A stretch of 64,000 nucleotides of DNA from the NCBI RefSeq assembly GCF_002742635.1, contig NZ_PEGF01000002.1, forward strand, positions 372,001-436,000, written 5' to 3'. Source of the stretch: Caulobacter sp. X. Its GTDB lineage: Bacteria; Pseudomonadota; Alphaproteobacteria; Caulobacterales; Caulobacteraceae. Below are positions 1-64,000 of this stretch, piece after piece. A program made the translations under genes and the position numbers. Under the pieces are notes generated by a model. It was given only the letters and a program-made list of their open reading frames with translations, did no database searches and was not told where the DNA came from. Numbering within the stretch: position 1 is the stretch's first letter; every line of letters begins with the position of its first letter.

Positions 1-1
1 C

Positions 2-448
2 GACAAGGTCCGCCAATATGGCGTGGAGCTGATCCTAGAGGCCTCGGACGTGCTGATCCCGGGCCTGGACATCGACGCCAACGTCACGCGGATCGACGCC
101 AAGACCATCAAGAACAGCGCCAACACCGCCGCCGAGGGTGTGAAGTTCCCGCGCATTCCCGATTGGCGGTCCAGCGGCAATGTCCGCTATCGCATCAATG
201 ACCGCCTCAAGGCCTCGCTGGGTTGGCGCTACGCCTCGCGCCCCAACTCCGACCTGTTCGGCCTGGTCCGGGGCGACGCCTACGGCTTCCAGACCGAGTA
301 CTTCACGGTCGATACGCGGGTTTCGTGGGACGTCACCAAGAAGGCGCAGCTGAGCGTCGGGATCGACAACCTGTTCAACGACCAGGCCTACGTCTCCCAC
401 CCGCTGCCGCAGCGGACCTTCGTCTTCGACATCAAGACCAAGTGGTAG
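2..448 (+). CDS. TonB-dependent receptor, C-terminal part (cut by window edge)
   Basis: The window opens inside this gene; the open frame runs from base 2, giving the last 148 residues. They look like the end of an outer-membrane TonB-dependent receptor barrel: alternating amphipathic strands, a late segment (LSVGIDNLFNDQAYVSHPL) typical of the last strands, and a terminal aromatic residue (Trp), as outer-membrane barrels require. Such receptors import ferric siderophores, metals or large nutrients using TonB energy. The stop is 12 bases before the PepSY gene, so the two are probably co-transcribed. TonB receptor plus PepSY protein is a common siderophore or metal uptake pair. Substrate cannot be told because the plug domain is outside the window. 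Confidence 0.9.
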   Translation, partial: DKVRQYGVELILEASDVLIPGLDIDANVTRIDAKTIKNSANTAAEGVKFPRIPDWRSSGNVRYRINDRLKASLGWRYASRPNSDLFGLVRGDAYGFQTEYFTVDTRVSWDVTKKAQLSVGIDNLFNDQAYVSHPLPQRTFVFDIKTKW

Positions 449-460
449 GAGCCTGACCTC

Positions 461-1897
461 ATGACCACGTCCAGCCCGGCCCTGATCAAGGCTCGCCGAA
501 CGATTTTCGACTATCGCGCCATCTGGCGCTGGCACTTCTATGCCGGCCTGTTTTGCGCGCCGTTCGTCATCATCCTGGCGATCACCGGCTCGATCTATCT
601 GTTCAAGCCTCAGGTCGAGGCCTGGCTGGATCGCCCCTATGACCACCTGACGCTGACGGGGAAACCCGTCAGCGCCCAGGCCCAGGTCGACGCGGCCCTC
701 AAGGCCGTGCCAGGCTCGCGCCTGCGCACCTATGAGGTGCGACGCGAAGCCGATGACGCCGCCCGCGTGGTGGTGGGCAAGAAGGGCGAGAACATCCTCG
801 TCTATGTCCATCCCGAGACGCTGCGGATCCTCAAGGTGATCAATCAGGATGATCGCCTGATGCAGATCGACAAGACCATCCATGGCGAACTGCTGATGGG
901 CGATAATGGCTCGATCCTGGTCGAGCTGGCCGCCTGCTGGGCCATCGTGATGGTGGTGACGGGTCTTTATCTGTGGTGGCCGCGTCAGGCCCAGGGCCTG
1001 GGCGGCGTGCTCTATCCGCGTCTTGGTCGGGGTTCGAAACTGTTCTGGCGCGACCTGCACGCCGTCACCGGCGTGTGGATCTCGAGCCTGGCGCTGTTTC
1101 TGCTGCTGACCGGTCTGCCTTGGGCCAAGGTCTGGGGCGATAGTTTCAAGGAAGTGCGCAAGCTGACCGGCACGGCGGTCGCCAAGCAGGACTGGTCGAC
1201 GGGCCGGGCCGGGGAGAAGGCCGAGAGCCGGGCGCTGGACGCCTCGGGCGGCGGCGAGCACGCGGGTCACATGGCCGGGATGGACATGGCCGGCATGGAC
1301 ATGGCGATGACGCCGTCGGCGCCGACGCCCGCCCTAGACCGCATGGCCGCGACGGTGCGGGCCATGGACCTGCCGCCGCCAGTGCTGATCGCGCCGCCCT
1401 CCAGCAAGAAAGGCCGCAACGCCTCGCCCGACTGGACGGCGCGGTCCGATACGCCAAACCGGCCTCAGCGGGTGACCCTGACGCTCGATCCCGCCTCCGG
1501 CCAGGTGACCCGCACCGAAGGCTTCTCCGCTCGACATCCGATCGACAAGGTCATCGGCTATGGCATCGCGGCTCACGAGGGCCAGTTGTTCGGCCTCGCC
1601 AATCAGCTTCTGGGCGTTCTCACCGCCATCGGCTTGATCACCCTCAGCGTCAGCGGCCTGGTCATCTGGTGGCGTCGCCGGCCGCGGGGACAGCTGGGCG
1701 CGCCGCCCGCCTTGCCCGAAGGCCGCATCGCGGCCGGCGTGGGCGTCTTGATTGTCGTGTTCGGCGTGTTGCTGCCGGTGCTGGGAGTTTCGATGATCGC
1801 GATCGCGCTTCTGGAGCGTCTCGCGCTTCGCCATATCCCCGGCGTCCGCCATTGGCTGGGGCTTCGGTCAAGCGAAAGACCGGCGGAGGCCGCCTGA
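461..1897 (+). CDS. PepSY-associated membrane protein (reductase-like) with Met/His-rich loop
   Basis: 478 residues of the PepSY-associated transmembrane family, often found beside TonB receptors and thought to reduce imported ferric chelates. Membrane segments lie near residues 27-48, 152-173, 203-222, 380-403 and 423-450; the first carries the family's WRWHFYAGL start, and HEGQLFG lies near 372. The large periplasmic region contains a Met/His-rich stretch at residues 266-283 with two His and six Met, resembling copper-binding loops. It follows the receptor by 12 bases, suggesting one transcription unit. What is seen: topology, PepSY features and the Met/His loop. What is inferred: a metal reduction or metal handling role linked to the upstream receptor. 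Confidence 0.88.
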   Translation: MTTSSPALIKARRTIFDYRAIWRWHFYAGLFCAPFVIILAITGSIYLFKPQVEAWLDRPYDHLTLTGKPVSAQAQVDAALKAVPGSRLRTYEVRREADDAARVVVGKKGENILVYVHPETLRILKVINQDDRLMQIDKTIHGELLMGDNGSILVELAACWAIVMVVTGLYLWWPRQAQGLGGVLYPRLGRGSKLFWRDLHAVTGVWISSLALFLLLTGLPWAKVWGDSFKEVRKLTGTAVAKQDWSTGRAGEKAESRALDASGGGEHAGHMAGMDMAGMDMAMTPSAPTPALDRMAATVRAMDLPPPVLIAPPSSKKGRNASPDWTARSDTPNRPQRVTLTLDPASGQVTRTEGFSARHPIDKVIGYGIAAHEGQLFGLANQLLGVLTAIGLITLSVSGLVIWWRRRPRGQLGAPPALPEGRIAAGVGVLIVVFGVLLPVLGVSMIAIALLERLALRHIPGVRHWLGLRSSERPAEAA

Positions 1898-2038
1898 CGC
1901 AATCGCGGCGCTGGCCACCGTTCAGCCGCGCTTAGTCGGCCGGGGTAGCGGTCGATGCGACGCGGTTTGAGGGTGGTCTCCTTCCGCTTGCTTCAAAGGG
2001 CGCACTCCTGCCTTGATCCCGCCCGTCTTGTCTGGAGC

Positions 2039-3313
2039 CTAGCCGGCGACCGAGTGTAGGAACTCCAGCTTGGCGACGGGTTCCAGCGGGCCTGCGGTCT
2101 TCAGCAGCTTGAAGGCGTCGTCGGCCGCCTCGACCGCGTGATCGATGTCGGCGTCGGTCATGGCGGTGGTCATGAACATGTTGTGCCAGGGGTGGAAATA
2201 GACGCCGCGCTTGAGCAGGGCGTTGTTCCAGAAGTAGCCCTTGGCGCCGGTGGGGTCGTCGTCGACCATGATCAGCGGCATCTGCGCCGGACCGGTTTGA
2301 CGCAACCCGAAGCCATGACGGCCGGCGGCCTCGTCGAGCCCGGCGCGCAGCCGCTCGCCCAGCGCGATGGTGCGCTCCAGGTAGTCGGTCTCGCGGATCA
2401 GCTTCAGGGTCGCCAGCGACGCGGCCATCGGCGCCGCCGAGAACCAGAACGACCCGGTGGCGTAGATGGTGGCCGCCGCGAAGCGGGCGATGTCGGTGCC
2501 GAGCAGGGCCGAGATTGGGTGGCCGTTGGCGATGGCCTTGCCCCAGCTGGACAGATCAGGCTTCACGCCGACCAGGGACCAGCTGCAATCGCGCGCCAGG
2601 CGGAAGCCGGCGCGGACGTCATCGACGATCAGCAGCGCGCCGTGCTCGTCGCACAGTTCACGGGCCCGGCGGGCGTATTCGGGATTGGGCAGCTCCTGAT
2701 CGACGAAGGTGTCGTGCTTGATGGGCGAGGCGAAGATCGCCGCCAGGTCCGAGCCGGCCTCGCGCACGGCGGCCTCCAGGCTCTCGACGTCGTTGTATTC
2801 GTAGAACACCTGGTTGGCGCGGTCAGCGGGCGTGGTCCCGTTCTTCAGCGGCGTGCACCAGGGCTGGGCGCCGTGATAGGCGCCCTTGGCCAAGACGATG
2901 GTCTTCTTCTGGGTGAAGTTGCGGGCGATCATCATCGCCATGGTCGTGGCGTCGGTGCCGTTCTTGCAGAACATGGCCCAGTCGGCGTGGCTAACCTGGG
3001 CGACCAGGGCCTCGGCCAGTTCGACCATCGCCGGCCCGGGGCCGGTCATGGTGTCGCCGCGCTTCATCTGGTCGACATAGGCCTGGTCGATGGCGGCGTG
3101 ACCATAGCCGAACAGGTTGGGGCCGTAGCCGCACAGGAAATCGACATAGCGATTGCCGTCGGCGTCCCAGAGATAGGCGCCTTCCGCTCGCTCGAAGAAC
3201 TGCGGATAGTCGTCGGGCAGCAGCATGACCGACTGGTGGCCGTACATGCCGTTGGGGATCACGGCCATGGCGCGCTCGCGCAGCGCGGTGTCCTTGCTGT
3301 TGGTCCAGGTCAT
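2039..3313 (-). CDS. Class III PLP aminotransferase (glutamate-1-semialdehyde aminomutase-like)
   Basis: 424 residues of the fold-type I class III aminotransferase family, near the usual length. The N-terminal half has the family glycine-rich segment (FCKNGTDATTMAMMIAR). The PLP phosphate/ring-binding Asp lies in LLIVDDVRAGFR, and the Schiff-base Lys lies in SSWGKAIANGHPISALLG. It resembles glutamate-1-semialdehyde aminomutase in layout, but the context is catabolic rather than haem synthesis. It is divergent from a PfkB kinase, aldolase and transporter run, with an 82-base gap carrying a perfect 6-6 inverted repeat (3334-3349). The start ATG at 3313 puts that palindrome 21 bases upstream. 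Likely role: transamination of an amino-bearing substrate before phosphorylation and aldol cleavage; the substrate is unknown. Confidence 0.85.
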   Translation of the reverse strand: MTWTNSKDTALRERAMAVIPNGMYGHQSVMLLPDDYPQFFERAEGAYLWDADGNRYVDFLCGYGPNLFGYGHAAIDQAYVDQMKRGDTMTGPGPAMVELAEALVAQVSHADWAMFCKNGTDATTMAMMIARNFTQKKTIVLAKGAYHGAQPWCTPLKNGTTPADRANQVFYEYNDVESLEAAVREAGSDLAAIFASPIKHDTFVDQELPNPEYARRARELCDEHGALLIVDDVRAGFRLARDCSWSLVGVKPDLSSWGKAIANGHPISALLGTDIARFAAATIYATGSFWFSAAPMAASLATLKLIRETDYLERTIALGERLRAGLDEAAGRHGFGLRQTGPAQMPLIMVDDDPTGAKGYFWNNALLKRGVYFHPWHNMFMTTAMTDADIDHAVEAADDAFKLLKTAGPLEPVAKLEFLHSVAG

Positions 3314-3333
3314 GTCGAGCGCCTCGCCGATAA

Positions 3334-3349
3334 GATAGTTTTGACTATC
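3334..3349. promoter_or_regulatory. Palindromic operator candidate, site 1 of 2 (GATAGTTTTGACTATC)
   Basis: Perfect inverted repeat GATAGT-N4-ACTATC in the gap between the divergent aminotransferase and PfkB kinase genes. A related 16-base sequence, GATAATAAAAACTATC, lies upstream of the TonB receptor at 9173-9188. A TetR regulator is encoded in the same cluster (6131-6823), and TetR proteins bind short palindromes as dimers, so this is inferred to be its operator controlling both divergent transcripts. Confidence 0.7.
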
Positions 3350-3395
3350 ATAATGGCTGAGGCATAGTGGCTGTCAATGTGGGGGAGAGACGGCG

Positions 3396-4340
3396 ATGAA
3401 GACCGGTCTGACATGCATTGGCCTGACGACGCTGGACGTGGTGGCGCGAGCCATCGACGCCTTGCCGGAAGGCGAGGGCACTACGCTGATCGAGGGGATC
3501 GCCTGCGCGCCGGCCGGCACGGCGGCGGGGGCGGCCTTGGTCGCGGCCAAGCTGGGCATGACGGTGCGCCTCGCCTCGGCCGTAGGCGATGACCTGATCG
3601 GTCGCTTCATCCGCATGGCGCTTGACGAGGCCGGAATAGATTTGACCGCGCTGGAGACCCTGCCGGGCCTGCCGAGTTCGACAACGGTGCTGGCGGTCGA
3701 CTCGGCGGGGCGTCGTCCGAACTTTCACGCTCTGGGGGCGGGCATGCTGGCCAAGGCCACGCCTGAAGCGCTTGAGGCGGCGATCTCGGCGCGTTTCCTG
3801 CACTATGCCGGGATCGGCGGCCCGATGCTGGATGGCGGCGCGGGGGCGGACCTCGTCAAGGCCGCGCGCGCGGCGGGCGCGACCGTGACCTGCGACCTGA
3901 TCTCGCCCCAGAGCACGGCGATGGACGAGCTCAAGCGGCTGCTGCCCCATGTCGACTATTTCATGCCCAGCGCCGCGGAGGCGGTGTTCCTGACGGGGCA
4001 GGACGACCTGTTTGCCGCCGCCGATCTATTTCGTGAACTGGGCGCGGGCGGCTGCGTCATCAAGAATGGAAGCTGCGGCGCCGTCGTGGTGCTGGACGAC
4101 GTCCGAACGACTCTGCCGGCCTATCGGATCAAGCCGGTGGATACGACCAGCTGCGGCGACTCCTATTGCGCGGGCTTCATCGCCGCGCTGGATCGCGGGT
4201 GGACGCCGCTGGACGCCGCCCGCTTCGGCGCCGCGACGGCCGCGTTGGTGGCGCAAGGACTGGCTACCCTCGGCAAGCTCGAGAGCTTCGAGGCGACGGA
4301 GGCGGCCATGGGCCAGATGACGCTCGGCGAGGCCGCCTGA
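3396..4340 (+). CDS. PfkB-family sugar kinase
   Basis: 314 residues, typical ribokinase/PfkB length. The first signature region includes the glycine-rich GTAAGAALVAAKLGM stretch near residues 46-60. The C-terminal active-site signature is DTTSCGDSYCAGF near residues 248-260: the catalytic Asp is kept, although the usual Gly-Ala before Gly-Asp is Ser-Cys. PfkB kinases phosphorylate sugars or sugar acids with ATP. The stop overlaps the start of the class II aldolase gene (ATGA at 4340), so kinase and aldolase are translationally coupled, as in pathways where a ketose is phosphorylated and then cleaved to dihydroxyacetone phosphate and an aldehyde. The start is preceded by a GGGGGAGAG ribosome site. 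Exact substrate unknown. Confidence 0.87.
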   Translation: MKTGLTCIGLTTLDVVARAIDALPEGEGTTLIEGIACAPAGTAAGAALVAAKLGMTVRLASAVGDDLIGRFIRMALDEAGIDLTALETLPGLPSSTTVLAVDSAGRRPNFHALGAGMLAKATPEALEAAISARFLHYAGIGGPMLDGGAGADLVKAARAAGATVTCDLISPQSTAMDELKRLLPHVDYFMPSAAEAVFLTGQDDLFAAADLFRELGAGGCVIKNGSCGAVVVLDDVRTTLPAYRIKPVDTTSCGDSYCAGFIAALDRGWTPLDAARFGAATAALVAQGLATLGKLESFEATEAAMGQMTLGEAA

Positions 4341-4990
4341 TGGCCGCGATGGACGAAGGCGCGCTGCGCCAGCGCATGGTCGAGGTCATGCGCGCCATGG
4401 ACGACAAGGGCCTCAACCGCGGGACCTCGGGCAATGTCTCGGCGCGCTGTGGCGAGGCGATGCTGGTGACGCCCAGCGGCGTGCCCGCCGCCCGCCTGAC
4501 CGCCGAGCAGATGGTGCTGGTCCAGCCCGACGGATCGACCGCTCCTGGATCCCTCAAGCCGTCCAGTGAATGGCGGATGCACCAGGGCTTGTTGGATCGC
4601 AGGCCCGACGTCGGAGCGGTCGTCCACTGCCACTCGCGCCACGCCACCATCCTGGCCTGCGCGAACAGGCCGATCCCGGCGGTGCACTACATGGTCGCCG
4701 TCGGCGGCGGAACCAGCGTGCCGGTCGCGCCCTACGCCACCTTCGGCTCGACCGAACTGGCGCAGATCGTCGTCGAGGCGCTGGACGGCCGCTACGCCGC
4801 CCTGATGGCCAATCACGGCCAGATTGTCGTCGCCCCCAACCTCGACTACGCCCTGGCCATCGCCGAGGAGATCGAGGAACAGGCCGCCGTCTACTGGGGA
4901 ACGCTGGCCATCGGCGGCCCAACCCTGCTGGCGGAGGACGAGATGGGCCACATCCTTCGCCGCTTCAAATCGTACGGGCAGGGTCGATGA
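4340..4990 (+). CDS. Class II aldolase/adducin family protein (L-fuculose-phosphate aldolase-like)
   Basis: 216 residues, the usual size of FucA/AraD-type aldolases. Visible signatures are LNRGTSGNVSAR (substrate phosphate-binding loop), the zinc-binding HCHSRHAT near residues 94-101, and LMANHGQIV around 154-162 with the further zinc His. These enzymes cleave a phosphorylated ketose to dihydroxyacetone phosphate and an aldehyde, or act as epimerases or decarboxylases on related phosphosugars. I chose the ATG at 4340 because it overlaps the kinase stop in an ATGA; longer in-frame starts would run through the kinase gene. The stop overlaps the MFS start in the same way (ATGA at 4987), giving a tightly coupled kinase-aldolase-transporter operon. 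Confidence 0.87.
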   Translation: MAAMDEGALRQRMVEVMRAMDDKGLNRGTSGNVSARCGEAMLVTPSGVPAARLTAEQMVLVQPDGSTAPGSLKPSSEWRMHQGLLDRRPDVGAVVHCHSRHATILACANRPIPAVHYMVAVGGGTSVPVAPYATFGSTELAQIVVEALDGRYAALMANHGQIVVAPNLDYALAIAEEIEEQAAVYWGTLAIGGPTLLAEDEMGHILRRFKSYGQGR

Positions 4991-6162
4991 GCGTCTCCGA
5001 CGCCGCGGTCGACGCCCCGGCCCCCGTCGCCTCGCCCCCCGTCGCTTCACCATCGCGCCATGACGCTGCGATAAGCCAGGGTGTCGGCGTGGTCGCGCTG
5101 CTGATCGCGGGGCTGCAACCCGTGATCCTGGGGGCGATGGAGCGGGAAGGCCGGCTCACTACGGCCCAGATCGGCCTGGCGGCCACGGTCGAGCTGATGG
5201 CCCTGGGCGTGGCCTGCGGGCTGGCGGCGGCTCTTCTGAAGCCCACAAACATCCGGCTGAAGATCGCGATCACCTGTCTGCTGCACGCGGGCGCCATGCT
5301 GGCCACGACCCTGACCAGCGGCGTCGGCGTGATCCTCACCCGCGCGCTTGCGGGGGCCTGCGCCGGGGTGATGCTGTGGCTGGCCATTGGCGTCATCGCG
5401 CGGGCGTCCAAGCCGGAGCGGGCCTCGGGCGTCTTTGTCACCCTTCAAACCTTCGCCCAATTGGTGTTAGCCGCGAGCCTGCCGGCCACGGTCATGATCC
5501 CTTGGGGCGTCAACGGCGCCCTGGTCTGCCTGGCGGGAATCTCCGTGCTGGCCGGCCTGGCGGCGCTGGCCGGCCCCGACCGCCTGGCGGTCCTGCCCAA
5601 GTCCGACGAGGGCGGGACGCTGGACGTTCGCTCCATCGGCGGACTGGCGGCGGTGTTTCTGTGGATGGCCTTCATCGTCGCCCTGTGGGTGTATCTGGAG
5701 CCCCTGGCCGCCCGGGCGGGTCTCACGCCGCGCGAGGCGGGCCTGGCCGTCGCCCTGGCTTTGGGCCTGCAGGTGCTGGGCGGCGTCGCCGCCACGGCGG
5801 TGGGCGACCGCGTGTCGCCGAGCAACGTTCTGCTTGGCGTCGGCGTCATCAACGCCGTGATCCTGGCGACGCTGTGGAGCGGCCCGGGACGTAGCGTGTT
5901 CGTCGCCTGCGTGGCGGCGTTCGGTTTCCTGTGGCTGTTCGCCCTGCCGTTCCAGACCTTGCTGCTGATCCGGATCGATCCTACTCGCCGGGCTTCGATG
6001 CAACTCGGCGCGGCTCAGCTCTTGGGCAGCAGCGCGGGGCCTCTCGCGGCGTCGCTGGTGGTGGGCGAGGGCCCGGTCCGACGCGCCCTGATTCTGTCGG
6101 GAGCCTGCCTGGCCTTGGCCCTGGGCCTGATCAGTCTGTTGCGGCCGAAGTCGCCCGCGTGA
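4987..6162 (+). CDS. MFS transporter
   Basis: 391 residues with about 12 hydrophobic segments after a Pro/Ala-rich cytoplasmic leader of about 35 residues, consistent with a major facilitator. It starts in an ATGA overlap with the aldolase stop, so it belongs to the kinase-aldolase operon and probably imports the pathway's substrate across the inner membrane. Outer-membrane entry could be through the TonB receptor at 6867-9125, whose promoter shares the operator motif. The 3' end overlaps the convergent TetR gene by 32 bases. Strong MFS motif A is not obvious, so the subfamily is uncertain. Confidence 0.82.
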   Translation: MSVSDAAVDAPAPVASPPVASPSRHDAAISQGVGVVALLIAGLQPVILGAMEREGRLTTAQIGLAATVELMALGVACGLAAALLKPTNIRLKIAITCLLHAGAMLATTLTSGVGVILTRALAGACAGVMLWLAIGVIARASKPERASGVFVTLQTFAQLVLAASLPATVMIPWGVNGALVCLAGISVLAGLAALAGPDRLAVLPKSDEGGTLDVRSIGGLAAVFLWMAFIVALWVYLEPLAARAGLTPREAGLAVALALGLQVLGGVAATAVGDRVSPSNVLLGVGVINAVILATLWSGPGRSVFVACVAAFGFLWLFALPFQTLLLIRIDPTRRASMQLGAAQLLGSSAGPLAASLVVGEGPVRRALILSGACLALALGLISLLRPKSPA

Positions 6163-6823
6163 GGTGCTGGTAGTACAGCGCCACCATCCAGCAGATCTCC
6201 TCGTTGATCTTCTCCTCGTCCTGGTCCGGCTCTTCCAGGACCATCTCGGTGGCGGCGTACATCATCTGCGTCGTCAGTCGCGTGGCCGTGCGCAGGCGGT
6301 CCTCGCTGGCGGCGGGGTTTTCGGCCTTCAGGATCTCGAACAGCGTCTGGGCGACCATATCGCGCGAGGTGGTGCGCACTTCCTGTAGCATGGGCAGGGC
6401 CCGCAGAGCGCGCAGGATCCAGTCGCCGCCCGGAAAGTCGCGGGTAATGGCGTTGATCTGCTTTTGCAGGTCGCGGTTCTTGGCGACCGACTCTTCGAGT
6501 GTCGAGGACTTCGTCCCGCCGGCCTCGAGCCAGGACAGGACAATCTTGTCCTGGGCGTCCATCAGCCTATGAGCAAGCTCCTTGAGCAGGGCGTACTTGT
6601 TGGGGAAGTAGCGGTAGAGGGCCGGCGGCGTCAGGCCCGCGCGCTCGCATACCAGGTTGGTCGTCAGACGCTCGAAGCCGACCTCGGCCAGCAACTCGCC
6701 GGCGGTGGTCAGGATGACCTCGAACGTGTCCTTGCCGCGCCGGCGCGAGGGGCGCGACTTGGTGTCGAGCGCGGGCGCGTCGGTCTTGGCTACGGTGGTC
6801 TTGGCGGCGGTGCTTCTTGCCAT
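6131..6823 (-). CDS. TetR-family transcriptional regulator
   Basis: 230 residues. After a basic 30-residue N-terminal tail comes a TetR DNA-binding domain, about residues 30-85, with the helix-turn-helix RLTTNLVCERAGLTPPALYRYFPNKYALLKEL. The C-terminal ligand domain is not assignable. It lies 43 bases downstream of the TonB receptor on the same strand, so receptor and regulator may share a transcript. The cluster's two outward promoters carry closely matching 16-base palindromes (3334-3349, 9173-9188), the natural candidates for its binding sites. Role inferred: repressor of the aminotransferase/kinase/aldolase/MFS/receptor set, relieved by a pathway metabolite. Confidence 0.88.
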   Translation of the reverse strand: MARSTAAKTTVAKTDAPALDTKSRPSRRRGKDTFEVILTTAGELLAEVGFERLTTNLVCERAGLTPPALYRYFPNKYALLKELAHRLMDAQDKIVLSWLEAGGTKSSTLEESVAKNRDLQKQINAITRDFPGGDWILRALRALPMLQEVRTTSRDMVAQTLFEILKAENPAASEDRLRTATRLTTQMMYAATEMVLEEPDQDEEKINEEICWMVALYYQHLTRATSAATD

Positions 6824-6866
6824 GACGTCCTGATAGCAAGATGCCCGCCGCCGACCAACTGCGACG

Positions 6867-9125
6867 CTAGTAGTGATAGCGCAGGAAGACGCCCAAGCTG
6901 CGCGGGCGGTTCATGCTGAGCAGATCCTCGCCCAGGCTGTCGATGTTCGAGATCGACACGACATAGGACTTGTCGAACAGATTGCGGGCGAAGGCGCCGG
7001 CCTCGATCCGCTGGTCGGGTGAGCGCCAGCTGACCTGGGCCCCGGCGATCCACACCGCGTCCTGCGACAGGCGCTCGGCGTTCGAATTGTCGAAATAGAC
7101 CTTGGACGAATAGTTGGCGTCGACATTGGCGACGATCGACGCGCCGCTCGCCAATGGCGCCACCCAGGTGGCGGACGTGTTGAAGGTCACCTTGGGCGAC
7201 TGCGGCAGGCGATTGCCCGTGTAGTCCTGGCCCTCGCTGAAGTAGTCGCCGAACTTTGCGTGCAGCAGCGAGACGCCCGCGGTGAGGGTCAGGGGCTGAA
7301 TCGGCCGAGCGGTGATCTCGGCCTCGCCGCCGTAGACCTTGGAATTGGCGGCGTTGTCCAGCACCAGCACGGTCAGGCCGTTGCGCAGCGCCTGGGCGAA
7401 GACCTGCTGGTTCTTGTAGTCGTAGTAGAAGCCCGACACGTTCAGTCGCACGCGGCGGTCGAAGAACTCGGACTTCATTCCGACTTCGTAGGCATCCAGC
7501 GTTTCGTTGTCGTAGGGCTCGACCTCCTCAGGCGTGGTGGCCAGGCCGCCGAAGAAACCGCCGCTCTTATAGCCGCGGTTGTAGGTGGCGTAGACGTTGG
7601 CGTCGTCGCTCACCGCATAGCGCAGGCCAAGGCGACCCGAGAACGCCGAGAAGGTCTTCTTCTGGTCCGAAGCCAGTAGAACGATCAGCCCGTCCTCGAT
7701 CTGGCTCTGGTAGTTCATGTGCTTGTCGTCCGCCGACCAGCGCAGGCCGACGGTGCCGGTCAGCCTGTCGGTGATCTTGTAGTCGGCCTGCCCGAACAGC
7801 GCGTAGCCCTTGGTCTTCTGGGTATAGGGCCAGCCGAACACCGCGACGCTGTTCTCGGGGCTCAGGCCTGTCGGATTGTCAGGCGTGGCGAACAATGGGC
7901 GCAGGTCGCGCAAGGTGTCTTGGCGGGTGTTGTCCTGGACGGTCTCGTCCATGAAGTAGCCGCCCAGCACCCAGTTCACGCGACCGGACGGATCATCGGA
8001 CTGCAGGCGCAGTTCCTGGGTGAACTGCTGGTGACGGGAGCGATAATTGATCTCCAGCATCTGGGCCGGACTGCCGTCGGTGTTCTCGAGATCGTTGCGG
8101 TGGGCCCATTGCCAGGCCGTGACCGAAACCAGCTGGATGCCGTTCAATGTCCAGGTGGCCTGGTTCGAGGCGCCGAACAGGTCGACCTTGTCCTTGCCTT
8201 CGAGATTGCTGTCGATCGCGCGGCTGTTGTTGTCGGTGTCGGCGTAGCCGAGGAGGTCGGCGCAGGCGCCGCCGGCGTACGCGTTTGGAGCGCACAGGCC
8301 GTTAGGGCCGGTTGCTTCGGCCGTGGCGGGGAATAGGGCGCGATGCTGAGGCGCGATGGCGTCGCCACGGTTCACATAGCGATTGACCTGGGTCAGCATC
8401 TCGAAATTTTCGGTCGGCGTATAGAGCAGCGACAGCCTTCCGGCCCAGTGGTCGGCGGCGTTGACGTCGTGGCCAGTGACGCGGTTGTAGGTGTAGCCAT
8501 CGTCCTTGACCCACTGGCCGGCGGCGCGGAAGGCCAGCTTATCGGCGACGATCGGACCACCGACGGCGGCCTCGACAGTCTTGGCGTTGAACGTGGCGTA
8601 TTCCACCGAGGCGTCGGCGGTGAAGCTCTGGGTCGGGCGCTTGGTGGTGATATTGATCGCGCCGCCGTTGGTGTTGCGGCCATAGAGGGTGCCTTGAGGG
8701 CCCCGCAGGACTTCCACCTGGGCCAGATCGTAGAAACCGGCCATCTGGGCGAGAGGCGAGCCGATATAGACGCCGTCGACATAGACTCCGACGCCGCTGG
8801 AAGCGTTGGGATTGAAGTCGCTGAGGCCAACGCCTCGGATGTAGATCTTGGGATTGGCGGCCGCGTCGTTGGCGCTGATCCGCATGCCGGGCGCCATGTT
8901 GTTGAGCGCCAGGACGTTGTTGACGCCGCGCGCGGACAAGGTGTCGGCGGTCAGGGCGGTGACCGAGACCGGCACATCCTGAAGGTTCTCGGCGCGCTTC
9001 TGCGCGGTGACCACGATCTCCGCGATCGCGGTGTCGTCCCGCGGAGGCGCTACGGTCGATTGCGCAGCGGCAAGACCACCACAGATCGCCCAGGCGGATA
9101 CGCCCATCAGCCATGCTGACTTCAT
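6867..9125 (-). CDS. TonB-dependent receptor
   Basis: 752 residues, typical receptor size. A signal peptide ends near residue 22, followed by a TonB-box-like stretch (IAEIVVTAQKRAENLQDVPVSVTAL), a plug domain to about residue 160 including VEVLRGPQGTLYGRNTNGGAINI, then a long barrel ending in YHY, an aromatic terminus. The AEIVVTAQKR type is common among Caulobacter and sphingomonad receptors that import carbohydrates and other organics, not only iron. The promoter region carries the palindrome shared with the aminotransferase/kinase promoter. It is therefore probably the outer-membrane gate for the catabolic cluster, with the TetR gene downstream. Confidence 0.93.
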   Translation of the reverse strand: MKSAWLMGVSAWAICGGLAAAQSTVAPPRDDTAIAEIVVTAQKRAENLQDVPVSVTALTADTLSARGVNNVLALNNMAPGMRISANDAAANPKIYIRGVGLSDFNPNASSGVGVYVDGVYIGSPLAQMAGFYDLAQVEVLRGPQGTLYGRNTNGGAINITTKRPTQSFTADASVEYATFNAKTVEAAVGGPIVADKLAFRAAGQWVKDDGYTYNRVTGHDVNAADHWAGRLSLLYTPTENFEMLTQVNRYVNRGDAIAPQHRALFPATAEATGPNGLCAPNAYAGGACADLLGYADTDNNSRAIDSNLEGKDKVDLFGASNQATWTLNGIQLVSVTAWQWAHRNDLENTDGSPAQMLEINYRSRHQQFTQELRLQSDDPSGRVNWVLGGYFMDETVQDNTRQDTLRDLRPLFATPDNPTGLSPENSVAVFGWPYTQKTKGYALFGQADYKITDRLTGTVGLRWSADDKHMNYQSQIEDGLIVLLASDQKKTFSAFSGRLGLRYAVSDDANVYATYNRGYKSGGFFGGLATTPEEVEPYDNETLDAYEVGMKSEFFDRRVRLNVSGFYYDYKNQQVFAQALRNGLTVLVLDNAANSKVYGGEAEITARPIQPLTLTAGVSLLHAKFGDYFSEGQDYTGNRLPQSPKVTFNTSATWVAPLASGASIVANVDANYSSKVYFDNSNAERLSQDAVWIAGAQVSWRSPDQRIEAGAFARNLFDKSYVVSISNIDSLGEDLLSMNRPRSLGVFLRYHY

Positions 9126-9172
9126 GCCTAACTCCCCATCTCACCCAGTACTGCGACTGCTTCTCTCAATAC

Positions 9173-9188
9173 GATAATAAAAACTATC
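9173..9188. promoter_or_regulatory. Palindromic operator candidate, site 2 of 2 (GATAATAAAAACTATC)
   Basis: Sixteen-base sequence 48 bases upstream of the TonB receptor start. It matches site 1 (3334-3349) at GATA, one T, and ACTATC, with the same 8-base centre between GATA and TATC. Finding the same outer half-sites in the only two outward promoters of one cluster supports binding by the cluster's TetR protein. Confidence 0.65.
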
Positions 9189-9204
9189 TATTGGCAAGGG
9201 CGCA

Positions 9205-9226
9205 CGCGCTAAGTCGGCCTAGCGCG
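9205..9226. repeat. Inverted repeat CGCGCTA / TAGCGCG
   Basis: Seven-base arms separated by eight bases in the gap between the TonB receptor promoter and the end of the MFS gene (9364). It has no T-run, so it is not a convincing terminator. The rest of 9230-9363 shows no gene or recognisable signal. Confidence 0.4.
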
Positions 9227-9363
9227 CGTAAGTGGGGGTGGTGGGCGAATATTGTGCAGGGCGCGCCCGATGCAGCCTAGGAGCGCTGAACGTCTCCTCA
9301 CGGCTGGAGGCGCAAGGTCCGCTTGTGGCGCGAAGCCTCCGGTCCCACGCGCGGAACACCGCG

Positions 9364-10707
9364 TTAGGCCGGATAGGCCTCGAGCTTGGAGCGATGAAGC
9401 GCGCTGACCAGGCCAGCCGCCAGGGTGAAGGCTGCGCCCATCGCCAGTCCGAGGCGCGGGGCGGTGTCGAGCCCCAGCTGGCTAAACAGCAACGTCATAC
9501 CCACGACCCCCGCTGTCTGACCGGTGAGCCGCGCCATTGACTGCAGTCCGCCCGCCGCGCCGCTGCGCTCGGGCGGCGCGGAGAGGAACATGTTGCGATT
9601 GTTCGTGACCTGGAACAGTCCAAAGCCCAGGCCGCAGAGCATGACGATCGGCAAAATCGCGAACGGCGCCTCGGCCAGCGGCCAGGCGGACGCCGCGAGA
9701 AGGCCGGCGGACAAGAAGGCGCAGCCGGCCGCGCAGAACGCCGCCGTCGTGGAGGGTTTGGCCAAGCGCCCAGCCAGCGTCGCGGAAACGGCGGCCGTCA
9801 GCGGCCACGGTGTGATGTAGAGGCCCGCCTCCAGGGGGCTGAGACCAAGGCCGTGCTGGAGGTGGAACGGAAGCGCGACGAGCGCCGCGCCCTGGCCGAT
9901 GAAGCAGCAGACTGACGCCATCACCGATCGCCGGAACGACGGCGCGCGGAGAAGGTCGAGCGGCAGGAGCGGAGCGGCGTGGGACGCCTCGCGCCGGATC
10001 AGCAGCATCAGGCCCAGACCGGCCCCAACGCTAGCGCCCACGCCGAGGGCGGGCGCCTTCGCGATCCATTCCGCGCCAACGATCAGCAGGCCGAACGCGC
10101 ACATGCTGAGGACCAGGTTCACCCGGTCGAGCCGCCGCGCCGAGCCGGGCGCGCGGGGGAGATTTCTGGCCATGGCGAGCACCAGGGCGCCGACCGGGAG
10201 ATTGACGGCGAAAAGCCATGGCCAGCTCGCCAGCGACAGGATGAGCGCTCCGATCGTCGGTCCGGCCGCCGAGGTGAGGGCGACCACCAAGGCGTTCCAG
10301 CCGATGGCGACGCTCAACCGGTGGGCCGGCACGATGGCGCGCAGGAGGGCGACGCCGAGCGACATCACCGCGGCCGCGCCCAGGCCCTGGCCCAGCCGGG
10401 CCATCACCAACACCGTCAGGTTCGGCGCCGCCGCGCAGAAGCCGGAGGCGACGGTGAACAGCGCCACGCCGCCGATGAAGACCCGGCGGTGGCCAAGGCT
10501 CTCGCCCAGCGCCGCGCAGGGCAGGAGCGCCATGACAAGGCCGGCTTGGTAGGCGGTGACCACCATGACCGCGGAGGCGGCTGAGACGCCCAGGTCGCGC
10601 ACAAGGCTCGGCAGCGCCACGTTCACGATCGAGGCGTCCAGCACCACGAGCATCAGGGCGGTCAGCACCGATGCGATCGCCAGGACGGGACGGCTAGACG
10701 AGATCAT
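9364..10707 (-). CDS. MFS transporter, drug/H+ antiporter-2 (EmrB/QacA)-like
   Basis: 447 residues from ATG 10707, with many hydrophobic segments. The start of helix 1 (VLDASIVNVALPSLVRDLG) is the D1 signature of 14-helix DHA2 exporters, and GESLGHRRVFIGG is motif A between helices 2 and 3. These pumps expel hydrophobic drugs or metabolites using the proton gradient. The start overlaps the cupin stop (ATGA at 10704-10707), so cupin and exporter are co-translated; longer upstream in-frame starts lie inside the cupin gene and are unlikely. A LysR regulator is divergent from the pair. Substrate unknown. Confidence 0.87.
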   Translation of the reverse strand: MISSSRPVLAIASVLTALMLVVLDASIVNVALPSLVRDLGVSAASAVMVVTAYQAGLVMALLPCAALGESLGHRRVFIGGVALFTVASGFCAAAPNLTVLVMARLGQGLGAAAVMSLGVALLRAIVPAHRLSVAIGWNALVVALTSAAGPTIGALILSLASWPWLFAVNLPVGALVLAMARNLPRAPGSARRLDRVNLVLSMCAFGLLIVGAEWIAKAPALGVGASVGAGLGLMLLIRREASHAAPLLPLDLLRAPSFRRSVMASVCCFIGQGAALVALPFHLQHGLGLSPLEAGLYITPWPLTAAVSATLAGRLAKPSTTAAFCAAGCAFLSAGLLAASAWPLAEAPFAILPIVMLCGLGFGLFQVTNNRNMFLSAPPERSGAAGGLQSMARLTGQTAGVVGMTLLFSQLGLDTAPRLGLAMGAAFTLAAGLVSALHRSKLEAYPA

Positions 10708-11249
10708 GGCCGAGCGACCCGAAACACGCCGTCCTGATCGGCGTAGCGCGTGATCCGGCCCTCTTGCTTGTCTTCGACCTGCAGGTCGCGTTCGGTGAAG
10801 CGGAAGAGAAGGGCGGGCCCGCTCCGGCAATGGGTGTCGTGGATATCGCCCGGCAGGTAGGCCATCGCGGTTCCAGGCCGGACCAGGGTGGCGTCGCGCT
10901 TGACCAGGCGCACCTGTCCGTCCGGGTCCGTCGCCCGTCCGTAGCCGCCCATCTCGACGTCGCCGCTCTGGACGCCGTACAGCACCCAGCTGCGCCCATG
11001 GTCGTGCGGTCGACGATAGAGCCCTTCGTCCTCAGTGTGGGCCAGAAGCACGAAGCCATGATCGGGATCGCGATAGAGCTCGCGGCTCGCCGGCCTTTCG
11101 TTGAGCAAGGCGGCCAGCCAATCCTCGGTCGTAGGCGCATGTAGAAGCGCCCGCAGATGCCCCCGGCAGTCGGCGATCAGTTCGCTCGAAAGCGGGCCCC
11201 AGCTAGACCGGACGTCCGCGATGAAGGCTTGAAGCGAATTCCTGTGCAT
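10704..11249 (-). CDS. Cupin-fold protein, cysteine-dioxygenase-like
   Basis: 181 residues. The central part has a cupin metal motif, RRPHDHGRSWVLYGVQSGDVEMGGY (about residues 79-103), and a second conserved part PGDIHDTHCR (133-142). The layout resembles cysteine dioxygenase-like and predicted metal-dependent dioxygenases, but the reaction cannot be named from sequence. It is the first gene of an operon with the MFS exporter (ATGA overlap) and is divergent from the LysR gene. A reasonable inference is oxidation or sensing of a small molecule that the exporter or regulator also handles. The start codon at 11249 is preceded by a GAGAGGAAAG ribosome site. Confidence 0.7.
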   Translation of the reverse strand: MHRNSLQAFIADVRSSWGPLSSELIADCRGHLRALLHAPTTEDWLAALLNERPASRELYRDPDHGFVLLAHTEDEGLYRRPHDHGRSWVLYGVQSGDVEMGGYGRATDPDGQVRLVKRDATLVRPGTAMAYLPGDIHDTHCRSGPALLFRFTERDLQVEDKQEGRITRYADQDGVFRVARP

Positions 11250-11338
11250 TGGCTTTCCTCTCCCGCCGTGATCGGCGTTTGAGGAAGCTAGCGGCGGCTA
11301 GGATGTGGCGGAACGCGCACGGGTCTCACTGAATTATT

Positions 11339-11349
11339 GCGTTTGACGC
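11339..11349. promoter_or_regulatory. Small palindrome GCGT-TTG-ACGC in LysR/cupin divergent promoter
   Basis: Short dyad in the 130-base gap between the divergent LysR and cupin genes, 31 bases upstream of the LysR ATG. LysR regulators usually bind interrupted dyads in such gaps, so this is a weak candidate autoregulatory site. The motif is short and could be chance in GC-rich DNA. Confidence 0.3.
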
Positions 11350-11379
11350 CATGCTTGATGCTGGTGTTACGCTCGTCGA

Positions 11380-12285
11380 ATGCAAACCCCCGACCTCAAC
11401 CTTCTGGTGACGTTGGACGTGCTGCTGGCCGAAGGCAGTGTCACGCGGGCGGCCTCGCGGCTCCGGCTGAGCCCTTCGGCCATGAGCCGCGCCCTGGCGC
11501 GCCTGCGCGAGGTGACCGGAGACCCCTTGCTGGTGAGGGCAGGGCGGTCGCTAGTCCCCACGCCCAGAGCGGTCGAGCTTCGCGACCGTGTCGCCCAACT
11601 GGTTCAGGACGCGCGGGCGGTGCTTCGCCCGGTCGAAGGGTTGAACCTGGGGCGATTGCAGCGCGTCTTCACCCTGCGGGCCAGCGAAGGGTTCGTAGAG
11701 ACCTTCGGTCCGGCTCTGATCTCGCGCGTGGCGGTCGAGGCGCCCGGCGTTCAGCTGCGTTTCGTCCAGAAGCCCGACAAGGACAGCAAGCCGCTGCGCG
11801 ATGGTCTGATCGACCTTGAGACGGGCGTGGTTGAAGGCGACACGGGTCCCGAACTTCGCACCCAGGTCCTATTTCGTGACCGTTACATCGGAGTGGCGCG
11901 CCCGGGGCATGAGTTAATGAAGGGCCCGATGACGCCGAAGCGCTATGCGGCCGCGGCCCATGTGGCGGTCTCGAGAGACGCGCTCGCCAAAGGCCTTATC
12001 GACGATGCGCTGGCGCAGACCGGCGCCAACCGTGAAGTCACCACCGTTGTTGGCGGCTTCGCCACGGCGATCGCGCTCGCGAGATCAACGGGCTTGGTCG
12101 CCACCGTGCCTGAGCGTCATACGGCAGGCCTGAGGGACGGCCTGGTAAGCTTCGAACTGCCCATGCCTGTCGCCGCGTTTTCGGTATCTTTGCTCTGGCA
12201 CCCTCGCATGGACGCCGATCCGGCTCATCGCTGGCTGCGGGCCAGCGTGCGGGACATCTGCGCAAATCCGGCTGACAGTCTATAG
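11380..12285 (+). CDS. LysR-family transcriptional regulator
   Basis: 301 residues, standard for the family. Residues 5-65 form the winged helix-turn-helix (LNLLVTLDVLLAEGSVTRAASRLRLSPSAMSRALARLREVTGDPLLVRAGR), followed by a linker helix and a periplasmic-binding-like effector domain to the end. It is divergent from the cupin-MFS pair with a 130-base shared promoter region, the classic arrangement for a LysR protein controlling the neighbouring operon and itself. The co-inducer cannot be predicted. Confidence 0.92.
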   Translation: MQTPDLNLLVTLDVLLAEGSVTRAASRLRLSPSAMSRALARLREVTGDPLLVRAGRSLVPTPRAVELRDRVAQLVQDARAVLRPVEGLNLGRLQRVFTLRASEGFVETFGPALISRVAVEAPGVQLRFVQKPDKDSKPLRDGLIDLETGVVEGDTGPELRTQVLFRDRYIGVARPGHELMKGPMTPKRYAAAAHVAVSRDALAKGLIDDALAQTGANREVTTVVGGFATAIALARSTGLVATVPERHTAGLRDGLVSFELPMPVAAFSVSLLWHPRMDADPAHRWLRASVRDICANPADSL

Positions 12286-12505
12286 CCACGAGCCCGCTTG
12301 CATCTTCAGCGGTCGGAACAGCGCCTAGTCAGCGCGGGTCCAAGGTCGGCCCTTGGCGTCATCTGCTCGCGCCGGCCTGCGTTTCGACTTCCGCCTTGTC
12401 GATAATCGACCACGCCTTGGCGATCTTGCCGTCTCTCGGGGCGTGGAGAGCGCGCTCGTGGAAGACGATCCGCCTTCCAGCCAGTTTGACGTACTTGAAA
12501 AGTGG

Positions 12506-12579
12506 TGGAGGCCCGGGCCGGAATCGAACCGGCGTGCACGGATTTGCAGTCCGCTGCGTCACCACTCCGCCACCGGGCC
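12506..12579 (-). tRNA. tRNA-Cys (GCA)
   Basis: Read on the minus strand, a 74-base tRNA folds with acceptor stem GGCCCGG/CCGGGCC, a U discriminator and encoded CCA. The anticodon stem-loop GGACTGCAAATCC carries anticodon GCA (Cys), and the T loop is GGTTCGATTCC. The preceding gap (12286-12505) shows no gene. Confidence 0.95.
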
Positions 12580-12770
12580 ATCCGGGTCAACGCAGAGCGT
12601 TGGCGAAGAGGGGCGTTGGCTATCAGACCGGGCTCGGGCGAGCAATGGAAAATCACGCGCGGCCGGCTCGCTCCTGGGTTAGGTGGAGCGGGCCAAGAGT
12701 GAGCGCGTCGCGAGACATCGGCCGTCCAGGCTCGAGCCGGTGACTGCACGCGGTTTCGGAAGCGAGGGGG

Positions 12771-12860
<90 letters not shown>

Positions 12861-12927
12861 ACAGGTGTAATTCCGGGAGCTTTTGGGGCCGCCCGAGGTC
12901 GAGGGCGCGATAACTAGCGGCGTCGCC

Positions 12928-12960
12928 GCCGGGAAGCAAGCCCCTCTTCCCGGCTTTTTT
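12928..12960 (+). terminator. Intrinsic terminator-like hairpin
   Basis: Stem GCCGGGAA/TTCCCGGC with an 11-base loop, followed by six T on the plus strand. No plus-strand gene immediately precedes it, so it may act against plus-strand read-through towards the minus-strand thioesterase gene, whose stop is five bases further on. Confidence 0.5.
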
Positions 12961-12964
12961 CGCC

Positions 12965-13384
12965 TCAGACTTTTGGCCGCAAAATCATCTGGGTGCAGCG
13001 GAAAAGCGCGATGGTCTGGCCGGTGGTCTCGTTCGTGACGACGGCGTCCCAGACCTGGGTGTTGCGGCCGCCGTGGACCAGCTTGGCCTCGACCGCGACG
13101 CCGCCGTCCCGCGCCGTCCCGAGGAAGTTCGACTTCAGCTCGATGGTCGTGAAGCTGGTCCCGCCCTCGGGCAGCGAGGTCATGCAGCCGTAGCCGCAGG
13201 CCGAATCCGCCAGGGCGATGACGCTGGCGGCGTGCAGGAAGCCATTGGGCGCCATGTGCCGCTTGTCGACGTCGAAGCGGCCCCGGACATGGCCGTGCGT
13301 CGCCTCCAGCCACTGCAGGCCCAGAAGGTCGGGCAGGCTGCCGGCCTGGGCGGCGGTCAGGGCGGCGCTGAAGTCCTGGGCCAT
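12965..13384 (-). CDS. PaaI-family (hotdog-fold) thioesterase
   Basis: 139 residues from the ATG at 13384, chosen because a GGAG ribosome site lies seven bases upstream; the longer frame would need a TTG start at 13399. The hotdog-fold PaaI signature is clear: HMAPNGFLHAASVIALADSACGYGCM followed by TTIELKSNFLGTARDGGVAVEAKLVHGGRNTQVWDA. The family hydrolyses acyl- or aryl-CoA thioesters in the cytoplasm. Neighbours give no pathway clue. Specificity is unknown. Confidence 0.85.
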   Translation of the reverse strand: MAQDFSAALTAAQAGSLPDLLGLQWLEATHGHVRGRFDVDKRHMAPNGFLHAASVIALADSACGYGCMTSLPEGGTSFTTIELKSNFLGTARDGGVAVEAKLVHGGRNTQVWDAVVTNETTGQTIALFRCTQMILRPKV

Positions 13385-13462
13385 GGGGGCGCTCCGCAAT
13401 TGGGGTTTCAGACCCTATGCGGCCGCGCGCCGGCGCAAGTCAATTGCTAAAGAAAACGAAGT

Positions 13463-14305
13463 CTAGAGCTTGGTCAGATCGACGGGGGCGAAGCGGGCGC
13501 CCGCGCCAATATCGGGCGGCAGGCGTCCGGCGCGGACGGCGACCCTGAGGGCCGGGCCGGCCACCGTCGATTCCGGCAGCATCGCGTCGGCGGTCGTGCG
13601 CATGGCGATGAAGTTCAGTCGATCGACGGTGTCGTTCAGCTGAATGTTGGACGCCTTCTCCGCGGCCACGGTCGACTCGCAGGGGAGGGCCGCGCAGACG
13701 CCCGGCATGACGCGGGTCTGGGGCGGCAGGCTGAGGATCTTGCGGGCGTCGTCAAAGGTCTTGCCGGCGTCGGCGCCAGGCACGTCGCAACGGCCCGAGC
13801 CCTCGGACGGGGCCAGCAGCACGTCGCCGGTGAAGATGGCGTCGGCGACGCGGTAGGCGACCGCTCCGGGCAGGCGGCTTTCGAGCGCCAGGGCGACGAT
13901 CTTCAGGCCGCCCATCGGCAGGGCCTCGCCGTGCTTGGCCAGCTTGTCGAAGTCCCAGCCCTCGAGGTCGACGCCATCCTCGCCGAGGACGGGAACCAGG
14001 CGCTTAAGGCTTTCGACCACGCGCGCCCCAATGCAGATGGAGGCGCCGGTCTCGTATTTCAGATGGCCGGCGGCCGACAGGTGGCCAGTGTGCAGACCGG
14101 TCTCGAGAATCCAGGTGGGGCCCAGGTCGCGCGCGCGAATGTCGGCGATGATCTTGTCCACGAAGCCGGTGTCTACCGCTTCGGTTTCGGGATCGAAATC
14201 CAGGACGGGATCGACAATGGCGCAGAGGAATGTCGCGGGGTCGATGATGAGATACGTCACCGTCCCGGTCGCGGGATGGTGATAAGCGATGATTTCCGGC
14301 TGCAT
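13463..14305 (-). CDS. Degenerate ETHE1/Blh-like metallo-beta-lactamase-fold protein
   Basis: 280 residues that align by eye with persulfide dioxygenase ETHE1/Blh proteins (opening YLIIDPATFLCAIVDPVLDFDPE; GRxD and MPG motifs in order). The metal-binding residues are mostly gone. The usual THVHADH is TGLHTGH (residues 69-75: first His to Gly70, Asp to Gly74). The His of TPGHTPG is Arg144, and the PGHDY His is Val203. His72, His75, Asp161 and Asp174 remain. The frame is intact with no stops, so this is not a simple pseudogene. It probably cannot bind a normal metal centre and may be structural or regulatory, or have a new activity. Confidence 0.8.
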   Translation of the reverse strand: MQPEIIAYHHPATGTVTYLIIDPATFLCAIVDPVLDFDPETEAVDTGFVDKIIADIRARDLGPTWILETGLHTGHLSAAGHLKYETGASICIGARVVESLKRLVPVLGEDGVDLEGWDFDKLAKHGEALPMGGLKIVALALESRLPGAVAYRVADAIFTGDVLLAPSEGSGRCDVPGADAGKTFDDARKILSLPPQTRVMPGVCAALPCESTVAAEKASNIQLNDTVDRLNFIAMRTTADAMLPESTVAGPALRVAVRAGRLPPDIGAGARFAPVDLTKL

Positions 14306-14377
14306 TCCGTAAGCCCTAGCCCCGAGGCGGACACCTTGACCGCCAAGCCGTTAAACATCAGCGAACGGCAACCCTTG

Positions 14378-14404
14378 AAAAAAAGTATCCGAGAGATCGG
14401 ATAC
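14378..14404 (-). terminator. Intrinsic terminator for the gene at 14460-15137
   Basis: On the minus strand, stem GTATCCG/CGGATAC with a six-base loop followed by seven T, 56 bases past the stop of the secreted protein gene. A second small dyad (GACCCA-AAT-TGGGTC) lies at 14445-14459, directly after that stop. Confidence 0.85.
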
Positions 14405-14459
14405 GCTTTCAAGGACGGCTAAATACTGGCCTTGGAGTTTCGGCGACCCAAATTGGGTC

Positions 14460-15137
14460 TTAGCGCGACGTTGCGTCGCAGGGGTGAGCGCCGTCGCGCA
14501 TGCCCGCGACCCAGAGGGGTTCGACATAGCGACCGCCGGTCCGGAAGCCGGGCGCGCAGCCGTCCGGCGTGTCGTCCGTCCTGCCCGGACCGCCGGTCAT
14601 GACCGACAGGGCGACCGACTGCTGCGAACCGCCGCGAAGGCGACCATAGCCGTAGCCATAGGGACCGCCGTAATAGGGGCCGCCAGCGTACGGATCGGCG
14701 TAGAAGCCGCCGTGCTTGCCGAAATCCGTCTTGGAGACCGCGACGCCCACCGTGGTGTTCTCGCCGACGGGGAACAGGGCCGAGGCGTAGGCGCTGCGGT
14801 AGCCGCCGGTGCCGACCGAGACGCCCATCGAGCCGTGGACCTTGGGCTTGCCGTCCTCGTCCCGGTCCGCGGGCAGCAGGCCGCGCGGGCCGTCTTCGGA
14901 ACGTGGCGCGGGGGTCTCGGCCAGGAAAGCGGCGATCTGCTCCTGGGTCGTCAGCGGCCTGGAGGCCGCCGGTGTGATCGGCGCGGCCTGGGCGGCGGCC
15001 TTCAGCGCTTCGGGCGTCGGCTTGGCCTGGGCGGTGGCGATCACCTCGTCATCCGGGATCGGCGTGGCGCCGGACGCGGCGAACGCAGGCGCGGCAGCGG
15101 CGAGGCTGGCGGCGAGGGTCGCGATAAAACGTCGCAT
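14460..15137 (-). CDS. Secreted Gly/Tyr-rich hypothetical protein
   Basis: 225 residues from the ATG at 15137, which has a CGGAG ribosome site eight bases upstream; the longer GTG start at 15158 would add seven residues. A signal peptide (RRFIATLAASLAAAAPAFAASG) is clear, so the product is exported. The rest has an Ala/Pro-rich low-complexity part (about 25-75), a central segment GSMGVSVGTGGYRSAYASALFPVGENTTVGVAVSKTDFG that looks like beta strands, and a Gly/Tyr/Pro-rich stretch. Three late Cys-containing positions could allow a disulfide. I do not recognise a family. It has its own terminator downstream. Confidence 0.75.
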   Translation of the reverse strand: MRRFIATLAASLAAAAPAFAASGATPIPDDEVIATAQAKPTPEALKAAAQAAPITPAASRPLTTQEQIAAFLAETPAPRSEDGPRGLLPADRDEDGKPKVHGSMGVSVGTGGYRSAYASALFPVGENTTVGVAVSKTDFGKHGGFYADPYAGGPYYGGPYGYGYGRLRGGSQQSVALSVMTGGPGRTDDTPDGCAPGFRTGGRYVEPLWVAGMRDGAHPCDATSR

Positions 15138-15248
15138 GGCGAAGCTCCGGAATGACACGCTACGACACTAGAGCGCCAAGCCAGCGTAATTAGGGCGCTT
15201 TTATTGCGTCGGCGCAAGCTCGGCCTGGGGCGCTCCGCCAAGGGCCAA

Positions 15249-16271
15249 TCAGAGGGCTTCCAAGCTGCCTTGAAGCGTCGCCATGTCGGCGGGAAGCGGC
15301 GTTTCGAAGCGGAGGGTCTCACCGGTGATCGGATGGACGAACCCCAGCACCGCCGCATGCAGCGCCTGACGCTTGAGCCCGGCCGCCTGGATCGCCTCGC
15401 GGACGACCGCGGCCGGTTGGCCCGCGCCATAGACGGGGTCGCCCAGGCACGGGCTGCCCTTGCTGGCCATGTGGACACGGATCTGGTGCGTACGGCCGGT
15501 CTCGAGGCGGCAGGCGACGCGGGCGGCCAGCGGCCTGTCCTGCGGACCGAACGCGGCCTCGACCTTGTAATGGGTGATCGCCTCGCGTCCGCCGGACCGC
15601 AGCACCGCCATCTTCTTGCGATCGCCGGGCGAGCGGCCCAGCTGGGTGGTGATCGTTCCGGAAGGGGGCGAGGGCGCGCCGCGGGTCAGGGCGATGTAGA
15701 GCCGGTCGATGTCGTGGGTGGCGAATAGGGCCGACAGTCCCTTGTGCGCGGCGTCGCTCTTGGCGGCGACCATCACGCCCGAGGTGTCCTTGTCGAGGCG
15801 ATGGACGATGCCCGGACGGGCGACGCCGCCAACGCCGGACAGGCTGTCGCCGCAGTGGTGCAGCAGGGCGTTGACCAGGGTGCCAGTCAGGCTGCCGGGC
15901 GCGGGATGGACGGCCATGCCGGCGGCCTTGTCGACCACGATCAGATGCGCGTCTTCATAAAGCACGGCCAGCGGGATGGCCTCGGGCTCCGGATCCGCCG
16001 GGATCGGCGGCGGGACAAGCAGGACATAGGTCCCCGCCTTGGCCTTGCGCGAGGCGTCGCCGACCAGCTGACCGTCCAGCGACAGGCGGCCCTCGGCGAT
16101 CAGCGCCTGCAGCCGTGCGCGCGACAAGTCGGGAAGCAGCAGGGCGAGCGCCTTGTCCAGCCTTTGGCCGGCAAGCTCCGGCGTCAGGACAGCCGTCAGC
16201 CTTTCGCCATCAGCCCCGGATTCCGCGTCGTCGAGGATGTCATCGTCCAACCTGTCTTCCGCGTGGGTCAC
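15249..16271 (-). CDS. rluD: RluA/RluD-family 23S rRNA pseudouridine synthase
   Basis: 340 residues with a GTG start. After a short acidic tail comes an S4 RNA-binding domain (about 30-95; GQRLDKALALLLPDLSRARLQALIAEGRLSLDGQ). The RluA-type catalytic domain follows, with the signature GIVHRLDKDTSGVMVAAKSD holding the catalytic Asp, and later RLETGRTHQIRVHM. These features match RluD/RluC enzymes that convert uridines in 23S rRNA, RluD at positions in helix 69; the S4 domain fits RluD. It is divergent from the TonB receptor at 16365. Confidence 0.9.
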   Translation of the reverse strand: MTHAEDRLDDDILDDAESGADGERLTAVLTPELAGQRLDKALALLLPDLSRARLQALIAEGRLSLDGQLVGDASRKAKAGTYVLLVPPPIPADPEPEAIPLAVLYEDAHLIVVDKAAGMAVHPAPGSLTGTLVNALLHHCGDSLSGVGGVARPGIVHRLDKDTSGVMVAAKSDAAHKGLSALFATHDIDRLYIALTRGAPSPPSGTITTQLGRSPGDRKKMAVLRSGGREAITHYKVEAAFGPQDRPLAARVACRLETGRTHQIRVHMASKGSPCLGDPVYGAGQPAAVVREAIQAAGLKRQALHAAVLGFVHPITGETLRFETPLPADMATLQGSLEAL

Positions 16272-16364
16272 CGGGGTTTCATCGCTCCTTCACATGTCCG
16301 TCGCACCGACGACACGTGTCATGCCTACGGGCCAACTAGAATTTCGTATTCAGGGGGATAGTCG

Positions 16365-18854
16365 ATGCGGGCTTTTCGCACCACCACGCTGTTGACCGCC
16401 AGCCTCTTGGCCTTGGTCGCCGCCGCGCCGGCCTTCGCCGCCGACGCGGCCGCCGCGCCGGGCGCCGAGGATCAGGACACCCGTCTGGGCGAGGTCGTCA
16501 TCACCGCTCAGAAGCGCGCCCAGGACCCGGTCGAGGTGCCGATGGCGGTCACCGCCTATTCCGGCAAGTTCCTGGAGGCGATCGGCGTCAAGGCGTTCGA
16601 TGAGCTGTCGGCCTTCACCCCGGGCTTCCTGGTCCAGAACCAGTCGAACAACAATTCCGGCTTCGTGATGCGCGGCATCACCTCGGACTCCGGCTCGGCC
16701 ACCGACGAGACGCGCGTGTCGATCTATCAGGACGGCGTGCCGATCTCGCGCTCGCGCGGCTCGTACGTCGAGCTGTTCGACATGGAGCGGGTCGAGGTGG
16801 CCAAGGGCCCGCAATCGACGCTGTTCGGCCGCGGCGCCCTGATCGGCGCGGTGAACCTCGTCCAGAACAAGGCCAATCCGGCCAAGAACGACTGGCTGCT
16901 GAAGGGCGAAGGTGGCACGGGCGGCTATTTCGTCGGCGAGGGCATGGTCAATTTCGCGTTCGGCGACGGCAGCGCCCTGCGCATCGCCGCCCGCGCCCGC
17001 AAGAACGACGGCTATGTCGATGACGCGGCCGGCGGCGACGCCTACAACTCGACCAACACCAAGGCCGTGCGCATGGCCTACCACCTGGAGCCTGGTCCGC
17101 TGAAGCTGGACCTGATCGGCAACTACCAGGAGGACTCCACGACCGGCACGTCGTTCAAGAGCCACACCTTCAATCCAAGCAATCCGGTCACGGGCGAAGT
17201 GCTGGGCGATACGGGCGTCTCGTCGGCCGCGACCTTGGCGCCCGGCGCGGGTTTCGAAGGCGGCAAGCCGCTTGGCCTCGACCGCAAGGTCTATGGCCTG
17301 ACGGCGCTGGCTGAATACAAGATCAGCGACAGCCTGACCCTGTCGTCGATCACCGCCACCCGCGCCTTCCATTCGGTGGAGGTGTTCGATCCGGACGGCT
17401 CGTCCCTGCCGATCCTGACCTTCGCCGAGGACGCGCAGGGTCGCCAGCAGAGCCAGGAGCTGCGCCTACGCTATGACGGCGGCGGCCGTTTCACCGGCTT
17501 CGTCGGGGCCAACTACTTCCACGAGACGGGGTCGTGGCGCATTCCGGGCCAGTTCGACGAGCGCCTGGTCCTGGCCCTGCTGGCCGGCAATACGCCGCTG
17601 GGCATCAGCCGGCCGAACCCGCAGCCGTTGGCCTATCTGACCAACCCCGCCTATCTGGCGCAGGTTCTGCAGCTGGGCTTTGGCATCCCCGCGTCGATCG
17701 CCCCCGGCATCGTGTCGAACCTGAAGCCGGTGCATCGCGAGGAATTCGCCAACTACGGCGAGAACACCGCCTATGACGTCTATGCCGACGGCACGTTCAA
17801 GCTGACGGACAGGTTCGAGATCACCGCCGGCATCCGCTACACCAGCGAGGATCGCTGGGCGGCCTACCGCTCGAACGTCCAGAACGGCCGCTCGATCCTG
17901 GGCATCCTTCTGGCCGCGCCGACGGCGACCAACCTGTTCCTGGCGGCTCAACCGAACGCCGTGAACAATCCGCTGCTGCCGACCGTGGGCCTGATCACCC
18001 AGGCGACGACCAACAACGGCGACACCTTCTCCAAGTCGATCGACGATAGCGGTCTGACCTGGCGCGTGGTGGGGCGCTATGAGCCGGCGGACAATCTCAG
18101 CCTCTACGCCTCCTACGCCCGCGGCCGTCGCCCGGACGTGATCTCGTCCAGCGCGCCGTCGACGCCGCTGGGCGCGGCCCGCTTCAACGTGGTCGCCTCC
18201 GAGACGGTCGACAGCTACGAGGCCGGCGCCAAGGGCAAGGTGCTGGACGGCCGCCTGTATCTGTCGGGCGCGGTCTTCCGCTACGACTACGACAACTTCG
18301 CCACCAGCTTCCGCCAAGGCGCCCAGGTCGTGACCCTGAACGCCGGCAAGGCCAAGGCCTACGGCTTCGAAGGCGAGGCGCGCCTGCAGGCCGGCGACTA
18401 CTGGACCCTGTTTACGACCTACGCCTACAACCACGCTCGCCTCGAAAGCGGCCTGCGCAAGGGCAACCGCTTCCGTCTGTCGCCGGACCAGAGCTTCTCG
18501 GCCGGGGCCGCCTTCAGCCGTGAGGCGCTGGGCGGCAAGCTGACCTTCACGCCCACCTACACCTGGCGCTCGAAGATGTTCTTCGACGACGACAACGACC
18601 GCAGCGACCTGCAGTCGTCGGGCCTGTTCCCCGACACCAAGGTCGACGAGTTCCAGAAGGCCTATGGCCTGCTGAACGTCCGCGTCGGCTTCGGCGCCGT
18701 GGACGATCGCTGGAAGGTCGAGGCCTTCGTCGAGAACCTGGGCGATGTCAGCTACCTGAAGGACGCGGGCAATACCGGCGACAGCTTCGGCATCCCGACC
18801 TTCATCGCTGGCAAGCCGCGCTTCATGGGCGTCGGGATCACCTTCCGTCACTAA
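16365..18854 (+). CDS. TonB-dependent receptor
   Basis: 829 residues. Signal peptide to about residue 25, TonB-box-like GEVVITAQKRAQDPVEVPMAVTAYS, then a plug including VRGITSD-type and VEVAKGPQSTLFGRGALIGAVNLV segments to about residue 175, and a long barrel ending in GVGITFRH. Receptors of this type import substrates that are not necessarily iron chelates. The gene is followed 103 bases later by the Tat-exported PhoD-type phosphatase on the same strand. The pair suggests uptake of a phosphorylated organic compound or scavenging of phosphate. No clear Pho box was seen upstream. A hairpin at 18862-18888 lies between the two genes. Confidence 0.93.
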   Translation: MRAFRTTTLLTASLLALVAAAPAFAADAAAAPGAEDQDTRLGEVVITAQKRAQDPVEVPMAVTAYSGKFLEAIGVKAFDELSAFTPGFLVQNQSNNNSGFVMRGITSDSGSATDETRVSIYQDGVPISRSRGSYVELFDMERVEVAKGPQSTLFGRGALIGAVNLVQNKANPAKNDWLLKGEGGTGGYFVGEGMVNFAFGDGSALRIAARARKNDGYVDDAAGGDAYNSTNTKAVRMAYHLEPGPLKLDLIGNYQEDSTTGTSFKSHTFNPSNPVTGEVLGDTGVSSAATLAPGAGFEGGKPLGLDRKVYGLTALAEYKISDSLTLSSITATRAFHSVEVFDPDGSSLPILTFAEDAQGRQQSQELRLRYDGGGRFTGFVGANYFHETGSWRIPGQFDERLVLALLAGNTPLGISRPNPQPLAYLTNPAYLAQVLQLGFGIPASIAPGIVSNLKPVHREEFANYGENTAYDVYADGTFKLTDRFEITAGIRYTSEDRWAAYRSNVQNGRSILGILLAAPTATNLFLAAQPNAVNNPLLPTVGLITQATTNNGDTFSKSIDDSGLTWRVVGRYEPADNLSLYASYARGRRPDVISSSAPSTPLGAARFNVVASETVDSYEAGAKGKVLDGRLYLSGAVFRYDYDNFATSFRQGAQVVTLNAGKAKAYGFEGEARLQAGDYWTLFTTYAYNHARLESGLRKGNRFRLSPDQSFSAGAAFSREALGGKLTFTPTYTWRSKMFFDDDNDRSDLQSSGLFPDTKVDEFQKAYGLLNVRVGFGAVDDRWKVEAFVENLGDVSYLKDAGNTGDSFGIPTFIAGKPRFMGVGITFRH

Positions 18855-18861
18855 GGTCTAA

Positions 18862-18888
18862 GGGCGTCATCGCGCGAGGGTGACGCCC
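18862..18888 (+). other. Intergenic hairpin GGGCGTCA/TGACGCCC
   Basis: Eight-base perfect stem with an 11-base loop directly after the receptor stop and 69 bases before the phosphatase start. There is no T-run, so it is a weak terminator at best; it may protect the receptor mRNA 3' end or reduce phosphatase expression. Confidence 0.45.
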
Positions 18889-18957
18889 GCCTGCTTTCGT
18901 TGTCTCATTCCACCAACTTGGCCGCTTGCTTGGCCGCGTGCCCTGGGGGAGCGCATC

Positions 18958-20664
18958 ATGACCATCGACCGCCGCAAGGTTCTGGGCCTTCTGGGCCTCT
19001 CTGGCGCCGCCGCCGGCGAGGCCGCCGCGGCCACGGTCAAGGGCCTGCATGACGGCCCCGTCCGTTTCGAGCACGGCGTCGCCTCCGGTGATCCTCTGCA
19101 GGATCGCGTGATCCTCTGGACCCGCGTGACCGCGCCGGGCGCCAAGCTGCCGGTGGGCGTGCGCTGGGACGTGGCGAGCGATCCGGACTTCAAGACCATC
19201 GTCCGCCAGGGCCACGCCACCACGGACGCCGGCCGCGACCACACGGTCAAGGTCGATGTGACGGGGCTGAAGCCGGGGACGGAGTACCACTATCGCTTCC
19301 GCGCCAGCCGCGCGGGCGAAGCGGTCGGCGAGGCCGTGCTCGGCCGCACGCGCACCCTGCCGACCGGCGCGGTCAAGGACGTCGTCCTGGCCGTGGCCTC
19401 GTGCAGCCTCTATCCGAACGGCTACTTCAACGCCTACGACGCGATCGCCAAGCTGCCGCGCGTCGACGCGGTGCTGCACCTGGGCGACTACATCTACGAG
19501 TACGGCGCCGCGCCGGGCGACTACGGCATGAATTCGCCGACCGCCAAGACCCGCGCGCCCGACCCGCCGCACGAGATTGTCACGCTGGACGACTACCGCC
19601 GTCGTCACCGCATCTACAAGACCGACCCGATGCTGCAGGCCGCGCACGCCCGCGCGCCGTGGATCGTGGTGTGGGACGACCACGAGACCGCCAACGACAG
19701 CTGGATCGGCGGGGCCGAGAACCACCAGCCCAAAACCGAAGGCGATTGGGCGACGCGCAAGGCCGCGGCGCTGAAGGCCTATTACGAGTGGATGCCGATC
19801 CGCGAGGCCGCGCCGGGAACCCTGCCGGAGGCCGCCTGGCGCGGCTTCCAGTTCGGCGACGTGGCGACGCTGTTGATGACCGAGACGCGCCTGACCGCGC
19901 GCACGCACCAGCTCGACTATGAGACCGACCTGCCGATCATCGACGGCAAGCCGGACGTCGCGGCCTTCGTGGCCAAGTGGAAGGACCCGTCGCGACGTAT
20001 GATGGGCGCCGACCAGGAGCGGTGGCTGGCCGCTCAGGTCCAAGCCTCGGTCAAGGCCGGTACGGCCTGGCAGGTGCTGGGCAACCAGGTCGTGATGGCC
20101 CGTGTCGCCACGCCCAACCTGGAGAAGACGATGGGCGCGGACAAGTTCGGCGCCCTGGTGGCCCAACTGCCCGACTACGCCAAGAAGCGCGTGGCCCAGT
20201 CGGTGGCGATGTCGGCCTACGAGATCCCGTCGAACCTGGACGCCTGGGACGGCTATCCGGCCGATCGCCAGCGGGTCTACGACATCTTCGCCGCCGCCGA
20301 GGCGCGACCGATCGTGCTGGCCGGCGACAGCCACATGTTCTGGGCCAACGAGCTGTGGAACGACGGCGGCGACAAGCGCGTGGCCGTCGAGTTCGGCGCG
20401 ACCTCGATCACCTCGCCCGGCTATGGCGACCTGATGCCCGGCGCGCCGATCGGCGAGGCCTTCGTCCAGCGCAACAAGGAAGTGAAGTACAGCCACGGCA
20501 GCGCCAAGGGCTTCGTCCTGCTGACCCTGGAGCACGGCAAGGCGACCGGTGACCTGGTGGCGGTCTCCACGATCCTGGACCCGAGGTACGAGACCAGCGT
20601 GCTGAAGCGCTTCGTGGTCACGCCGGCCGCCGACGGCGGGGTGGAGGCGTTGAAGGAGGGCTAG
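18958..20664 (+). CDS. phoD: Alkaline phosphatase D family protein (PhoD), Tat substrate
   Basis: 568 residues from the ATG at 18958, chosen because it gives a twin-arginine signal (DRRKVLGLLGLSG) at the N terminus. An N-terminal PhoD domain follows (FEHGVASGDPLQDRVILWTRV, typical), then the metallophosphatase-like core with HLGDYIYEYG, VVWDDHETANDSW, VLGNQVVMAR and LAGDSHMFWANEL, which hold metal ligands of PhoD enzymes. PhoD enzymes are periplasmic or secreted phosphodiesterases/monoesterases using Ca and Fe, often active on phospholipids or teichoic acids. Its position after the TonB receptor suggests a shared phosphate-acquisition job. Regulation by PhoB is plausible but no Pho box was recognised. 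Confidence 0.9.
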   Translation: MTIDRRKVLGLLGLSGAAAGEAAAATVKGLHDGPVRFEHGVASGDPLQDRVILWTRVTAPGAKLPVGVRWDVASDPDFKTIVRQGHATTDAGRDHTVKVDVTGLKPGTEYHYRFRASRAGEAVGEAVLGRTRTLPTGAVKDVVLAVASCSLYPNGYFNAYDAIAKLPRVDAVLHLGDYIYEYGAAPGDYGMNSPTAKTRAPDPPHEIVTLDDYRRRHRIYKTDPMLQAAHARAPWIVVWDDHETANDSWIGGAENHQPKTEGDWATRKAAALKAYYEWMPIREAAPGTLPEAAWRGFQFGDVATLLMTETRLTARTHQLDYETDLPIIDGKPDVAAFVAKWKDPSRRMMGADQERWLAAQVQASVKAGTAWQVLGNQVVMARVATPNLEKTMGADKFGALVAQLPDYAKKRVAQSVAMSAYEIPSNLDAWDGYPADRQRVYDIFAAAEARPIVLAGDSHMFWANELWNDGGDKRVAVEFGATSITSPGYGDLMPGAPIGEAFVQRNKEVKYSHGSAKGFVLLTLEHGKATGDLVAVSTILDPRYETSVLKRFVVTPAADGGVEALKEG

Positions 20665-20676
20665 TCGCCAGTCGCC

Positions 20677-21303
20677 CTACCGTCGCTCCAGCGCCAGCCG
20701 CAGCCCGAACGCCACGAACACGCAGCCCGTCACCCGGTCCAGCCAGCGCACCACGACCGGCACGCGCAGCAGGCCGGCGATCGGCACCGTGGCGGCGATC
20801 AGGGCGGCGAACCACAGTAGGCCCTCGACCACGTGGATCGAGGTCAGCAAGAGGCCGAAGCGCGCCGGATCGACGCCCGGCGGCATGAACTGCGGCAGGA
20901 ACGAGACGTAGAAGACCCCGACCTTGGGATTGAGCAGGTTGGTCAGCAGGCCTCGACGCAAGGCCGCGATCGGGCCGGCGTCGACGGGGCGCATCTCGCC
21001 GGGCTCGAACTGGTCGCGGGGTTTGAAGATCATCCTGAGCCCGGTCCAGGCCAGGTACGCCGCGCCGATCCACTTCAAGGCCGTGTAGGCGGCTTGAGAC
21101 GCCGTCAGCAGGGCGCCGACGCCGAACGAGGCGGCCGCGCCCCAGATCAGGCAGCCCAGGCCAATGCCGATCGCCGCGCCGGTCGCGCGGCGCGGGCCCT
21201 CGGTCGCCGCCGTGCGGATGACCAGGGCGGTGTCGAGTCCCGGCGTCAGGGTCAGCAGACCCGCCGCCAGGCTAAAGGCGACCAAGGCCTCAGTCGTGGT
21301 CAT
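20677..21303 (-). CDS. LysE/RhtB-family amino-acid exporter
   Basis: 208 residues from ATG 21303, the normal length for the family. Six hydrophobic segments are visible; the start LVAFSLAAGLLTLTPGLDTALVIRTAATEGPRRATGAAIGIGLG carries the family's TPGLD motif, and LLNPKVGVFYVSFLPQF is the second conserved region. These inner-membrane proteins export basic amino acids, homoserine or threonine. It overlaps hisI by 14 bases on the same strand, implying translational coupling. A longer in-frame start lies entirely within hisI and is unlikely. Substrate unknown. Confidence 0.88.
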   Translation of the reverse strand: MTTTEALVAFSLAAGLLTLTPGLDTALVIRTAATEGPRRATGAAIGIGLGCLIWGAAASFGVGALLTASQAAYTALKWIGAAYLAWTGLRMIFKPRDQFEPGEMRPVDAGPIAALRRGLLTNLLNPKVGVFYVSFLPQFMPPGVDPARFGLLLTSIHVVEGLLWFAALIAATVPIAGLLRVPVVVRWLDRVTGCVFVAFGLRLALERR

Positions 21304-21709
21304 GGAGGGGCTTTTCGCGCTCGACCAGCTTGCCGTCCTCCAGCACCCGGTAGAAGCACGAGCGGAACCCGACGTGGCAGGCGCCGCCATCGCCGCGCGG
21401 GCGCACCTTCAGCAGAACGGCGTCCTGGTCGCAGTCCACGCGCAGCTCGATGACGTCCTGCAGCTGGCCGCTGGTCTCGCCCTTCTTCCAGAGCTCATTC
21501 CGCGAGCGGCTGAAATAGTGGGCGATGCTGGTCTCGACGGTCAGCTTCAGCGCCTCGTCGTTCATCCAGGCCAGCATCAGGATCTCGCCGGTGTCGGCGT
21601 GCTGGGCCACCGCCACGACCAAGCCGTCGGCGTTGAAACGGGGGGCGAGGTCGGACCCCCGCTCCAGGGCGTGCTTATCGTGGGCGTGAGGGAACAGGGG
21701 CGTGCTCAT
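21290..21709 (-). CDS. hisI: Phosphoribosyl-AMP cyclohydrolase
   Basis: 139 residues, standard for stand-alone HisI. The signatures LMLAWMNDEALKLT, AHYFSRSRNELWKKGETSGQ, RVDCDQDAVLLKV and GGACHVGFRSCFYR carry the zinc and magnesium ligands (Cys and Asp in DCDQD, two later Cys). It opens the ring of phosphoribosyl-AMP in histidine biosynthesis. No other his genes are in the window. It is the first gene of a two-gene unit with a LysE-type exporter. Confidence 0.95.
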   Translation of the reverse strand: MSTPLFPHAHDKHALERGSDLAPRFNADGLVVAVAQHADTGEILMLAWMNDEALKLTVETSIAHYFSRSRNELWKKGETSGQLQDVIELRVDCDQDAVLLKVRPRGDGGACHVGFRSCFYRVLEDGKLVEREKPLHDHD

Positions 21710-21770
21710 GGCGCCACATATGGCGCAGGCGGAAGAGGCGCGCTAGCTTCCCGGCGCTTGCGGGGGCGAG

Positions 21771-22655
21771 ATGAACCTCAAGGATCGGATCAAGGCCGCG
21801 GTGGCGGCGCTGGACGTCTGGGCCCGGCCCTGGGCGCGGCGGTCGCGCTGGCATGGCTACGCCTACGAGTTCCTGCTGTTTGGCCTGAAGCAGGCCTGGG
21901 CCTGCCTGTTCGGCGGCCTGATGCTGGCTCTGCTGGTCGGCACCAAGCTCCTTTGGCCCGAGCACGCGCCGCTGGCTCGCTACGATTTCCTCGTTATAGC
22001 CTCGGTCGCCATCCAGGCCGCGCTGCTGGCGCTGAAGCTGGAGCGCTGGGACGAGGCGCTGGTCATCTTCATGTTCCACGTCGTCGGCACGGTCATGGAG
22101 CTGTTCAAGACCGCCCACGGTTCGTGGATCTACCCAGAGCCGAGCCTCTTGCGGATCGGCGGCGTGCCGCTGTTCACCGGCTTCATGTACGCCTGCGTGG
22201 GCAGCTATATCGCGCGGATCTGGCGGCTGTTCGACATCACCTTCGAGCGCTACCCGCCGTTCTGGACGACGCACATCCTGGCGGTGCTGATCTACGCGAA
22301 CTTCTTCACCCACCACTATGTGACCGACATCCGCCTGGGCCTCTTCGCCCTGTCGGCCCTGCTGTTCGGCCGCACCTGGTTCGTGTTCACGCCCGATCGG
22401 ACCCCGCGCCGCATGCCCATGCTGATGGGCGCGGTCCTGGTGTCGTTGTTCATCTGGTTCGCCGAGAACCTCGGCACCTTCGCCGGGGCCTGGATCTATC
22501 CCAGCCAGTCGGCAGGCTGGCGCATGGTGCCGATCGAGAAGATGGGCGCCTGGTATCTGCTGATGCTGATCAGCTTCGTGCTGGTGACGCTGGTGCACCG
22601 CCCGGTGGACGCCTGCGTCGCGCGGATCCGGCAGGGGATCCGGGTGGCGGCTTAG
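21771..22655 (+). CDS. DUF817 family integral membrane protein
   Basis: 294 residues with seven or eight hydrophobic segments. Conserved patches such as GLKQAWACLFGGLML, MELFKTAHGSWIYPEP, GGVPLFTGFMYACVGSYIAR and ENLGTFAGAWIYPSQ mark the DUF817 family of unknown function. The repeated xSW(I/A)YP pattern at both ends of the helical bundle is a family trait and may reflect an internal duplication. The start ATG at 21771 follows GGGGCGAG. It is divergent from hisI and followed by a palindromic repeat element. Confidence 0.85.
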   Translation: MNLKDRIKAAVAALDVWARPWARRSRWHGYAYEFLLFGLKQAWACLFGGLMLALLVGTKLLWPEHAPLARYDFLVIASVAIQAALLALKLERWDEALVIFMFHVVGTVMELFKTAHGSWIYPEPSLLRIGGVPLFTGFMYACVGSYIARIWRLFDITFERYPPFWTTHILAVLIYANFFTHHYVTDIRLGLFALSALLFGRTWFVFTPDRTPRRMPMLMGAVLVSLFIWFAENLGTFAGAWIYPSQSAGWRMVPIEKMGAWYLLMLISFVLVTLVHRPVDACVARIRQGIRVAA

Positions 22656-22665
22656 GGGGCGATAG

Positions 22666-22786
22666 TTCCTCCCCCGCGAGGCGGGGGAGGTGTCGGCGGG
22701 GCCGACGGAGGGGGCAAGCTGGAGGTCGACCGCGTTAGCCCCCTCCGGCCCTCTGGGCCACCTCCCCCGTGTCACGGGGGAGGAGC
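22666..22786. repeat. GC-rich palindromic element, copy A (subtype 1)
   Basis: About 120 bases between convergent genes. Each end forms a hairpin of the type CCTCCCCCGC...GCGGGGGAGG, and the two halves are inverted copies of one another (GGAGGGGGC against GCCCCCTCC). The right half shares the text AGCCCCCTCCGGCCCTCTGG with copy D at 55007-55127. It has no coding capacity and no transposase is in the window, so any mobility would be in trans. Confidence 0.85.
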
Positions 22787-22796
22787 TTTCCTTGCT

Positions 22797-23432
22797 CTAC
22801 TTCCTCACCACCAAATCCATGAACCGCTGCTGCAGGACCTTGTCGGTCTTGAACACGCCGCGGAACTGGGTGGTGATCGTCGAGACGTCGTGGTGATGGA
22901 CGCCCCGCGTGCTCATGCACTGGTGCTCAGCGTCGATCAGCACGGCCACGCCGGCGGCCGAGAGGTGGTCCTCGATGGCGTCGGCGATCTGCATGGTCAT
23001 GGTCTCCTGGGTCTGGAGACGCTTGGCGAAGATCTCGACCAGACGCGCCAGCTTGGACAGGCCCACGACCTTGCCGGTCGGCATGTAGGCGACCCAGGCC
23101 TTGCCCAGGAACGGCGCCATGTGGTGCTCGCAATGGCTCTGCACGTCGATGCCGCGCAGCATGACCATGTCGTCATAGCCCTGCACATCCTCGAAGGTGC
23201 GCGACAGCTCCTTGGCCGGATCGCCCTGATAGCCGGCGAACCATTCCTCGAAGGCGTCGACCACGCGCTTGGGCGTGTCGATCAGGCCTTCGCGCTCGGG
23301 ATTGTCGCCGGCCCAGGCCAGGAGGGTCCGGACGGCGGCCATGGCTTCCTCGCGGGAGGGGCGCTCGGCGGGTTCAAGATCAAGACCGTCATCGCTGCCG
23401 ATCAGGGTTCGCTCGCGGGCAAGTGCGTCCAT
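22797..23432 (-). CDS. folE: GTP cyclohydrolase I
   Basis: 211 residues from ATG 23432; a GTG six codons upstream is possible. The C-terminal two-thirds hold the FolE signatures: [23 protein letters not shown] with the zinc Cys and His, [20 protein letters not shown], and [16 protein letters not shown] with the second zinc Cys. It makes 7,8-dihydroneopterin triphosphate from GTP, the first step of folate and related pterin synthesis. It is divergent from cysS and ends beside repeat copy A. Confidence 0.95.
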
Positions 23433-23630
23433 GTCAGGGGGTCTTTCCACGGGCTGAGTTGCGCCAGGACGCCGGTCGTCCTGGAATGACGCGTGCCACC
23501 CGTTTCACAGCTACGGTCGAAGCGTCGCTGCGGACGCATCGTTGGGCGTGGCCCAATCCGTATCCGAAGGATATATGGAGCCGGCTCCGTCCCGGAGCAA
23601 CCTCTCCTTACGTCACAGCACTGCGACCCG

Positions 23631-25022
<1,392 letters not shown>

Positions 25023-25027
25023 GCGCC

Positions 25028-25789
25028 ATGACCTTCGAGCAGCAGGTCGTCCTAGTCTCCGGCGCTGGCCGGGGACTGGGCGCGGCCATCGCCCGGGCCT
25101 TCGTCGAGAACGGCGCGCAGGTGGTGGTCAACTATCGTCGCAGCGAAGCCCAGGCCAAGGCGCTGGTCGCCGAGCTCGGCCAGCGCGCCGTCGCCATCCA
25201 GGCCGATGTCTCCGATCCGCTGGAAGCGCGCCGCCTGGTCAATGACGCGGCCGAGGCCTTCGGTCATCACGTCACGACGGTGGTGAACAACGCCCTGGGC
25301 GACTTCAGCTTCAACGGCGACGCCCGCGAGAAAATCCAGACGATCGGCTGGGACGACTTTCTCGGCCAATTGGAGGTCGCCCTTCGCGGCTCCCTGAACC
25401 TGATCCAGGCCGCCGCCCCGGCCATGGAGGCCGCGGGCTTCGGCCGGATCATCAATGTCGGCACCAACCTCTTCCAGAACCCGGTCGTGCCCTATCACGA
25501 CTACACCGCCGCCAAGGCCGCGTTGCTGTCGCTGACTCGCACCGCGGCGGGCGATCTTGGTCCCAGCGGGATCACCGTCAACATGGTGTCGGGCGGCCTC
25601 TTGCGGGTCACCGACGCCAGCGCCGCGACGCCGGACGCGATCTTCGACCTGATCGCCCAGAGCACGCCCCTGCGCCGCGTCACCACGCCGTCCGAGTTCG
25701 CCGACGCGGTCCTGTTCTTCGCCTCCCCCTGGAGCCGCGCCGTCACCGGCCAGAACCTGGTGGTGGATGGCGGCTTGGTCAGGGATTAA
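25028..25789 (+). CDS. Short-chain dehydrogenase/reductase
   Basis: 253 residues from the ATG five bases after the cysS stop. The Rossmann nucleotide-binding motif is SGAGRGLGAAIARAF, and the active-site YHDYTAAKAALLSLTR carries Tyr and Lys. The Ser normally preceding it seems replaced, the strand reading INVGTNLFQN with Thr. Asn-Asn-Ala (VVNNALGDF) matches the NNAG strand with Leu in place of Gly. NAD(P)-dependent oxidoreductase of the FabG-like group; substrate unknown. It is in a tight run with cysS and the next gene. Confidence 0.9.
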   Translation: MTFEQQVVLVSGAGRGLGAAIARAFVENGAQVVVNYRRSEAQAKALVAELGQRAVAIQADVSDPLEARRLVNDAAEAFGHHVTTVVNNALGDFSFNGDAREKIQTIGWDDFLGQLEVALRGSLNLIQAAAPAMEAAGFGRIINVGTNLFQNPVVPYHDYTAAKAALLSLTRTAAGDLGPSGITVNMVSGGLLRVTDASAATPDAIFDLIAQSTPLRRVTTPSEFADAVLFFASPWSRAVTGQNLVVDGGLVRD

Positions 25790-25798
25790 GAAGCCCCC

Positions 25799-26260
25799 AT
25801 GAAACGCGCCGTCGAACACCGCATCGGGGTCCAGGCCCCCGCCGAGATCGTCTGGGAGGTCGTCTCCGAGTTCGAGAGCTGGACGCATTGGAACCCGCTC
25901 TATCGCCGCGCCGAGGGCCAGATGAAGATCGGCTCCGCCCTGGTGCTGGAGCAGCATTTGCCCGGCGAAGCGCCGCGCGTCATCCAGCCGGTCGTCCACG
26001 ACTGGGTGCCCTACGAGCAGCTGCACTGGCGCTCGACGCGGATCGGCGGCTTCGTCACGGCGATCCGCTATCTCGAGATCGAGAACATGGGGCCCGCCAA
26101 CTCGACCTTCTCGAACGGCGAGCTGTTCATGGGCATGCTGGTGCGCTGGGTCAGTCGTGACGAGCGCCGCAAGCTGAAGGCCGCCTTCACGACCATGGGC
26201 GAGGCGGTCCGCGACCGCGCCGAGGCCCTCTGGTCCGAGCGCGGCGGATCTCCCATCTAA
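25799..26260 (+). CDS. SRPBCC (START-like) domain protein
   Basis: 153 residues. The start HRIGVQAPAEIVWEVVSEFESWTHWNPLYRRAEGQMKIGSALVLEQ is the usual opening of SRPBCC/polyketide-cyclase-like domains, which form a helix-grip cavity for hydrophobic ligands. No catalytic residue can be assigned. It starts nine bases after the SDR stop and ends eight bases before the IscU-like gene, so it is part of the same operon. Possible partner of the SDR in lipid or polyketide-like metabolism; this is inference only. Confidence 0.8.
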   Translation: MKRAVEHRIGVQAPAEIVWEVVSEFESWTHWNPLYRRAEGQMKIGSALVLEQHLPGEAPRVIQPVVHDWVPYEQLHWRSTRIGGFVTAIRYLEIENMGPANSTFSNGELFMGMLVRWVSRDERRKLKAAFTTMGEAVRDRAEALWSERGGSPI

Positions 26261-26268
26261 GGCGCGCG

Positions 26269-26733
26269 ATGATCGACGACCTCTACAGCGCCAAGATTCT
26301 GACGCTCGTGGCCAACATGCCGCGCGCTGGGCGCCTGGCCACGCCTGACGCCAGCAGCGAGAAGGTCGCCAAGCTGTGCGGCAGCAAGATCACGGTCGAC
26401 GTGGTGGTCGGCCAGGACGGCAAGGTCGTCGACTTCGCCCAGGACGTCAGCGCCTGCGCCCTGGGCCAGGCGGCCGCCGCGATCCTGGGCCAGAACGTCG
26501 TCGGCGCCGATCTTTCCGAGATCGAGTTGGCGCGAGACTCGCTTGCCGCTATGCTGAAGTCGAACGGTTCGCCTCCCGCGGGCCGATTTGCGGAGCTCGC
26601 CGTGCTGGAGCCGGTCAAGGACTATCCCGCTCGTCACGCCTCGACGCTGCTGGCGTTCGAAGCGACGGTCGAGGCTGTCCGTCAGGCCACAGGCGCCGCC
26701 GAAACGCGAACTAGCACCGCCGGCGCGGCTTGA
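26269..26733 (+). CDS. IscU/NifU-N-like iron-sulfur scaffold protein
   Basis: 154 residues with an IscU/NifU N-terminal fold pattern. Cysteines equivalent to the first two scaffold ligands occur in AKLCGSK and VSACALGQAAA. The position of the third ligand (usually Leu-Pro-Val-Lys-x-His-Cys-Ser) reads EPVKDYPARHASTLL, with Ala in place of Cys. It therefore belongs to a divergent subfamily and may hold a cluster differently or not at all. It is followed after 52 bases by yidD. Confidence 0.8.
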   Translation: MIDDLYSAKILTLVANMPRAGRLATPDASSEKVAKLCGSKITVDVVVGQDGKVVDFAQDVSACALGQAAAAILGQNVVGADLSEIELARDSLAAMLKSNGSPPAGRFAELAVLEPVKDYPARHASTLLAFEATVEAVRQATGAAETRTSTAGAA

Positions 26734-26749
26734 TCGCCCCGACCAGGGG

Positions 26750-26771
26750 GTTAGTACTTTACTGGACTAAC
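26750..26771. promoter_or_regulatory. Inverted repeat GTTAGT-N10-ACTAAC upstream of yidD-thrS
   Basis: Six-base dyad in the only sizeable gap (52 bases) of the cysS-thrS run, 14 bases before the yidD start. It could be a regulator site or a start-proximal hairpin affecting yidD-thrS expression. No regulator is suggested by the neighbourhood. Confidence 0.4.
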
Positions 26772-26785
26772 AGTCGCGCGCCGGC

Positions 26786-27040
26786 ATGACCCTCTACGAC
26801 CGCACCGTCGACCTTGGCCTTAGAGCCTACAAGTTGACGCTCTCGCCTCTCATCGGGCGTCAGTGCCGCTTTACGCCGAGCTGTTCGGAGTACACGGCCG
26901 CCGCTCTCAAGGAACATGGCCCGCTCAAGGGCTCCTGGCTGGGGTTGCGACGGATTTGCCGCTGCAATCCGTTTGGTGGTTCGGGCTACGACCCGCCGCC
27001 GCCGCGACACCAGCCACGCAAGTGGAAATGTGAAGAATGA
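26786..27040 (+). CDS. yidD: Membrane protein insertion efficiency factor YidD
   Basis: 84 residues, typical. The family signature [26 protein letters not shown] with its three conserved Cys (including CRCNPF downstream) is complete. YidD is a small membrane-associated protein that helps insertion of inner-membrane proteins, usually encoded beside rnpA and yidC; here it is beside thrS instead. Its stop overlaps the thrS start in an ATGA at 27037, so the two are translationally coupled. Confidence 0.93.
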
Positions 27041-29013
27041 TCGATCTGGTTTTCCCCGACGGCTCCTCGCGACAGTATCCGGACGGCGCCACGGGCCGCG
27101 ACGTCGCCGCCGCCATCTCCAAGTCGCTTGAAAAGAAGGCCCTGCTGATCAAGCTGGATGGCCAGCTGCTGGACCTTGATCGCCCGCTGACGCCTGACCT
27201 GCTGACCGGCGAGCGCAAGTTCGAGATCCTGACGCGCGAGGCCCCCGAGGCGCTCGACACCATCCGCCACGACACGGCCCACGTGCTGGCCGAGGCCGTG
27301 CAGGAGCTGTTCCCCGGCACCCAGGTGACGATCGGCCCGAACGTCGAGGACGGCTTCTACTACGACTTCGCCCGCGACGAGCCCTTCAGCCTGGACGATC
27401 TGGAGAAGATCGAAAAGCGCATGAAGGAGATCGTCGACCGCGACGAGAAGATCACGCGCGAGGTCTGGGACCGCGACGAGGCCATCGCCCACTTCGACTC
27501 GATCGGCGAGCAATACAAGGCTCAGATCATCCGCGACCTGCCGCCGACGGACACGATCACGGTCTATCGCCAGGGGAACTGGAAGGACCTGTGCCGCGGC
27601 CCGCACCTGCCGTCGACCAAGCATGTCGGCAAGGCCTTCAAGCTGACCAAGCTGGCCGGCGCCTACTGGCGCGGCGACCAGAACAACGCCCAGCTGCAGC
27701 GCATCTACGGCACGTCGTGGGCCTCCGAGGCCGACCTCGAGGCTTATCTGAAGCGCGTCGAGGAAGCCGAGAAGCGCGATCACCGTAAGCTCGGTAAGAC
27801 CATGGACCTCTTCCACATCCAGGAAGAGGGCAAGGGCATGGTGTTCTGGCACCCGAAGGGCTGGGCCCTCTATCGCGTGCTCGAGGACTACATGCGTCGT
27901 CGCCTGGACGCGGCCGGCTATAAGGAAGTGAAGACCCCGCAGATCCTCGACAAGAGCCTGTGGGAGAAGTCGGGCCACGCCGAGAAGTTCGGCCACGCCA
28001 TGTTCATGTGCGAAAGCGCCGAGGGCGAGGTCCTGGCGGTCAAGCCGATGAACTGCCCGGGGCACATCCAGATCTTCAACGTCGGCCAGAAGTCCTATCG
28101 CGAGCTGCCGCTGCGGATGGCCGAGTTCGGCGCCTGCCACCGTTACGAGCCGTCCGGCGCCATGCACGGCATCATGCGGGTGCGCGCCTTCACCCAGGAC
28201 GACGCCCACATCTTCTGCCGCGAAGAGCAGGTCACGGAGGAAAGCGCGCGGTTCATCGAACTGTTGCGCAGCGTCTATAACGACCTGGGCATGACGCTCG
28301 CGGACACCAAGTTCTCGACGCGGCCCGACCTGCGCGCCGGCACGGACGAGGTCTGGGACAAGGCCGAGTCCGCTCTGTCGGCCGCCGCCGAGGCCGCGGG
28401 CGAGACGCTGGTTCTTCAACCCGGCGAGGGCGCTTTCTACGGCCCGAAGCTGGAATTCTCGCTGAAGGACGCCATCGGCCGCGTCTGGCAGTGCGGCACC
28501 CTGCAACTCGATTTCGTTCTGCCGGAACGATTGGACGCCGAATACGTTTCGGAGGACGGTTCGAAGAAGCGTCCCGTGATGCTTCACCGTGCGATTTTGG
28601 GGTCGTTCGAACGTTTCATCGGCATTCTGCTGGAGAACTTCGCGGGCGCCCTGCCTGTCTGGCTAGCGCCGACTCAGGTGGTCGTGGCCACGATCACCTC
28701 GGACGCCGACGACTATGCTCGCGAGGTCGTGGAGACTTTGACGAAACTAGGTATGCGCGCGGAACTGGACCTGCGAAATGAGAAGATCAACTATAAGATT
28801 CGCGAGCACAGCCTCGCCAAGGTTCCAGTGATCGCGGTGGTCGGACGCAAGGAAGCAGAGACGAGGCAACTGGCCCTGCGTCGCCTGGGCGGCGAGGGGC
28901 AGAGCGTCCTGGCGCTCGAAGAGGCCATCGCCGTGCTGACCGCCGACGCCACGCCGCCTGACGTGGCGCGCGCCCGCGCCGCCAAGGCTGGTTCGGAGAC
29001 GGTGACCGCCTGA
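27037..29013 (+). CDS. thrS: Threonyl-tRNA synthetase
   Basis: 658 residues, full length. Domains in order: TGS domain (1-60), the editing/second additional domain with [16 protein letters not shown], the class II catalytic core with [13 protein letters not shown] and [30 protein letters not shown] (motif 2 and zinc ligands), motif 3 with [11 protein letters not shown], and the C-terminal anticodon domain with [26 protein letters not shown]. Catalytic zinc Cys is in NCPGH. The start overlaps yidD and the stop overlaps the GT2 start (TGATG). Confidence 0.97.
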
Positions 29014-29939
29014 TGAACAGCATTCTCCCGTCCGTCTCGACCCTGACCGCCGGCGCCCGCCCGGCTCGCCCGCACGTGTCGGTGGTCATGGTCGTCTATC
29101 GGACGGGAGAAGCGCTTACCGAGAGCATCAAGCACGTTCTGGCCGAGCCTCTGGTCGATGAGTTTGTCATCATCGACAATGGCTCCTGCCCCGAAGAGCG
29201 GGACATGCTTCGCTCCCTGGCCCTGACCGAGCCGCGTGTGATCCTCAAGCAGGGCCACGGAAATATCGGCTTCGCCCGCGGCGCCAACATGGGCGCCACC
29301 ACCGCGGGCGGCGAGCACATCATCTTCCTCAATCCCGACGCCAACCTTCAGCCCGGCTGCGTCGCGGCTTTGGTGACGGCCTTCAAGGGCCAGCCGACCC
29401 CGACCATCGTCGGTGCGCGGGTGCTGAATGTCGACGGCAGCGAGCAGCGTGGCGGTCGTCGCGGCGAGGTCACGCCGATCAGCACGGTGCTCAGCTTCGG
29501 CCAGCTAACCCGTCGCTATCGCAAGCTGGCGGCGTTCGAAATCCACCGCGAGCACGAGCCGCTGCCGTCCGGCCCGGCGCCGATGCCGACCATCTCCGGC
29601 GCCTGCTTCGCCATGCGCCGCCAGGACTTCGAGGCCCTGAACGGCTTCGACGAAGGCTATTTCCTGCACGTCGAGGACATCGACCTGTGCTGGCGCGCCC
29701 GCCGCGCTGGCGGCCAGGTGCTGTTCCAGCCCAAGGCCCGGGTCGTCCATCTCGGCCACACCAGCCTTGAGCATCCGGTGAAGGTCGAGTTCCACAAGGG
29801 CGTGGGCCTGACCCGCTACTTCATCAAGCGCGCCGACAGCCTGCAGCTGTTCGCCGCCGCCGTGCTGCTGGCCCCGGCAATCATGCTGATGAGCGTGTTC
29901 CGCCCTCTGCTCTGGAAGATGACCGGCCGGCCGATTTAG
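29013..29939 (+). CDS. Family 2 glycosyltransferase (rhamnosyl/dTDP-sugar type)
   Basis: 308 residues. GT-A fold start VSVVMVVYRTGEALTESIKHVLAEPLVDEFVIIDNGS, then GNIGFARGANMGATTAGGEHIIFLNPDANLQPG with the metal-binding DxD-type NPDAN, and GACFAMRRQDFEALNGFDEGYFLHVEDIDLCWRARRAGG, as in rhamnosyltransferase-like GT2 enzymes. A hydrophobic segment near residues 275-298 suggests membrane association. It begins inside the thrS stop codon, so it depends on thrS translation. Likely adds a sugar to a polysaccharide; substrate unknown. Confidence 0.88.
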   Translation: MNSILPSVSTLTAGARPARPHVSVVMVVYRTGEALTESIKHVLAEPLVDEFVIIDNGSCPEERDMLRSLALTEPRVILKQGHGNIGFARGANMGATTAGGEHIIFLNPDANLQPGCVAALVTAFKGQPTPTIVGARVLNVDGSEQRGGRRGEVTPISTVLSFGQLTRRYRKLAAFEIHREHEPLPSGPAPMPTISGACFAMRRQDFEALNGFDEGYFLHVEDIDLCWRARRAGGQVLFQPKARVVHLGHTSLEHPVKVEFHKGVGLTRYFIKRADSLQLFAAAVLLAPAIMLMSVFRPLLWKMTGRPI

Positions 29940-29964
29940 GCGGCTTGGCTTCCGGGACCCTCGA

Positions 29965-30426
29965 CTATTCCGGAATGACGACCACGGCCGAGCGTGGCGC
30001 GGGGATGCGCGGCGCAAGCGTGGGATTGCCGGGATAGCGCTTGCCGTTGAACCGCAACCTCACGGTTCCGGGCTCCAATCCGCCGCCGCCGACATTGACG
30101 GCGATGTCGCGCCAGCCTTGCGAGCGCGTTGGCAGGACACGGATCGGCGCGCGCGTCACCGTCGAGCGGAGAACCTTGTCGTATCGACCCCCACGATCCC
30201 GCAGCACGACCAGGACGCAGCCGCCGCTGCCGCAGAAATCCGAATCCTCGATCAGGACGAACTGCTCGGCCCGCCGATCGCCATCGAGATCCGCCTGACC
30301 CCAGCGGTAGTGGCTGACTTGCAGGTCCCGTCGGACAAAATCGTCCAGCGCTGGAGGCGGGCCATTCGACGCTTGAGGGTGACTGGGAAGCGCGGCGAGC
30401 AAGAGGGCCAGTCCAAGGAAGACCAT
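29965..30426 (-). CDS. Secreted hypothetical protein
   Basis: 153 residues. An N-terminal signal peptide (MVFLGLALLLAALPSHPQA) is followed by a compact domain with DLDGDRRAEQFVLIED, which resembles an FG-GAP/EF-hand-like repeat (calcium-binding type), and two Cys in FCGSGGCVLVV that could form a disulfide. No family is recognised. It lies 38 bases downstream of the lipoprotein gene on the same strand and may be the last gene of the ArnT-like to mvaB operon. It is convergent with the GT2 gene. Confidence 0.7.
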   Translation of the reverse strand: MVFLGLALLLAALPSHPQASNGPPPALDDFVRRDLQVSHYRWGQADLDGDRRAEQFVLIEDSDFCGSGGCVLVVLRDRGGRYDKVLRSTVTRAPIRVLPTRSQGWRDIAVNVGGGGLEPGTVRLRFNGKRYPGNPTLAPRIPAPRSAVVVIPE

Positions 30427-30464
30427 GATTTTCTCCAGCGCTGTGTCCGAACGCCATTAAGCGT

Positions 30465-30824
30465 CTACATCGGCCCGATCGTCTCGAACCGGCGCCCCTC
30501 CGGCCCTTCAATCGAGGTCGGCGCCTTCAGGTTCCTCGCGGGCAGCAGCTGCCGGTAGCGCTCGTACATCCTCTTTACGTCACGTCCCGGGCTGGCCGTC
30601 AGGCAAAGGTCGTACTCGCCCTCGCGCCCCCAGGGCTTTCGCTCCCAGCGCGCGACGTCGCGGTCGGCTTTCACCACCGCCGCCACCTTCTCCGCCAGGG
30701 GCCGATCTATGCCCATGCCATAGCTGCCGAACTTGATCGTCACGTCGCAGCGCGCGGCCGGAGCGGGCGCGGCCGCGCAGGCGGCCAGCACGATGAGCGG
30801 AAGCAGGGCGGCGAGGCGCAGCAT
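30465..30824 (-). CDS. Small hypothetical lipoprotein
   Basis: 119 residues. The N terminus MLRLAALLPLIVLAACAAAP is a lipoprotein signal with lipobox LAAC and acylated Cys16. The mature part (about 100 residues, including CDVTIKFGSYGMGIDRP and a second Cys in YDLCLTA) has no recognised domain. The start overlaps the HMG-CoA lyase stop (ATGA), so it is co-translated with that gene. Probably anchored in the cell envelope; function unknown. Confidence 0.75.
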   Translation of the reverse strand: MLRLAALLPLIVLAACAAAPAPAARCDVTIKFGSYGMGIDRPLAEKVAAVVKADRDVARWERKPWGREGEYDLCLTASPGRDVKRMYERYRQLLPARNLKAPTSIEGPEGRRFETIGPM

Positions 30825-31723
30825 CAGGCGGGGAACCCTCCAGCGCGAGCCAGGGACGAGGCGGGAGCCTTGCCCAAACGGTCGCTGATCTCGCGGCCGA
30901 TGGTGATCAGGGCCGCCAGGTCATAGCCGGTCTCGAAGCCGGCCCGTTCCAGCATGTAGACCAGATCCTCGGTGCCGATGTTGCCGGTGGCGTTGGGAGC
31001 GAACGGACAGCCGCCCAGCCCGCCGACCGAGGCGTCCAGCACGTCGACGCCGGCCTCGACGCTGGCATAGGCGTTGGCCAGGCCCGTGTTGCGCGTGTCG
31101 TGGAAGTGCATGCGCAGGCGGGTGTTCGGCGCGGCCGCGCGGACCGCCTCGATGCGCTTGCGGACGGTCCAGGGATCAGCCACGCCGATGGTGTCGGCGA
31201 TGGCGATCTCCGGCACGCCCAGGGCGGCCGCCTCGCGCACGATCGCCAGGACCTGGTCCTGGCTGACCTCGCCGTCGAACGGACAGCCGAAGGCGACCGA
31301 GATGGTGGCGGTGATCGGCGGGCCGCCGTCGGCCTGGCGGCGCTCGACGATGGTCGCCAGGGTCTCAAGCTGCTGGCGCACCGTGGCGCCTTGGTTGCGG
31401 ACGCCAAAGCCGTCCGAGGCGCAGACCACGACATTGGCCTCGTCGCAGCCGGTCGAGACACAGCGCTCCCAGCCCCGCAGGTTCAGCACGAGGCCGATGC
31501 GCGAGCGGTTCGGATCCGCTGGCAGGGTGGCCATGATGTCTTCCGCGCCCGCCATCTGGGGAACGCGGGCGGGGTTCACGAACGAGACCACCTCGGTCCG
31601 TCGCGCGCCGGCGGCCTCCAGCTTGCCGATCAGGTCCAGCTTCTCGGCGACCGACAGCGAGACCTTCTCGTTCTGCAGGCCGTCGCGCGGCCCGACCTCG
31701 ACGATTTCGATGAAGCGGCTCAT
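30824..31723 (-). CDS. mvaB: Hydroxymethylglutaryl-CoA lyase
   Basis: 299 residues, typical. The HMGL-like TIM barrel starts with FIEIVEVGPRDGLQNEKV (catalytic Arg and metal Asp). Later it has MHFHDTRNTGLANAYASVEAGVDVLDASVGGLGGCPFAPNATGNIGTEDLVYMLE, holding the metal His-x-His and the signature Cys in GGCPFAP. It cleaves HMG-CoA to acetyl-CoA and acetoacetate at the end of leucine degradation. Leucine-pathway partners are not nearby. Start and stop overlap neighbouring genes by four bases each, so it sits in an operon with the ArnT-like transferase upstream and a lipoprotein downstream. Confidence 0.93.
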   Translation of the reverse strand: MSRFIEIVEVGPRDGLQNEKVSLSVAEKLDLIGKLEAAGARRTEVVSFVNPARVPQMAGAEDIMATLPADPNRSRIGLVLNLRGWERCVSTGCDEANVVVCASDGFGVRNQGATVRQQLETLATIVERRQADGGPPITATISVAFGCPFDGEVSQDQVLAIVREAAALGVPEIAIADTIGVADPWTVRKRIEAVRAAAPNTRLRMHFHDTRNTGLANAYASVEAGVDVLDASVGGLGGCPFAPNATGNIGTEDLVYMLERAGFETGYDLAALITIGREISDRLGKAPASSLARAGGFPA

Positions 31724-33432
31724 CGCTGCGGATCTCCGGCGGGTTCGTTGGGTTCGACGGCGTCCTCGGCGGGCGCGAGCGGCTCGCCGCGATAGATGGT
31801 CAGGCGTTCGCGGTCGCCGTCGGAATAGTTCAGACCCTCGACCGTCGTGACCGGACGCGGGGCGAGGCCCAGCTGGTCCATGGCGGCGCGGAACGGCTTT
31901 TCCTCGCGGCCTTCGACGATGGCCGGGCGGCCTTCGGCGATCGCGCCGGCCGCGCCTTCGCCGTCGGTCAGCTGGGTCGTGGTGCCCAGCTGGAAGATCA
32001 GGCTGGGCTCGGCGTAGCCCGTCACCGCCACGGGGCCCGGCGCGCCCGAGCGGGGCGAGAGCCGCGCCTGGTCCAGGGCCTGGGCGAGGTCGCGCGACAG
32101 GAACAGCGGCTCAAGCCGCGGGATCAGGCCGGCGGTCAGGGCGATGTGGGCCGCGATCCCCAGGGCGCCGGCCGCGAACAGGCCTCGCACGGCGTGGCGA
32201 CGGGCGACCAGGACCGCGCCGGCGGTCCCGGCGGCGAAGGCGAACACCGCCGCCACGATGGTCCAGCCCAGGTCATGGACGGTCCCGAACTCCTTCTGGC
32301 CGTAGAGGGCGACGGCCGCCAGCAACGCGCCCATCAGCACCGAGAGGCCGCCGCCCAGCCAGCGGACGATCCGGCCCAGCGGCTCGCGCACGGCCGCGGC
32401 CATCAGCATGGCGAGACCGCCATAGGCAGGCAGGGCGTAGTGGACCAGCTTGGTCGGCAGCAGCTCGAACATCAGCCAGGTCGGGACCAGCCAGCACACG
32501 GCGAAGCGGACGCCGGGGTCCTTTCGGCGCGTCCAGGCGACGGCCAGGCCGGCCGGCAGAAGCACGGTCGCCGGGAATGACAGCAGCGGCGAGAGCAGGG
32601 CGTGGTAGCCGAACGGCCCGGCGTGGCCCTCCTGGCCGCCGGCCATCTTCGGCGCGAGATCGCCGCCGATCGCCGTGCCCCAGAAGGCGCCGTCGGTGGC
32701 CACGGTGATCATCATCGCCCAGGGCAGGACGATGGCGGCGAACAGGATCGCGCCCCAGGTCCAGCCCAGGTCCTTCATCCAGCGCGTCTTGCGGTCCCAG
32801 ACGGCGAGACCCGCCAGAGCGAAGAACACGGTCAGCAGGCCCACGGGCCCCTTGATCAGCGCCGCGACGGACAGGCCGAGCCAGAAGGCGAGCTTGGTCA
32901 GCTTGCCTGCGCTCTCACCCTTCAGTTGGGACGCGTAGATCCGCGCCAGGGCGCCCATGGCCAGGGTGGTGGTTCCGCAGAGGGCCGCGTCGGTCTTGGC
33001 GATGAAGGCTTCGGATGAGAGCAGGAAGGTCGCGCCCAGGATCGAGCCGGCGATCAAGCCGGTGCGTGGGTCGAGCAGCGCCGCCGCCCCCCAGGCGCAG
33101 GCCGCCGCCGCCAGCATCGCGCCCAGCAGCGACGGGATGCGATAGGCCCAGATCTGGCGATCCTCGGCGTCGGAGAAGGTCTTCACCGCCACCGCCTGCA
33201 GCCAGTGGATGCCGACCGGCTTCTTGAAGCGCGGCTGATCCTGGAACTTGATGACGACGTAGTCGCCGGTCTCCAGCATCTGCGAGGTCGCCTGGGCGAA
33301 GCGCGACTCGTCGCGGTCCAGCGGCGGCATGGCCAAGAGGCCGGGCAGGCCAGCGATCAGGGCGACCAAGGCGGCGAACAGAGGGCCGCGCCACCCTCGG
33401 CTCCAGTCATCCAGGCGAGATTCAAGCGTCAT
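31720..33432 (-). CDS. GT39-family glycosyltransferase (ArnT-like)
   Basis: 570 residues from ATG 33432; a longer in-frame start at 33498 overlaps the divergent GT2 gene and is unlikely. About 12 hydrophobic segments plus a C-terminal soluble part. The first periplasmic loop has DRDESRFAQATSQMLETGDYVVIKFQDQPRFKKPVGIHWLQA, the catalytic Asp-Glu and Lys-Pro region of dolichol/undecaprenyl-phosphate-sugar transferases like ArnT. These enzymes transfer a sugar from a lipid carrier to lipid A or protein at the periplasmic face. It is 55 bases from the divergent GT2 gene that could make the lipid-linked donor. Confidence 0.9.
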   Translation of the reverse strand: MTLESRLDDWSRGWRGPLFAALVALIAGLPGLLAMPPLDRDESRFAQATSQMLETGDYVVIKFQDQPRFKKPVGIHWLQAVAVKTFSDAEDRQIWAYRIPSLLGAMLAAAACAWGAAALLDPRTGLIAGSILGATFLLSSEAFIAKTDAALCGTTTLAMGALARIYASQLKGESAGKLTKLAFWLGLSVAALIKGPVGLLTVFFALAGLAVWDRKTRWMKDLGWTWGAILFAAIVLPWAMMITVATDGAFWGTAIGGDLAPKMAGGQEGHAGPFGYHALLSPLLSFPATVLLPAGLAVAWTRRKDPGVRFAVCWLVPTWLMFELLPTKLVHYALPAYGGLAMLMAAAVREPLGRIVRWLGGGLSVLMGALLAAVALYGQKEFGTVHDLGWTIVAAVFAFAAGTAGAVLVARRHAVRGLFAAGALGIAAHIALTAGLIPRLEPLFLSRDLAQALDQARLSPRSGAPGPVAVTGYAEPSLIFQLGTTTQLTDGEGAAGAIAEGRPAIVEGREEKPFRAAMDQLGLAPRPVTTVEGLNYSDGDRERLTIYRGEPLAPAEDAVEPNEPAGDPQR

Positions 33433-33487
33433 GGCGCCTGGAATAGCACGATCTTTCCCGAAGCAACTTTTGCTGTATGAGGAGGCG

Positions 33488-34225
33488 ATGAACGCCACCG
33501 TCTCGCCGACGCCCGATTTCTCCGTCGTCGTCCCCGTCTTCGACGAGGGCGAGGCCGCCCCGAAACTGGCGCGCGAGATCGCCGCCGCCTTCGTCGGCGA
33601 GAACTACGAGATGATCTTCGTCGACGACGCCAGCCGCGACGACACCAAGGCCCGCCTGATCGCGCTGAAGGCCGAGATCCCTCAGCTGCGCGTGCTGGGC
33701 CACCGGAAGAACTCGGGCCAGAGCCGAGCGGTGCGCAGCGGCGTCCTGGCCGCGCGCGGCCCGATCGTCATCACCCTGGACGGCGACGGCCAGAACGACC
33801 CGACCGACGCCCCGCGCCTGGCCAAGGCCCTGGCCGCCGGTCCCGAGACCCTGGCCCTGGTCGGCGGCGAGCGCGTGAAGCGCCAGGACAGCAAAGCCAA
33901 GCGCTTGGCCTCCAAGTTCGGCAACGGCGTGCGCAAGCGCCTCTTGAAGGACACCGCCAACGACACCGGCTGCGGCCTGAAGGCTTTCCGCCGGGAGGCG
34001 TTCCTGCGCCTGCCGTACTTCGACCATATCCACCGCTACATCCCGGCGCTGATGCTGCGCGAGGGCTACGAGGTCGCGTTCCAGCCGGTCAATCACCGCC
34101 ACCGCGAGACGGGTGTGTCGAAGTACACCAACCTCGGACGCCTCAAGGCCTCGATCTCGGACCTGCTGGGCGTGATGTGGCTGCAGTCGCGGGCCCGCAA
34201 CCCGCAAGGCGTTGACGAGGCTTGA
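33488..34225 (+). CDS. GT2 glycosyltransferase (polyprenyl-phosphate glycosyltransferase-like)
   Basis: 245 residues from ATG 33488, chosen for the position of the GT2 start FSVVVPVFDEGEAAPKLAREIA and the GGAGGCG ribosome site; the longer frame is shared promoter. Later motifs are FVDDASRDDT, GPIVITLDGDGQNDPTDAPRLAKAL (DxD type) and NDTGCGLKAFRREAFLRLP. There is no obvious C-terminal membrane pair. This resembles DPM1/ArnC-like enzymes that load a sugar onto a polyprenyl phosphate. Divergent from the ArnT-like gene; together they form a plausible donor-and-transfer pair. Confidence 0.88.
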   Translation: MNATVSPTPDFSVVVPVFDEGEAAPKLAREIAAAFVGENYEMIFVDDASRDDTKARLIALKAEIPQLRVLGHRKNSGQSRAVRSGVLAARGPIVITLDGDGQNDPTDAPRLAKALAAGPETLALVGGERVKRQDSKAKRLASKFGNGVRKRLLKDTANDTGCGLKAFRREAFLRLPYFDHIHRYIPALMLREGYEVAFQPVNHRHRETGVSKYTNLGRLKASISDLLGVMWLQSRARNPQGVDEA

Positions 34226-34332
34226 GGCGCCGGGCCTGAGTCGAAAGGTCGCGCCGGCTTCACCCGGCCCCAAAATCCCGTTAGGCCTTTAACCACCACG
34301 ACGCCGGGGGCGCCGTCGAAGGGGGAAGTTCG

Positions 34333-34752
34333 ATGTTCGCCGCGGTTCCGCTGCTGGCCCTGCCGGTCCTGGTCTACAATCTGATCGTCCTGACCCTGCC
34401 GAATGGCTTCAAGGCCGCTGACGCCAGCCTTCGCCTGGCCGAGCCGCTGTTCGCCATCCCGATGGCCTCCGGCGCCGGCTGGGCGGTCAGCCTCTCCGAC
34501 CTGCTGCTGGCGGCCTCGCTGGTCGTGTTGTTCGTCGAGCTCCTGAAGTCGGCCAACAGCAAGCGCCTGGCGATCGTCAACCACTCGCTGTCGATGGTGC
34601 TGTTCATCATCTGCCTGGTCGAGTTCCTGCTGTTGCCGGCCTTCGAGACCTCGACCTTCTTCCTGCTGGCCTTGATGGTGCTGCTGGATGTGCTGGCCGG
34701 CTTCATCGTCACCATCGTCGCCGCGCGTCGGGACGTGGATTTCGGCGACTAG
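34333..34752 (+). CDS. Hypothetical membrane protein
   Basis: 139 residues, almost entirely hydrophobic, with four predicted membrane helices near residues 3-20, 52-74, 82-100 and 105-127. No recognised family or catalytic motif. It follows the GT2 gene by 107 bases, too far to be coupled, and is convergent with trmL, whose stop is three bases away. It may be a small inner-membrane protein; function unknown. Confidence 0.7.
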   Translation: MFAAVPLLALPVLVYNLIVLTLPNGFKAADASLRLAEPLFAIPMASGAGWAVSLSDLLLAASLVVLFVELLKSANSKRLAIVNHSLSMVLFIICLVEFLLLPAFETSTFFLLALMVLLDVLAGFIVTIVAARRDVDFGD

Positions 34753-34755
34753 GGC

Positions 34756-35214
34756 CTACTCCGGAAAGCCGCCTGTCTGCCGCAGCGCCTCGCCCAAGGC
34801 CATGGCGGCGGTGGTCGCCAGGTTCATCGAGCGAGTCTCGGGGCGGATCGGGATGACGATGCGGCCCTGCGCCGCCGCGTGGACGTCCTGGGGCGCGCCG
34901 CGGCTCTCATTGCCGAACAGCAGGGTGTCTCCGGGTTCGAACGAAAACCTGTGAAACGGTGTCGCACCCCGGGTCGTGAACAGCAGGAGCCGCCCGTCAA
35001 CGCGCTCCGGCGCCTTAAGGAATGTCTCCCAACTGTCGTGCCGCTTGAGGTGGGCGAGGGGGCCATAGTCGAGGGCCGCGCGCTTCAAGCTCTTGTCATC
35101 CAAGGGAAAACTGCAGGGCTCGATCACATCGAGACCCACGCCGAAACAGGCGGAAAGACGAATGGCCGCCCCGACGTTTTGGGGAATGCCTGGTTGAAAA
35201 AGTGCGATGCGCAT
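34756..35214 (-). CDS. trmL: tRNA (cytidine/uridine-34-2'-O)-methyltransferase TrmL
   Basis: 152 residues from ATG 35214, the usual length; the longer frame adds an unrelated arginine-rich leader. SPOUT methyltransferase signatures are PGIPQNVGAAIRLSACFG at the start, LLFGNESRGAP in the middle and IPIRPETRSMNLATTAAMALGEALRQ at the end, forming the trefoil knot that binds AdoMet. TrmL methylates the wobble ribose of certain leucine tRNAs. Convergent with a membrane protein gene and divergent from the petABC operon. Confidence 0.93.
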   Translation of the reverse strand: MRIALFQPGIPQNVGAAIRLSACFGVGLDVIEPCSFPLDDKSLKRAALDYGPLAHLKRHDSWETFLKAPERVDGRLLLFTTRGATPFHRFSFEPGDTLLFGNESRGAPQDVHAAAQGRIVIPIRPETRSMNLATTAAMALGEALRQTGGFPE

Positions 35215-35414
35215 AATAAGCGAACCAACCACAAGGGCAGCAGGGGCTTTGCCTCGAATCGAAAGGACTTGCGGACTCCGTCCGCGCGTCCGATACGACG
35301 ATCCGACCGCTGCCTTGTGGCGGAGATCCGCTTGCGGGTCGAGTAAGATATGGCGTCGTATGACGCTTCTCCAAGCCTGCCGCGCCGCGGTGGGAGGAAA
35401 AAAGGGGTGACTAG

Positions 35415-35966
35415 GTGGCCGACACCGCCGTGGGCGCAACGACCGAGCCGGAACACGGGAGCGATCCCTCCCGGCGCGACTTCATTCACATCGCCGCGAT
35501 CGCGGCCGCCGCCGGCGGCGCCGCGACCCTGGTCTGGCCGTTCATCGATCAGATGAACCCGTCCGCGGACACGCGGGCCCTGGCCTCGACCGAGTTCGAC
35601 CTGACCAAGGTCGCCGAGGGGCAACAGGTCACGATCAAGTGGCGCGGCAAGCCGCTGTTCGTGCGCAACCGCACCAAGGCCGAGATCGCCAAGGCCGTCG
35701 CCGACGACGGCGCGGCGATGAAGGATCCGGAAAAGGATTCGGCGCGCGTGAAGCCGGGCAAGGCCCAATGGCTGATCGTCGGCGGCAACTGCACCCACCT
35801 GGGCTGCGTGCCGACCTTCGGCGGCGGCGAGTACGGCGGCTGGTTCTGCCCGTGCCACGGCTCGGTCTACGACACCTCGGGTCGTATCCGTAAGGGCCCC
35901 GCGCCCAAGAACCTGGTGGTTCCGGAATACGCCTTCCTCTCCGACACCAAGGTCAAGATCGGCTAA
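35415..35966 (+). CDS. petA: Ubiquinol-cytochrome c reductase, Rieske iron-sulfur subunit
   Basis: 183 residues with a GTG start preceded by GGAGG. A single N-terminal anchor with a twin-arginine-like start ([29 protein letters not shown]) is followed by the Rieske domain. Its cluster ligands lie in NCTHLGC and [10 protein letters not shown] (two Cys, two His plus the disulfide Cys pair). It is the first gene of the bc1 operon, moving electrons from ubiquinol to cytochrome c1 in the inner membrane. The 200-base region upstream (35215-35414) contains its promoter but no gene. Confidence 0.96.
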
Positions 35967-35971
35967 GCGAG

Positions 35972-37258
35972 ATGAGCGGACATTCGACCTATCAACCCAA
36001 GACCGGTTTCGAGCGCTGGCTCGACGCCCGTCTGCCGATCGTGCGTCTGGGCTACGACTCGTTCGTCGACTACCCCACGCCGCGTAATCTGAACTACTGG
36101 TGGACCTTCGGCGGCATCCTGTCGCTGTGCCTGGCCTCGCAGCTGATCACCGGCATCATCCTGGTGATGCACTACACGCCGAGCGCCGCCGGCGCCTTCG
36201 CGTCGGTCGAGCACATCATGCGCGACGTGAACTACGGCTGGCTGATCCGCTACATGCACGCCAACGGCGCGTCGATGTTCTTCATCGCCGTCTACATCCA
36301 CATGCTGCGCGGCCTGTACTACGGCTCCTACAAGGCGCCCCGCGAAGTGCTGTGGCTGCTGGGCTGCGTGATCTATCTGCTGATGATGGCGACCGCCTTC
36401 ATGGGCTACGTCCTGCCTTGGGGCCAGATGTCGTTCCACGGCGCCGTCGTGATCACCAACCTGTTCGGCGCCCTGCCGCTGGTCGGCGAAAGCATCACCA
36501 CCTGGCTGTGGGGCGGCTTCGCGGTCGACAACCCGACCCTGAACCGCTTCTTCTCGCTGCACTACCTGCTGCCCTTCATGATCGCGGGCGTCGTGATCCT
36601 GCACGTCTGGGCGCTGCACGTGGTGGGCCAGAACAACCCGACCGGCGTCGAGCCGAAGTCGAAGGCCGACACCGTGCCCTTCACGCCGTACGCGACGGTG
36701 AAGGACGGCTTCGCGATGAGCGTCTTCCTGATCCTCTTCGCCTTCTTCGTCTTCTACATGCCGAACGCCCTGGGCCACGCCGACAACTACATCGAGGCCA
36801 ACCCGCTGGTGACGCCGTCGCACATCGTTCCGGAATGGTACTTCCTGCCGTTCTACGCGATCCTGCGCGCCGTGCCGGACAAGCTGATGGGCGTGCTGGC
36901 CATGTTCGGCGCCATCGCCTGCCTGTTCGCCCTGCCGTGGCTGGACACCTCGAAGGTGCGCTCGATGCGCTACCGCCCGACCGCGAAGATCTACTTCGTG
37001 TTCTTCCTGGTGGCCTCCTGCGTCCTGGGCGTCTGCGGCGCTAAGCTGCCCGACGATCCGGTGATCCCGCACCTGACCACCTTCCAGCTGATGGGTTCCG
37101 ACCTGAACAGCTTCGTGTGGCTCAGCCGCGTCGCCGCCCTCTACTACTTCGCTTTCTTCCTGGTCGTGCTGCCGGTCCTGGGTCTGGTCGAGAAGACCCT
37201 GCCCGTGCCGGACTCGATCGCCTCGCCGGCCCTGTCGGCCGACGCCAAGAAGGGTTGA
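35972..37258 (+). CDS. petB: Ubiquinol-cytochrome c reductase, cytochrome b subunit
   Basis: 428 residues with the usual eight helices. The haem-ligating His pairs lie in helices B and D, and [16 protein letters not shown] contains the ubiquinol-site PEWY motif. [25 protein letters not shown] is the conserved quinone-site region. It starts five bases after petA and ends five bases before petC. It carries the two b haems and the Qo and Qi sites of complex III. Confidence 0.97.
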
Positions 37259-37263
37259 TCCCG

Positions 37264-38118
37264 ATGCTCCGCAAACTCTCGGTTATCGCGGCGGCGGCGG
37301 GTCTCCTGGTCGCCGGCGCCGCCGGCCCGGCCCTCGCCAACGGCGGCGCGCTGGAAGCCAAGGACGTCCACTGGTCGTTCGAAGGCCCCTTCGGCAAGTT
37401 CGACCAGGCCCAGCTGCAACGCGGCTTCAAGGTCTATCGCGAGGTCTGCTCGGCCTGCCACTCGCTGAAGCTGGTGGCGTTCCGCAACCTCGGCGACAAG
37501 GGCGGGCCCTTCTATAACGAGAAGTACCCGAACTCGAACGACAACCCGTGGGTCAAGGCGATCGCCAAGGACTACGAGGTCGCCGACATCGACGGCGAGA
37601 CCGGCGACGCCATCAAGCGTCCGGCCACCAGCGCCGACCACTTCCCGGGTCCGTTCGCCAACGAAGCCGCGGCTCGCGCCAGCAACGGCGGCGCCCTGCC
37701 GCCGGACATGTCGCTGCTGGCCAAGGCGCGCGAAGAGGGCCCGGCTCACATCTATTCGATCGTGACCGGCTACGTGACGCCGCCCAAGGGCCTGACGGTC
37801 CCGACCGGCGGTCACTACAACCCCTACTTCCCGGGCGACCTGACCTCGGCCTGGCATGGCAGCCATGAACACGTCCCCCCGGGCGGCTTCATCGCCATGG
37901 CCCCGCCGCTGAAGGACGGCCTGGTCTCGTTCGACGACGGCACCAAGTCGACCCTCGACCAGCAGGCCAAGGACGTCTCGGCCTTCCTGATGTGGGCCGC
38001 CGAGCCCAAGCTGGAAGAGCGCAAGCAGACCGGCTTCGCCGTGCTGATCTACCTCGTCCTGCTGAGCGGCCTGCTGTACGCCAGCTACAAGGCCGTGTGG
38101 CGCAACGAGTCGCACTGA
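37264..38118 (+). CDS. petC: Ubiquinol-cytochrome c reductase, cytochrome c1 subunit
   Basis: 284 residues from ATG 37264, where a cleavable signal (MLRKLSVIAAAAGLLVAGAAGPALA) begins. The haem-binding CSACH lies near residue 65 in VYREVCSACHSLKLVAFRNL. A later Met in the MAPPLKDG segment is the likely axial ligand, and a C-terminal membrane anchor (FAVLIYLVLLSGLLYASYKAVW) completes the family pattern. Last gene of the bc1 operon; a strong terminator follows at 38197-38226. Confidence 0.96.
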   Translation: MLRKLSVIAAAAGLLVAGAAGPALANGGALEAKDVHWSFEGPFGKFDQAQLQRGFKVYREVCSACHSLKLVAFRNLGDKGGPFYNEKYPNSNDNPWVKAIAKDYEVADIDGETGDAIKRPATSADHFPGPFANEAAARASNGGALPPDMSLLAKAREEGPAHIYSIVTGYVTPPKGLTVPTGGHYNPYFPGDLTSAWHGSHEHVPPGGFIAMAPPLKDGLVSFDDGTKSTLDQQAKDVSAFLMWAAEPKLEERKQTGFAVLIYLVLLSGLLYASYKAVWRNESH

Positions 38119-38196
38119 GCCTGCCTGAGCAGGCTCAGCCTTATAGATGGAGCGCGGTGACGCGCTCCGGGCGGTCCTGTTGCTCTGAAGTTCGAA

Positions 38197-38226
38197 AGGC
38201 CCGGCGGCGACGCCGGGCCTTTTTCT
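38197..38226 (+). terminator. Intrinsic terminator of petABC
   Basis: Ten-base perfect stem AGGCCCGGCG/CGCCGGGCCT with a four-base loop followed by TTTTCTTT, 78 bases past the petC stop. A second GC-rich hairpin (GGAGCGCG/CGCGCTCC) precedes it at 38151-38170. Confidence 0.92.
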
Positions 38227-38249
38227 TTACGGCTGCTTTTCTCGGGACC

Positions 38250-39008
38250 TTACGGCGCCACCGACAAGGTCCGCCCCTCGGCGTCCAGCCTCAGGCGATG
38301 CCTGGCCCAGAGACCGGTTCCCAGGGTCCCGCTGACGCCCTCGGGCAGGTCGTCCGCCAGGGTGGCCGGCACGTTCTCGGCCAGGACGCCGCCGATCGAC
38401 AGGGCCCGTAGCCGCGCGGGCGCCTTGTGGCGGGCGTTGGCGTCCAGCTTGCCCGTCGCGCTCGCGTCGCGGCTCGAAAGGCGGGTCATGGCCTTGGAGG
38501 CCGTGTCGATCGCGAAGGCCCCGTAGAAGGCGCGCGGACCGTCGCTGACGCCCGCGGCCACCGTGGGCAAGCCCTCGATCATCGAGACGGGGAACACCAC
38601 CTGGCGCCTGGCGCGCCAGGGCCGGTCGATGCGCAGCCGGCAGCGGGCGAAGTCGATCTCGACGCTATGTCCGGCCAGGACGTCCATGCCGATGACGCCG
38701 GCGATCGGCGTGACGAAGCCCGCGCCCCGGGCGTCAAGATCGGCGATCTTGACCGACACCGCTGCGGCCGTCAGCCCGGCCACCCGTACGGGCGCGGTGA
38801 ATTCCGGCTCGAGAATGCCCTCCATCTGGGCCTTGGTGTCGTGCAGCAGGGTGCGCGGGGCCGACAGGTCGATCACGTAGTCGCCGGCCATGACGCCGAT
38901 CACCGCCGGGGCCACGACCGCGCCGTTCTCGAACCAGCAGTCGGTCTCGCCCGCGTGGGCGACGGCCAGCGGCGTCATCAGGACGAGAAGCGCAAGACGG
39001 AAACGCAT
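38250..39008 (-). CDS. Periplasmic retropepsin-like aspartic protease family protein
   Basis: 252 residues with a signal peptide (MRFRLALLVLMTPLAVAHAG). Two halves each resemble a retropepsin-type aspartic protease lobe. The first reads GDYVIDLSAPRTLLH with Asp but Leu-Ser instead of Thr-Gly, and GVIGMDVLAGHSVEIDFARCRLRI matches the family's conserved second part. The second lobe has GAFAIDTASKAMTRL (Asp-Thr-Ala) and GTLGTGLWARHRLRLDAEGRTLSV. The family includes membrane-linked and periplasmic peptidase-like proteins of mostly unknown role. The altered first active-site triplet makes activity uncertain. Confidence 0.7.
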   Translation of the reverse strand: MRFRLALLVLMTPLAVAHAGETDCWFENGAVVAPAVIGVMAGDYVIDLSAPRTLLHDTKAQMEGILEPEFTAPVRVAGLTAAAVSVKIADLDARGAGFVTPIAGVIGMDVLAGHSVEIDFARCRLRIDRPWRARRQVVFPVSMIEGLPTVAAGVSDGPRAFYGAFAIDTASKAMTRLSSRDASATGKLDANARHKAPARLRALSIGGVLAENVPATLADDLPEGVSGTLGTGLWARHRLRLDAEGRTLSVAP

Positions 39009-39056
39009 ATCAGCGAGCCTAGCTTAGCTGTCCGTCGCGCGCGACGGCTTTGCCGA

Positions 39057-39737
39057 TTATGCCTCGCCCTTGCCGCCGCTTGAGCGCTGGAACAGCTGGA
39101 AGGTCCGCAGCAGCGCGAGATGCGCGCTGTCGGGGTGGTGGCCGCTGGGCGCCACGAAGGCGTGGCCGGCCTCGTAGAGATAGATCGGCAGGTCGGGGTG
39201 GGCCTCGCGGATCGCCTCGACATCGGCCAGCGGGATCATCGGATCGGTCTTGCCGAAGTGCAGGATGGTCGGGACCTTCGGGGTCTCGTTCCTGTAGGCC
39301 GCGATGTCGCCGCCGTAGAAGGCCGCCACCGCGGTGAGGCCTTCGCAGCGGCAGGCGGCCAGCCAGGCCGTGGTGCCGCCATAGCAGAAGCCCATGGCGA
39401 ACACCGGCCCCTCCAGGGCGTCGATCGCCGTCTGGACGCGGGGCAGGGTCGAGGCGCCCCAGCCGGTAAGCCGGCCCATCTCCATCCGCGCGTCCAGGAT
39501 CGCCGGCTCGGTGTCGGCCAAGGGGAAGTCGGCGTCGGCGGCGTCCATCAGGCTGGGGACGATCACCTCATAGCCTTGCTCGGCCAGGCGGCTGGACAGC
39601 TCGCGAAGATGCGGCGTGACGCCCCAGATCGCATGCAGCATCACCACGCCGCCGCGCCGAGCCTCCTGGGCGGGCTCATGCCAGGCCGAGAACGGCGCGC
39701 CGTCGCGCGTGGCCAGAGCGATCCGCTGTCCCATCAC
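39057..39737 (-). CDS. Dienelactone hydrolase family protein (copy 2 of tandem pair)
   Basis: 226 residues of the dienelactone hydrolase family. The nucleophile is Cys in AMGFCYGGTTAWLAA, the usual Gly-x-Cys-x-Gly-Gly form, with Asp in GKTDPMIPLADVEA and His in YEAGHAFVAP completing the triad. The family hydrolyses dienelactone or other cyclic esters. It is a tandem paralogue of the next gene: the start overlaps its stop by four bases. Substrate unknown; no aromatic-degradation genes are near. Confidence 0.88.
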   Translation of the reverse strand: MMGQRIALATRDGAPFSAWHEPAQEARRGGVVMLHAIWGVTPHLRELSSRLAEQGYEVIVPSLMDAADADFPLADTEPAILDARMEMGRLTGWGASTLPRVQTAIDALEGPVFAMGFCYGGTTAWLAACRCEGLTAVAAFYGGDIAAYRNETPKVPTILHFGKTDPMIPLADVEAIREAHPDLPIYLYEAGHAFVAPSGHHPDSAHLALLRTFQLFQRSSGGKGEA

Positions 39738-40414
39738 GAGGCCCCGTGTTCCGCGAAGAACGCGACCGTGCGCTGGCGGGCCAGTTCGGCGTCAGCGAGG
39801 TCGGAGTCCGGGCGACCGTCGTTGTTGAAGCCGTGGCCGCTGGCCTCGTAGACATAGACCGGAACCTCGGGGTGGGCGGTCCAGATGGCGGCCTTCACCT
39901 CCTCGGCGGGGATATGAGGGTCCTTGGCGCCCAGGTGGACGATCACCGGCGCCTTCAGGTCGAACTTGGCCATGCCCGCGACCCCGCCGCCATAATAGCT
40001 GGACGCCGCCGACAGGCCTTCGCAGCGCGCCGCCGCCAGCCAAGCCATGGTCCCGCCATAGCAGTAGCCGACCACGAAGACGGGACCTCGCCCCTTCAGG
40101 AAGTCGATGCACGCCTGGATGTCGCCCATGGCGTTGTCGGGGCCGTTGGCCAGGGCCAGGTCCTTGCCGCGGGCGAAGCCGGCTTCATCATGCAGGGCGG
40201 TGAAGCCCTTCTCGCCGCGATCGAACATCGACGGCGCTAGCACCTCGAAACCCCGCGCCGCCCAACGGGCGACGTCCTCGTGGACGTACTGATCGAGGCC
40301 GAAGATCTCCTGGATCACGATCACGCCGCCCTTGCGCGGGCCTTCCGGCTCGGCATGCAGGGCGGTGAACGAAAAGCCGTCGTGGGCGGCGGTCAGGGCG
40401 ATCATCTGGGCCAT
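39734..40414 (-). CDS. Dienelactone hydrolase family protein (copy 1 of tandem pair)
   Basis: 226 residues from ATG 40414, which has a GGGGAG ribosome site eight bases upstream; a TTG five codons earlier is less likely. Triad residues are visible: Cys in VVGYCYGGTMAWLAA, Asp in GAKDPHIPAEEV and His in EASGHGFNNDG. IVIQEIFGLDQYVHEDVARWAARGFEVLAPSMF is the typical N-terminal family stretch. Upstream member of an overlapping pair of related genes, probably made by duplication. Substrate unknown. Confidence 0.88.
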   Translation of the reverse strand: MAQMIALTAAHDGFSFTALHAEPEGPRKGGVIVIQEIFGLDQYVHEDVARWAARGFEVLAPSMFDRGEKGFTALHDEAGFARGKDLALANGPDNAMGDIQACIDFLKGRGPVFVVGYCYGGTMAWLAAARCEGLSAASSYYGGGVAGMAKFDLKAPVIVHLGAKDPHIPAEEVKAAIWTAHPEVPVYVYEASGHGFNNDGRPDSDLADAELARQRTVAFFAEHGAS

Positions 40415-40478
40415 ACGCTGACTCCCCAATGAGAAACGGCCGGGGCGTCTCCGCTCCGGCCGCTGATATCTTGAACGC

Positions 40479-41579
40479 CTAGACGTTGAAGCGGAAGTGC
40501 ATCACGTCGCCATCCTTGACGACGTACTCCTTGCCCTCGGCCCGCATCTTGCCGGCTTCCTTGGCGCCGGCCTCACCGCCCAGCTTGATGAAGTCGTCGA
40601 AGGCGATGGTCTCGGCGCGGATGTAGCCCTTCTCGAAGTCGGTGTGGATGACGCCGGCCGCCTGCGGGCCGGTGTCGCCGACGTGGATGGTCCAGGCGCG
40701 GGCTTCCTTGGGGCCGACCGTGAAGTAGGTCTGCAGGTTCAGGAGCTTGTAGGCTTCGCGGATCAGGCGGTTCAGGCCCGGCTCCTCCAGACCCAGGGTC
40801 TCGAGGAACTCGGCGCGTTCGGCCGCGTCCAGCATGGCGATCTCGCTCTCGATCTGGGCCGAGATGACGACGCTCTTGGCGTTGTCCTTGGCGGCGCGCT
40901 CGGCCACCAGGTCGCTGTACTTGTTGCCCTTGTCGGCGCTGCCTTCATCGACGTTGCAGACATAGAGGGCCGGCAGCGAGGTCAAGAGCTGCAGCATGTG
41001 CCAGGCCTTCTCGTCCTCCTTGTCGATGGTCGCGGCGCGGGCCGGGCGGCCCTCGCGCAGCTGGGCCAGGGCCAGGTTGACCAGACGCAGGGTGTTGGCG
41101 GCTTCCTTGTCGCCGCCCGACTTGGCCTTCTTCTCGATGGCCGGCAGGCGCTTTTCCAGGCTCTCCAGGTCGGCCAGCATCAGCTCCATCTCGATGATCT
41201 CGAGATCGCTGAGCGGGTCGATGCGGCCTTCGACGTGGGTGATGTCGTCGTCCTCGAAGCAGCGCGCGACGAAGGCCACGGCGTCGCAGTCGCGGATATT
41301 GGCCAGGAACTGGTTGCCCAGGCCCTCGCCCTTGGACGCGCCGCGCACCAGGCCGGCGATGTCCACGAAGGTGATCCGGGCCGGGATGATCTCCTTGGAG
41401 CCGGCGACCTTGGCCAGGGCCTCCAGGCGCGGCTCGGGCACGGCGACGTCGCCGGTGTTGGGCTCGATCGTGCAGAACGGATAGTTGGCGGCCTGGGCCG
41501 ACGCCGTCTGGGTCAGGGCGTTGAACAGGGTGGACTTGCCGACGTTGGGCAGGCCGACGATGGCGACTTTCAGGGCCAT
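40479..41579 (-). CDS. ychF: Ribosome-binding ATPase/GTPase YchF (Obg-like)
   Basis: 366 residues, the standard length. The P-loop is GLPNVGKSTLFNALTQT, switch-region DIAGLVRGASKGEGLGNQFL follows, and YVCNVDEG replaces the usual NKxD (ATP preference of this family). A coiled-coil segment lies in 130-200 and the C-terminal TGS domain ends at the stop. YchF binds ribosomes and the proteasome-like machinery in stress response. It is transcribed away from the pirin gene (41703). Confidence 0.95.
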   Translation of the reverse strand: MALKVAIVGLPNVGKSTLFNALTQTASAQAANYPFCTIEPNTGDVAVPEPRLEALAKVAGSKEIIPARITFVDIAGLVRGASKGEGLGNQFLANIRDCDAVAFVARCFEDDDITHVEGRIDPLSDLEIIEMELMLADLESLEKRLPAIEKKAKSGGDKEAANTLRLVNLALAQLREGRPARAATIDKEDEKAWHMLQLLTSLPALYVCNVDEGSADKGNKYSDLVAERAAKDNAKSVVISAQIESEIAMLDAAERAEFLETLGLEEPGLNRLIREAYKLLNLQTYFTVGPKEARAWTIHVGDTGPQAAGVIHTDFEKGYIRAETIAFDDFIKLGGEAGAKEAGKMRAEGKEYVVKDGDVMHFRFNV

Positions 41580-41702
41580 GGAACTCTCGTGAATTTCGTT
41601 GGCGCGCGCTTAGCACGGATGGCCGCGAAAGGCGAACCGGCGCGGCCCTCTTGCGCTAACCGCAACAAGATCTGATATCGATCGTCGAACAAGGAGTCCG
41701 TC

Positions 41703-42533
41703 ATGAGCGTTCGTCCCGTCCTGAAGATCGTCAAGGGCCTGCCCGCCTCGGATGGCGACGGCGTGCGTTTGACCCGCATGCTGGGCACGCCCGAAGCCCA
41801 GATGTTCGATCCGTTCCTGATGCTGGACTGTTTCGACAACGACCAGGCGTCGGACTACATGGGCGGCTTTCCGGACCACCCGCATCGCGGTTTCGAGACC
41901 GTGACCTACATGCTGGAAGGCCGGATGCGTCACAAGGACAACACCGGCCGCGAGGGCGTGATCGGGCCGGGCGGAATCCAGTGGATGCGCGCGGGCAAGG
42001 GCATCGTCCACTCCGAGATGCCCGAGCAGTCGGAAGGCCGCATGCGCGGCTTCCAGCTGTGGGTGAACCTGCCGGCCAAGCTGAAGATGAGCGCGCCCGG
42101 CTATCAGGAGTTCGAGGCCGACAGCATTCCGGTCGAGGCCCGCGACGGCGGCGTCTCGGTCAAGGTGATCTCGGGCGCGACCGATGGCGGCGTGGCCGGT
42201 CCGATCGGCGGCGGCGCGGTGGACGCCCTCTATTTCGACGTGGTGCTGCCGGCGGGAACGGTCTTCGAGGAGCCGGTCGGCGACGATCGCAACGCCATGC
42301 TGGCGGTCTATGAGGGCAAGGTCCGCGTCGCCCACGACACGGTGGAGGCGCTGTCGGGCGTGTTCCTCGGCCGCGGCGACACCGTCCGCGTCGAGGCGGT
42401 CACCGACGCTCGCGTCCTGCTGCTGGCCGGCCGTCCGATCGGCGAGCCGGTCTTCTGGCACGGCCCGTTCGTGATGAACTCCCGCGACGAGATCGTCCAG
42501 GCGTTCGACGACTTCCAGCGCGGCCGCTTCTAG
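41703..42533 (+). CDS. Pirin family protein
   Basis: 276 residues, typical of pirin bicupins. The N-terminal cupin has the metal motif FPDHPHRGFETVTYMLEGRMRHKDN and GPGGIQWMRAGKGIVHSEMPE, with the His/His/Glu iron ligands. The C-terminal half (EEPVGDDRNAMLAVYEG) is the second cupin. Bacterial pirins are often quercetinase-like or bind redox enzymes. It ends in a CTAG that also supplies the stop of the convergent response regulator gene. Confidence 0.93.
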   Translation: MSVRPVLKIVKGLPASDGDGVRLTRMLGTPEAQMFDPFLMLDCFDNDQASDYMGGFPDHPHRGFETVTYMLEGRMRHKDNTGREGVIGPGGIQWMRAGKGIVHSEMPEQSEGRMRGFQLWVNLPAKLKMSAPGYQEFEADSIPVEARDGGVSVKVISGATDGGVAGPIGGGAVDALYFDVVLPAGTVFEEPVGDDRNAMLAVYEGKVRVAHDTVEALSGVFLGRGDTVRVEAVTDARVLLLAGRPIGEPVFWHGPFVMNSRDEIVQAFDDFQRGRF

Positions 42534-42919
42534 ACCTGATACGGCGGCGCGGTCTTCAGCAGCGTCTGGACCACCGAGCCGAGCTGCCCCTCCGAAACCG
42601 GCTTGAACAGCACCGCGGCGGGGTGGTGGCTCTCGATCCGCTCCAGCGTCGCCGGCTCGCGCGAGCCGGTGATGAAGATGACCTTGGAGCCGACCTGTTC
42701 GCTGATGTCCTCCGACGCCTGGATGCCGTCGCGCTCGCCCTGCAGGCGCACGTCCATCAGCACGAGATAGGGCTGGTGAGCGTGGGCCATCTCCAGCGCG
42801 CTGTCGGCGGTGGCCGCCGTGCCGCAGACCTCCAGGCCCATGTCCTCGACATAGATGCGCAGAGTCTCGGTGATGATGAACTCGTCGTCGACGATCAGGA
42901 CGCGGTTGGGGTGCAGCAT
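42530..42919 (-). CDS. Single-domain response regulator
   Basis: 129 residues from the ATG at 42919, chosen because it overlaps the kinase stop as ATGA. One receiver domain: VLIVDDEF with acidic Asp pair, VLMDVRL with the phosphorylated Asp near residue 52, FITGS (Thr switch) and FKPVSE (Lys). There is no output domain. In alphaproteobacteria such proteins often pair with HisKA_2 kinases, as LovR does with LovK. It is the last gene of a hydrolase-kinase-regulator operon and shares its stop CTAG with the convergent pirin gene. Confidence 0.9.
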   Translation of the reverse strand: MLHPNRVLIVDDEFIITETLRIYVEDMGLEVCGTAATADSALEMAHAHQPYLVLMDVRLQGERDGIQASEDISEQVGSKVIFITGSREPATLERIESHHPAAVLFKPVSEGQLGSVVQTLLKTAPPYQV

Positions 42920-43998
42920 CAGGCGGTCCTCGGCGTGGGAAGGCGCGCCTCCCAGCACACGCCCTTAGTCTGAATCGCCTCGATGCGTCCGCCCAGCTGT
43001 CGGACCAGCCCGTCGACGATCGAAAGTCCCGAGGTCTTTTGCTTCTGAAAGTCCTGGGGCAGGCCGACGCCGTTGTCGGCGACGCGCAGCACCACCTCGC
43101 CATCTCCTTGCGCGCCCAGGCTGACGTTGATCTCGCCTGAACCGGCGGGGAAGGCGTGCCTCATGGCGTTGGTCGTCAGCTCGGTGACCAGCAGGCCCAG
43201 CGGCGCGGCGAAGTCCAGGTCGACGGCCAGCGGGGCGACGTCCAGCGCCAGGGTCACCGTCTCGGGCGCGTCGAGGCGCAGGTGCGCGACGAGATCCTTC
43301 AGGAACGCCCCGACGTCAAAGGTCTTGAGATCCGCCGAGCCCATTAGCTGGTGATGCACCAGGCCCAGGGCGAAGATCCGTTTGCGCAGTTCATCCATGG
43401 CGGCCTTGGCGGAGGGATCCTCAAGCCTTCGCGCCCGCATCAGCAGCAGGCCGTCGACGACCTGCAGGTTGTTCTTCACCCGGTGATAGACCTCGCGCAG
43501 CAGAAGGTCCCGCTGCGCCAGCGCCGCCGTGCGTTCGGCGACCAACTGCTCGAGCCGTTCGTTGGCCTCGCTCAGCGCCTGCTGGGCCGCCTTCTCCTCG
43601 TTGATTTTCGCGACCACGGCCTGGCGGGCGGCGATCAGCTCCAGCTCATAGGCGCGTCGCTCTGGGGCCGAGAACAGCGCGCCGTATCGGCCTTCACCCT
43701 CGGCGCCCGGCGTCACCGTCAGCAGGACCGCGCGCGGCCGTCCATCGGCGTGGTCGAGCTCCAGGAAGATTTCCTCGGCCGCGCCCTCCGTCAGCAGGGC
43801 GTGCTCGACCTTCAGCGCATAGACGAACTGCGACGAGCGGGTCAGCAGGGTCCGCAGGGGACGACCGATGACATCCTCACGGGGCAAGCCGACCATCTGG
43901 GCCATCCTGAGATTGGCCTCCTGGATGATCATGTCTCCGTCGGCCTCGAAGAGGCCTACCGGAGCGGACTTCCCCAGTTCCTTGTCGCCGGTGCTCAA
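42919..43998 (-). CDS. PAS-HisKA_2 sensor histidine kinase
   Basis: 359 residues if it starts at the TTG at 43998, which overlaps the hydrolase stop as TTGA and has GGCGGAG upstream. The annotatable frame could extend further upstream only into the hydrolase gene. Residues about 8-120 form a PAS domain (APVGLFEADGDMIIQEANLRMAQMVGLPREDVIGRPL). A coiled coil (about 135-185) follows, then the HisKA_2 dimerisation motif REVYHRVKNNLQVVDGLLLMRARRL with the phospho-accepting His, and an ATPase domain with ELTTNAMRHAF and VADNGVGLP. Co-transcribed with an RsbQ-like hydrolase and a single-domain regulator. Confidence 0.88.
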   Translation of the reverse strand: MSTGDKELGKSAPVGLFEADGDMIIQEANLRMAQMVGLPREDVIGRPLRTLLTRSSQFVYALKVEHALLTEGAAEEIFLELDHADGRPRAVLLTVTPGAEGEGRYGALFSAPERRAYELELIAARQAVVAKINEEKAAQQALSEANERLEQLVAERTAALAQRDLLLREVYHRVKNNLQVVDGLLLMRARRLEDPSAKAAMDELRKRIFALGLVHHQLMGSADLKTFDVGAFLKDLVAHLRLDAPETVTLALDVAPLAVDLDFAAPLGLLVTELTTNAMRHAFPAGSGEINVSLGAQGDGEVVLRVADNGVGLPQDFQKQKTSGLSIVDGLVRQLGGRIEAIQTKGVCWEARLPTPRTA

Positions 43999-44843
43999 GA
44001 GGGCGTCTCCGCCAGGAACCGCTCGATGGCGGCGACGACGGTCGCCGGGGCGCTGAGCTGAGGATAGTGCCCTCGGACGTCCATGACCTCGAGGCGGGCG
44101 TGCGGGATGTGATCGGCCAGAAAGCGCGCCGCGGCCAGCGGAACGACCACGTCGGCCTTGGCCTGCAGGACGGCCGTCGGGACCTTGCACGCGGAGAGAT
44201 GCGCGCGATGGTCCGACATGAAGGTCGCTTCGGCGAAGCGGCGGGTCAGCTCGGCGTTCTCGCGGCTGAAGCTGAAGACCAGCTCCTGGGTCAGGGCGGG
44301 ATTGTCGGGCTGGTCCATGACGCGGGGCGCCAGGGCCCGGGCCCAGCCTTGGAAATCCAGCTCCATCAGGCCCAGGAAGTCCTCGACGTCCTTCGGATCG
44401 AAGCCGCCTTCGTAGCCGGCGTCGTTCAGATAGCGCGGCGAGGCGCCGATCATGATCAGCCGGCCGATCCGATCGGTGCGCAGGCTGGCGAGCAGGGAGA
44501 TCATGCCCGAGACCGAATGGCCCACGATGCTGGCGTCCCGCAGGTCCAGAGCCTCGAGAATCTTCACAAGGTCGTCGGCGTAGCCTTCCAGGCCGCGATA
44601 GCGGTCCGCGTCATAGCGCGCGAAGTCCGAGGCGCCGGATCCAATGTGGTCGTAGAGGATCACGCGCCGCTTGGCCGAGAGGTCCGGCGCCATCCGCGAC
44701 CAGATCGTTTGATCCGTGCCAAAGCCATGCAGCAGGACAAGCGGCGGCTCGCCAACGCCCACCTCGCTCACGGCGTGCGCCTTGAGCATGGCCTCTTCGC
44801 GTTCGGACAAGGCGTGGGCCCGCCGGACGACCAGATACGGCAT
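43995..44843 (-). CDS. RsbQ/KAI2-like alpha/beta hydrolase
   Basis: 282 residues from ATG 44843, which has GGGAGGAG ten bases upstream; a start at 44789 would remove an 18-residue extension and better match RsbQ length. It closely follows the RsbQ/KAI2/D14 pattern: VLLHGFGTDQTIW, IVGHSVSGMISLLASL (nucleophile Ser), LIMIGASPRYLNDAGYEGGFDP, Asp in AKADVVVPL and His in RGHYPQLSAP. In Bacillus, RsbQ feeds an unknown hydrophobic signal into the PAS protein RsbP. Here the gene is the first of an operon with a PAS histidine kinase, suggesting an equivalent sensing pair. Confidence 0.9.
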   Translation of the reverse strand: MPYLVVRRAHALSEREEAMLKAHAVSEVGVGEPPLVLLHGFGTDQTIWSRMAPDLSAKRRVILYDHIGSGASDFARYDADRYRGLEGYADDLVKILEALDLRDASIVGHSVSGMISLLASLRTDRIGRLIMIGASPRYLNDAGYEGGFDPKDVEDFLGLMELDFQGWARALAPRVMDQPDNPALTQELVFSFSRENAELTRRFAEATFMSDHRAHLSACKVPTAVLQAKADVVVPLAAARFLADHIPHARLEVMDVRGHYPQLSAPATVVAAIERFLAETPS

Positions 44844-45036
44844 AGCGGTCTATCTCCTCCCAAACGGGAAACGCTAGCTCATCCTACACTTTTTGGGCGA
44901 ACAGAAAGGGAAGTCAATGTAGCCGCGGAGCCGGAAGTCGCGCGATCCAGGCCGAGCGAAAATCGGTGGATTTATAGCACAAACAGAGGCTTGGCCTTTA
45001 CTCGGAGTTTATCGGCTTGGGCCGAGCTTGTCCTTG

Positions 45037-45789
45037 TCAGCCGCCCACCGCCGCGGCCGCGAAATCACGCCAGCGCTTGGCTTCCTTGCGGAAATGACTG
45101 TGGGTCTTGGCGAGGCGCTTGTCGATCTCGGCCAGCTGCGCGCGGGCCTCGTCCTTGCGGCCCTGGCGCGCCAGGAAGACGGTGTAGCGGGCGACGCCCT
45201 CGAAGCCCGGATAGTGGTCGGCGGCCCAGCGCAGGGCGGTCTCGGCCTGTTCGTCGCGGGCCAGGGCCTGATAGACGCGGCCCAGGGCCAGCATGGTGTG
45301 GGGCGTGCGGCCCGCGTTGGGCGTCTCGCCCAGCTTCTCCAGCAGGGGGAGAGCCTCGCCCGGGCGGTTCAGCTCGATCAGCGCGTTGGCGCGGCCCAGC
45401 AATAGCTGGGGATCGTCGGCGTACATGCCCGTCAGGCTGTCGGCGTAGAGCCGTTCGGCCTCGGCGTGCTTTCCCAGTTCCGTGGCGGCCACCGCAAGGC
45501 GGACGCGGTTGGCGACGGTGGGCGCGTCATCGACGGCCTTGGCGGCTTCGCGGTACTCGCGCTGCGGGTCCAGAGCCTGTCGGGCGGCGGCGCCCACCTT
45601 GCGCGCGGTCCGGCCGCCCCAGAGCTGGGGTCCGATGACGGCGATGAAATAGACGAGCCCGCCGATCGGCTGGAACGCCAGGATGATCCACAGCCAGTAC
45701 ATCTGCTGGCCGGTGCGGACCACGTGGACGCACAGGGCGATGGCGATCAGGAGCGACAGGCCGAGAAGCGGCAGGGGCAGCGAGAACAT
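45037..45789 (-). CDS. TPR-repeat membrane protein
   Basis: 250 residues from ATG 45789. Two N-terminal hydrophobic helices (LPLLGLSLLIAIALCVHVVRTG and YWLWIILAFQPIGGLVYFIAVIG) resemble phospholipase-D-like/NfeD-like leader segments, followed by several tetratricopeptide-type repeats: AEATELGKHAEAERLYADSL, LLGRANALIELNRPGEALPLLEKL, MLALGRVYQALARDEQAETALRWAADHYPG and ARYTVFLARQGRKDEARAQL. Such proteins hold partners at the membrane; no catalytic residue is seen. It lies downstream of pth with a 31-base gap. Confidence 0.8.
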   Translation of the reverse strand: MFSLPLPLLGLSLLIAIALCVHVVRTGQQMYWLWIILAFQPIGGLVYFIAVIGPQLWGGRTARKVGAAARQALDPQREYREAAKAVDDAPTVANRVRLAVAATELGKHAEAERLYADSLTGMYADDPQLLLGRANALIELNRPGEALPLLEKLGETPNAGRTPHTMLALGRVYQALARDEQAETALRWAADHYPGFEGVARYTVFLARQGRKDEARAQLAEIDKRLAKTHSHFRKEAKRWRDFAAAAVGG

Positions 45790-45820
45790 CCTGGCGTCTT
45801 CTCCCGAGCGACCGGCGGCG

Positions 45821-46441
45821 TCAATCGTCGGATTTGGCGGGCTTCCTCGGATCGGCCTTCGGCGCGGGGGCCAGGCGCATGACCTCGGCCTGGTAGCGCT
45901 CGTCATCGCCGACGGCCGCGAAGGGGAGGGCGTCGGCGATCGCGTCCAGCATCGGGTCCAGCCACTGGTGCTCGACCTTGTGGAAGTCGCCCAGCACGTA
46001 GTGCATGACCGCGTCCTTATGGCCGGGGTGGCCCACGCCGATGCGGCCGCGGCGGAAGGCGTCGCCGACCTGGCTAGTCACCGAGCGGATCCCGTTGTTG
46101 CCGGCCGCCCCGCCGCCCGCCTTCATCCGGAAGCGCCCCGGGGCCATGTCGATCTCGTCGTGGAAGACGATCACGTCGGCGGGCTTGAGCTTGAAGAACT
46201 TCATGGCCTCGCCCACGGCGCGGCCGCTCTCGTTGTAATAGGTCTTGGGCTTGAGCAGGAGCAGCTTCACCGGCCCGTCGGGCGTGTTCACCTGGCCCTC
46301 GCAGGCCAGCCCCTGAAACCGCGCGCGCCACGGCGCCGTGCCCCACTTACGCGCCAGGGCGTCGACGGCCATGAAGCCGACGTTGTGGCGGTTCTTCTCG
46401 TACTTGGGCTCGGGATTGCCCAGGCCGGCGAGGATCAGCAT
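45821..46441 (-). CDS. pth: Peptidyl-tRNA hydrolase
   Basis: 206 residues from ATG 46441. Signatures: LAGLGNPEPKYEKNRHNVGFMAVD with the catalytic His, KPKTYYNESGRAVGEAMKF, IVFHDEIDMAPGRFRMKAGGGAAGNNGIRSV and the RIGVGHPGHKDAVMHYVLGDF region. It recycles peptidyl-tRNAs released from stalled ribosomes. It follows rplY on the same strand, the common rplY-pth arrangement, but an intrinsic terminator between them (46467-46495) should limit co-transcription. Confidence 0.95.
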   Translation of the reverse strand: MLILAGLGNPEPKYEKNRHNVGFMAVDALARKWGTAPWRARFQGLACEGQVNTPDGPVKLLLLKPKTYYNESGRAVGEAMKFFKLKPADVIVFHDEIDMAPGRFRMKAGGGAAGNNGIRSVTSQVGDAFRRGRIGVGHPGHKDAVMHYVLGDFHKVEHQWLDPMLDAIADALPFAAVGDDERYQAEVMRLAPAPKADPRKPAKSDD

Positions 46442-46466
46442 CGCGGAGTTCTCAAGAGCACAAAGC

Positions 46467-46495
46467 AAAAAGGGCGGGCCCGAAAGCCCGCCCTT
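46467..46495 (-). terminator. Intrinsic terminator of rplY
   Basis: On the minus strand, ten-base stem AAGGGCGGGC/GCCCGCCCTT with a six-base loop followed by TTTTTGCTTTG, between rplY and pth. A portion of transcripts must read through or pth must have its own promoter. Confidence 0.9.
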
Positions 46496-46529
46496 CTCAA
46501 ATCAGATCGGAGATCCGACCGCCAGGCGA

Positions 46530-47129
46530 TTAGCCTTCGGTCGTGGTGTCGCCGGCGTCCGACTGGGCGGCCGACGAGGCCTTGACGTTGGCGATCACGA
46601 AGTCGCGGTCCATGGCGGGCTTCACGCCGGCGGGCAGCTTGACTTCCGAGATGCGGATCACGTCGCCCAGGTCGTGGTTGGCCAGGTCGATGACCAGCTC
46701 TTCCGGGATCTGGTCGGCCGGGCAGGCCAGTTCGACGGTGTGACGGATGACTTCCAGCGTGCCGCCCTTCTTCAGGCCGACCGAGATGTCCTGGTTCTTG
46801 AAGTGAACCGGCACTTCGATCTTGATCAGCTGGTGCTCGTCGACGCGGTACAGGTCGAAGTGGATCGGCTCGTCGGTGACGGGGTGGAATTGCACGGCCT
46901 TGGCGATGACCGATTGCTTTTCTTCGCCGTATTGCAGCGTGACCAGGTGGCCCAGCAGCTTGCCGGTGTACAGCGACTTGCGGAATTCGTTGGCCTTCAC
47001 GGCGATGTTCACCGGAGCCTTGCCGCCGCCGTACAGGACGCCGGGGACCTTGCCTTCGCGGCGGGTGGCGCGCGCGTTGCCGGTGCCGGCGCCGTCGCGG
47101 ACTTCAACGTTCAGAATGATCTCGGCCAT
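46530..47129 (-). CDS. rplY: 50S ribosomal protein L25 (Ctc form)
   Basis: 199 residues, the long two-domain TL5/Ctc form. The N-terminal L25 domain (residues 1-95: LNVEVRDGAGTGNARATRREGKVPGVLYGGG) binds 5S rRNA, and the C-terminal extension (PVHFKNQDISVGLKKGGTLEVIRHTVELACPADQIPEELVIDL) is the general-stress-type tail. The last 20 residues are flexible. It precedes pth with a terminator between. Confidence 0.95.
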   Translation of the reverse strand: MAEIILNVEVRDGAGTGNARATRREGKVPGVLYGGGKAPVNIAVKANEFRKSLYTGKLLGHLVTLQYGEEKQSVIAKAVQFHPVTDEPIHFDLYRVDEHQLIKIEVPVHFKNQDISVGLKKGGTLEVIRHTVELACPADQIPEELVIDLANHDLGDVIRISEVKLPAGVKPAMDRDFVIANVKASSAAQSDAGDTTTEG

Positions 47130-47231
47130 GAGGCTGTCTTTCTCGAGAGCCGTATGCTCTCGTCTATGACCCAGCGCCTATGGCCGTATCGCCACGCTCG
47201 CCCGGTCGTTTTGGGGTCGCGCTACATACAC

Positions 47232-47264
47232 AAAAGGGCCGGGCGACGCAACGCCCGGCCCTTT
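47232..47264 (-). terminator. Intrinsic terminator of the lipoprotein gene at 47285
   Basis: On the minus strand, 13-base stem AAAGGGCCGGGCG/CGCCCGGCCCTTT with a short loop followed by TTTTG, 21 bases after the lipoprotein stop and upstream of rplY. Confidence 0.88.
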
Positions 47265-47284
47265 CGCGCCTGAGGATCGGAAAA

Positions 47285-48364
47285 TCAGCTCTTCTTGGCG
47301 GCGGGCTTCTTGCCGCCGGTCTTGGCCTTGCGGGAGTTGCTGCCCGCGCCCTTCACCGCGATCGACTCCTTGACCGGCAGCACGCGCGGCGCGTCGGGCG
47401 GCAGATCAGCGCCCGCGCCCTTGGCGATGCAGGCGCCGGTGTCGATCAGGATGTGCTGGCCCAGGCAGAAGACGTCCTCGTAGTGCGGCTTGGACACCGC
47501 CAGGCACTGATAGAGGTTGAGCTTGGCCATGTTCAGGCAATTGGCCGTGGCCCAGTCGCCGCTGAGCGCGTCGATGGAGGCCAGGTTGTTGTCGCCCGCC
47601 GCGCCGAGGGCGGCGAGGGCGGCCACGGCCAGGCCGCGGATCACGATCGGCTGGTAGGGGGCGGGCGCGGCGCGGGGCGTCAGGCCCAGGGACTGGCCGC
47701 CCAGCGAAGCCTGCTGCAGCACCGCGACATCGGCGCTTTCGGCCAGGGCCGGGGTGGCCGACAGGGTCTTGGCGGCGGCCAGGCGGCCGTCGCGATCGCT
47801 GACCACGCCCTTGGACCACGACGAGTGCTGCACGTCGTAGGCGGCCTGCTTCACCGCCTTGCCGGCCGTGTAGACCTTGAGGCCATCGCCGCCGATCTGG
47901 TCGATGATCAGGCCGGCGGCGCTGTCGGCGCCCTTGAAAACGGCCGCGTAGGACGGGTTGGAGAAGATGTTGTTGATCATCTCCTGGCGCTGGGCGGGAT
48001 GGGCCGCGACCTCGCGCACCGAGGCGACGAAGGTGGGGTCCTGCAGGGCCAGGACGGCGGCGTAGGCTACCGCGCCGTTCATGAACGACTTCGGCTCATA
48101 GGCGGCGCCGACCTTCAGCGAGGCCTGGATCTGGTCGCCGTTCTGGAACGTCGGCGAGACGGCGGCGGCGCGGGCCATGTAGCCGCGGAAGGCGCTGGCG
48201 CGCTCGATCACCTGGGCCGAAAGCGTGATCGGCGGGGTGGGGGGCGGAGCCTGGACGACTGGCGGGGGCGGCGGCGGGGGCGGGGAGCTACAGGCGGCGA
48301 TGATCGCCGTCAGCGCCACGGCGGTCGTCGCGACAACGACGCGCGTACGCGAAAAGGAACGCAT
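47285..48364 (-). CDS. Proline-rich hypothetical lipoprotein
   Basis: 359 residues. The N terminus MRSFSRTRVVVATTAVALTAIIAACSS is a lipoprotein signal with lipobox IIAAC. The mature protein starts with eight consecutive Pro (residues 28-35), likely a spacer, then a mostly helical domain without recognised motifs containing four Cys in a late cluster (NCLNMAKLNLYQCL, VFCLGQ, GACIAKG). A Lys-rich tail ends it. The Cys pairs suggest disulfides in the periplasm. Possible envelope role; unknown family. It has its own terminator downstream. Confidence 0.78.
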   Translation of the reverse strand: MRSFSRTRVVVATTAVALTAIIAACSSPPPPPPPPVVQAPPPTPPITLSAQVIERASAFRGYMARAAAVSPTFQNGDQIQASLKVGAAYEPKSFMNGAVAYAAVLALQDPTFVASVREVAAHPAQRQEMINNIFSNPSYAAVFKGADSAAGLIIDQIGGDGLKVYTAGKAVKQAAYDVQHSSWSKGVVSDRDGRLAAAKTLSATPALAESADVAVLQQASLGGQSLGLTPRAAPAPYQPIVIRGLAVAALAALGAAGDNNLASIDALSGDWATANCLNMAKLNLYQCLAVSKPHYEDVFCLGQHILIDTGACIAKGAGADLPPDAPRVLPVKESIAVKGAGSNSRKAKTGGKKPAAKKS

Positions 48365-48548
48365 TCTCGAACTTCCCCATCAGTCTTGGCAGGCCGGCTT
48401 GGCCGAAGCGCGTAGCAGCTCCGGCGGGCGGCATTGTGACTGTCGCTCCGTTAACCAAGCTTTTACAAGCGTGGCCGTGGTTTTCCGGGAATTGGGGGCG
48501 CGGCGATTAACCACGATCGCCGCCATGTCCTCTAGGGCCAGACGGGCC

Positions 48549-49487
<939 letters not shown>

Positions 49488-49614
49488 GGAGATATCTCGG
49501 GGTGGGGGGCGGCCGATGCGGGGGCTTCTAGCAGGCGAAGCTCTGGAAACAAGTGTTAACGGGCAGACTTTTTCGATTCCGTAATCGGACGATCGGCGGC
49601 GTGGCCTAGGCGCC

Positions 49615-50403
49615 TCACGCCTCCAGCATGATCGCCGACAACAAACGCCCGTAATCACCCTCGTTGTTCAGGAAGGCGCGGCGGTTGGAGAAGAACCATT
49701 CCTCTTCCGCTCGCGTGTCTCGGCCGACCCATTCGCGGCGTTCGACCCCGGCGGTTTCCAGCCGGTCCAGTACGAAGGCCGGCAAGTCGAAGAAGCGCTT
49801 GTCCTCCGAGACGCCTGGTTTGAAGAACCGGCCCGAGCCGGGGCAATCGGCCTCGAACTTGTGCAGAAAGTCGAGCCCCACCTCGTAGGATTTCGGCCCG
49901 ATGCAGGGGCCGACGACGCCGGTGATGTTGGCCGGATTGGCGCCCAGCTCGACCATGCGGTCCACGGCGGCCTGGACGACGCCGTCCAAGGCCCCGCGCC
50001 AGCCGGCGTGGGCGGCGGCCACGACGCGGGCGTCCGGATCGACCAGCAGCACCGGCGCGCAGTCGGCCGCCATGGCGCCGCAGATGACGCCCGGCGTCTT
50101 GCTGACCACCGCGTCGCCCTGCGGACGCGCGTCGCCCCACGAGCCGTCGGCCGTGATCGCGATGGTCGAGTGGATCTGGTAGCAGACGTTCAGGTCGGCC
50201 GGGTCGCCGCCGAACCAGCGGGCGATGCGGGCCCGGTTCTCCTCGACGTCGGCCGGCTCGTCCTGGCTGCCGCGCCCGACGTTCAGGCTCTCGTAGATCC
50301 CCTTCGAGACCCCGCCCTGGCGCGTGAAGAAGGCGTGCTTGACGCCGGGCAGGCTGGCCAGCAGCGGCGACTGGATGGTGGGCAGGTCGGGCTTTTGAGT
50401 CAT
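49615..50403 (-). CDS. pgeF: Purine-nucleoside phosphorylase/laccase-domain protein (PgeF/YfiH)
   Basis: 262 residues from the ATG at 50403, which overlaps the preceding methyltransferase stop as ATGA. YfiH-family signatures: [74 protein letters not shown] (metal-ligand His and Cys) and [12 protein letters not shown]. These proteins act on purine nucleosides and aid peptidoglycan precursor editing. It lies at the end of the lgt-methyltransferase run. Confidence 0.9.
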
Positions 50404-51551
50404 GTCGCGTCCTCGAAGAGGGGGGGCGAAAGGTCGGGCGAACACAGGCACGCCACCTTGAACAGGCTCCCCATCTGCGCCTCGCCGAGCAGCCGATCAA
50501 GCTGTCTTCCAATCTGCTCGGTCTTCTCGGGCTGGCGGGCGGCGAGGGCCTCGGCGCGGTCGAGGATGCCCAAGGCCAGCAGGAACTGGGCTTGGGTCAG
50601 GATCGGTCCAGCCTTGGCCCCGGCCTCGCGCGCGGCGGCGACCACCGACGGGAAGTCGGCCCACACGGTCAGGTCGGCCAGGCCCGCCGTCTTCAGCGGA
50701 TCGACCTTCTGGTGGTTCTGGATCGCCTGCAGCGTGTCGCCGGCCTCGGGCTGGGCGCGGCCATAGTCGATCAGCAGCGCCGCGCCGCCGTCGATGCCGA
50801 GGCGATGGGCGATATCGGAGGCGATGGCGGCCTGGGCGGGGGAGGTCTCAACGACCGCGCCCGCCGCCAAATCCTCCCCCCAGAGGGGGAGGTGGTCCGA
50901 AGGACCGGAGGGGGGAGAGGCAGGGGCGGCGGGACTTCCCCCTCCGTCCGCTGCGCGGACACCTCCCCCTCGGGGGGGAGGATTTAGGGGGCGCAGTCCG
51001 AACGCCAGCTCCCCGTCCGCGCCCAGCCCGATCACCCGCTCGGCCCAGCCGTCTTGCACGCGGACGAACTGCCGAGCCGGCAGGCAGTCGAGGAGCTCGT
51101 TGGCGACAAGGATCATCGGCGCGCCGCCGGGAACCTCGTCCAGGCGGGAAGCCCAACGCGGGCGATCGCCCAGCCGCTCGGCTTGGCGAGCCTTAAGCGG
51201 TTCGGAGACCTCGACCAGCCAGACATCGGCGGCTTCCAGGAAGTCCGGCGCCACGCGCGCGGCGCGCAGCAAGTCGCTCATCAGCGTCCCGTCGCCGGGA
51301 CCCATTTCGACCAGGCGGAACGGCGCGGGGCGGCCCAGGCGCGTCCAGGTCTCGACCATCCAGAGGCCGATCAGCTCGCCGAACATCTGGCTGACCAGCG
51401 GCGCGGTGATGAAGTCGCCGCCGGCGCCCAGATCGGGCCGCGTGGCGTAGTAGCCGTCGCGCGGATCGTGCAGGCAGCGGGTGAAGAACTCGGGCACGGC
51501 GATCGGCCCGTCATGGGCGATCTGGGCCTTGAGGCGCTCCAGCAGGCTCAT
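50400..51551 (-). CDS. MidA/NDUFAF7-like SAM-dependent methyltransferase with in-frame repeat insertion
   Basis: 383 residues. N-terminal signatures: FTRCLHDPRDGYYATRPDLGAGGDFITAPLVSQMFGELIGLW and VEMGPGDGTLMSDLLRAARVA (AdoMet-binding), as in NDUFAF7/MidA arginine methyltransferases that help complex I assembly. Residues about 190-228 (39 residues, Pro/Gly-rich: starting NPPPRGGGV and ending LWGEDL) coincide exactly with a 117-base palindromic element (50869-50985) found elsewhere in the window, so the frame is kept across the insertion. The gene lies between lgt and pgeF, overlapping pgeF by four bases. Confidence 0.88.
   Translation of the reverse strand: MSLLERLKAQIAHDGPIAVPEFFTRCLHDPRDGYYATRPDLGAGGDFITAPLVSQMFGELIGLWMVETWTRLGRPAPFRLVEMGPGDGTLMSDLLRAARVAPDFLEAADVWLVEVSEPLKARQAERLGDRPRWASRLDEVPGGAPMILVANELLDCLPARQFVRVQDGWAERVIGLGADGELAFGLRPLNPPPRGGGVRAADGGGSPAAPASPPSGPSDHLPLWGEDLAAGAVVETSPAQAAIASDIAHRLGIDGGAALLIDYGRAQPEAGDTLQAIQNHQKVDPLKTAGLADLTVWADFPSVVAAAREAGAKAGPILTQAQFLLALGILDRAEALAARQPEKTEQIGRQLDRLLGEAQMGSLFKVACLCSPDLSPPLFEDAT
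50869..50985. repeat. GC-rich palindromic element, copy B (subtype 2), inside the methyltransferase gene
   Basis: About 117 bases bounded by ATCCTCCCCC and GGGGGAGGAT. Its two halves are inverted copies, and the right half shares TCCGTCCGCTGCGCGGACAC with copy E at 56479-56601. It sits within a coding sequence, its length is a multiple of three and it contains no stop in that frame, so it encodes a 39-residue insert. Confidence 0.88.
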
Positions 51552-51555
51552 GACG

Positions 51556-52446
51556 TCAGGCGGCGGGCTCGGCCGGGGCGCGCAGCGACCGCCACAGCAT
51601 CCAGCCGCCCACGAGGATCATCGGCGCCGACAGCATCATCCCCATGGTCAGGCCGAACGGGAAGTCGGGCATGCCGATATCGGGATTGCGCACGTTCTCC
51701 AGCGACAGGCGGAACAGGCCATAGGCCAGCAGGAAGGTCGCGACGATCGCGCCGCGCCGTTGCAGCCACTTCAGCCGGTAGATGGCGAAGGCCAGGATCA
51801 GGAACAGCAGCAGGCCTTCGAGGCCCGCCTCGTAAAGCTGGCTGGGATGGCGCGGCAGCTCGCCGGCCGGACAGATCCCTTGCGGATGGCTGGCGCGGAT
51901 CGTCTGATTACAGAAGATGATCCCCCACGGGCCGTCGGTGACCCGTCCCCACAGCTCGCCATTGATGAAGTTGGCGATGCGGCCGAAGAACAGGCCGATC
52001 GGAACCACCGGCGCGACCAGGTCGCCCAGCTTCAGCATGTCGATCTTGTTGCGCTGGGCGAACAGGGCGATCGCCGCGCAGACGCCCAGGAAGCCGCCGT
52101 GGAAGGACATGCCGCCTTCCCAGATCTTGAAGGCGTCGCTCGGGTGGGCCAGCAGCCACGTCCGCTGGGCGTCATTGGGCAGCATGTAGAACAGGATGTA
52201 GCCCAGCCGGCCGCCCAGGATGATGCCCAGGGTGATCCAGAGGACGAGGTCGTCGATCTGCAGGGGCGTGGCGGTGGGCGTGCGGCCGCCCCACAGGCTG
52301 GGCGTCCTCGTCAGGCGCACGGCGTATCGCCAGCCCAGCAGGATGCCCGCGACATAGGCCAGGGCGTACCAGCGCAGCGCCAGCGGGCCCCATTGCAGGG
52401 CGAACGAACCGATGTGAACGACCGGGTCGATGTCGGGGAAGATCAC
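51556..52446 (-). CDS. lgt: Prolipoprotein diacylglyceryl transferase
   Basis: 296 residues with seven or more hydrophobic segments. The essential His/Gly block is MSFHGGFLGVCAAIALFAQ, and GLFFGRIANFINGELWGRVTDGPWGIIFCN holds the conserved Arg-x-x-Asn-Phe-x-Asn-Gly-Glu. LGIILGGRLGYILFYM is the other signature. It attaches diacylglycerol to the lipobox Cys of prolipoproteins in the inner membrane. Five bases before the methyltransferase gene, so the same operon. Confidence 0.95.
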   Translation of the reverse strand: MIFPDIDPVVHIGSFALQWGPLALRWYALAYVAGILLGWRYAVRLTRTPSLWGGRTPTATPLQIDDLVLWITLGIILGGRLGYILFYMLPNDAQRTWLLAHPSDAFKIWEGGMSFHGGFLGVCAAIALFAQRNKIDMLKLGDLVAPVVPIGLFFGRIANFINGELWGRVTDGPWGIIFCNQTIRASHPQGICPAGELPRHPSQLYEAGLEGLLLFLILAFAIYRLKWLQRRGAIVATFLLAYGLFRLSLENVRNPDIGMPDFPFGLTMGMMLSAPMILVGGWMLWRSLRAPAEPAA

Positions 52447-52616
52447 GCGCTCGGGCTCCGCTCGGGACAGATCGTCGCACCTATAGAGCCCGTTGGACGA
52501 AAATGTGAGCGGTTTCGCCGCCGCGACTCGCGCCTAAGGACTCCTTGGCTCTTCGCTTTCATCCCTTGTTTCCCATATAAGGAGGGCTCGCCCATCCGCG
52601 GGCGCGTGGAAAACCG

Positions 52617-52874
52617 ATGCACAGCCAGAACCCGATCCTCGACGAATTCGCCAAGCTGACCCAGGCGGCCATGGGCATCGCCCAGACGGCGGGCGAGGAA
52701 GCCAAGTCCGCGATGCGGGCCCAGGCGGATCGGCTGGCGGCCGAGTTCGACCTGATCCGCCGCGACGATTTCGAGGCGCTGAAGGCCGAGGTGGCGGCGC
52801 TGCGCGAAGAGGTCGCCGCCCTGAAAGCGACCAAGAAGGCTCCGGCCAAGAAGAGCGCGGCGACGGGCGAATAA
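52617..52874 (+). CDS. ubiK: UbiK/YqiC-type accessory protein
   Basis: 85 residues. The opening NPILDEFAKLTQAAMGIAQTAGEEAKSAMRAQADRLAAEFDLIRRDDFEALKAEVAALREEVAALK has the BMFP fold pattern: an amphipathic helix, then a coiled coil that trimerises. UbiK assists the ubiquinone biosynthesis complex. A short Lys/Ala tail closes it. It is divergent from lgt, with the 171-base gap holding only promoters. Confidence 0.8.
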   Translation: MHSQNPILDEFAKLTQAAMGIAQTAGEEAKSAMRAQADRLAAEFDLIRRDDFEALKAEVAALREEVAALKATKKAPAKKSAATGE

Positions 52875-53006
52875 CAGCCTTAACAGCTCGCCCACGGCGT
52901 GAAGCGAGTTGAGACGAACGCCGCGAAGCAGATTACTGTCCTCGGTACGTGAGCGAATCACGGCGGGGCTCACCCCCGCCCGCGCTGGCGGGGACGCAGG
53001 ATTCTC

Positions 53007-53513
53007 ATGGACACCCAACCGGAAGAAGACGACGTCCTGATGGCTCTCGATCCCCTCGAGGTGGTCGAACATGTGCTGTCGGCCGAAAACCTGACCTTTG
53101 ATCGCACCGAAGACGGCGACCTGGCCTTCGCGCTGAAAGGCGACTGGAAGGACTACGAGCTGTGGTTCGCCTGGCGGCCGGAAGCCGACTGCCTGCAGCT
53201 GTGCCTGTCGCTGGACCTGCGCGCGACCAAGACCAAGCGGACCAACGCCTACGAACTGTTGGCCCTGATCAACCAGCGCGTCTGGCTGGGCCACTTCGAG
53301 GTCTGGACCGAGGACGGCGAAGTCGTGTTCCGTCACGCCCTGGCCCTGCCGGCTGGCGAGCGCCCGACCATGGCCCAGGCCGCCTCGATGATCGACGCGG
53401 CGGTGGAGGCGGCCGACCGCTTCTATCCGGCCTTCGACTTCCTGCTGCACGGCGCGAAGACCCCGGACCAGGCGATGGCCGCCTGCATGTTCGAGACGGT
53501 CGGCCAAGCCTGA
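53007..53513 (+). CDS. YbjN domain-containing protein
   Basis: 168 residues. The YbjN fold pattern is visible: LEVVEHVLSAENLTFDRTEDGDLAFALKGDWKDYELWFAWRPEADCLQLCLSL and YELLALINQRVWLGHFEVWTEDGEVVFRHALAL, resembling type III secretion chaperone-like domains of unknown function. It follows the UbiK-like gene by 132 bases; a perfect hairpin (CCCCGCC/GGCGGGG, 52974-52993) sits just before its start and could affect translation. It precedes proC. Confidence 0.85.
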   Translation: MDTQPEEDDVLMALDPLEVVEHVLSAENLTFDRTEDGDLAFALKGDWKDYELWFAWRPEADCLQLCLSLDLRATKTKRTNAYELLALINQRVWLGHFEVWTEDGEVVFRHALALPAGERPTMAQAASMIDAAVEAADRFYPAFDFLLHGAKTPDQAMAACMFETVGQA

Positions 53514-53608
53514 TTTGGTCTGGACTTTCCTTCTTCCCCTGCGGGAGAAGGCGGCTAGCAAAGCAGGTCGGATGAGGGGTTTCTCCGCGTCCGCGAGGGA
53601 GACCGGTC

Positions 53609-54391
53609 ATGACCCCCATCCTACTCCTCGGCGCCGGACGCATGGGCGGCGCGCTGATCCAGGGCTGGCGCGAGGCTGGGGCCTTTACGGCCATCGACCT
53701 GATCGTCCGTGATCCGAACATCGAGCCCGCGGCCGTGCGTGGCGCGATCGTCAACCCGCCGCTGGAGGCGCTGGGCGCCGCCAAGACCGTGCTGCTGGCC
53801 GTCAAGCCGCAGATCTGGCGCGAGGCCGTCAAGGACGTGGTCCCGCATATCGCGCCCGACGCCGTGATCGTCTCGATCGCCGCCGGCGTGCGCGCCGCCG
53901 ACATTTCCGAGGCCTTCGGCGGCCGCCGCGTGGCGCGGGTCATGCCGACCACCGCCGTCGCGATCGGACGCGGCGCGGCCAGCCTCTACGCCGAGGACGC
54001 CGAGGCCCTGGCGCGGGCCAAGGCTCTGTTCGAGCCGGTCGCGGCCGTTGCGGTCCTGCCGAACGAAGAGCTGATGCACGCGGCCACCGCCGTCTCGGGC
54101 TCGGCCCCGGCCTATCTCTACGCCTTCGTCGAGGCGCTCGAGGCGGCGGGCGCGGCGCAAGGCCTCGATCCCGCCGAAAGCGCCCGCCTGGCCCGCGCCA
54201 CCATCATCGGCGCGGCCGCGCTGATGGAGCAGAGCGGCGAAGAGCCGGCGGAACTGCGCAAACAAGTCACCTCGCCTGGCGGCACCACGGCCGCGGCGCT
54301 GGCGGTGCTGATGGGCGAGGGCGGCTTTGGCGACCTGCTGCCAAAGGCCCTGGCGGCGGCGGTGGCGCGGTCGAAGGAACTGGGGGGGTAA
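53609..54391 (+). CDS. proC: Pyrroline-5-carboxylate reductase
   Basis: 260 residues. The Rossmann start is ILLLGAGRMGGALIQGWREAG; VLLAVKPQIW, ARVMPTTAVAIGRGAASLYA and AVSGSAPAYLYAFVEALEAAG, then LRKQVTSPGGTTAAAL, complete the signature region. It reduces pyrroline-5-carboxylate to proline with NAD(P)H. The start is 95 bases after YbjN, within which a partial palindromic repeat of another type (53524-53600) is seen. A short repeat hairpin (copy C) follows the stop. Confidence 0.95.
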   Translation: MTPILLLGAGRMGGALIQGWREAGAFTAIDLIVRDPNIEPAAVRGAIVNPPLEALGAAKTVLLAVKPQIWREAVKDVVPHIAPDAVIVSIAAGVRAADISEAFGGRRVARVMPTTAVAIGRGAASLYAEDAEALARAKALFEPVAAVAVLPNEELMHAATAVSGSAPAYLYAFVEALEAAGAAQGLDPAESARLARATIIGAAALMEQSGEEPAELRKQVTSPGGTTAAALAVLMGEGGFGDLLPKALAAAVARSKELGG

Positions 54392-54415
54392 ATCCTCCCC
54401 CGCTAGGGGGAGGAC
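54392..54415. repeat. Single-hairpin palindromic element, copy C
   Basis: ATCCTCCCCCGCTAGGGGGAGGA directly after the proC stop; it equals one end-hairpin of the larger elements A, B, D and E. It could be a half element or a remnant, and may act as a transcript-end stabiliser. Confidence 0.75.
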
Positions 54416-54454
54416 TGTCTTGTGATCGCCGGCTTCTAGCGCCATCTCTTTCTC

Positions 54455-54991
54455 ATGACCGACGACATCCTCGACCGCGCCGCCGACGCCGCCCTGGCCC
54501 TCGCCGCCGACCAGCCTTGGCCGTCCGTGTCGCTGCGCGACATCGCGGTGAAGGCCGACATCCCGTTTCCGGATCTCTACGCCAAGGCCAACAGCCGTCT
54601 GGCGGTCCTGGCGCGCGTGTCCGAACGCTTCGACTGCGCGGCGCTCGCGATCGACTACCCTCAAGGCTCGAACGCCCAGGACCGGCTGTTCGACGCGGTG
54701 ATGGCGCGGCTGGAGGCGATGGAGCCGCACCGGACGGCGTTGCTGAACATCGCCAAGGCGCAGGGCGCGGTGGTCGCCGCGATGCGCTTCCCCTTCATCG
54801 CCCGCGCCCTGCTGGAAGCCGCCGGCGTGCCCGCCACCCCGCCGCGCCTGCTTGCCATGGCCGCCGTATGGGCGCGCGTGGTCCAGGTCTGGCGCGAGGA
54901 CGACGCCGCCCTGAACCGCACCATGGCCGAGCTGGACAAGCGCCTGAAGCAGATGGCCCAGCGGCTTGGGATGATCGGGGCGGGGTTCTAG
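54455..54991 (+). CDS. TetR/COQ9-like helix-turn-helix protein
   Basis: 178 residues. The N-terminal 60 residues (VSLRDIAVKADIPFPDLYAKANSRLAVLARVSER) read as a TetR-type helix-turn-helix with altered start. The rest (PHRTALLNIAKAQGAVVAAMRFPFIARALLEAAGV and a Val-Trp-Arg-Glu helix) is mostly helical and resembles the small TetR/COQ9-like family encoded near proC and UbiK in alphaproteobacteria. DNA-binding is not certain. It may instead act in ubiquinone metabolism as COQ9-type proteins do; this would fit the UbiK-like neighbour. Confidence 0.7.
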   Translation: MTDDILDRAADAALALAADQPWPSVSLRDIAVKADIPFPDLYAKANSRLAVLARVSERFDCAALAIDYPQGSNAQDRLFDAVMARLEAMEPHRTALLNIAKAQGAVVAAMRFPFIARALLEAAGVPATPPRLLAMAAVWARVVQVWREDDAALNRTMAELDKRLKQMAQRLGMIGAGF

Positions 54992-55006
54992 GGGGAGCGA
55001 AGTTTA

Positions 55007-55127
55007 GATGCTCCCCCGCGATGCGGGGGAGCTGTCGCGGAGCGACTGAGGGGGCGAGCTGGGCGAACGCCCCGCTAGCCCCCTCCGGCCCTCTGGGCCA
55101 CCTCCCCCGCATCGCGGGGGAGGATCT
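55007..55127. repeat. GC-rich palindromic element, copy D (subtype 1)
   Basis: About 120 bases between two convergent genes, with end hairpins CTCCCCCGCGATGCGGGGGAG and CTCCCCCGCATCGCGGGGGAG. The central right part shares CCCCCTCCGGCCCTCTGGGC with copy A at 22666. The end stems of A and D differ in sequence but keep pairing. Confidence 0.85.
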
Positions 55128-55135
55128 GTTCAGGA

Positions 55136-56476
55136 CTACCCCGGCAGCCGGATCAACGCTCTTAAGCCCCCCATCGTCGAGCGCGACAGCATCAGGTCCC
55201 CGCCGAGGCCCCGCGCCATGTCGCGCGCGATGGCGAGGCCTAGCCCCACGCCCTTCTCGTTCTGGTTCCGGCTCTCGTCGAGGCGTGAGAAGGGCTTGAA
55301 GGCCTCTTCGTAGCGGTCCTCGGGGATGCCCGGACCGTCGTCGTCCACCGCGATCTCGACCCCGCCGGTCTGGCGAGCGGCGGCGGTGACCTTGACGCGG
55401 TCGGCGTGGGCGACGCCGTTGTCGACCAAGTTGGCGAGCGCGCGGCGGAAGGCCAGGGGCCGGACCCGCGCCTCCAGCCCCGGCGCGATGTCGGTCTCGA
55501 TCGCCGCGCCGCCGCGCTCGGCGTCGGCCACCACCCCGCCGATCAGTTCGGAGAGATCGACCACCCGCGCGTCCTCGCCGCCCTCGCCGCGGGCGAAGGC
55601 CAGGTACTCGTCGATCATGTGCTCCATTTCAGCGAGATCGCCCTTCATCGCCTCGATCTGTTCGCAGGGCTCGGCCATGGCCATTTCCAGCTTCAGGCGG
55701 GTCAGCGGCGTACGCAGGTCGTGGCTGACGCTGGCCAGGAGGGCGGTGCGCTGCTCGATGTGCCGAACGATGCGGGCCTTCATGGCCAGGAAGGCGCGGG
55801 CGGCCTTGCGCACCTCGCGCGCGCCGTGCGGCTTGAAGTCATGCTCCTCGCCCCGGCCGAAGGCGTCGGCGGCGTCGGCCAGGCGCTCGATGGCGCGGAC
55901 CTGGTTGCGGATGAACAGGATGGCGATCGCCGTCAGCAGCATGGTCGCCACCACCATCCACAGGATGAAGATGTGCCCTTGGGTGGCGTAGGCCCGGTCG
56001 CGCAGGGCGTAGATCTGCAGGACCCCGCCCTTCACCTGCACCCGGATGTCGATATAGGCCGTGTAGCGGGTCGTATCGAACCAGAACGGGTTATCCAGCC
56101 GGTCGTCCAGGGCCTGTTGCAGCGACCGGTCTAGCGCCGCGAACAGCGAGGGCCGGCGGCTGGTCGGCAGCTTGCGGCCCTTCTGGAAGGCGATCGACAG
56201 GGACATCGAGTCTTCGGCCCGCTTGGCCAGCTTCTCGACGGCGGCGGGGCTGGGATCGTCCTCGTAGGACTGCACGGCCCAGGCGATGTCGCCGGCCAGG
56301 CCCTCGGAGAGCTTGCTGGTCACCGACTGCCAGTGCGCGTCGAAGAACGCCCAGGTCACGGCGATCTGCATCACCGCCACCGGCAGGATGATGATCAATA
56401 GGCTGCGGCCGAACAGCGAGGTCGGCAGCAGGCGCTTGAGGAAGGGCGGGAGGTTGAGGCGGGTGGAGAGGGGCAC
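55136..56476 (-). CDS. EnvZ-type sensor histidine kinase
   Basis: 446 residues. A first transmembrane helix (about 20-45) and a second (about 170-195; IFILWMVVATMLLTAIAILFI) bracket a periplasmic sensor domain. A HAMP linker follows, then the phosphorylation motif LLASVSHDLRTPLTRLKLEM and ATP-binding parts NLVDNGVAHA, VDDDGPGIP and GVGLGLAIARDMA. It is expected to phosphorylate the OmpR-type regulator encoded upstream (56617-57324). Palindromic element E separates the two genes. Signal unknown. Confidence 0.93.
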   Translation of the reverse strand: MPLSTRLNLPPFLKRLLPTSLFGRSLLIIILPVAVMQIAVTWAFFDAHWQSVTSKLSEGLAGDIAWAVQSYEDDPSPAAVEKLAKRAEDSMSLSIAFQKGRKLPTSRRPSLFAALDRSLQQALDDRLDNPFWFDTTRYTAYIDIRVQVKGGVLQIYALRDRAYATQGHIFILWMVVATMLLTAIAILFIRNQVRAIERLADAADAFGRGEEHDFKPHGAREVRKAARAFLAMKARIVRHIEQRTALLASVSHDLRTPLTRLKLEMAMAEPCEQIEAMKGDLAEMEHMIDEYLAFARGEGGEDARVVDLSELIGGVVADAERGGAAIETDIAPGLEARVRPLAFRRALANLVDNGVAHADRVKVTAAARQTGGVEIAVDDDGPGIPEDRYEEAFKPFSRLDESRNQNEKGVGLGLAIARDMARGLGGDLMLSRSTMGGLRALIRLPG

Positions 56477-56478
56477 CT

Positions 56479-56601
56479 AAATCCTCCCCCCAGCGGGGGA
56501 GGTGGCGCGAAGCGCCGGAGGGGGAAGATGGCATTCCCGCCGCTGGTCGACTTTCCCCTCCGTCCGCTGCGCGGACACCTCCCCCGCTGGGGGGAGGATT
56601 T
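56479..56601. repeat. GC-rich palindromic element, copy E (subtype 2), between regulator and kinase genes
   Basis: About 123 bases, with boundaries ATCCTCCCCC and GGGGGAGGAT; the right half is nearly identical to copy B (shared TCCGTCCGCTGCGCGGACAC). It fills the gap between the OmpR-type regulator (upstream) and the EnvZ-type kinase (downstream) in the same operon. Confidence 0.88.
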
Positions 56602-56616
56602 GAACGCGCCCCACCA

Positions 56617-57324
56617 TCAATCCGGCGCCAGCCGATACCCGATCCCGCGCACGGTCTGCAGGTAGCGCGGATTCTTCGGGTCCGGCTCGATCTTGCGGCG
56701 CAGGCGCGTGACCTGGACGTCGACGGCGCGGCCAGTGGCGTCGGCGGTGTCGCGAGCCAGCTCCAGGCGGTCGACGGGTTCGTGGGCCGAGCGGGCCAGG
56801 CGGCGCATCAGCGTGACCTCGGCCTCGGTCAGGCGGATGACCTCGCCATCGCAGACGAGCTCGCCGCGTTCGGGCTCGAACGTGCAGCGGCCCAGGTTCA
56901 GGGCGGCGCTTCGTGTCCCGACCGGGCGGGCGGACGAGCGGCGCAGGATCGCCTCGATGCGCAACAGCAGTTCCTGAGGCTCGAACGGCTTGCCCAGATA
57001 GTCGTCGACGCCGTTCGACAGGCCCTCGATCCGGTCGGCGGTCTGGTCGCGGGCGGTCAGCATCAGGATCGGGGTGCGGCCGGCCTCGCCGCCCTTGGCG
57101 CGCAGGCGCTTGGTGAAGGCCATGCCGTCCTCGCCCGGCATCATCACGTCCAGCACCATCAGGTCGAAGTCCAGCGACTCGAACAGCTTGTCGGCGCCGG
57201 CCGCGTTCGAGGCGGCGGTGACGCGGAAGCCGGCGCGGCCCAGGAACTCCTTGATCAGCTTGCGCAGGCGATCGTCGTCGTCGACGACCAGCAGGTGGCG
57301 CTCGCGGCGCTCTTCTGGAGTCAT
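56617..57324 (-). CDS. OmpR-family response regulator
   Basis: 235 residues from ATG 57324, which has GGACGACTCC/GAGGACG upstream; a longer frame extends into the MarR gene. Receiver: LLVVDDDDRL, LMVLDVMMPGEDG (phospho-Asp near residue 59), MLTARDQT (Thr) and GKPFEPQEL (Lys). C-terminal winged-helix: FEPERGELVCDGEVIRLTEAEVTLMRRLARSAHEPVDRLELA and VDVQVTRLRRKIEPDPKNPRYLQTVRGIGYRL. Together with the EnvZ-type kinase it forms a two-component system, preceded by the MarR gene in the same direction. Confidence 0.94.
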   Translation of the reverse strand: MTPEERRERHLLVVDDDDRLRKLIKEFLGRAGFRVTAASNAAGADKLFESLDFDLMVLDVMMPGEDGMAFTKRLRAKGGEAGRTPILMLTARDQTADRIEGLSNGVDDYLGKPFEPQELLLRIEAILRRSSARPVGTRSAALNLGRCTFEPERGELVCDGEVIRLTEAEVTLMRRLARSAHEPVDRLELARDTADATGRAVDVQVTRLRRKIEPDPKNPRYLQTVRGIGYRLAPD

Positions 57325-57334
57325 GGAGTCGTCC

Positions 57335-57841
57335 TCAAACGTTCTGGCGCCGGGGCGCGCCGACGCCCTGGCGGGGACCGGCCAGCGCCGCCAGGATTCG
57401 CCGCGCGCCGGCCACGCCGTCGAGGCCGCCGGTGCGATAGGCCCGGGCCAGCAGCGCCCGCAGCCGCTCGGCCGTCCGCTGCTCGAAGGCCACGCCATCG
57501 GGCGTCAGGGTCGCGGGGCGGCGACGGCCGTCCAGCTCGCCCGAGCCGCGCTCGACCAGGCCCGCCTTCTGAAGGTCGGCCAGGGTGCGGCTGGCGGCCT
57601 GCTTGGACAGGCTCGTCAGCTTGGAAAGGTCCTGCACCCCGATGCCCGGCCGGCGGCGCAGCAGGAAGGCCGCGCGCCAGTGCGAACGGCCAAGGCCGAC
57701 GCTCTCGCTTTCCAGCGCCGCGTCGACGGCGGCCCACAGCGAAGCCTCGGCCAGCAGGATCAGTTCCAGCCCGCCGTCCAGCTCCTCCTCGCGGAGGATC
57801 AGACGGGGATCGTCCGAACCGGGCTGCAGCGGGGCTATCAT
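57335..57841 (-). CDS. MarR-family transcriptional regulator
   Basis: 168 residues. Winged helix-turn-helix: WRAAFLLRRRPGIGVQDLSKLTSLSKQAASRTLADLQKAGLVERGSGELDGRRRPATLTPDG. MarR proteins are dimeric regulators responding to small molecules. It is the first gene of an operon with the OmpR/EnvZ pair (10-base gap) and is divergent from ilvE, with an 80-base shared region containing a GACGC/GCGTC dyad. Confidence 0.88.
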   Translation of the reverse strand: MIAPLQPGSDDPRLILREEELDGGLELILLAEASLWAAVDAALESESVGLGRSHWRAAFLLRRRPGIGVQDLSKLTSLSKQAASRTLADLQKAGLVERGSGELDGRRRPATLTPDGVAFEQRTAERLRALLARAYRTGGLDGVAGARRILAALAGPRQGVGAPRRQNV

Positions 57842-57921
57842 CGCGCGGAGTCCATTTTATTTGACGCGCCCACCCTCGGGGCGTCTAAGGGCCGGGTTTT
57901 TCATAAGGAGGTCTTGGGCCG

Positions 57922-58812
57922 ATGTCTCTGGTTCCCTTCGACGATCGTGATGGTTGGATCTGGCTGGACGGCCAGTTCGCGCCCTGGCGCGAAGCGAAGG
58001 TGCACGTACTCACCCACGGCCTGCACTACGCCTCGTCCGTCTTCGAGGGCGAGCGGATGTACGGCGGCGAGATTTTCAAGCTGACCGAACATACCGAGCG
58101 CCTCTTCAAGTCGGCCGAGATCCTCGACTTCAAGATCCCATACACGGTGGCCGAGATCGACGAGGCCTGCAAGGCGACGGCCGAGAAGAATGGCCTTAAG
58201 GACTGCTATGTCCGCCCGATCGCCTGGCGCGGCAGCGAGATGATCGGCGTCTCGGCGCAACAGACCAAGATCCACGTCGCCATCGCCGTCTGGGAATGGC
58301 CGAGCTACTTCGACCCCGCGACCAAGGCCAAGGGCATTCGCCTGACCTGGGCCAAGTATCAGCGCCCGGACCCGAAGACCGCCCCGGTCGCGGCCAAGGC
58401 CGCCGGCCTCTACATGATCTGCACCATCTCCAAGCACGCCGCCGAGAAGGACGGCTACGCCGACGCGATGATGCTGGACTATCGCGGCTATGTGGCCGAG
58501 GCGACCGGCGCCAACGTCTTCTTCGTCAAGGACGGCGTCCTGCACACGCCCAAGCCCGACTGCTTCCTGGACGGCATCACCCGCCGCACGGTGATCGCCA
58601 TCGCCAAGGACAAGGGGATCGAGGTCGTCGAGCGCCACATCCAGAAGGAAGAGCTCTCGGGCTTCACCGAATGCTTCATCGTCGGCACCGCCGCCGAGGT
58701 GACCCCGGTCTCGGAAGTGGGCGAGTTCACCTTCACGCCGGGCAAGCTGTCGCTCGATTTGATGGACACCTACGCCGCCCTGGTGCGCGGCCAGGCGATG
58801 GCCGAGGCCTAA
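57922..58812 (+). CDS. ilvE: Branched-chain amino-acid aminotransferase
   Basis: 296 residues of the fold-type IV PLP family. Typical motifs: VHVLTHGLHYASSVFEGERMYGGEIFKL, YVRPIAWRG and GYADAMMLDYRGYVAEATGANVFFVKDG, with DGITRRTVIAIAKDKGIEVVERHIQ later (the Lys near the active site is in VRPIAWRG-like neighbours). It performs the last step of Ile, Leu and Val synthesis. Upstream ATAAGGAGGT is a strong ribosome site. An intrinsic terminator follows. Confidence 0.94.
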   Translation: MSLVPFDDRDGWIWLDGQFAPWREAKVHVLTHGLHYASSVFEGERMYGGEIFKLTEHTERLFKSAEILDFKIPYTVAEIDEACKATAEKNGLKDCYVRPIAWRGSEMIGVSAQQTKIHVAIAVWEWPSYFDPATKAKGIRLTWAKYQRPDPKTAPVAAKAAGLYMICTISKHAAEKDGYADAMMLDYRGYVAEATGANVFFVKDGVLHTPKPDCFLDGITRRTVIAIAKDKGIEVVERHIQKEELSGFTECFIVGTAAEVTPVSEVGEFTFTPGKLSLDLMDTYAALVRGQAMAEA

Positions 58813-58838
58813 GGCGGCTCCATCCGTCGGATCTGAAG

Positions 58839-58869
58839 ACGCCGCTCGGAGCGATCCGGGCGGCGTTTT
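58839..58869 (+). terminator. Intrinsic terminator of ilvE
   Basis: Stem ACGCCGC/GCGGCGT with a 14-base loop followed by TTTTC, 27 bases past the ilvE stop. Confidence 0.75.
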
Positions 58870-58881
58870 CGTTCACTAGAT

Positions 58882-59000
58882 CCGTGTCATCCCGGCCGGA
58901 GCGCATCGCGCGGAGAGCCGGGACCCAGGGGATGACGAAACGCCGTGCGCGCCGCCCCTGGGTCCCGGATAGCCTCTGCGAGGCTTCCGGGATGACACGG
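58882..59000. repeat. Palindromic element of a second family
   Basis: About 119 bases with long inverted arms: CCGTGTCATCCCGG at the left end matches CCGGGATGACACGG at the right end, and inner CGGGACCCAGGGG pairs with CCCCTGGGTCCCG. The two halves give a large dyad. It lies between the ilvE terminator and the aromatic leader of aroG. Different in sequence from the CCTCCCCC family. Confidence 0.85.
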
Positions 59001-59073
59001 GTTTTGGGCTTCTGTTGCGGCCCCCAGAAATCTGGGGGTGACTCACGGCCAACTTCGCCCTACGGTCTTCGCG

Positions 59074-59157
59074 ATGACCCTCGCCGCCAGCCACACGCTG
59101 TTTTGGTATTTTAGCTATCCGACGCCTCTGGCGCCGGGAGGGTTTCGTTCGGCCTGA
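59074..59157 (+). CDS. Leader peptide of DAHP synthase, 27 residues, aromatic run
   Basis: Short frame MTLAASHTL followed by FWYFSY (codons at 59101-59118), then PTPLAPGGFRSA and a TGA. A run of five aromatic codons within six, covering Phe, Trp and Tyr, just upstream of the gene for the first step of aromatic amino-acid synthesis is highly suggestive of a regulatory leader. No clear Shine-Dalgarno precedes the ATG; the message may be leaderless, or translation may begin at the in-frame GTG at 59038. Its stalling state would set the pairing of the downstream RNA. Confidence 0.85.
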   Translation: MTLAASHTLFWYFSYPTPLAPGGFRSA

Positions 59158-59218
59158 GATCAGGGCCACTTAGAGAACACCTTCACCAGCCGCCAGGGGA
59201 TCCCCGGGCGGCTTTTTT
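59085..59218 (+). promoter_or_regulatory. Attenuator with four pairing segments upstream of aroG
   Basis: Segment 1 (59085-59090, CGCCAG) is complementary to segment 2 (CTGGCG in 59125-59133). Segment 2 (CCTCTGGCG) can instead pair with segment 3 (59191-59199, CGCCAGGGG; nine pairs including one wobble). Segment 3 is the 5' arm of the terminator hairpin, whose 3' arm is at 59202-59212. A ribosome stalled on the aromatic codons (59101-59118) would cover segment 1 and favour 2:3 pairing, hence read-through; free passage allows 1:2 and then the terminator. This mechanism is inferred from complementarity and the classical trp/phe model. Confidence 0.75.
59189..59218 (+). terminator. Intrinsic terminator in the aroG leader
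   Basis: GCCGCC-A-GGGG-AT-CCCC-G-GGCGGC followed by six T, 40 bases before the aroG ATG. The strong stem and T-run, upstream of a coding gene rather than after one, mark a conditional terminator. Confidence 0.88.
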
Positions 59219-59257
59219 GATGGCCGCCGGACCTTCCCGACACTTCCGGAGCCATCC

Positions 59258-60349
59258 ATGCCGTCTTCCGCCGCCCATATCGTCTCGCTGCCGGTCCCGA
59301 CCGACGACCTGCGGATCGAGAAACTCCAGACCCTCAGCCCGCCCGCCCAAGTGATTGGCGAGGCGCCCGCCACCTCGTCGGTGGCCGAGGTCGTCGGCGC
59401 CGGCCGCCGCGCGGTCCACGAGATCCTGCACGGGCGTGACGATCGTCTGGTGGTGGTGATCGGGCCCTGCTCGATCCACGACCCCAAGGCCGCCCTGGAA
59501 TACGCCCATCGCCTGGCCGCCGAGCGCGAGCGCCACGCCGGCGAGCTGGAGGTGATCATGCGGGTCTATTTCGAAAAGCCCCGCACCACGGTGGGCTGGA
59601 AGGGCCTGATCAACGACCCGGACCTGGACGGCGGCTTCCGGATCAACGAGGGCCTGCGCCTGGCGCGGCGGGTGCTGCTGGACGTCAGCGCCCAGGGGCT
59701 GCCGGCGGCTTGCGAGTTCCTGGACGTGACCACGCCCCAGTACATCGCCGACCTGGTGGCCTGGGGCGCGATCGGCGCGCGTACGACCGAAAGCCAGATC
59801 CACCGCGAGATGGCCTCGGGCCTCTCTTGCCCCGTTGGCTTCAAGAACGGCACCAACGGCGACGTGAAGGTCGCGGTCGACGCGGTGACCGCCGCCAGCC
59901 AGCCGCACCATTTCCTGGCCGTGACCAAGGAAGGCCGCGCCGCCATCGCCACGACCACCGGCAACGGCGACTGCCATGTCGTGCTGCGCGGCGGCAAGAC
60001 GCCCAACTATGACGCCGCCAGTGTCGCGGCCGCGGCCCAGGTCCTGGAGAAGGCGGGTCTGGCGCCGCGCATCATGGTCGACGTCAGCCACGCCAACAGC
60101 GGCAAGAACCACGAGAACCAGCCGGCGGTGGTCGCCGACGTCTGCGCTCAGCTCGCCACCGGCGCCTCGCCGATCATGGGCGTGATGATCGAAAGCAACC
60201 TCGTCGCCGGCCGCCAGGACATCGTCCCCGGCCAGCCCCTGACCTACGGCCAGTCGGTCACCGACGCCTGCGTGGACTGGGAGACCTCGGTGCGGATGCT
60301 GGATGATCTGGCGGCGGCGGTGAGGGCCGGCCGCGCCAGGCGGGGGTAG
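59258..60349 (+). CDS. aroG: 3-deoxy-7-phosphoheptulonate synthase, class I (DAHP synthase)
   Basis: 363 residues. Class I signatures: VVVIGPCSIHDPKAALEYAHRLA, VIMRVYFEKPRTTVGWKGLINDPDLDGGFRINEGLRLAR, SCPVGFKNGTNGDVKVAVDA and MVDVSHANSGKNHENQPAVVADV (metal His, Glu and Asp). It joins phosphoenolpyruvate and erythrose-4-phosphate in the first step to Phe, Tyr and Trp. Upstream CCGGAG is the ribosome site. Its leader encodes an aromatic-rich peptide followed by a terminator, so expression is probably controlled by aminoacyl-tRNA supply for Phe, Trp and Tyr, in addition to feedback inhibition of the enzyme. Confidence 0.95.
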   Translation: MPSSAAHIVSLPVPTDDLRIEKLQTLSPPAQVIGEAPATSSVAEVVGAGRRAVHEILHGRDDRLVVVIGPCSIHDPKAALEYAHRLAAERERHAGELEVIMRVYFEKPRTTVGWKGLINDPDLDGGFRINEGLRLARRVLLDVSAQGLPAACEFLDVTTPQYIADLVAWGAIGARTTESQIHREMASGLSCPVGFKNGTNGDVKVAVDAVTAASQPHHFLAVTKEGRAAIATTTGNGDCHVVLRGGKTPNYDAASVAAAAQVLEKAGLAPRIMVDVSHANSGKNHENQPAVVADVCAQLATGASPIMGVMIESNLVAGRQDIVPGQPLTYGQSVTDACVDWETSVRMLDDLAAAVRAGRARRG

Positions 60350-60359
60350 GGCGAACGCC

Positions 60360-62150
60360 CTACTTCCCCGCTTGCGCCGCCATCACCGCCGCGACCTCCG
60401 CCCGCGCCATGGCGATGTCGCGCAGGAAGGTCTCGGAGCGGTGTTGGGCGGCGTAGATCACCTCGCCCGACTGCAGCCCCGCCTCGGTGGCGCTCAGCGT
60501 GTGGCTGCCGCAGATCCAGCGGCTGTCGGCGTAGTCGCGGCCGCGGGCGTAGAGGGCGTCGGCGCGCGAGGGGACGACCTCGGCCAGGATCATCGCGACA
60601 TGGCCGCCGAAGGCCGAGTGGCCCGACGGATAGTCGGGATTGGCGGTCAGGTCGGGGCGCTTGGGCTCGCACACCGGGGCGGAGTCCTTGCCGATGTAGG
60701 GACGCTTGGTCCCCCAGAAGTGCTTGGCGACGCTGACCGGCGATCGATCGTCGCCGGCGCGCTCGAGCAGGGCCGACAGGATCGGGGCGTTCTGGGCGGT
60801 GAGCTTGACGCCCAGGGCCTTCTCGAAATGGCCGAAGGCCGGACCGCTGACGTCGGCCGTGGCCTCGGCCCAGCGCGCCGGGTCCTTGTCCTTGATCGCG
60901 CGGCTCTGGTCGAACACGGCGGCGTCGGCGATCGCGCGGGGCGAGCCGGGCTGGGGCGGCGGGGCCAGGATCTTGGTCAGGTCCGGGCGCGCCTCGGGCT
61001 GGAGGTAGCCGCGCTCGGGCGCGCCGGGCAGGGCCTCGATCGGCAGGTTGTCGCAGACCTTGGGCTGACGGACCGGATTGCAGATCGCCACGTCGCCGCC
61101 GGTCAGGCGCACGGTGTAGCCGCCCGGAAAGCGCGGGTCGGGCCAGATGTAGTCGGTGGAGACATACTGGGCGCCGCTGGTGAAGGCGGCGGTGCGGCGG
61201 CTGACGTCGTTGCGGCGGGCCTCCCAAGTGTCGGCATCGGCGCGGGTGCGGACGATGAAGCCGGCCTTCACCGCGGCGGTGATGCGGTCCTTCTCGGCGA
61301 TCGGATCGTTCAGCGTCAGATAGGCCGCGGCCGGCGAGGCCTCGTCGGTGTTGACGAACATCGCGCGGCCTTCCAGCGAGGCGCGCTTGCCGCGATAGAT
61401 GGCGACCTTCTTCGGGCCTTCGTCGAGGGCGAAGAAGACCTTGCCGCGCGCCTGGCCGATCTTGGGCCAGCCGCCCGCCAGCACCGCCTCGCGCAGGGTC
61501 TTGGCCTTGCCCTGGACCTGGTCGGGCGTGATCAGGCGATCGTCGCCGAACACCGAGCGGATCTCGGCGTCGAAGGCGTCGAACAGGGCTTCGGTGAAGT
61601 CCAGCGGCTTCACCCCGCCCGGCACGGTGGCCTCGCCCTCCTTGGCGTTGATCATGATCAGGATCGGCGCGTGGTCCCGATGCGTGTCGGACCAGGCGCG
61701 GATCTCCTTCAGGCACGAGATGAAGGTCACGCACGAGACGCGGAAGTCGATGTCGGTCATGTGCATGGTCTTGAAGCCCGGCTTGGCCAGGGCCGCGGCC
61801 ATCTCCGGCGGCAGGGCGGTTCCCTGGCCGAAGACGGTGAGCGGCTTGGCGTAGCGGCCGCCCTCGGGGTCGGCGACGACGTCCAGTTCAATCTGACGGG
61901 CGCCGGCGTCCAGCTGCTCGGCGAGGCGCCGGTGGCCGTAGTCGACGCCCAGCGCCGCCTGGCCGCGCGCGGCGACCATGGCCGCCATCTCGTCGGCCGG
62001 AATGAGCTGCTTGTAGGAGTTGTGCGTGCCCACGGCCATCAGGTCGTTCATCGGCAAGGCGTCCATCCGCTGGCGGATGCAAGGCGCGCTCTCGTCCGAG
62101 GCGGGGCAGGGGGCGGCGGCGACCGCCAGGGCGGCGAGCAGGTTCAGCAT
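60360..62150 (-). CDS. Fusion of Ca-dependent PI-PLC-like phosphodiesterase and class A acid phosphatase (PAP2)
   Basis: 596 residues from ATG 62150, with a signal peptide (MLNLLAALAVAAAPCPA). The N-terminal half (about 30-370) has MAVGTHNSYKQL (first catalytic His), AGARQIELDVVAD and MHMTDIDFRVSC, the PI-PLC-C1/Ca-dependent PLC pattern. The C-terminal part (about 400-590) is a class A acid phosphatase: KHFWGTKRP (KX6RP), YPSGHSAFG (PSGH) and DSRWICGSHTLSA, where the usual Asp after the His (HX3D) is Ala. The fusion could release inositol phosphate and then remove its phosphate, in the periplasm. Divergent from the TonB receptor at 62353. Confidence 0.83.
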   Translation of the reverse strand: MLNLLAALAVAAAPCPASDESAPCIRQRMDALPMNDLMAVGTHNSYKQLIPADEMAAMVAARGQAALGVDYGHRRLAEQLDAGARQIELDVVADPEGGRYAKPLTVFGQGTALPPEMAAALAKPGFKTMHMTDIDFRVSCVTFISCLKEIRAWSDTHRDHAPILIMINAKEGEATVPGGVKPLDFTEALFDAFDAEIRSVFGDDRLITPDQVQGKAKTLREAVLAGGWPKIGQARGKVFFALDEGPKKVAIYRGKRASLEGRAMFVNTDEASPAAAYLTLNDPIAEKDRITAAVKAGFIVRTRADADTWEARRNDVSRRTAAFTSGAQYVSTDYIWPDPRFPGGYTVRLTGGDVAICNPVRQPKVCDNLPIEALPGAPERGYLQPEARPDLTKILAPPPQPGSPRAIADAAVFDQSRAIKDKDPARWAEATADVSGPAFGHFEKALGVKLTAQNAPILSALLERAGDDRSPVSVAKHFWGTKRPYIGKDSAPVCEPKRPDLTANPDYPSGHSAFGGHVAMILAEVVPSRADALYARGRDYADSRWICGSHTLSATEAGLQSGEVIYAAQHRSETFLRDIAMARAEVAAVMAAQAGK

Positions 62151-62254
62151 GGGCGACTCCAGGACAGAGCGTCGCCATAGCGCTTGCACATGACGGTTTG
62201 ACGTCCCCACGCGATGGAGATCGCGGTCCCGTCATCAAGCTTTTAAAAAAACGA

Positions 62255-62266
62255 GACGTGGACGTC
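62255..62266. promoter_or_regulatory. Palindrome GACGT-GG-ACGTC in divergent promoter region
   Basis: Twelve-base dyad near the middle of the 202-base gap between the divergent phospholipase/phosphatase and TonB receptor genes, just after a TTTTAAAAAAA tract. Candidate regulator site that could serve both genes; short enough to be chance. Confidence 0.35.
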
Positions 62267-62352
62267 ACGCGACGGCCCTAACGCCGCCCCAAACCGTCGG
62301 CGCCCAAATTGTGGCGGCCCTCCCCCGGCGGAAGAAGTTTGGGGATCTTACA

Positions 62353-64000
62353 ATGTCTCGCACCAAGATCGCGCTCCTGGCGGGCGCGGCTCAATTCGTC
62401 ATGGCCCTGGTCGCGCCGGCCGCCCATGCCCGGGTCGCCGACCCCGCGCCCGCCGCCGAGCCGGCCGACTCCGTCGACGCCGTCGTGGTAACCGGTTTCC
62501 GCAAGTCGCTGGGCGCCGCCCGCGAGGCCAAGCGCTCCAGCGCCATCGTCACCGACGTGATCGTGGCCGAGGACATGGCCAAGTTCCCGGACCTGAACCT
62601 GGCCGAGTCGCTGCAACGCCTGCCGGGCGTGGCCATCAACCGCGAAGGCGGCGAGGGCCGTCGCGTCAGCCTGCGGGGCCTCGGCCCCGACTTCACCCGC
62701 GTCCAGCTGAACGGCATGGAAGTGCTGGGCAACGTCGACTCGCCGATGGACAGCCGCGGCCAGACCTCGCGCGACCGGGCGTTCGACTTCAACATCTTCG
62801 CCTCGGACCTGTTCTCCAAGGTCGACGTGCGCAAGTCGTTCTCGGCCGAGCAGGACGAAGGCGGCATGGCCGGCACCGTCGGCCTCTACACCGCCAAGCC
62901 GTTCGACTATTCGGGGACCAAGGCGGCCCTGTCGATGCAGGGCGGCACCAACAGCGCCACCAAGGACTTCCAGCCGCGCGGCGCGGCGATGATCAGCAAG
63001 AACTGGGACGACAAGTTCGGCGCGCTGTTCTCGGTGGCCTACTCCAAGCGCAAGACGCAGGAGCAGGGCTACAACACCTACGCGGCGCCCACGACCAAGG
63101 CCCTGGCGGCGAACGTCGTCAACCTCAGCGCCGCCGACGCGGCCAAGGCCATGAACGGCGAGTTGATCTTCCAGCGCGGCAACCGCCTTACGGTCTGGGA
63201 GTCCGACCAGGAGCGCCTGGGCCTGACCGGAGCGCTTCAGTGGCGTCCGGTCGAGACCCTGACCTTCACGCTGGACGCCCTGCACGGCAAGTTCACCAAC
63301 GATCGCAGCGAGAACAGCCTGGCCACCCGCGCCACCCTGAACTCGACGGTTCTGGGGACGACCACGCCGCACTCGGGCAATCTGGTCAGCCCGGCGCCGG
63401 TGCTGAACTCGATCATCTACGACAAGTACAACAGCGTCGTTTACGCCGATGTCTCCAACACGGTGTTCGCCACCGAGACCCGCCGCCAGCAGACGAAGAA
63501 CACCTTCGACCAGGTGGTGCTGACCGGCGAATGGAAGCTGACCGACAAGCTGACGATCGATGGCCACGTCGGTCGCGAGACCTCGGACTACGATATTCCG
63601 ATCTCGGACAAGTTCTACACCGAGGCGTTCGGCGGCCTGATCACCGACTATCGCGGCGACACCGGCAAGAACACCTACAAGTGGGACACCACCGATCCGA
63701 ACAACTACCGGGCCCACGAGATCGATTTCTCGGCCACCTACCAGAGCACCGAGCTGAAGAACGGCGAGTTGAACGGCGCCTACGCCTTCAACGACGACTT
63801 CGTCCTGAAGGGCGGGGTGTCGTATCGCGGCTTCGAGAACTCCGGCTACACCCAGACCAACGACGACGTGAACAAGACGGCCTGGGAAAAGGGCACGCTG
63901 GATGACCACGTCACCAGCTACTACACGATCTTCGACCAGCACGACGCCCAGTCGTGGGTGAATGTCGACTTCGACAAGGCCCTGGCCGCCTACGGCGTCA
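62353..64000 (+). CDS. TonB-dependent receptor, N-terminal part (cut by window edge)
   Basis: At least 549 codons from ATG 62353 to the window end, with no stop, so the 3' end lies outside. A signal peptide (SRTKIALLAGAAQFVMALVAPAAHA) is followed by VDAVVVTGFRKSLGAAREAKRSSAIVTDVIVAEDMAKFPDLNLAESLQRLPGVAINREGGEGRRVSLRGLGPDFTRVQLNGMEVL, a plug domain of the large receptor class with the VVVTGFRKSL TonB box. The barrel then begins (FQPRGAAMISKNWDDKFGALFSVAYSKRKTQEQGYNTY). This class is common in Caulobacter for carbohydrate or other organics. Divergent from a secreted PI-PLC/phosphatase, suggesting uptake of a product of that enzyme. Confidence 0.93.
   Translation, partial: MSRTKIALLAGAAQFVMALVAPAAHARVADPAPAAEPADSVDAVVVTGFRKSLGAAREAKRSSAIVTDVIVAEDMAKFPDLNLAESLQRLPGVAINREGGEGRRVSLRGLGPDFTRVQLNGMEVLGNVDSPMDSRGQTSRDRAFDFNIFASDLFSKVDVRKSFSAEQDEGGMAGTVGLYTAKPFDYSGTKAALSMQGGTNSATKDFQPRGAAMISKNWDDKFGALFSVAYSKRKTQEQGYNTYAAPTTKALAANVVNLSAADAAKAMNGELIFQRGNRLTVWESDQERLGLTGALQWRPVETLTFTLDALHGKFTNDRSENSLATRATLNSTVLGTTTPHSGNLVSPAPVLNSIIYDKYNSVVYADVSNTVFATETRRQQTKNTFDQVVLTGEWKLTDKLTIDGHVGRETSDYDIPISDKFYTEAFGGLITDYRGDTGKNTYKWDTTDPNNYRAHEIDFSATYQSTELKNGELNGAYAFNDDFVLKGGVSYRGFENSGYTQTNDDVNKTAWEKGTLDDHVTSYYTIFDQHDAQSWVNVDFDKALAAYGV

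Follow-up and report, generated by a model that had tools for sequence, protein, structure and literature searches.

The window analysed here comprises 64,000 nt of the Caulobacter sp. X genome and carries, towards its end, a type I DAHP synthase gene preceded by a short open reading frame rich in aromatic codons and by an intrinsic terminator. The features are as follows.

59038 to 59066, + strand: promoter-like element, GTGACT (59038-59043) and TACGGT (59061-59066) with a 17-nt spacer; from sequence
59074 to 59157, + strand: leader ORF of 27 codons plus stop (ATG 59074, TGA 59155-59157), peptide MTLAASHTLFWYFSYPTPLAPGGFRSA; from sequence
59101 to 59118, + strand: control codons TTT TGG TAT TTT AGC TAT (Phe-Trp-Tyr-Phe-Ser-Tyr, FWYFSY); from column frequencies in 54 leaders
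59119 to 59137, + strand: local hairpin 1':2, 59119-59126 with 59130-59137; predicted at 0.85 when the A-site holds the stop codon
59125 to 59133, + strand: region 2, core strand of the antiterminator, CCTCTGGCG, within the leader ORF; pairs with 59191-59199
59136 to 59150, + strand: region 2b, extension of the antiterminator strand; predicted pairing with 59173-59187
59173 to 59187, + strand: region 3b, partner of 2b; from folding and clade permutation
59188 to 59218, + strand: intrinsic terminator 3:4, AGCCGCC (59188-59194) and GGCGGCT (59207-59213), with six T (59213-59218); from sequence, alignment and folding
59191 to 59199, + strand: region 3, CGCCAGGGG, common to the antiterminator (with 2) and the terminator (with 4); from alignment
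59258 to 60349, + strand: type I DAHP synthase, AroG-like, 363 aa; PF00793, E 4e-97

The DAHP synthase gene begins 39 nt after the terminator. The original prediction named DAHP synthase as the target and this stands, the product being a type I enzyme (PF00793), but its place in the pathway needs correction: a class II DAHP synthase (PF01474) is present in all 37 genomes examined, so the type I enzyme is a second isozyme and not the sole entry to the pathway. No such leader was found in the regions upstream of the class II gene in five genomes. Two loci from the same genus whose genomes lack aroG (L181 and L182) have a short frame, MRTFFALRFGLG, just upstream of the class II gene with no terminator, and this frame is probably there by chance. 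Beyond aroG, on the - strand, 60360-62210 encodes a predicted chain that joins PF16670 (Ca2+-dependent phosphoinositide phospholipase C) and PF01569 (PAP2).

The promoter-like element ends 7 nt before the leader ATG, and the spacing recurs: in 35 of 40 dereplicated alphaproteobacterial leaders, 6-8 nt separate the end of the best -10-like hexamer from the ATG. Such spacing predicts a transcript that starts at or beside the ATG and is thus leaderless. Because the element is conserved at this distance, a transcript start downstream of 59118 appears unlikely. A palindrome, CCCCCAGAAATCTGGGGG (59021-59038), adjoins the promoter-like element; it has a single site in the genome, and is shared only by the nearest relatives, most others lacking it. 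Further upstream, between a class IV aminotransferase gene and the leader, a long inverted repeat (GTGTCATCCCGG...CCGGGATGACACG, 58882-58999) looks like an intergenic palindromic repeat.

Direct reading of the DNA confirms the 27-codon frame and its run of codons for Phe-Trp-Tyr-Phe-Ser-Tyr. Stop-free windows of six codons with at least five Phe, Trp or Tyr occur at three places (four overlapping windows) in the six frames of the 64 kb, where a first-order Markov sequence gives an expected mean of 0.025; besides the leader, dense aromatic runs lie at 37142 and 50704, in other frames. The latter reads TFWWFWI (50704-50724) in a forward frame. Since such runs are found in other frames too, the argument for the leader rests on conservation and not on rarity. 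Among 54 diverse leaders, the aromatic fraction per aligned codon column is 51, 87, 92, 96 and 94% in columns 1-5, falls to 9% in column 6 (usually Ser), and is 83% in the last column, with almost no aromatic codons beyond. Phe and Tyr control codons are general among the leaders. Trp codons are usual in those of alphaproteobacteria, scattered elsewhere and missing from many of the other leaders, so that control by all three amino acids describes the codons of the Caulobacter leader and not the whole family.

The strong terminator hairpin with six T that had been noted upstream of the DAHP synthase gene is likewise evident in the sequence. Its predicted stability is about -20 kcal/mol, and 3:4 is paired in 90% of the cells of our alignment. 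The hairpin at 59188 is absent from the output of a generic terminator scan, the likely reason being that its perfect arms lie 12 nt apart, more than the loop limit of the scan allows. The terminator shares a strand, region 3, with the antiterminator, as in attenuators of the trp/phe type. CCTCTGGCG (59125-59133) is fully complementary to CGCCAGGGG (59191-59199), with nine pairs of which one is G-U, and this pairing, which formed part of the original prediction, is conserved with compensatory changes. The antiterminator consists of CCUCUGGCG:CGCCAGGGG plus a clade-specific second helix. The 2:3 pairing is present in 87% of cells, five of its eight pairs have changed on both sides, and it outperforms all 500 shuffles in four of five measures as well as every slid version. 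Compensatory examples include Rhizobium (region 2 AGCGG, region 3 CCGCU) and the individual leaders L099 (CUGACGG, CCGUCAG), L058 (CCGGCGG, CCGCCGG) and L089 (CCACCGGCGG, CCGUCGGUGG).

For the duplex of region 2 and its downstream extension with region 3 and its upstream extension, the true clade pairing is the best of 40,320 permutations. For 2b:3b alone, in a set enlarged by 43 leaders left out of model building, 202 of 200,000 clade permutations were equally good; as clade permutation leaves some effects of base composition, these probabilities are supporting and not exact. RNAalifold alone recovered only the terminator, as is expected where pairings are mutually exclusive. Alignment of the regions upstream of aroG in relatives thus reveals conservation both of the aromatic codons (83-96% in five columns) and, through covariation, of the antiterminator. 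This supports the attenuator as originally interpreted; non-conservation, which had been named as the finding that would speak against it, is not what we see.

The other proposed pairing, between CGCCAG (59085-59090) and CTGGCG (59128-59133), fared differently. The two segments are complementary as letters, but the pairing is neither conserved nor predicted to form: its probability never exceeds 0.12 in folding, and several Caulobacter leaders carry changes in the 5' strand, which most other genera do not have. Nor did the aligned leaders reveal any conserved distal 1:2 pairing. We predict that the moving ribosome and the local hairpin 1':2 together take the role given to this pairing. The consensus 1':2 hairpin is weakly supported across genera and slid versions covary more, and we therefore treat the protector as lineage-specific.

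For the transcript as far as region 3, we computed folding with 30 nt masked by a ribosome. The computed probability of 2:3 is 0.94 with the A-site at Phe 59101, Trp 59104, Tyr 59107 or Phe 59110, drops to 0.81 at Ser 59113 and 0.32 at Tyr 59116, and is about 0 from Pro 59119 through the stop codon. In this computation the control codons are thus placed such that a stalled ribosome leaves region 2 free, and the aromatic run ends approximately where a moving ribosome starts to cover the antiterminator strand. The fall past the aromatic codons is also seen across the 54 leaders; in the Devosia leader, the spacer of which is 3 nt shorter, it starts at the last aromatic codon. In equilibrium folding of the full-length RNA, several of the stalled states favour the terminator; antitermination therefore has to be kinetic, the antiterminator forming first as in the classical model. 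With no ribosome, the antiterminator is predicted at 0.89 in the Caulobacter leader and is also predicted in many other lineages, which suggests that the off state depends on efficient translation of the leader; in Rhizobium, where there is a strong local hairpin, the corresponding value is only 0.06-0.09. Absence of translation leads to termination at the E. coli trp leader, whereas folding alone predicts antitermination for an untranslated Caulobacter leader.

How widespread is this element? A search of 61 genomes identified a near-full-length enzyme in 20 genomes of the genus, Caulobacter sp. X included, and all 20 have a near-identical leader (FWYFSYPTPLA) and a terminator at similar distances; the gene is lacking in many genomes of the genus. 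In a wider comparison of 80 loci from a collection of species genomes, most related type I enzymes are preceded by a leader ORF with many aromatic codons, a region 2 resembling CUGGCGGAGG and a terminator of the form GCCGCCAG...CUGGCGGC-U(n). Relatives of the leader lie upstream of type I DAHP synthase in Rhizobiales, Burkholderiales and Xanthomonadales, and the overall spread takes in many alpha- and betaproteobacterial and some gammaproteobacterial genera, again before this gene. Among alphaproteobacteria the peptides include RFYSYR (Rhizobium) and FWYFSYP (Devosia), with leaders also in Kaistia and Methylosinus; elsewhere we find FFFYFYAFPKP (Alcaligenaceae), FYFWFSHSS (Oxalobacteraceae) and RYYFWF (Xanthomonadales).

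A covariance model built from the 54 leaders gives the Caulobacter leader 91 bits. In an even draw of 399 Pseudomonadota species it matches 60 at E <= 3e-6, which is an upper estimate since other attenuators and plain terminators are found among the weakest matches. Wherever the DNA downstream of a match above 43 bits was readable, it encodes a type I DAHP synthase; one further match is at a contig end. Plain terminators reach about 42 bits, and as matches below about 43 bits include them, we do not take such matches to indicate control of other genes. Five leaders among the weaker matches (L169-L171, L173 and L175) have Phe or Trp runs with no AroG downstream; of these, L169, L170 and L173, found by the model in three gammaproteobacterial genomes, are possibly attenuators of another aromatic gene.

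A rapidly built AroG tree, many branches of which are weak, places the leader in a single part, where it is present in 60 of 64 scored rows (0 of 14 outside), and the labels change 5 times as against 16.6 in shuffles. This fits a single origin of the leader and spread together with the gene, and is not proof of transfer between classes. AroG and leader of one record titled Mycobacterium sp. KBS0706 (L045) fall among alphaproteobacteria, and the record is probably mislabelled.

The trpL, pheL and pheST leaders of E. coli have control codons, alternative 2:3 and 3:4 pairings, and a terminator before the structural gene. The Caulobacter leader shares control codons, the choice between 2:3 and 3:4, and the terminator with them (for the E. 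coli leaders see also PMC11802643). It differs in that each of these has a single control amino acid and another target gene, and in that the antiterminator strand lies inside the leader ORF with no conserved distal 1:2 found. The principle of attenuation through leader codons at DAHP synthase genes is already known from aroR-aroF of Corynebacterium glutamicum and predicted for Acholeplasma aroF. A putative aroF leader was described in C. glutamicum (PMC4046766), and a passage of PMC11802643 citing Neshat et al. 2014 reports that a Phe-Tyr-Phe leader peptide, aroR, upstream of aroF acts under Phe limitation. Both systems combine a leader peptide of aromatic codons with attenuation (predicted in Caulobacter) before a DAHP synthase gene; going by the published description, the C. 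glutamicum one is set apart by its Phe-Tyr-Phe codons without Trp, its response to Phe limitation and its actinobacterial host. In Acholeplasma, a predicted uORF motif, uORFC-13-1, lies upstream of aroF (PMC8632094); it too combines a predicted uORF with a terminator upstream of DAHP synthase, but has a U-run coding for at least one Phe and, as described in that paper, a different consensus, and is confined to Acholeplasma and environmental sequences (PMC8632094). A passage of the same paper, citing Camakaris 1980, mentions that attenuation of E. coli aroF was once hypothesised. The Sinorhizobium meliloti trpL attenuator (rnTrpL), the transcript of which starts at the ATG and of which both RNA and peptide have functions in trans (PMC7298713), resembles the Caulobacter leader in being alphaproteobacterial and leaderless (predicted in Caulobacter), and differs in its Trp codons, its target trpE(G) and the trans functions shown for it.

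Our searches of the open-access literature turned up no proteobacterial attenuator of this kind at a DAHP synthase gene. The C. crescentus coding map (PMC4117421) refers to leader peptides and to an ilv attenuator, but its main text names no leader for DAHP synthase or aroG, and DAHP synthase and aroG go unmentioned in the main texts of the S. meliloti small-proteome (PMC10117765) and Bradyrhizobium start-site (PMC4842269) papers. No Rfam family matches the leader region at gathering score, and 20 related loci gave only tRNAs. Sub-threshold whole-length matches over the leader region to P15, ncS54 and RcsR1 raise the idea that these orphan sRNAs may be the same leader; all three are absent in six beta- and gammaproteobacterial loci tested, and P15 matched neither the Caulobacter sp. 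X genome nor 14 control genomes.

We consider it highly probable (about 0.9) that the leader is a ribosome-mediated transcription attenuator of the type I DAHP synthase gene, with the response of the cell inferred from sequence and folding. Transcription would begin at or beside the ATG, as promoter spacing suggests, yielding a leaderless leader mRNA, and a ribosome would follow RNA polymerase through Phe-Trp-Tyr-Phe-Ser-Tyr. A shortage of charged Phe-, Trp- or Tyr-tRNA would hold the ribosome at the control codons, where the computed geometry places region 2 immediately in front of it. This would allow 2 and 2b to pair with 3 and 3b while region 4 is still to be synthesised, no terminator would form and aroG would be transcribed. 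A weaker effect is predicted at the last Tyr codon, where the ribosome footprint would already reach into region 2. If supply is adequate, the ribosome is expected to run over the antiterminator strand, inside the leader ORF; once it reaches the stop codon, the computation has it mask 2b while the local hairpin holds region 2, so that 3:4 would pair and transcription would stop.

Could the terminator instead be an ordinary one between transcription units, with the aromatic ORF a chance frame? The dense aromatic runs in other frames of the window and the scores reached by plain terminators speak for this, but the 2:3 pairing, the codons and where these lie with respect to region 2 have been conserved as a set, with covariation, and the element is kept before the same gene across three classes; we give this explanation hardly any credence. 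The terminated leader RNA or its peptide might also act in trans, control of aroG being secondary, as the likeness of the predicted leaderless design to S. meliloti trpL, an RNA from the ATG that acts in trans as RNA and peptide (PMC7298713), would suggest. This is very improbable, given that checking of the strong matches, where feasible, always showed aroG beside the element, and that outside the aromatic codons the sequence varies between lineages in step with the cis pairing.

A less easily dismissed alternative is a genuine attenuator that senses chiefly a single amino acid, such as Phe, with only a minor part for the other aromatic codons. The passage of PMC11802643 on C. glutamicum has its Phe-Tyr-Phe aroR leader responding to availability of Phe and not of Tyr, and both control Phe codons of the Caulobacter leader are TTT, a codon used for only 35 of 561 Phe residues in the long ORFs of the window. 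However, masks at Trp 59104 and Tyr 59107 free the antiterminator as much as those at Phe 59101 and 59110, and the Tyr codons - in alphaproteobacteria also the Trp codons - are conserved, which makes a single-amino-acid response somewhat unlikely. More speculatively still, the leaders may form a widespread family in which the translating ribosome, and not a strong 1:2 hairpin, is the main off-switch, so that an untranslated leader antiterminates in many lineages, and whose leaderless terminated RNA or peptide might also act in trans like that of S. meliloti; we regard this combination as unlikely.

Among proteobacteria, repression of DAHP synthase genes by TyrR and TrpR is described in gammaproteobacteria (PMC5343134). 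If attenuation by the leader is correct, its effect would be an extra DAHP synthase isozyme induced on aromatic shortage, and entry to the shikimate pathway could follow the supply of charged tRNA in many soil- and plant-associated bacteria. The leader would also offer a natural mixed aromatic sensor, and a contrast with the trp leader in whether blocked leader translation raises or lowers read-through.
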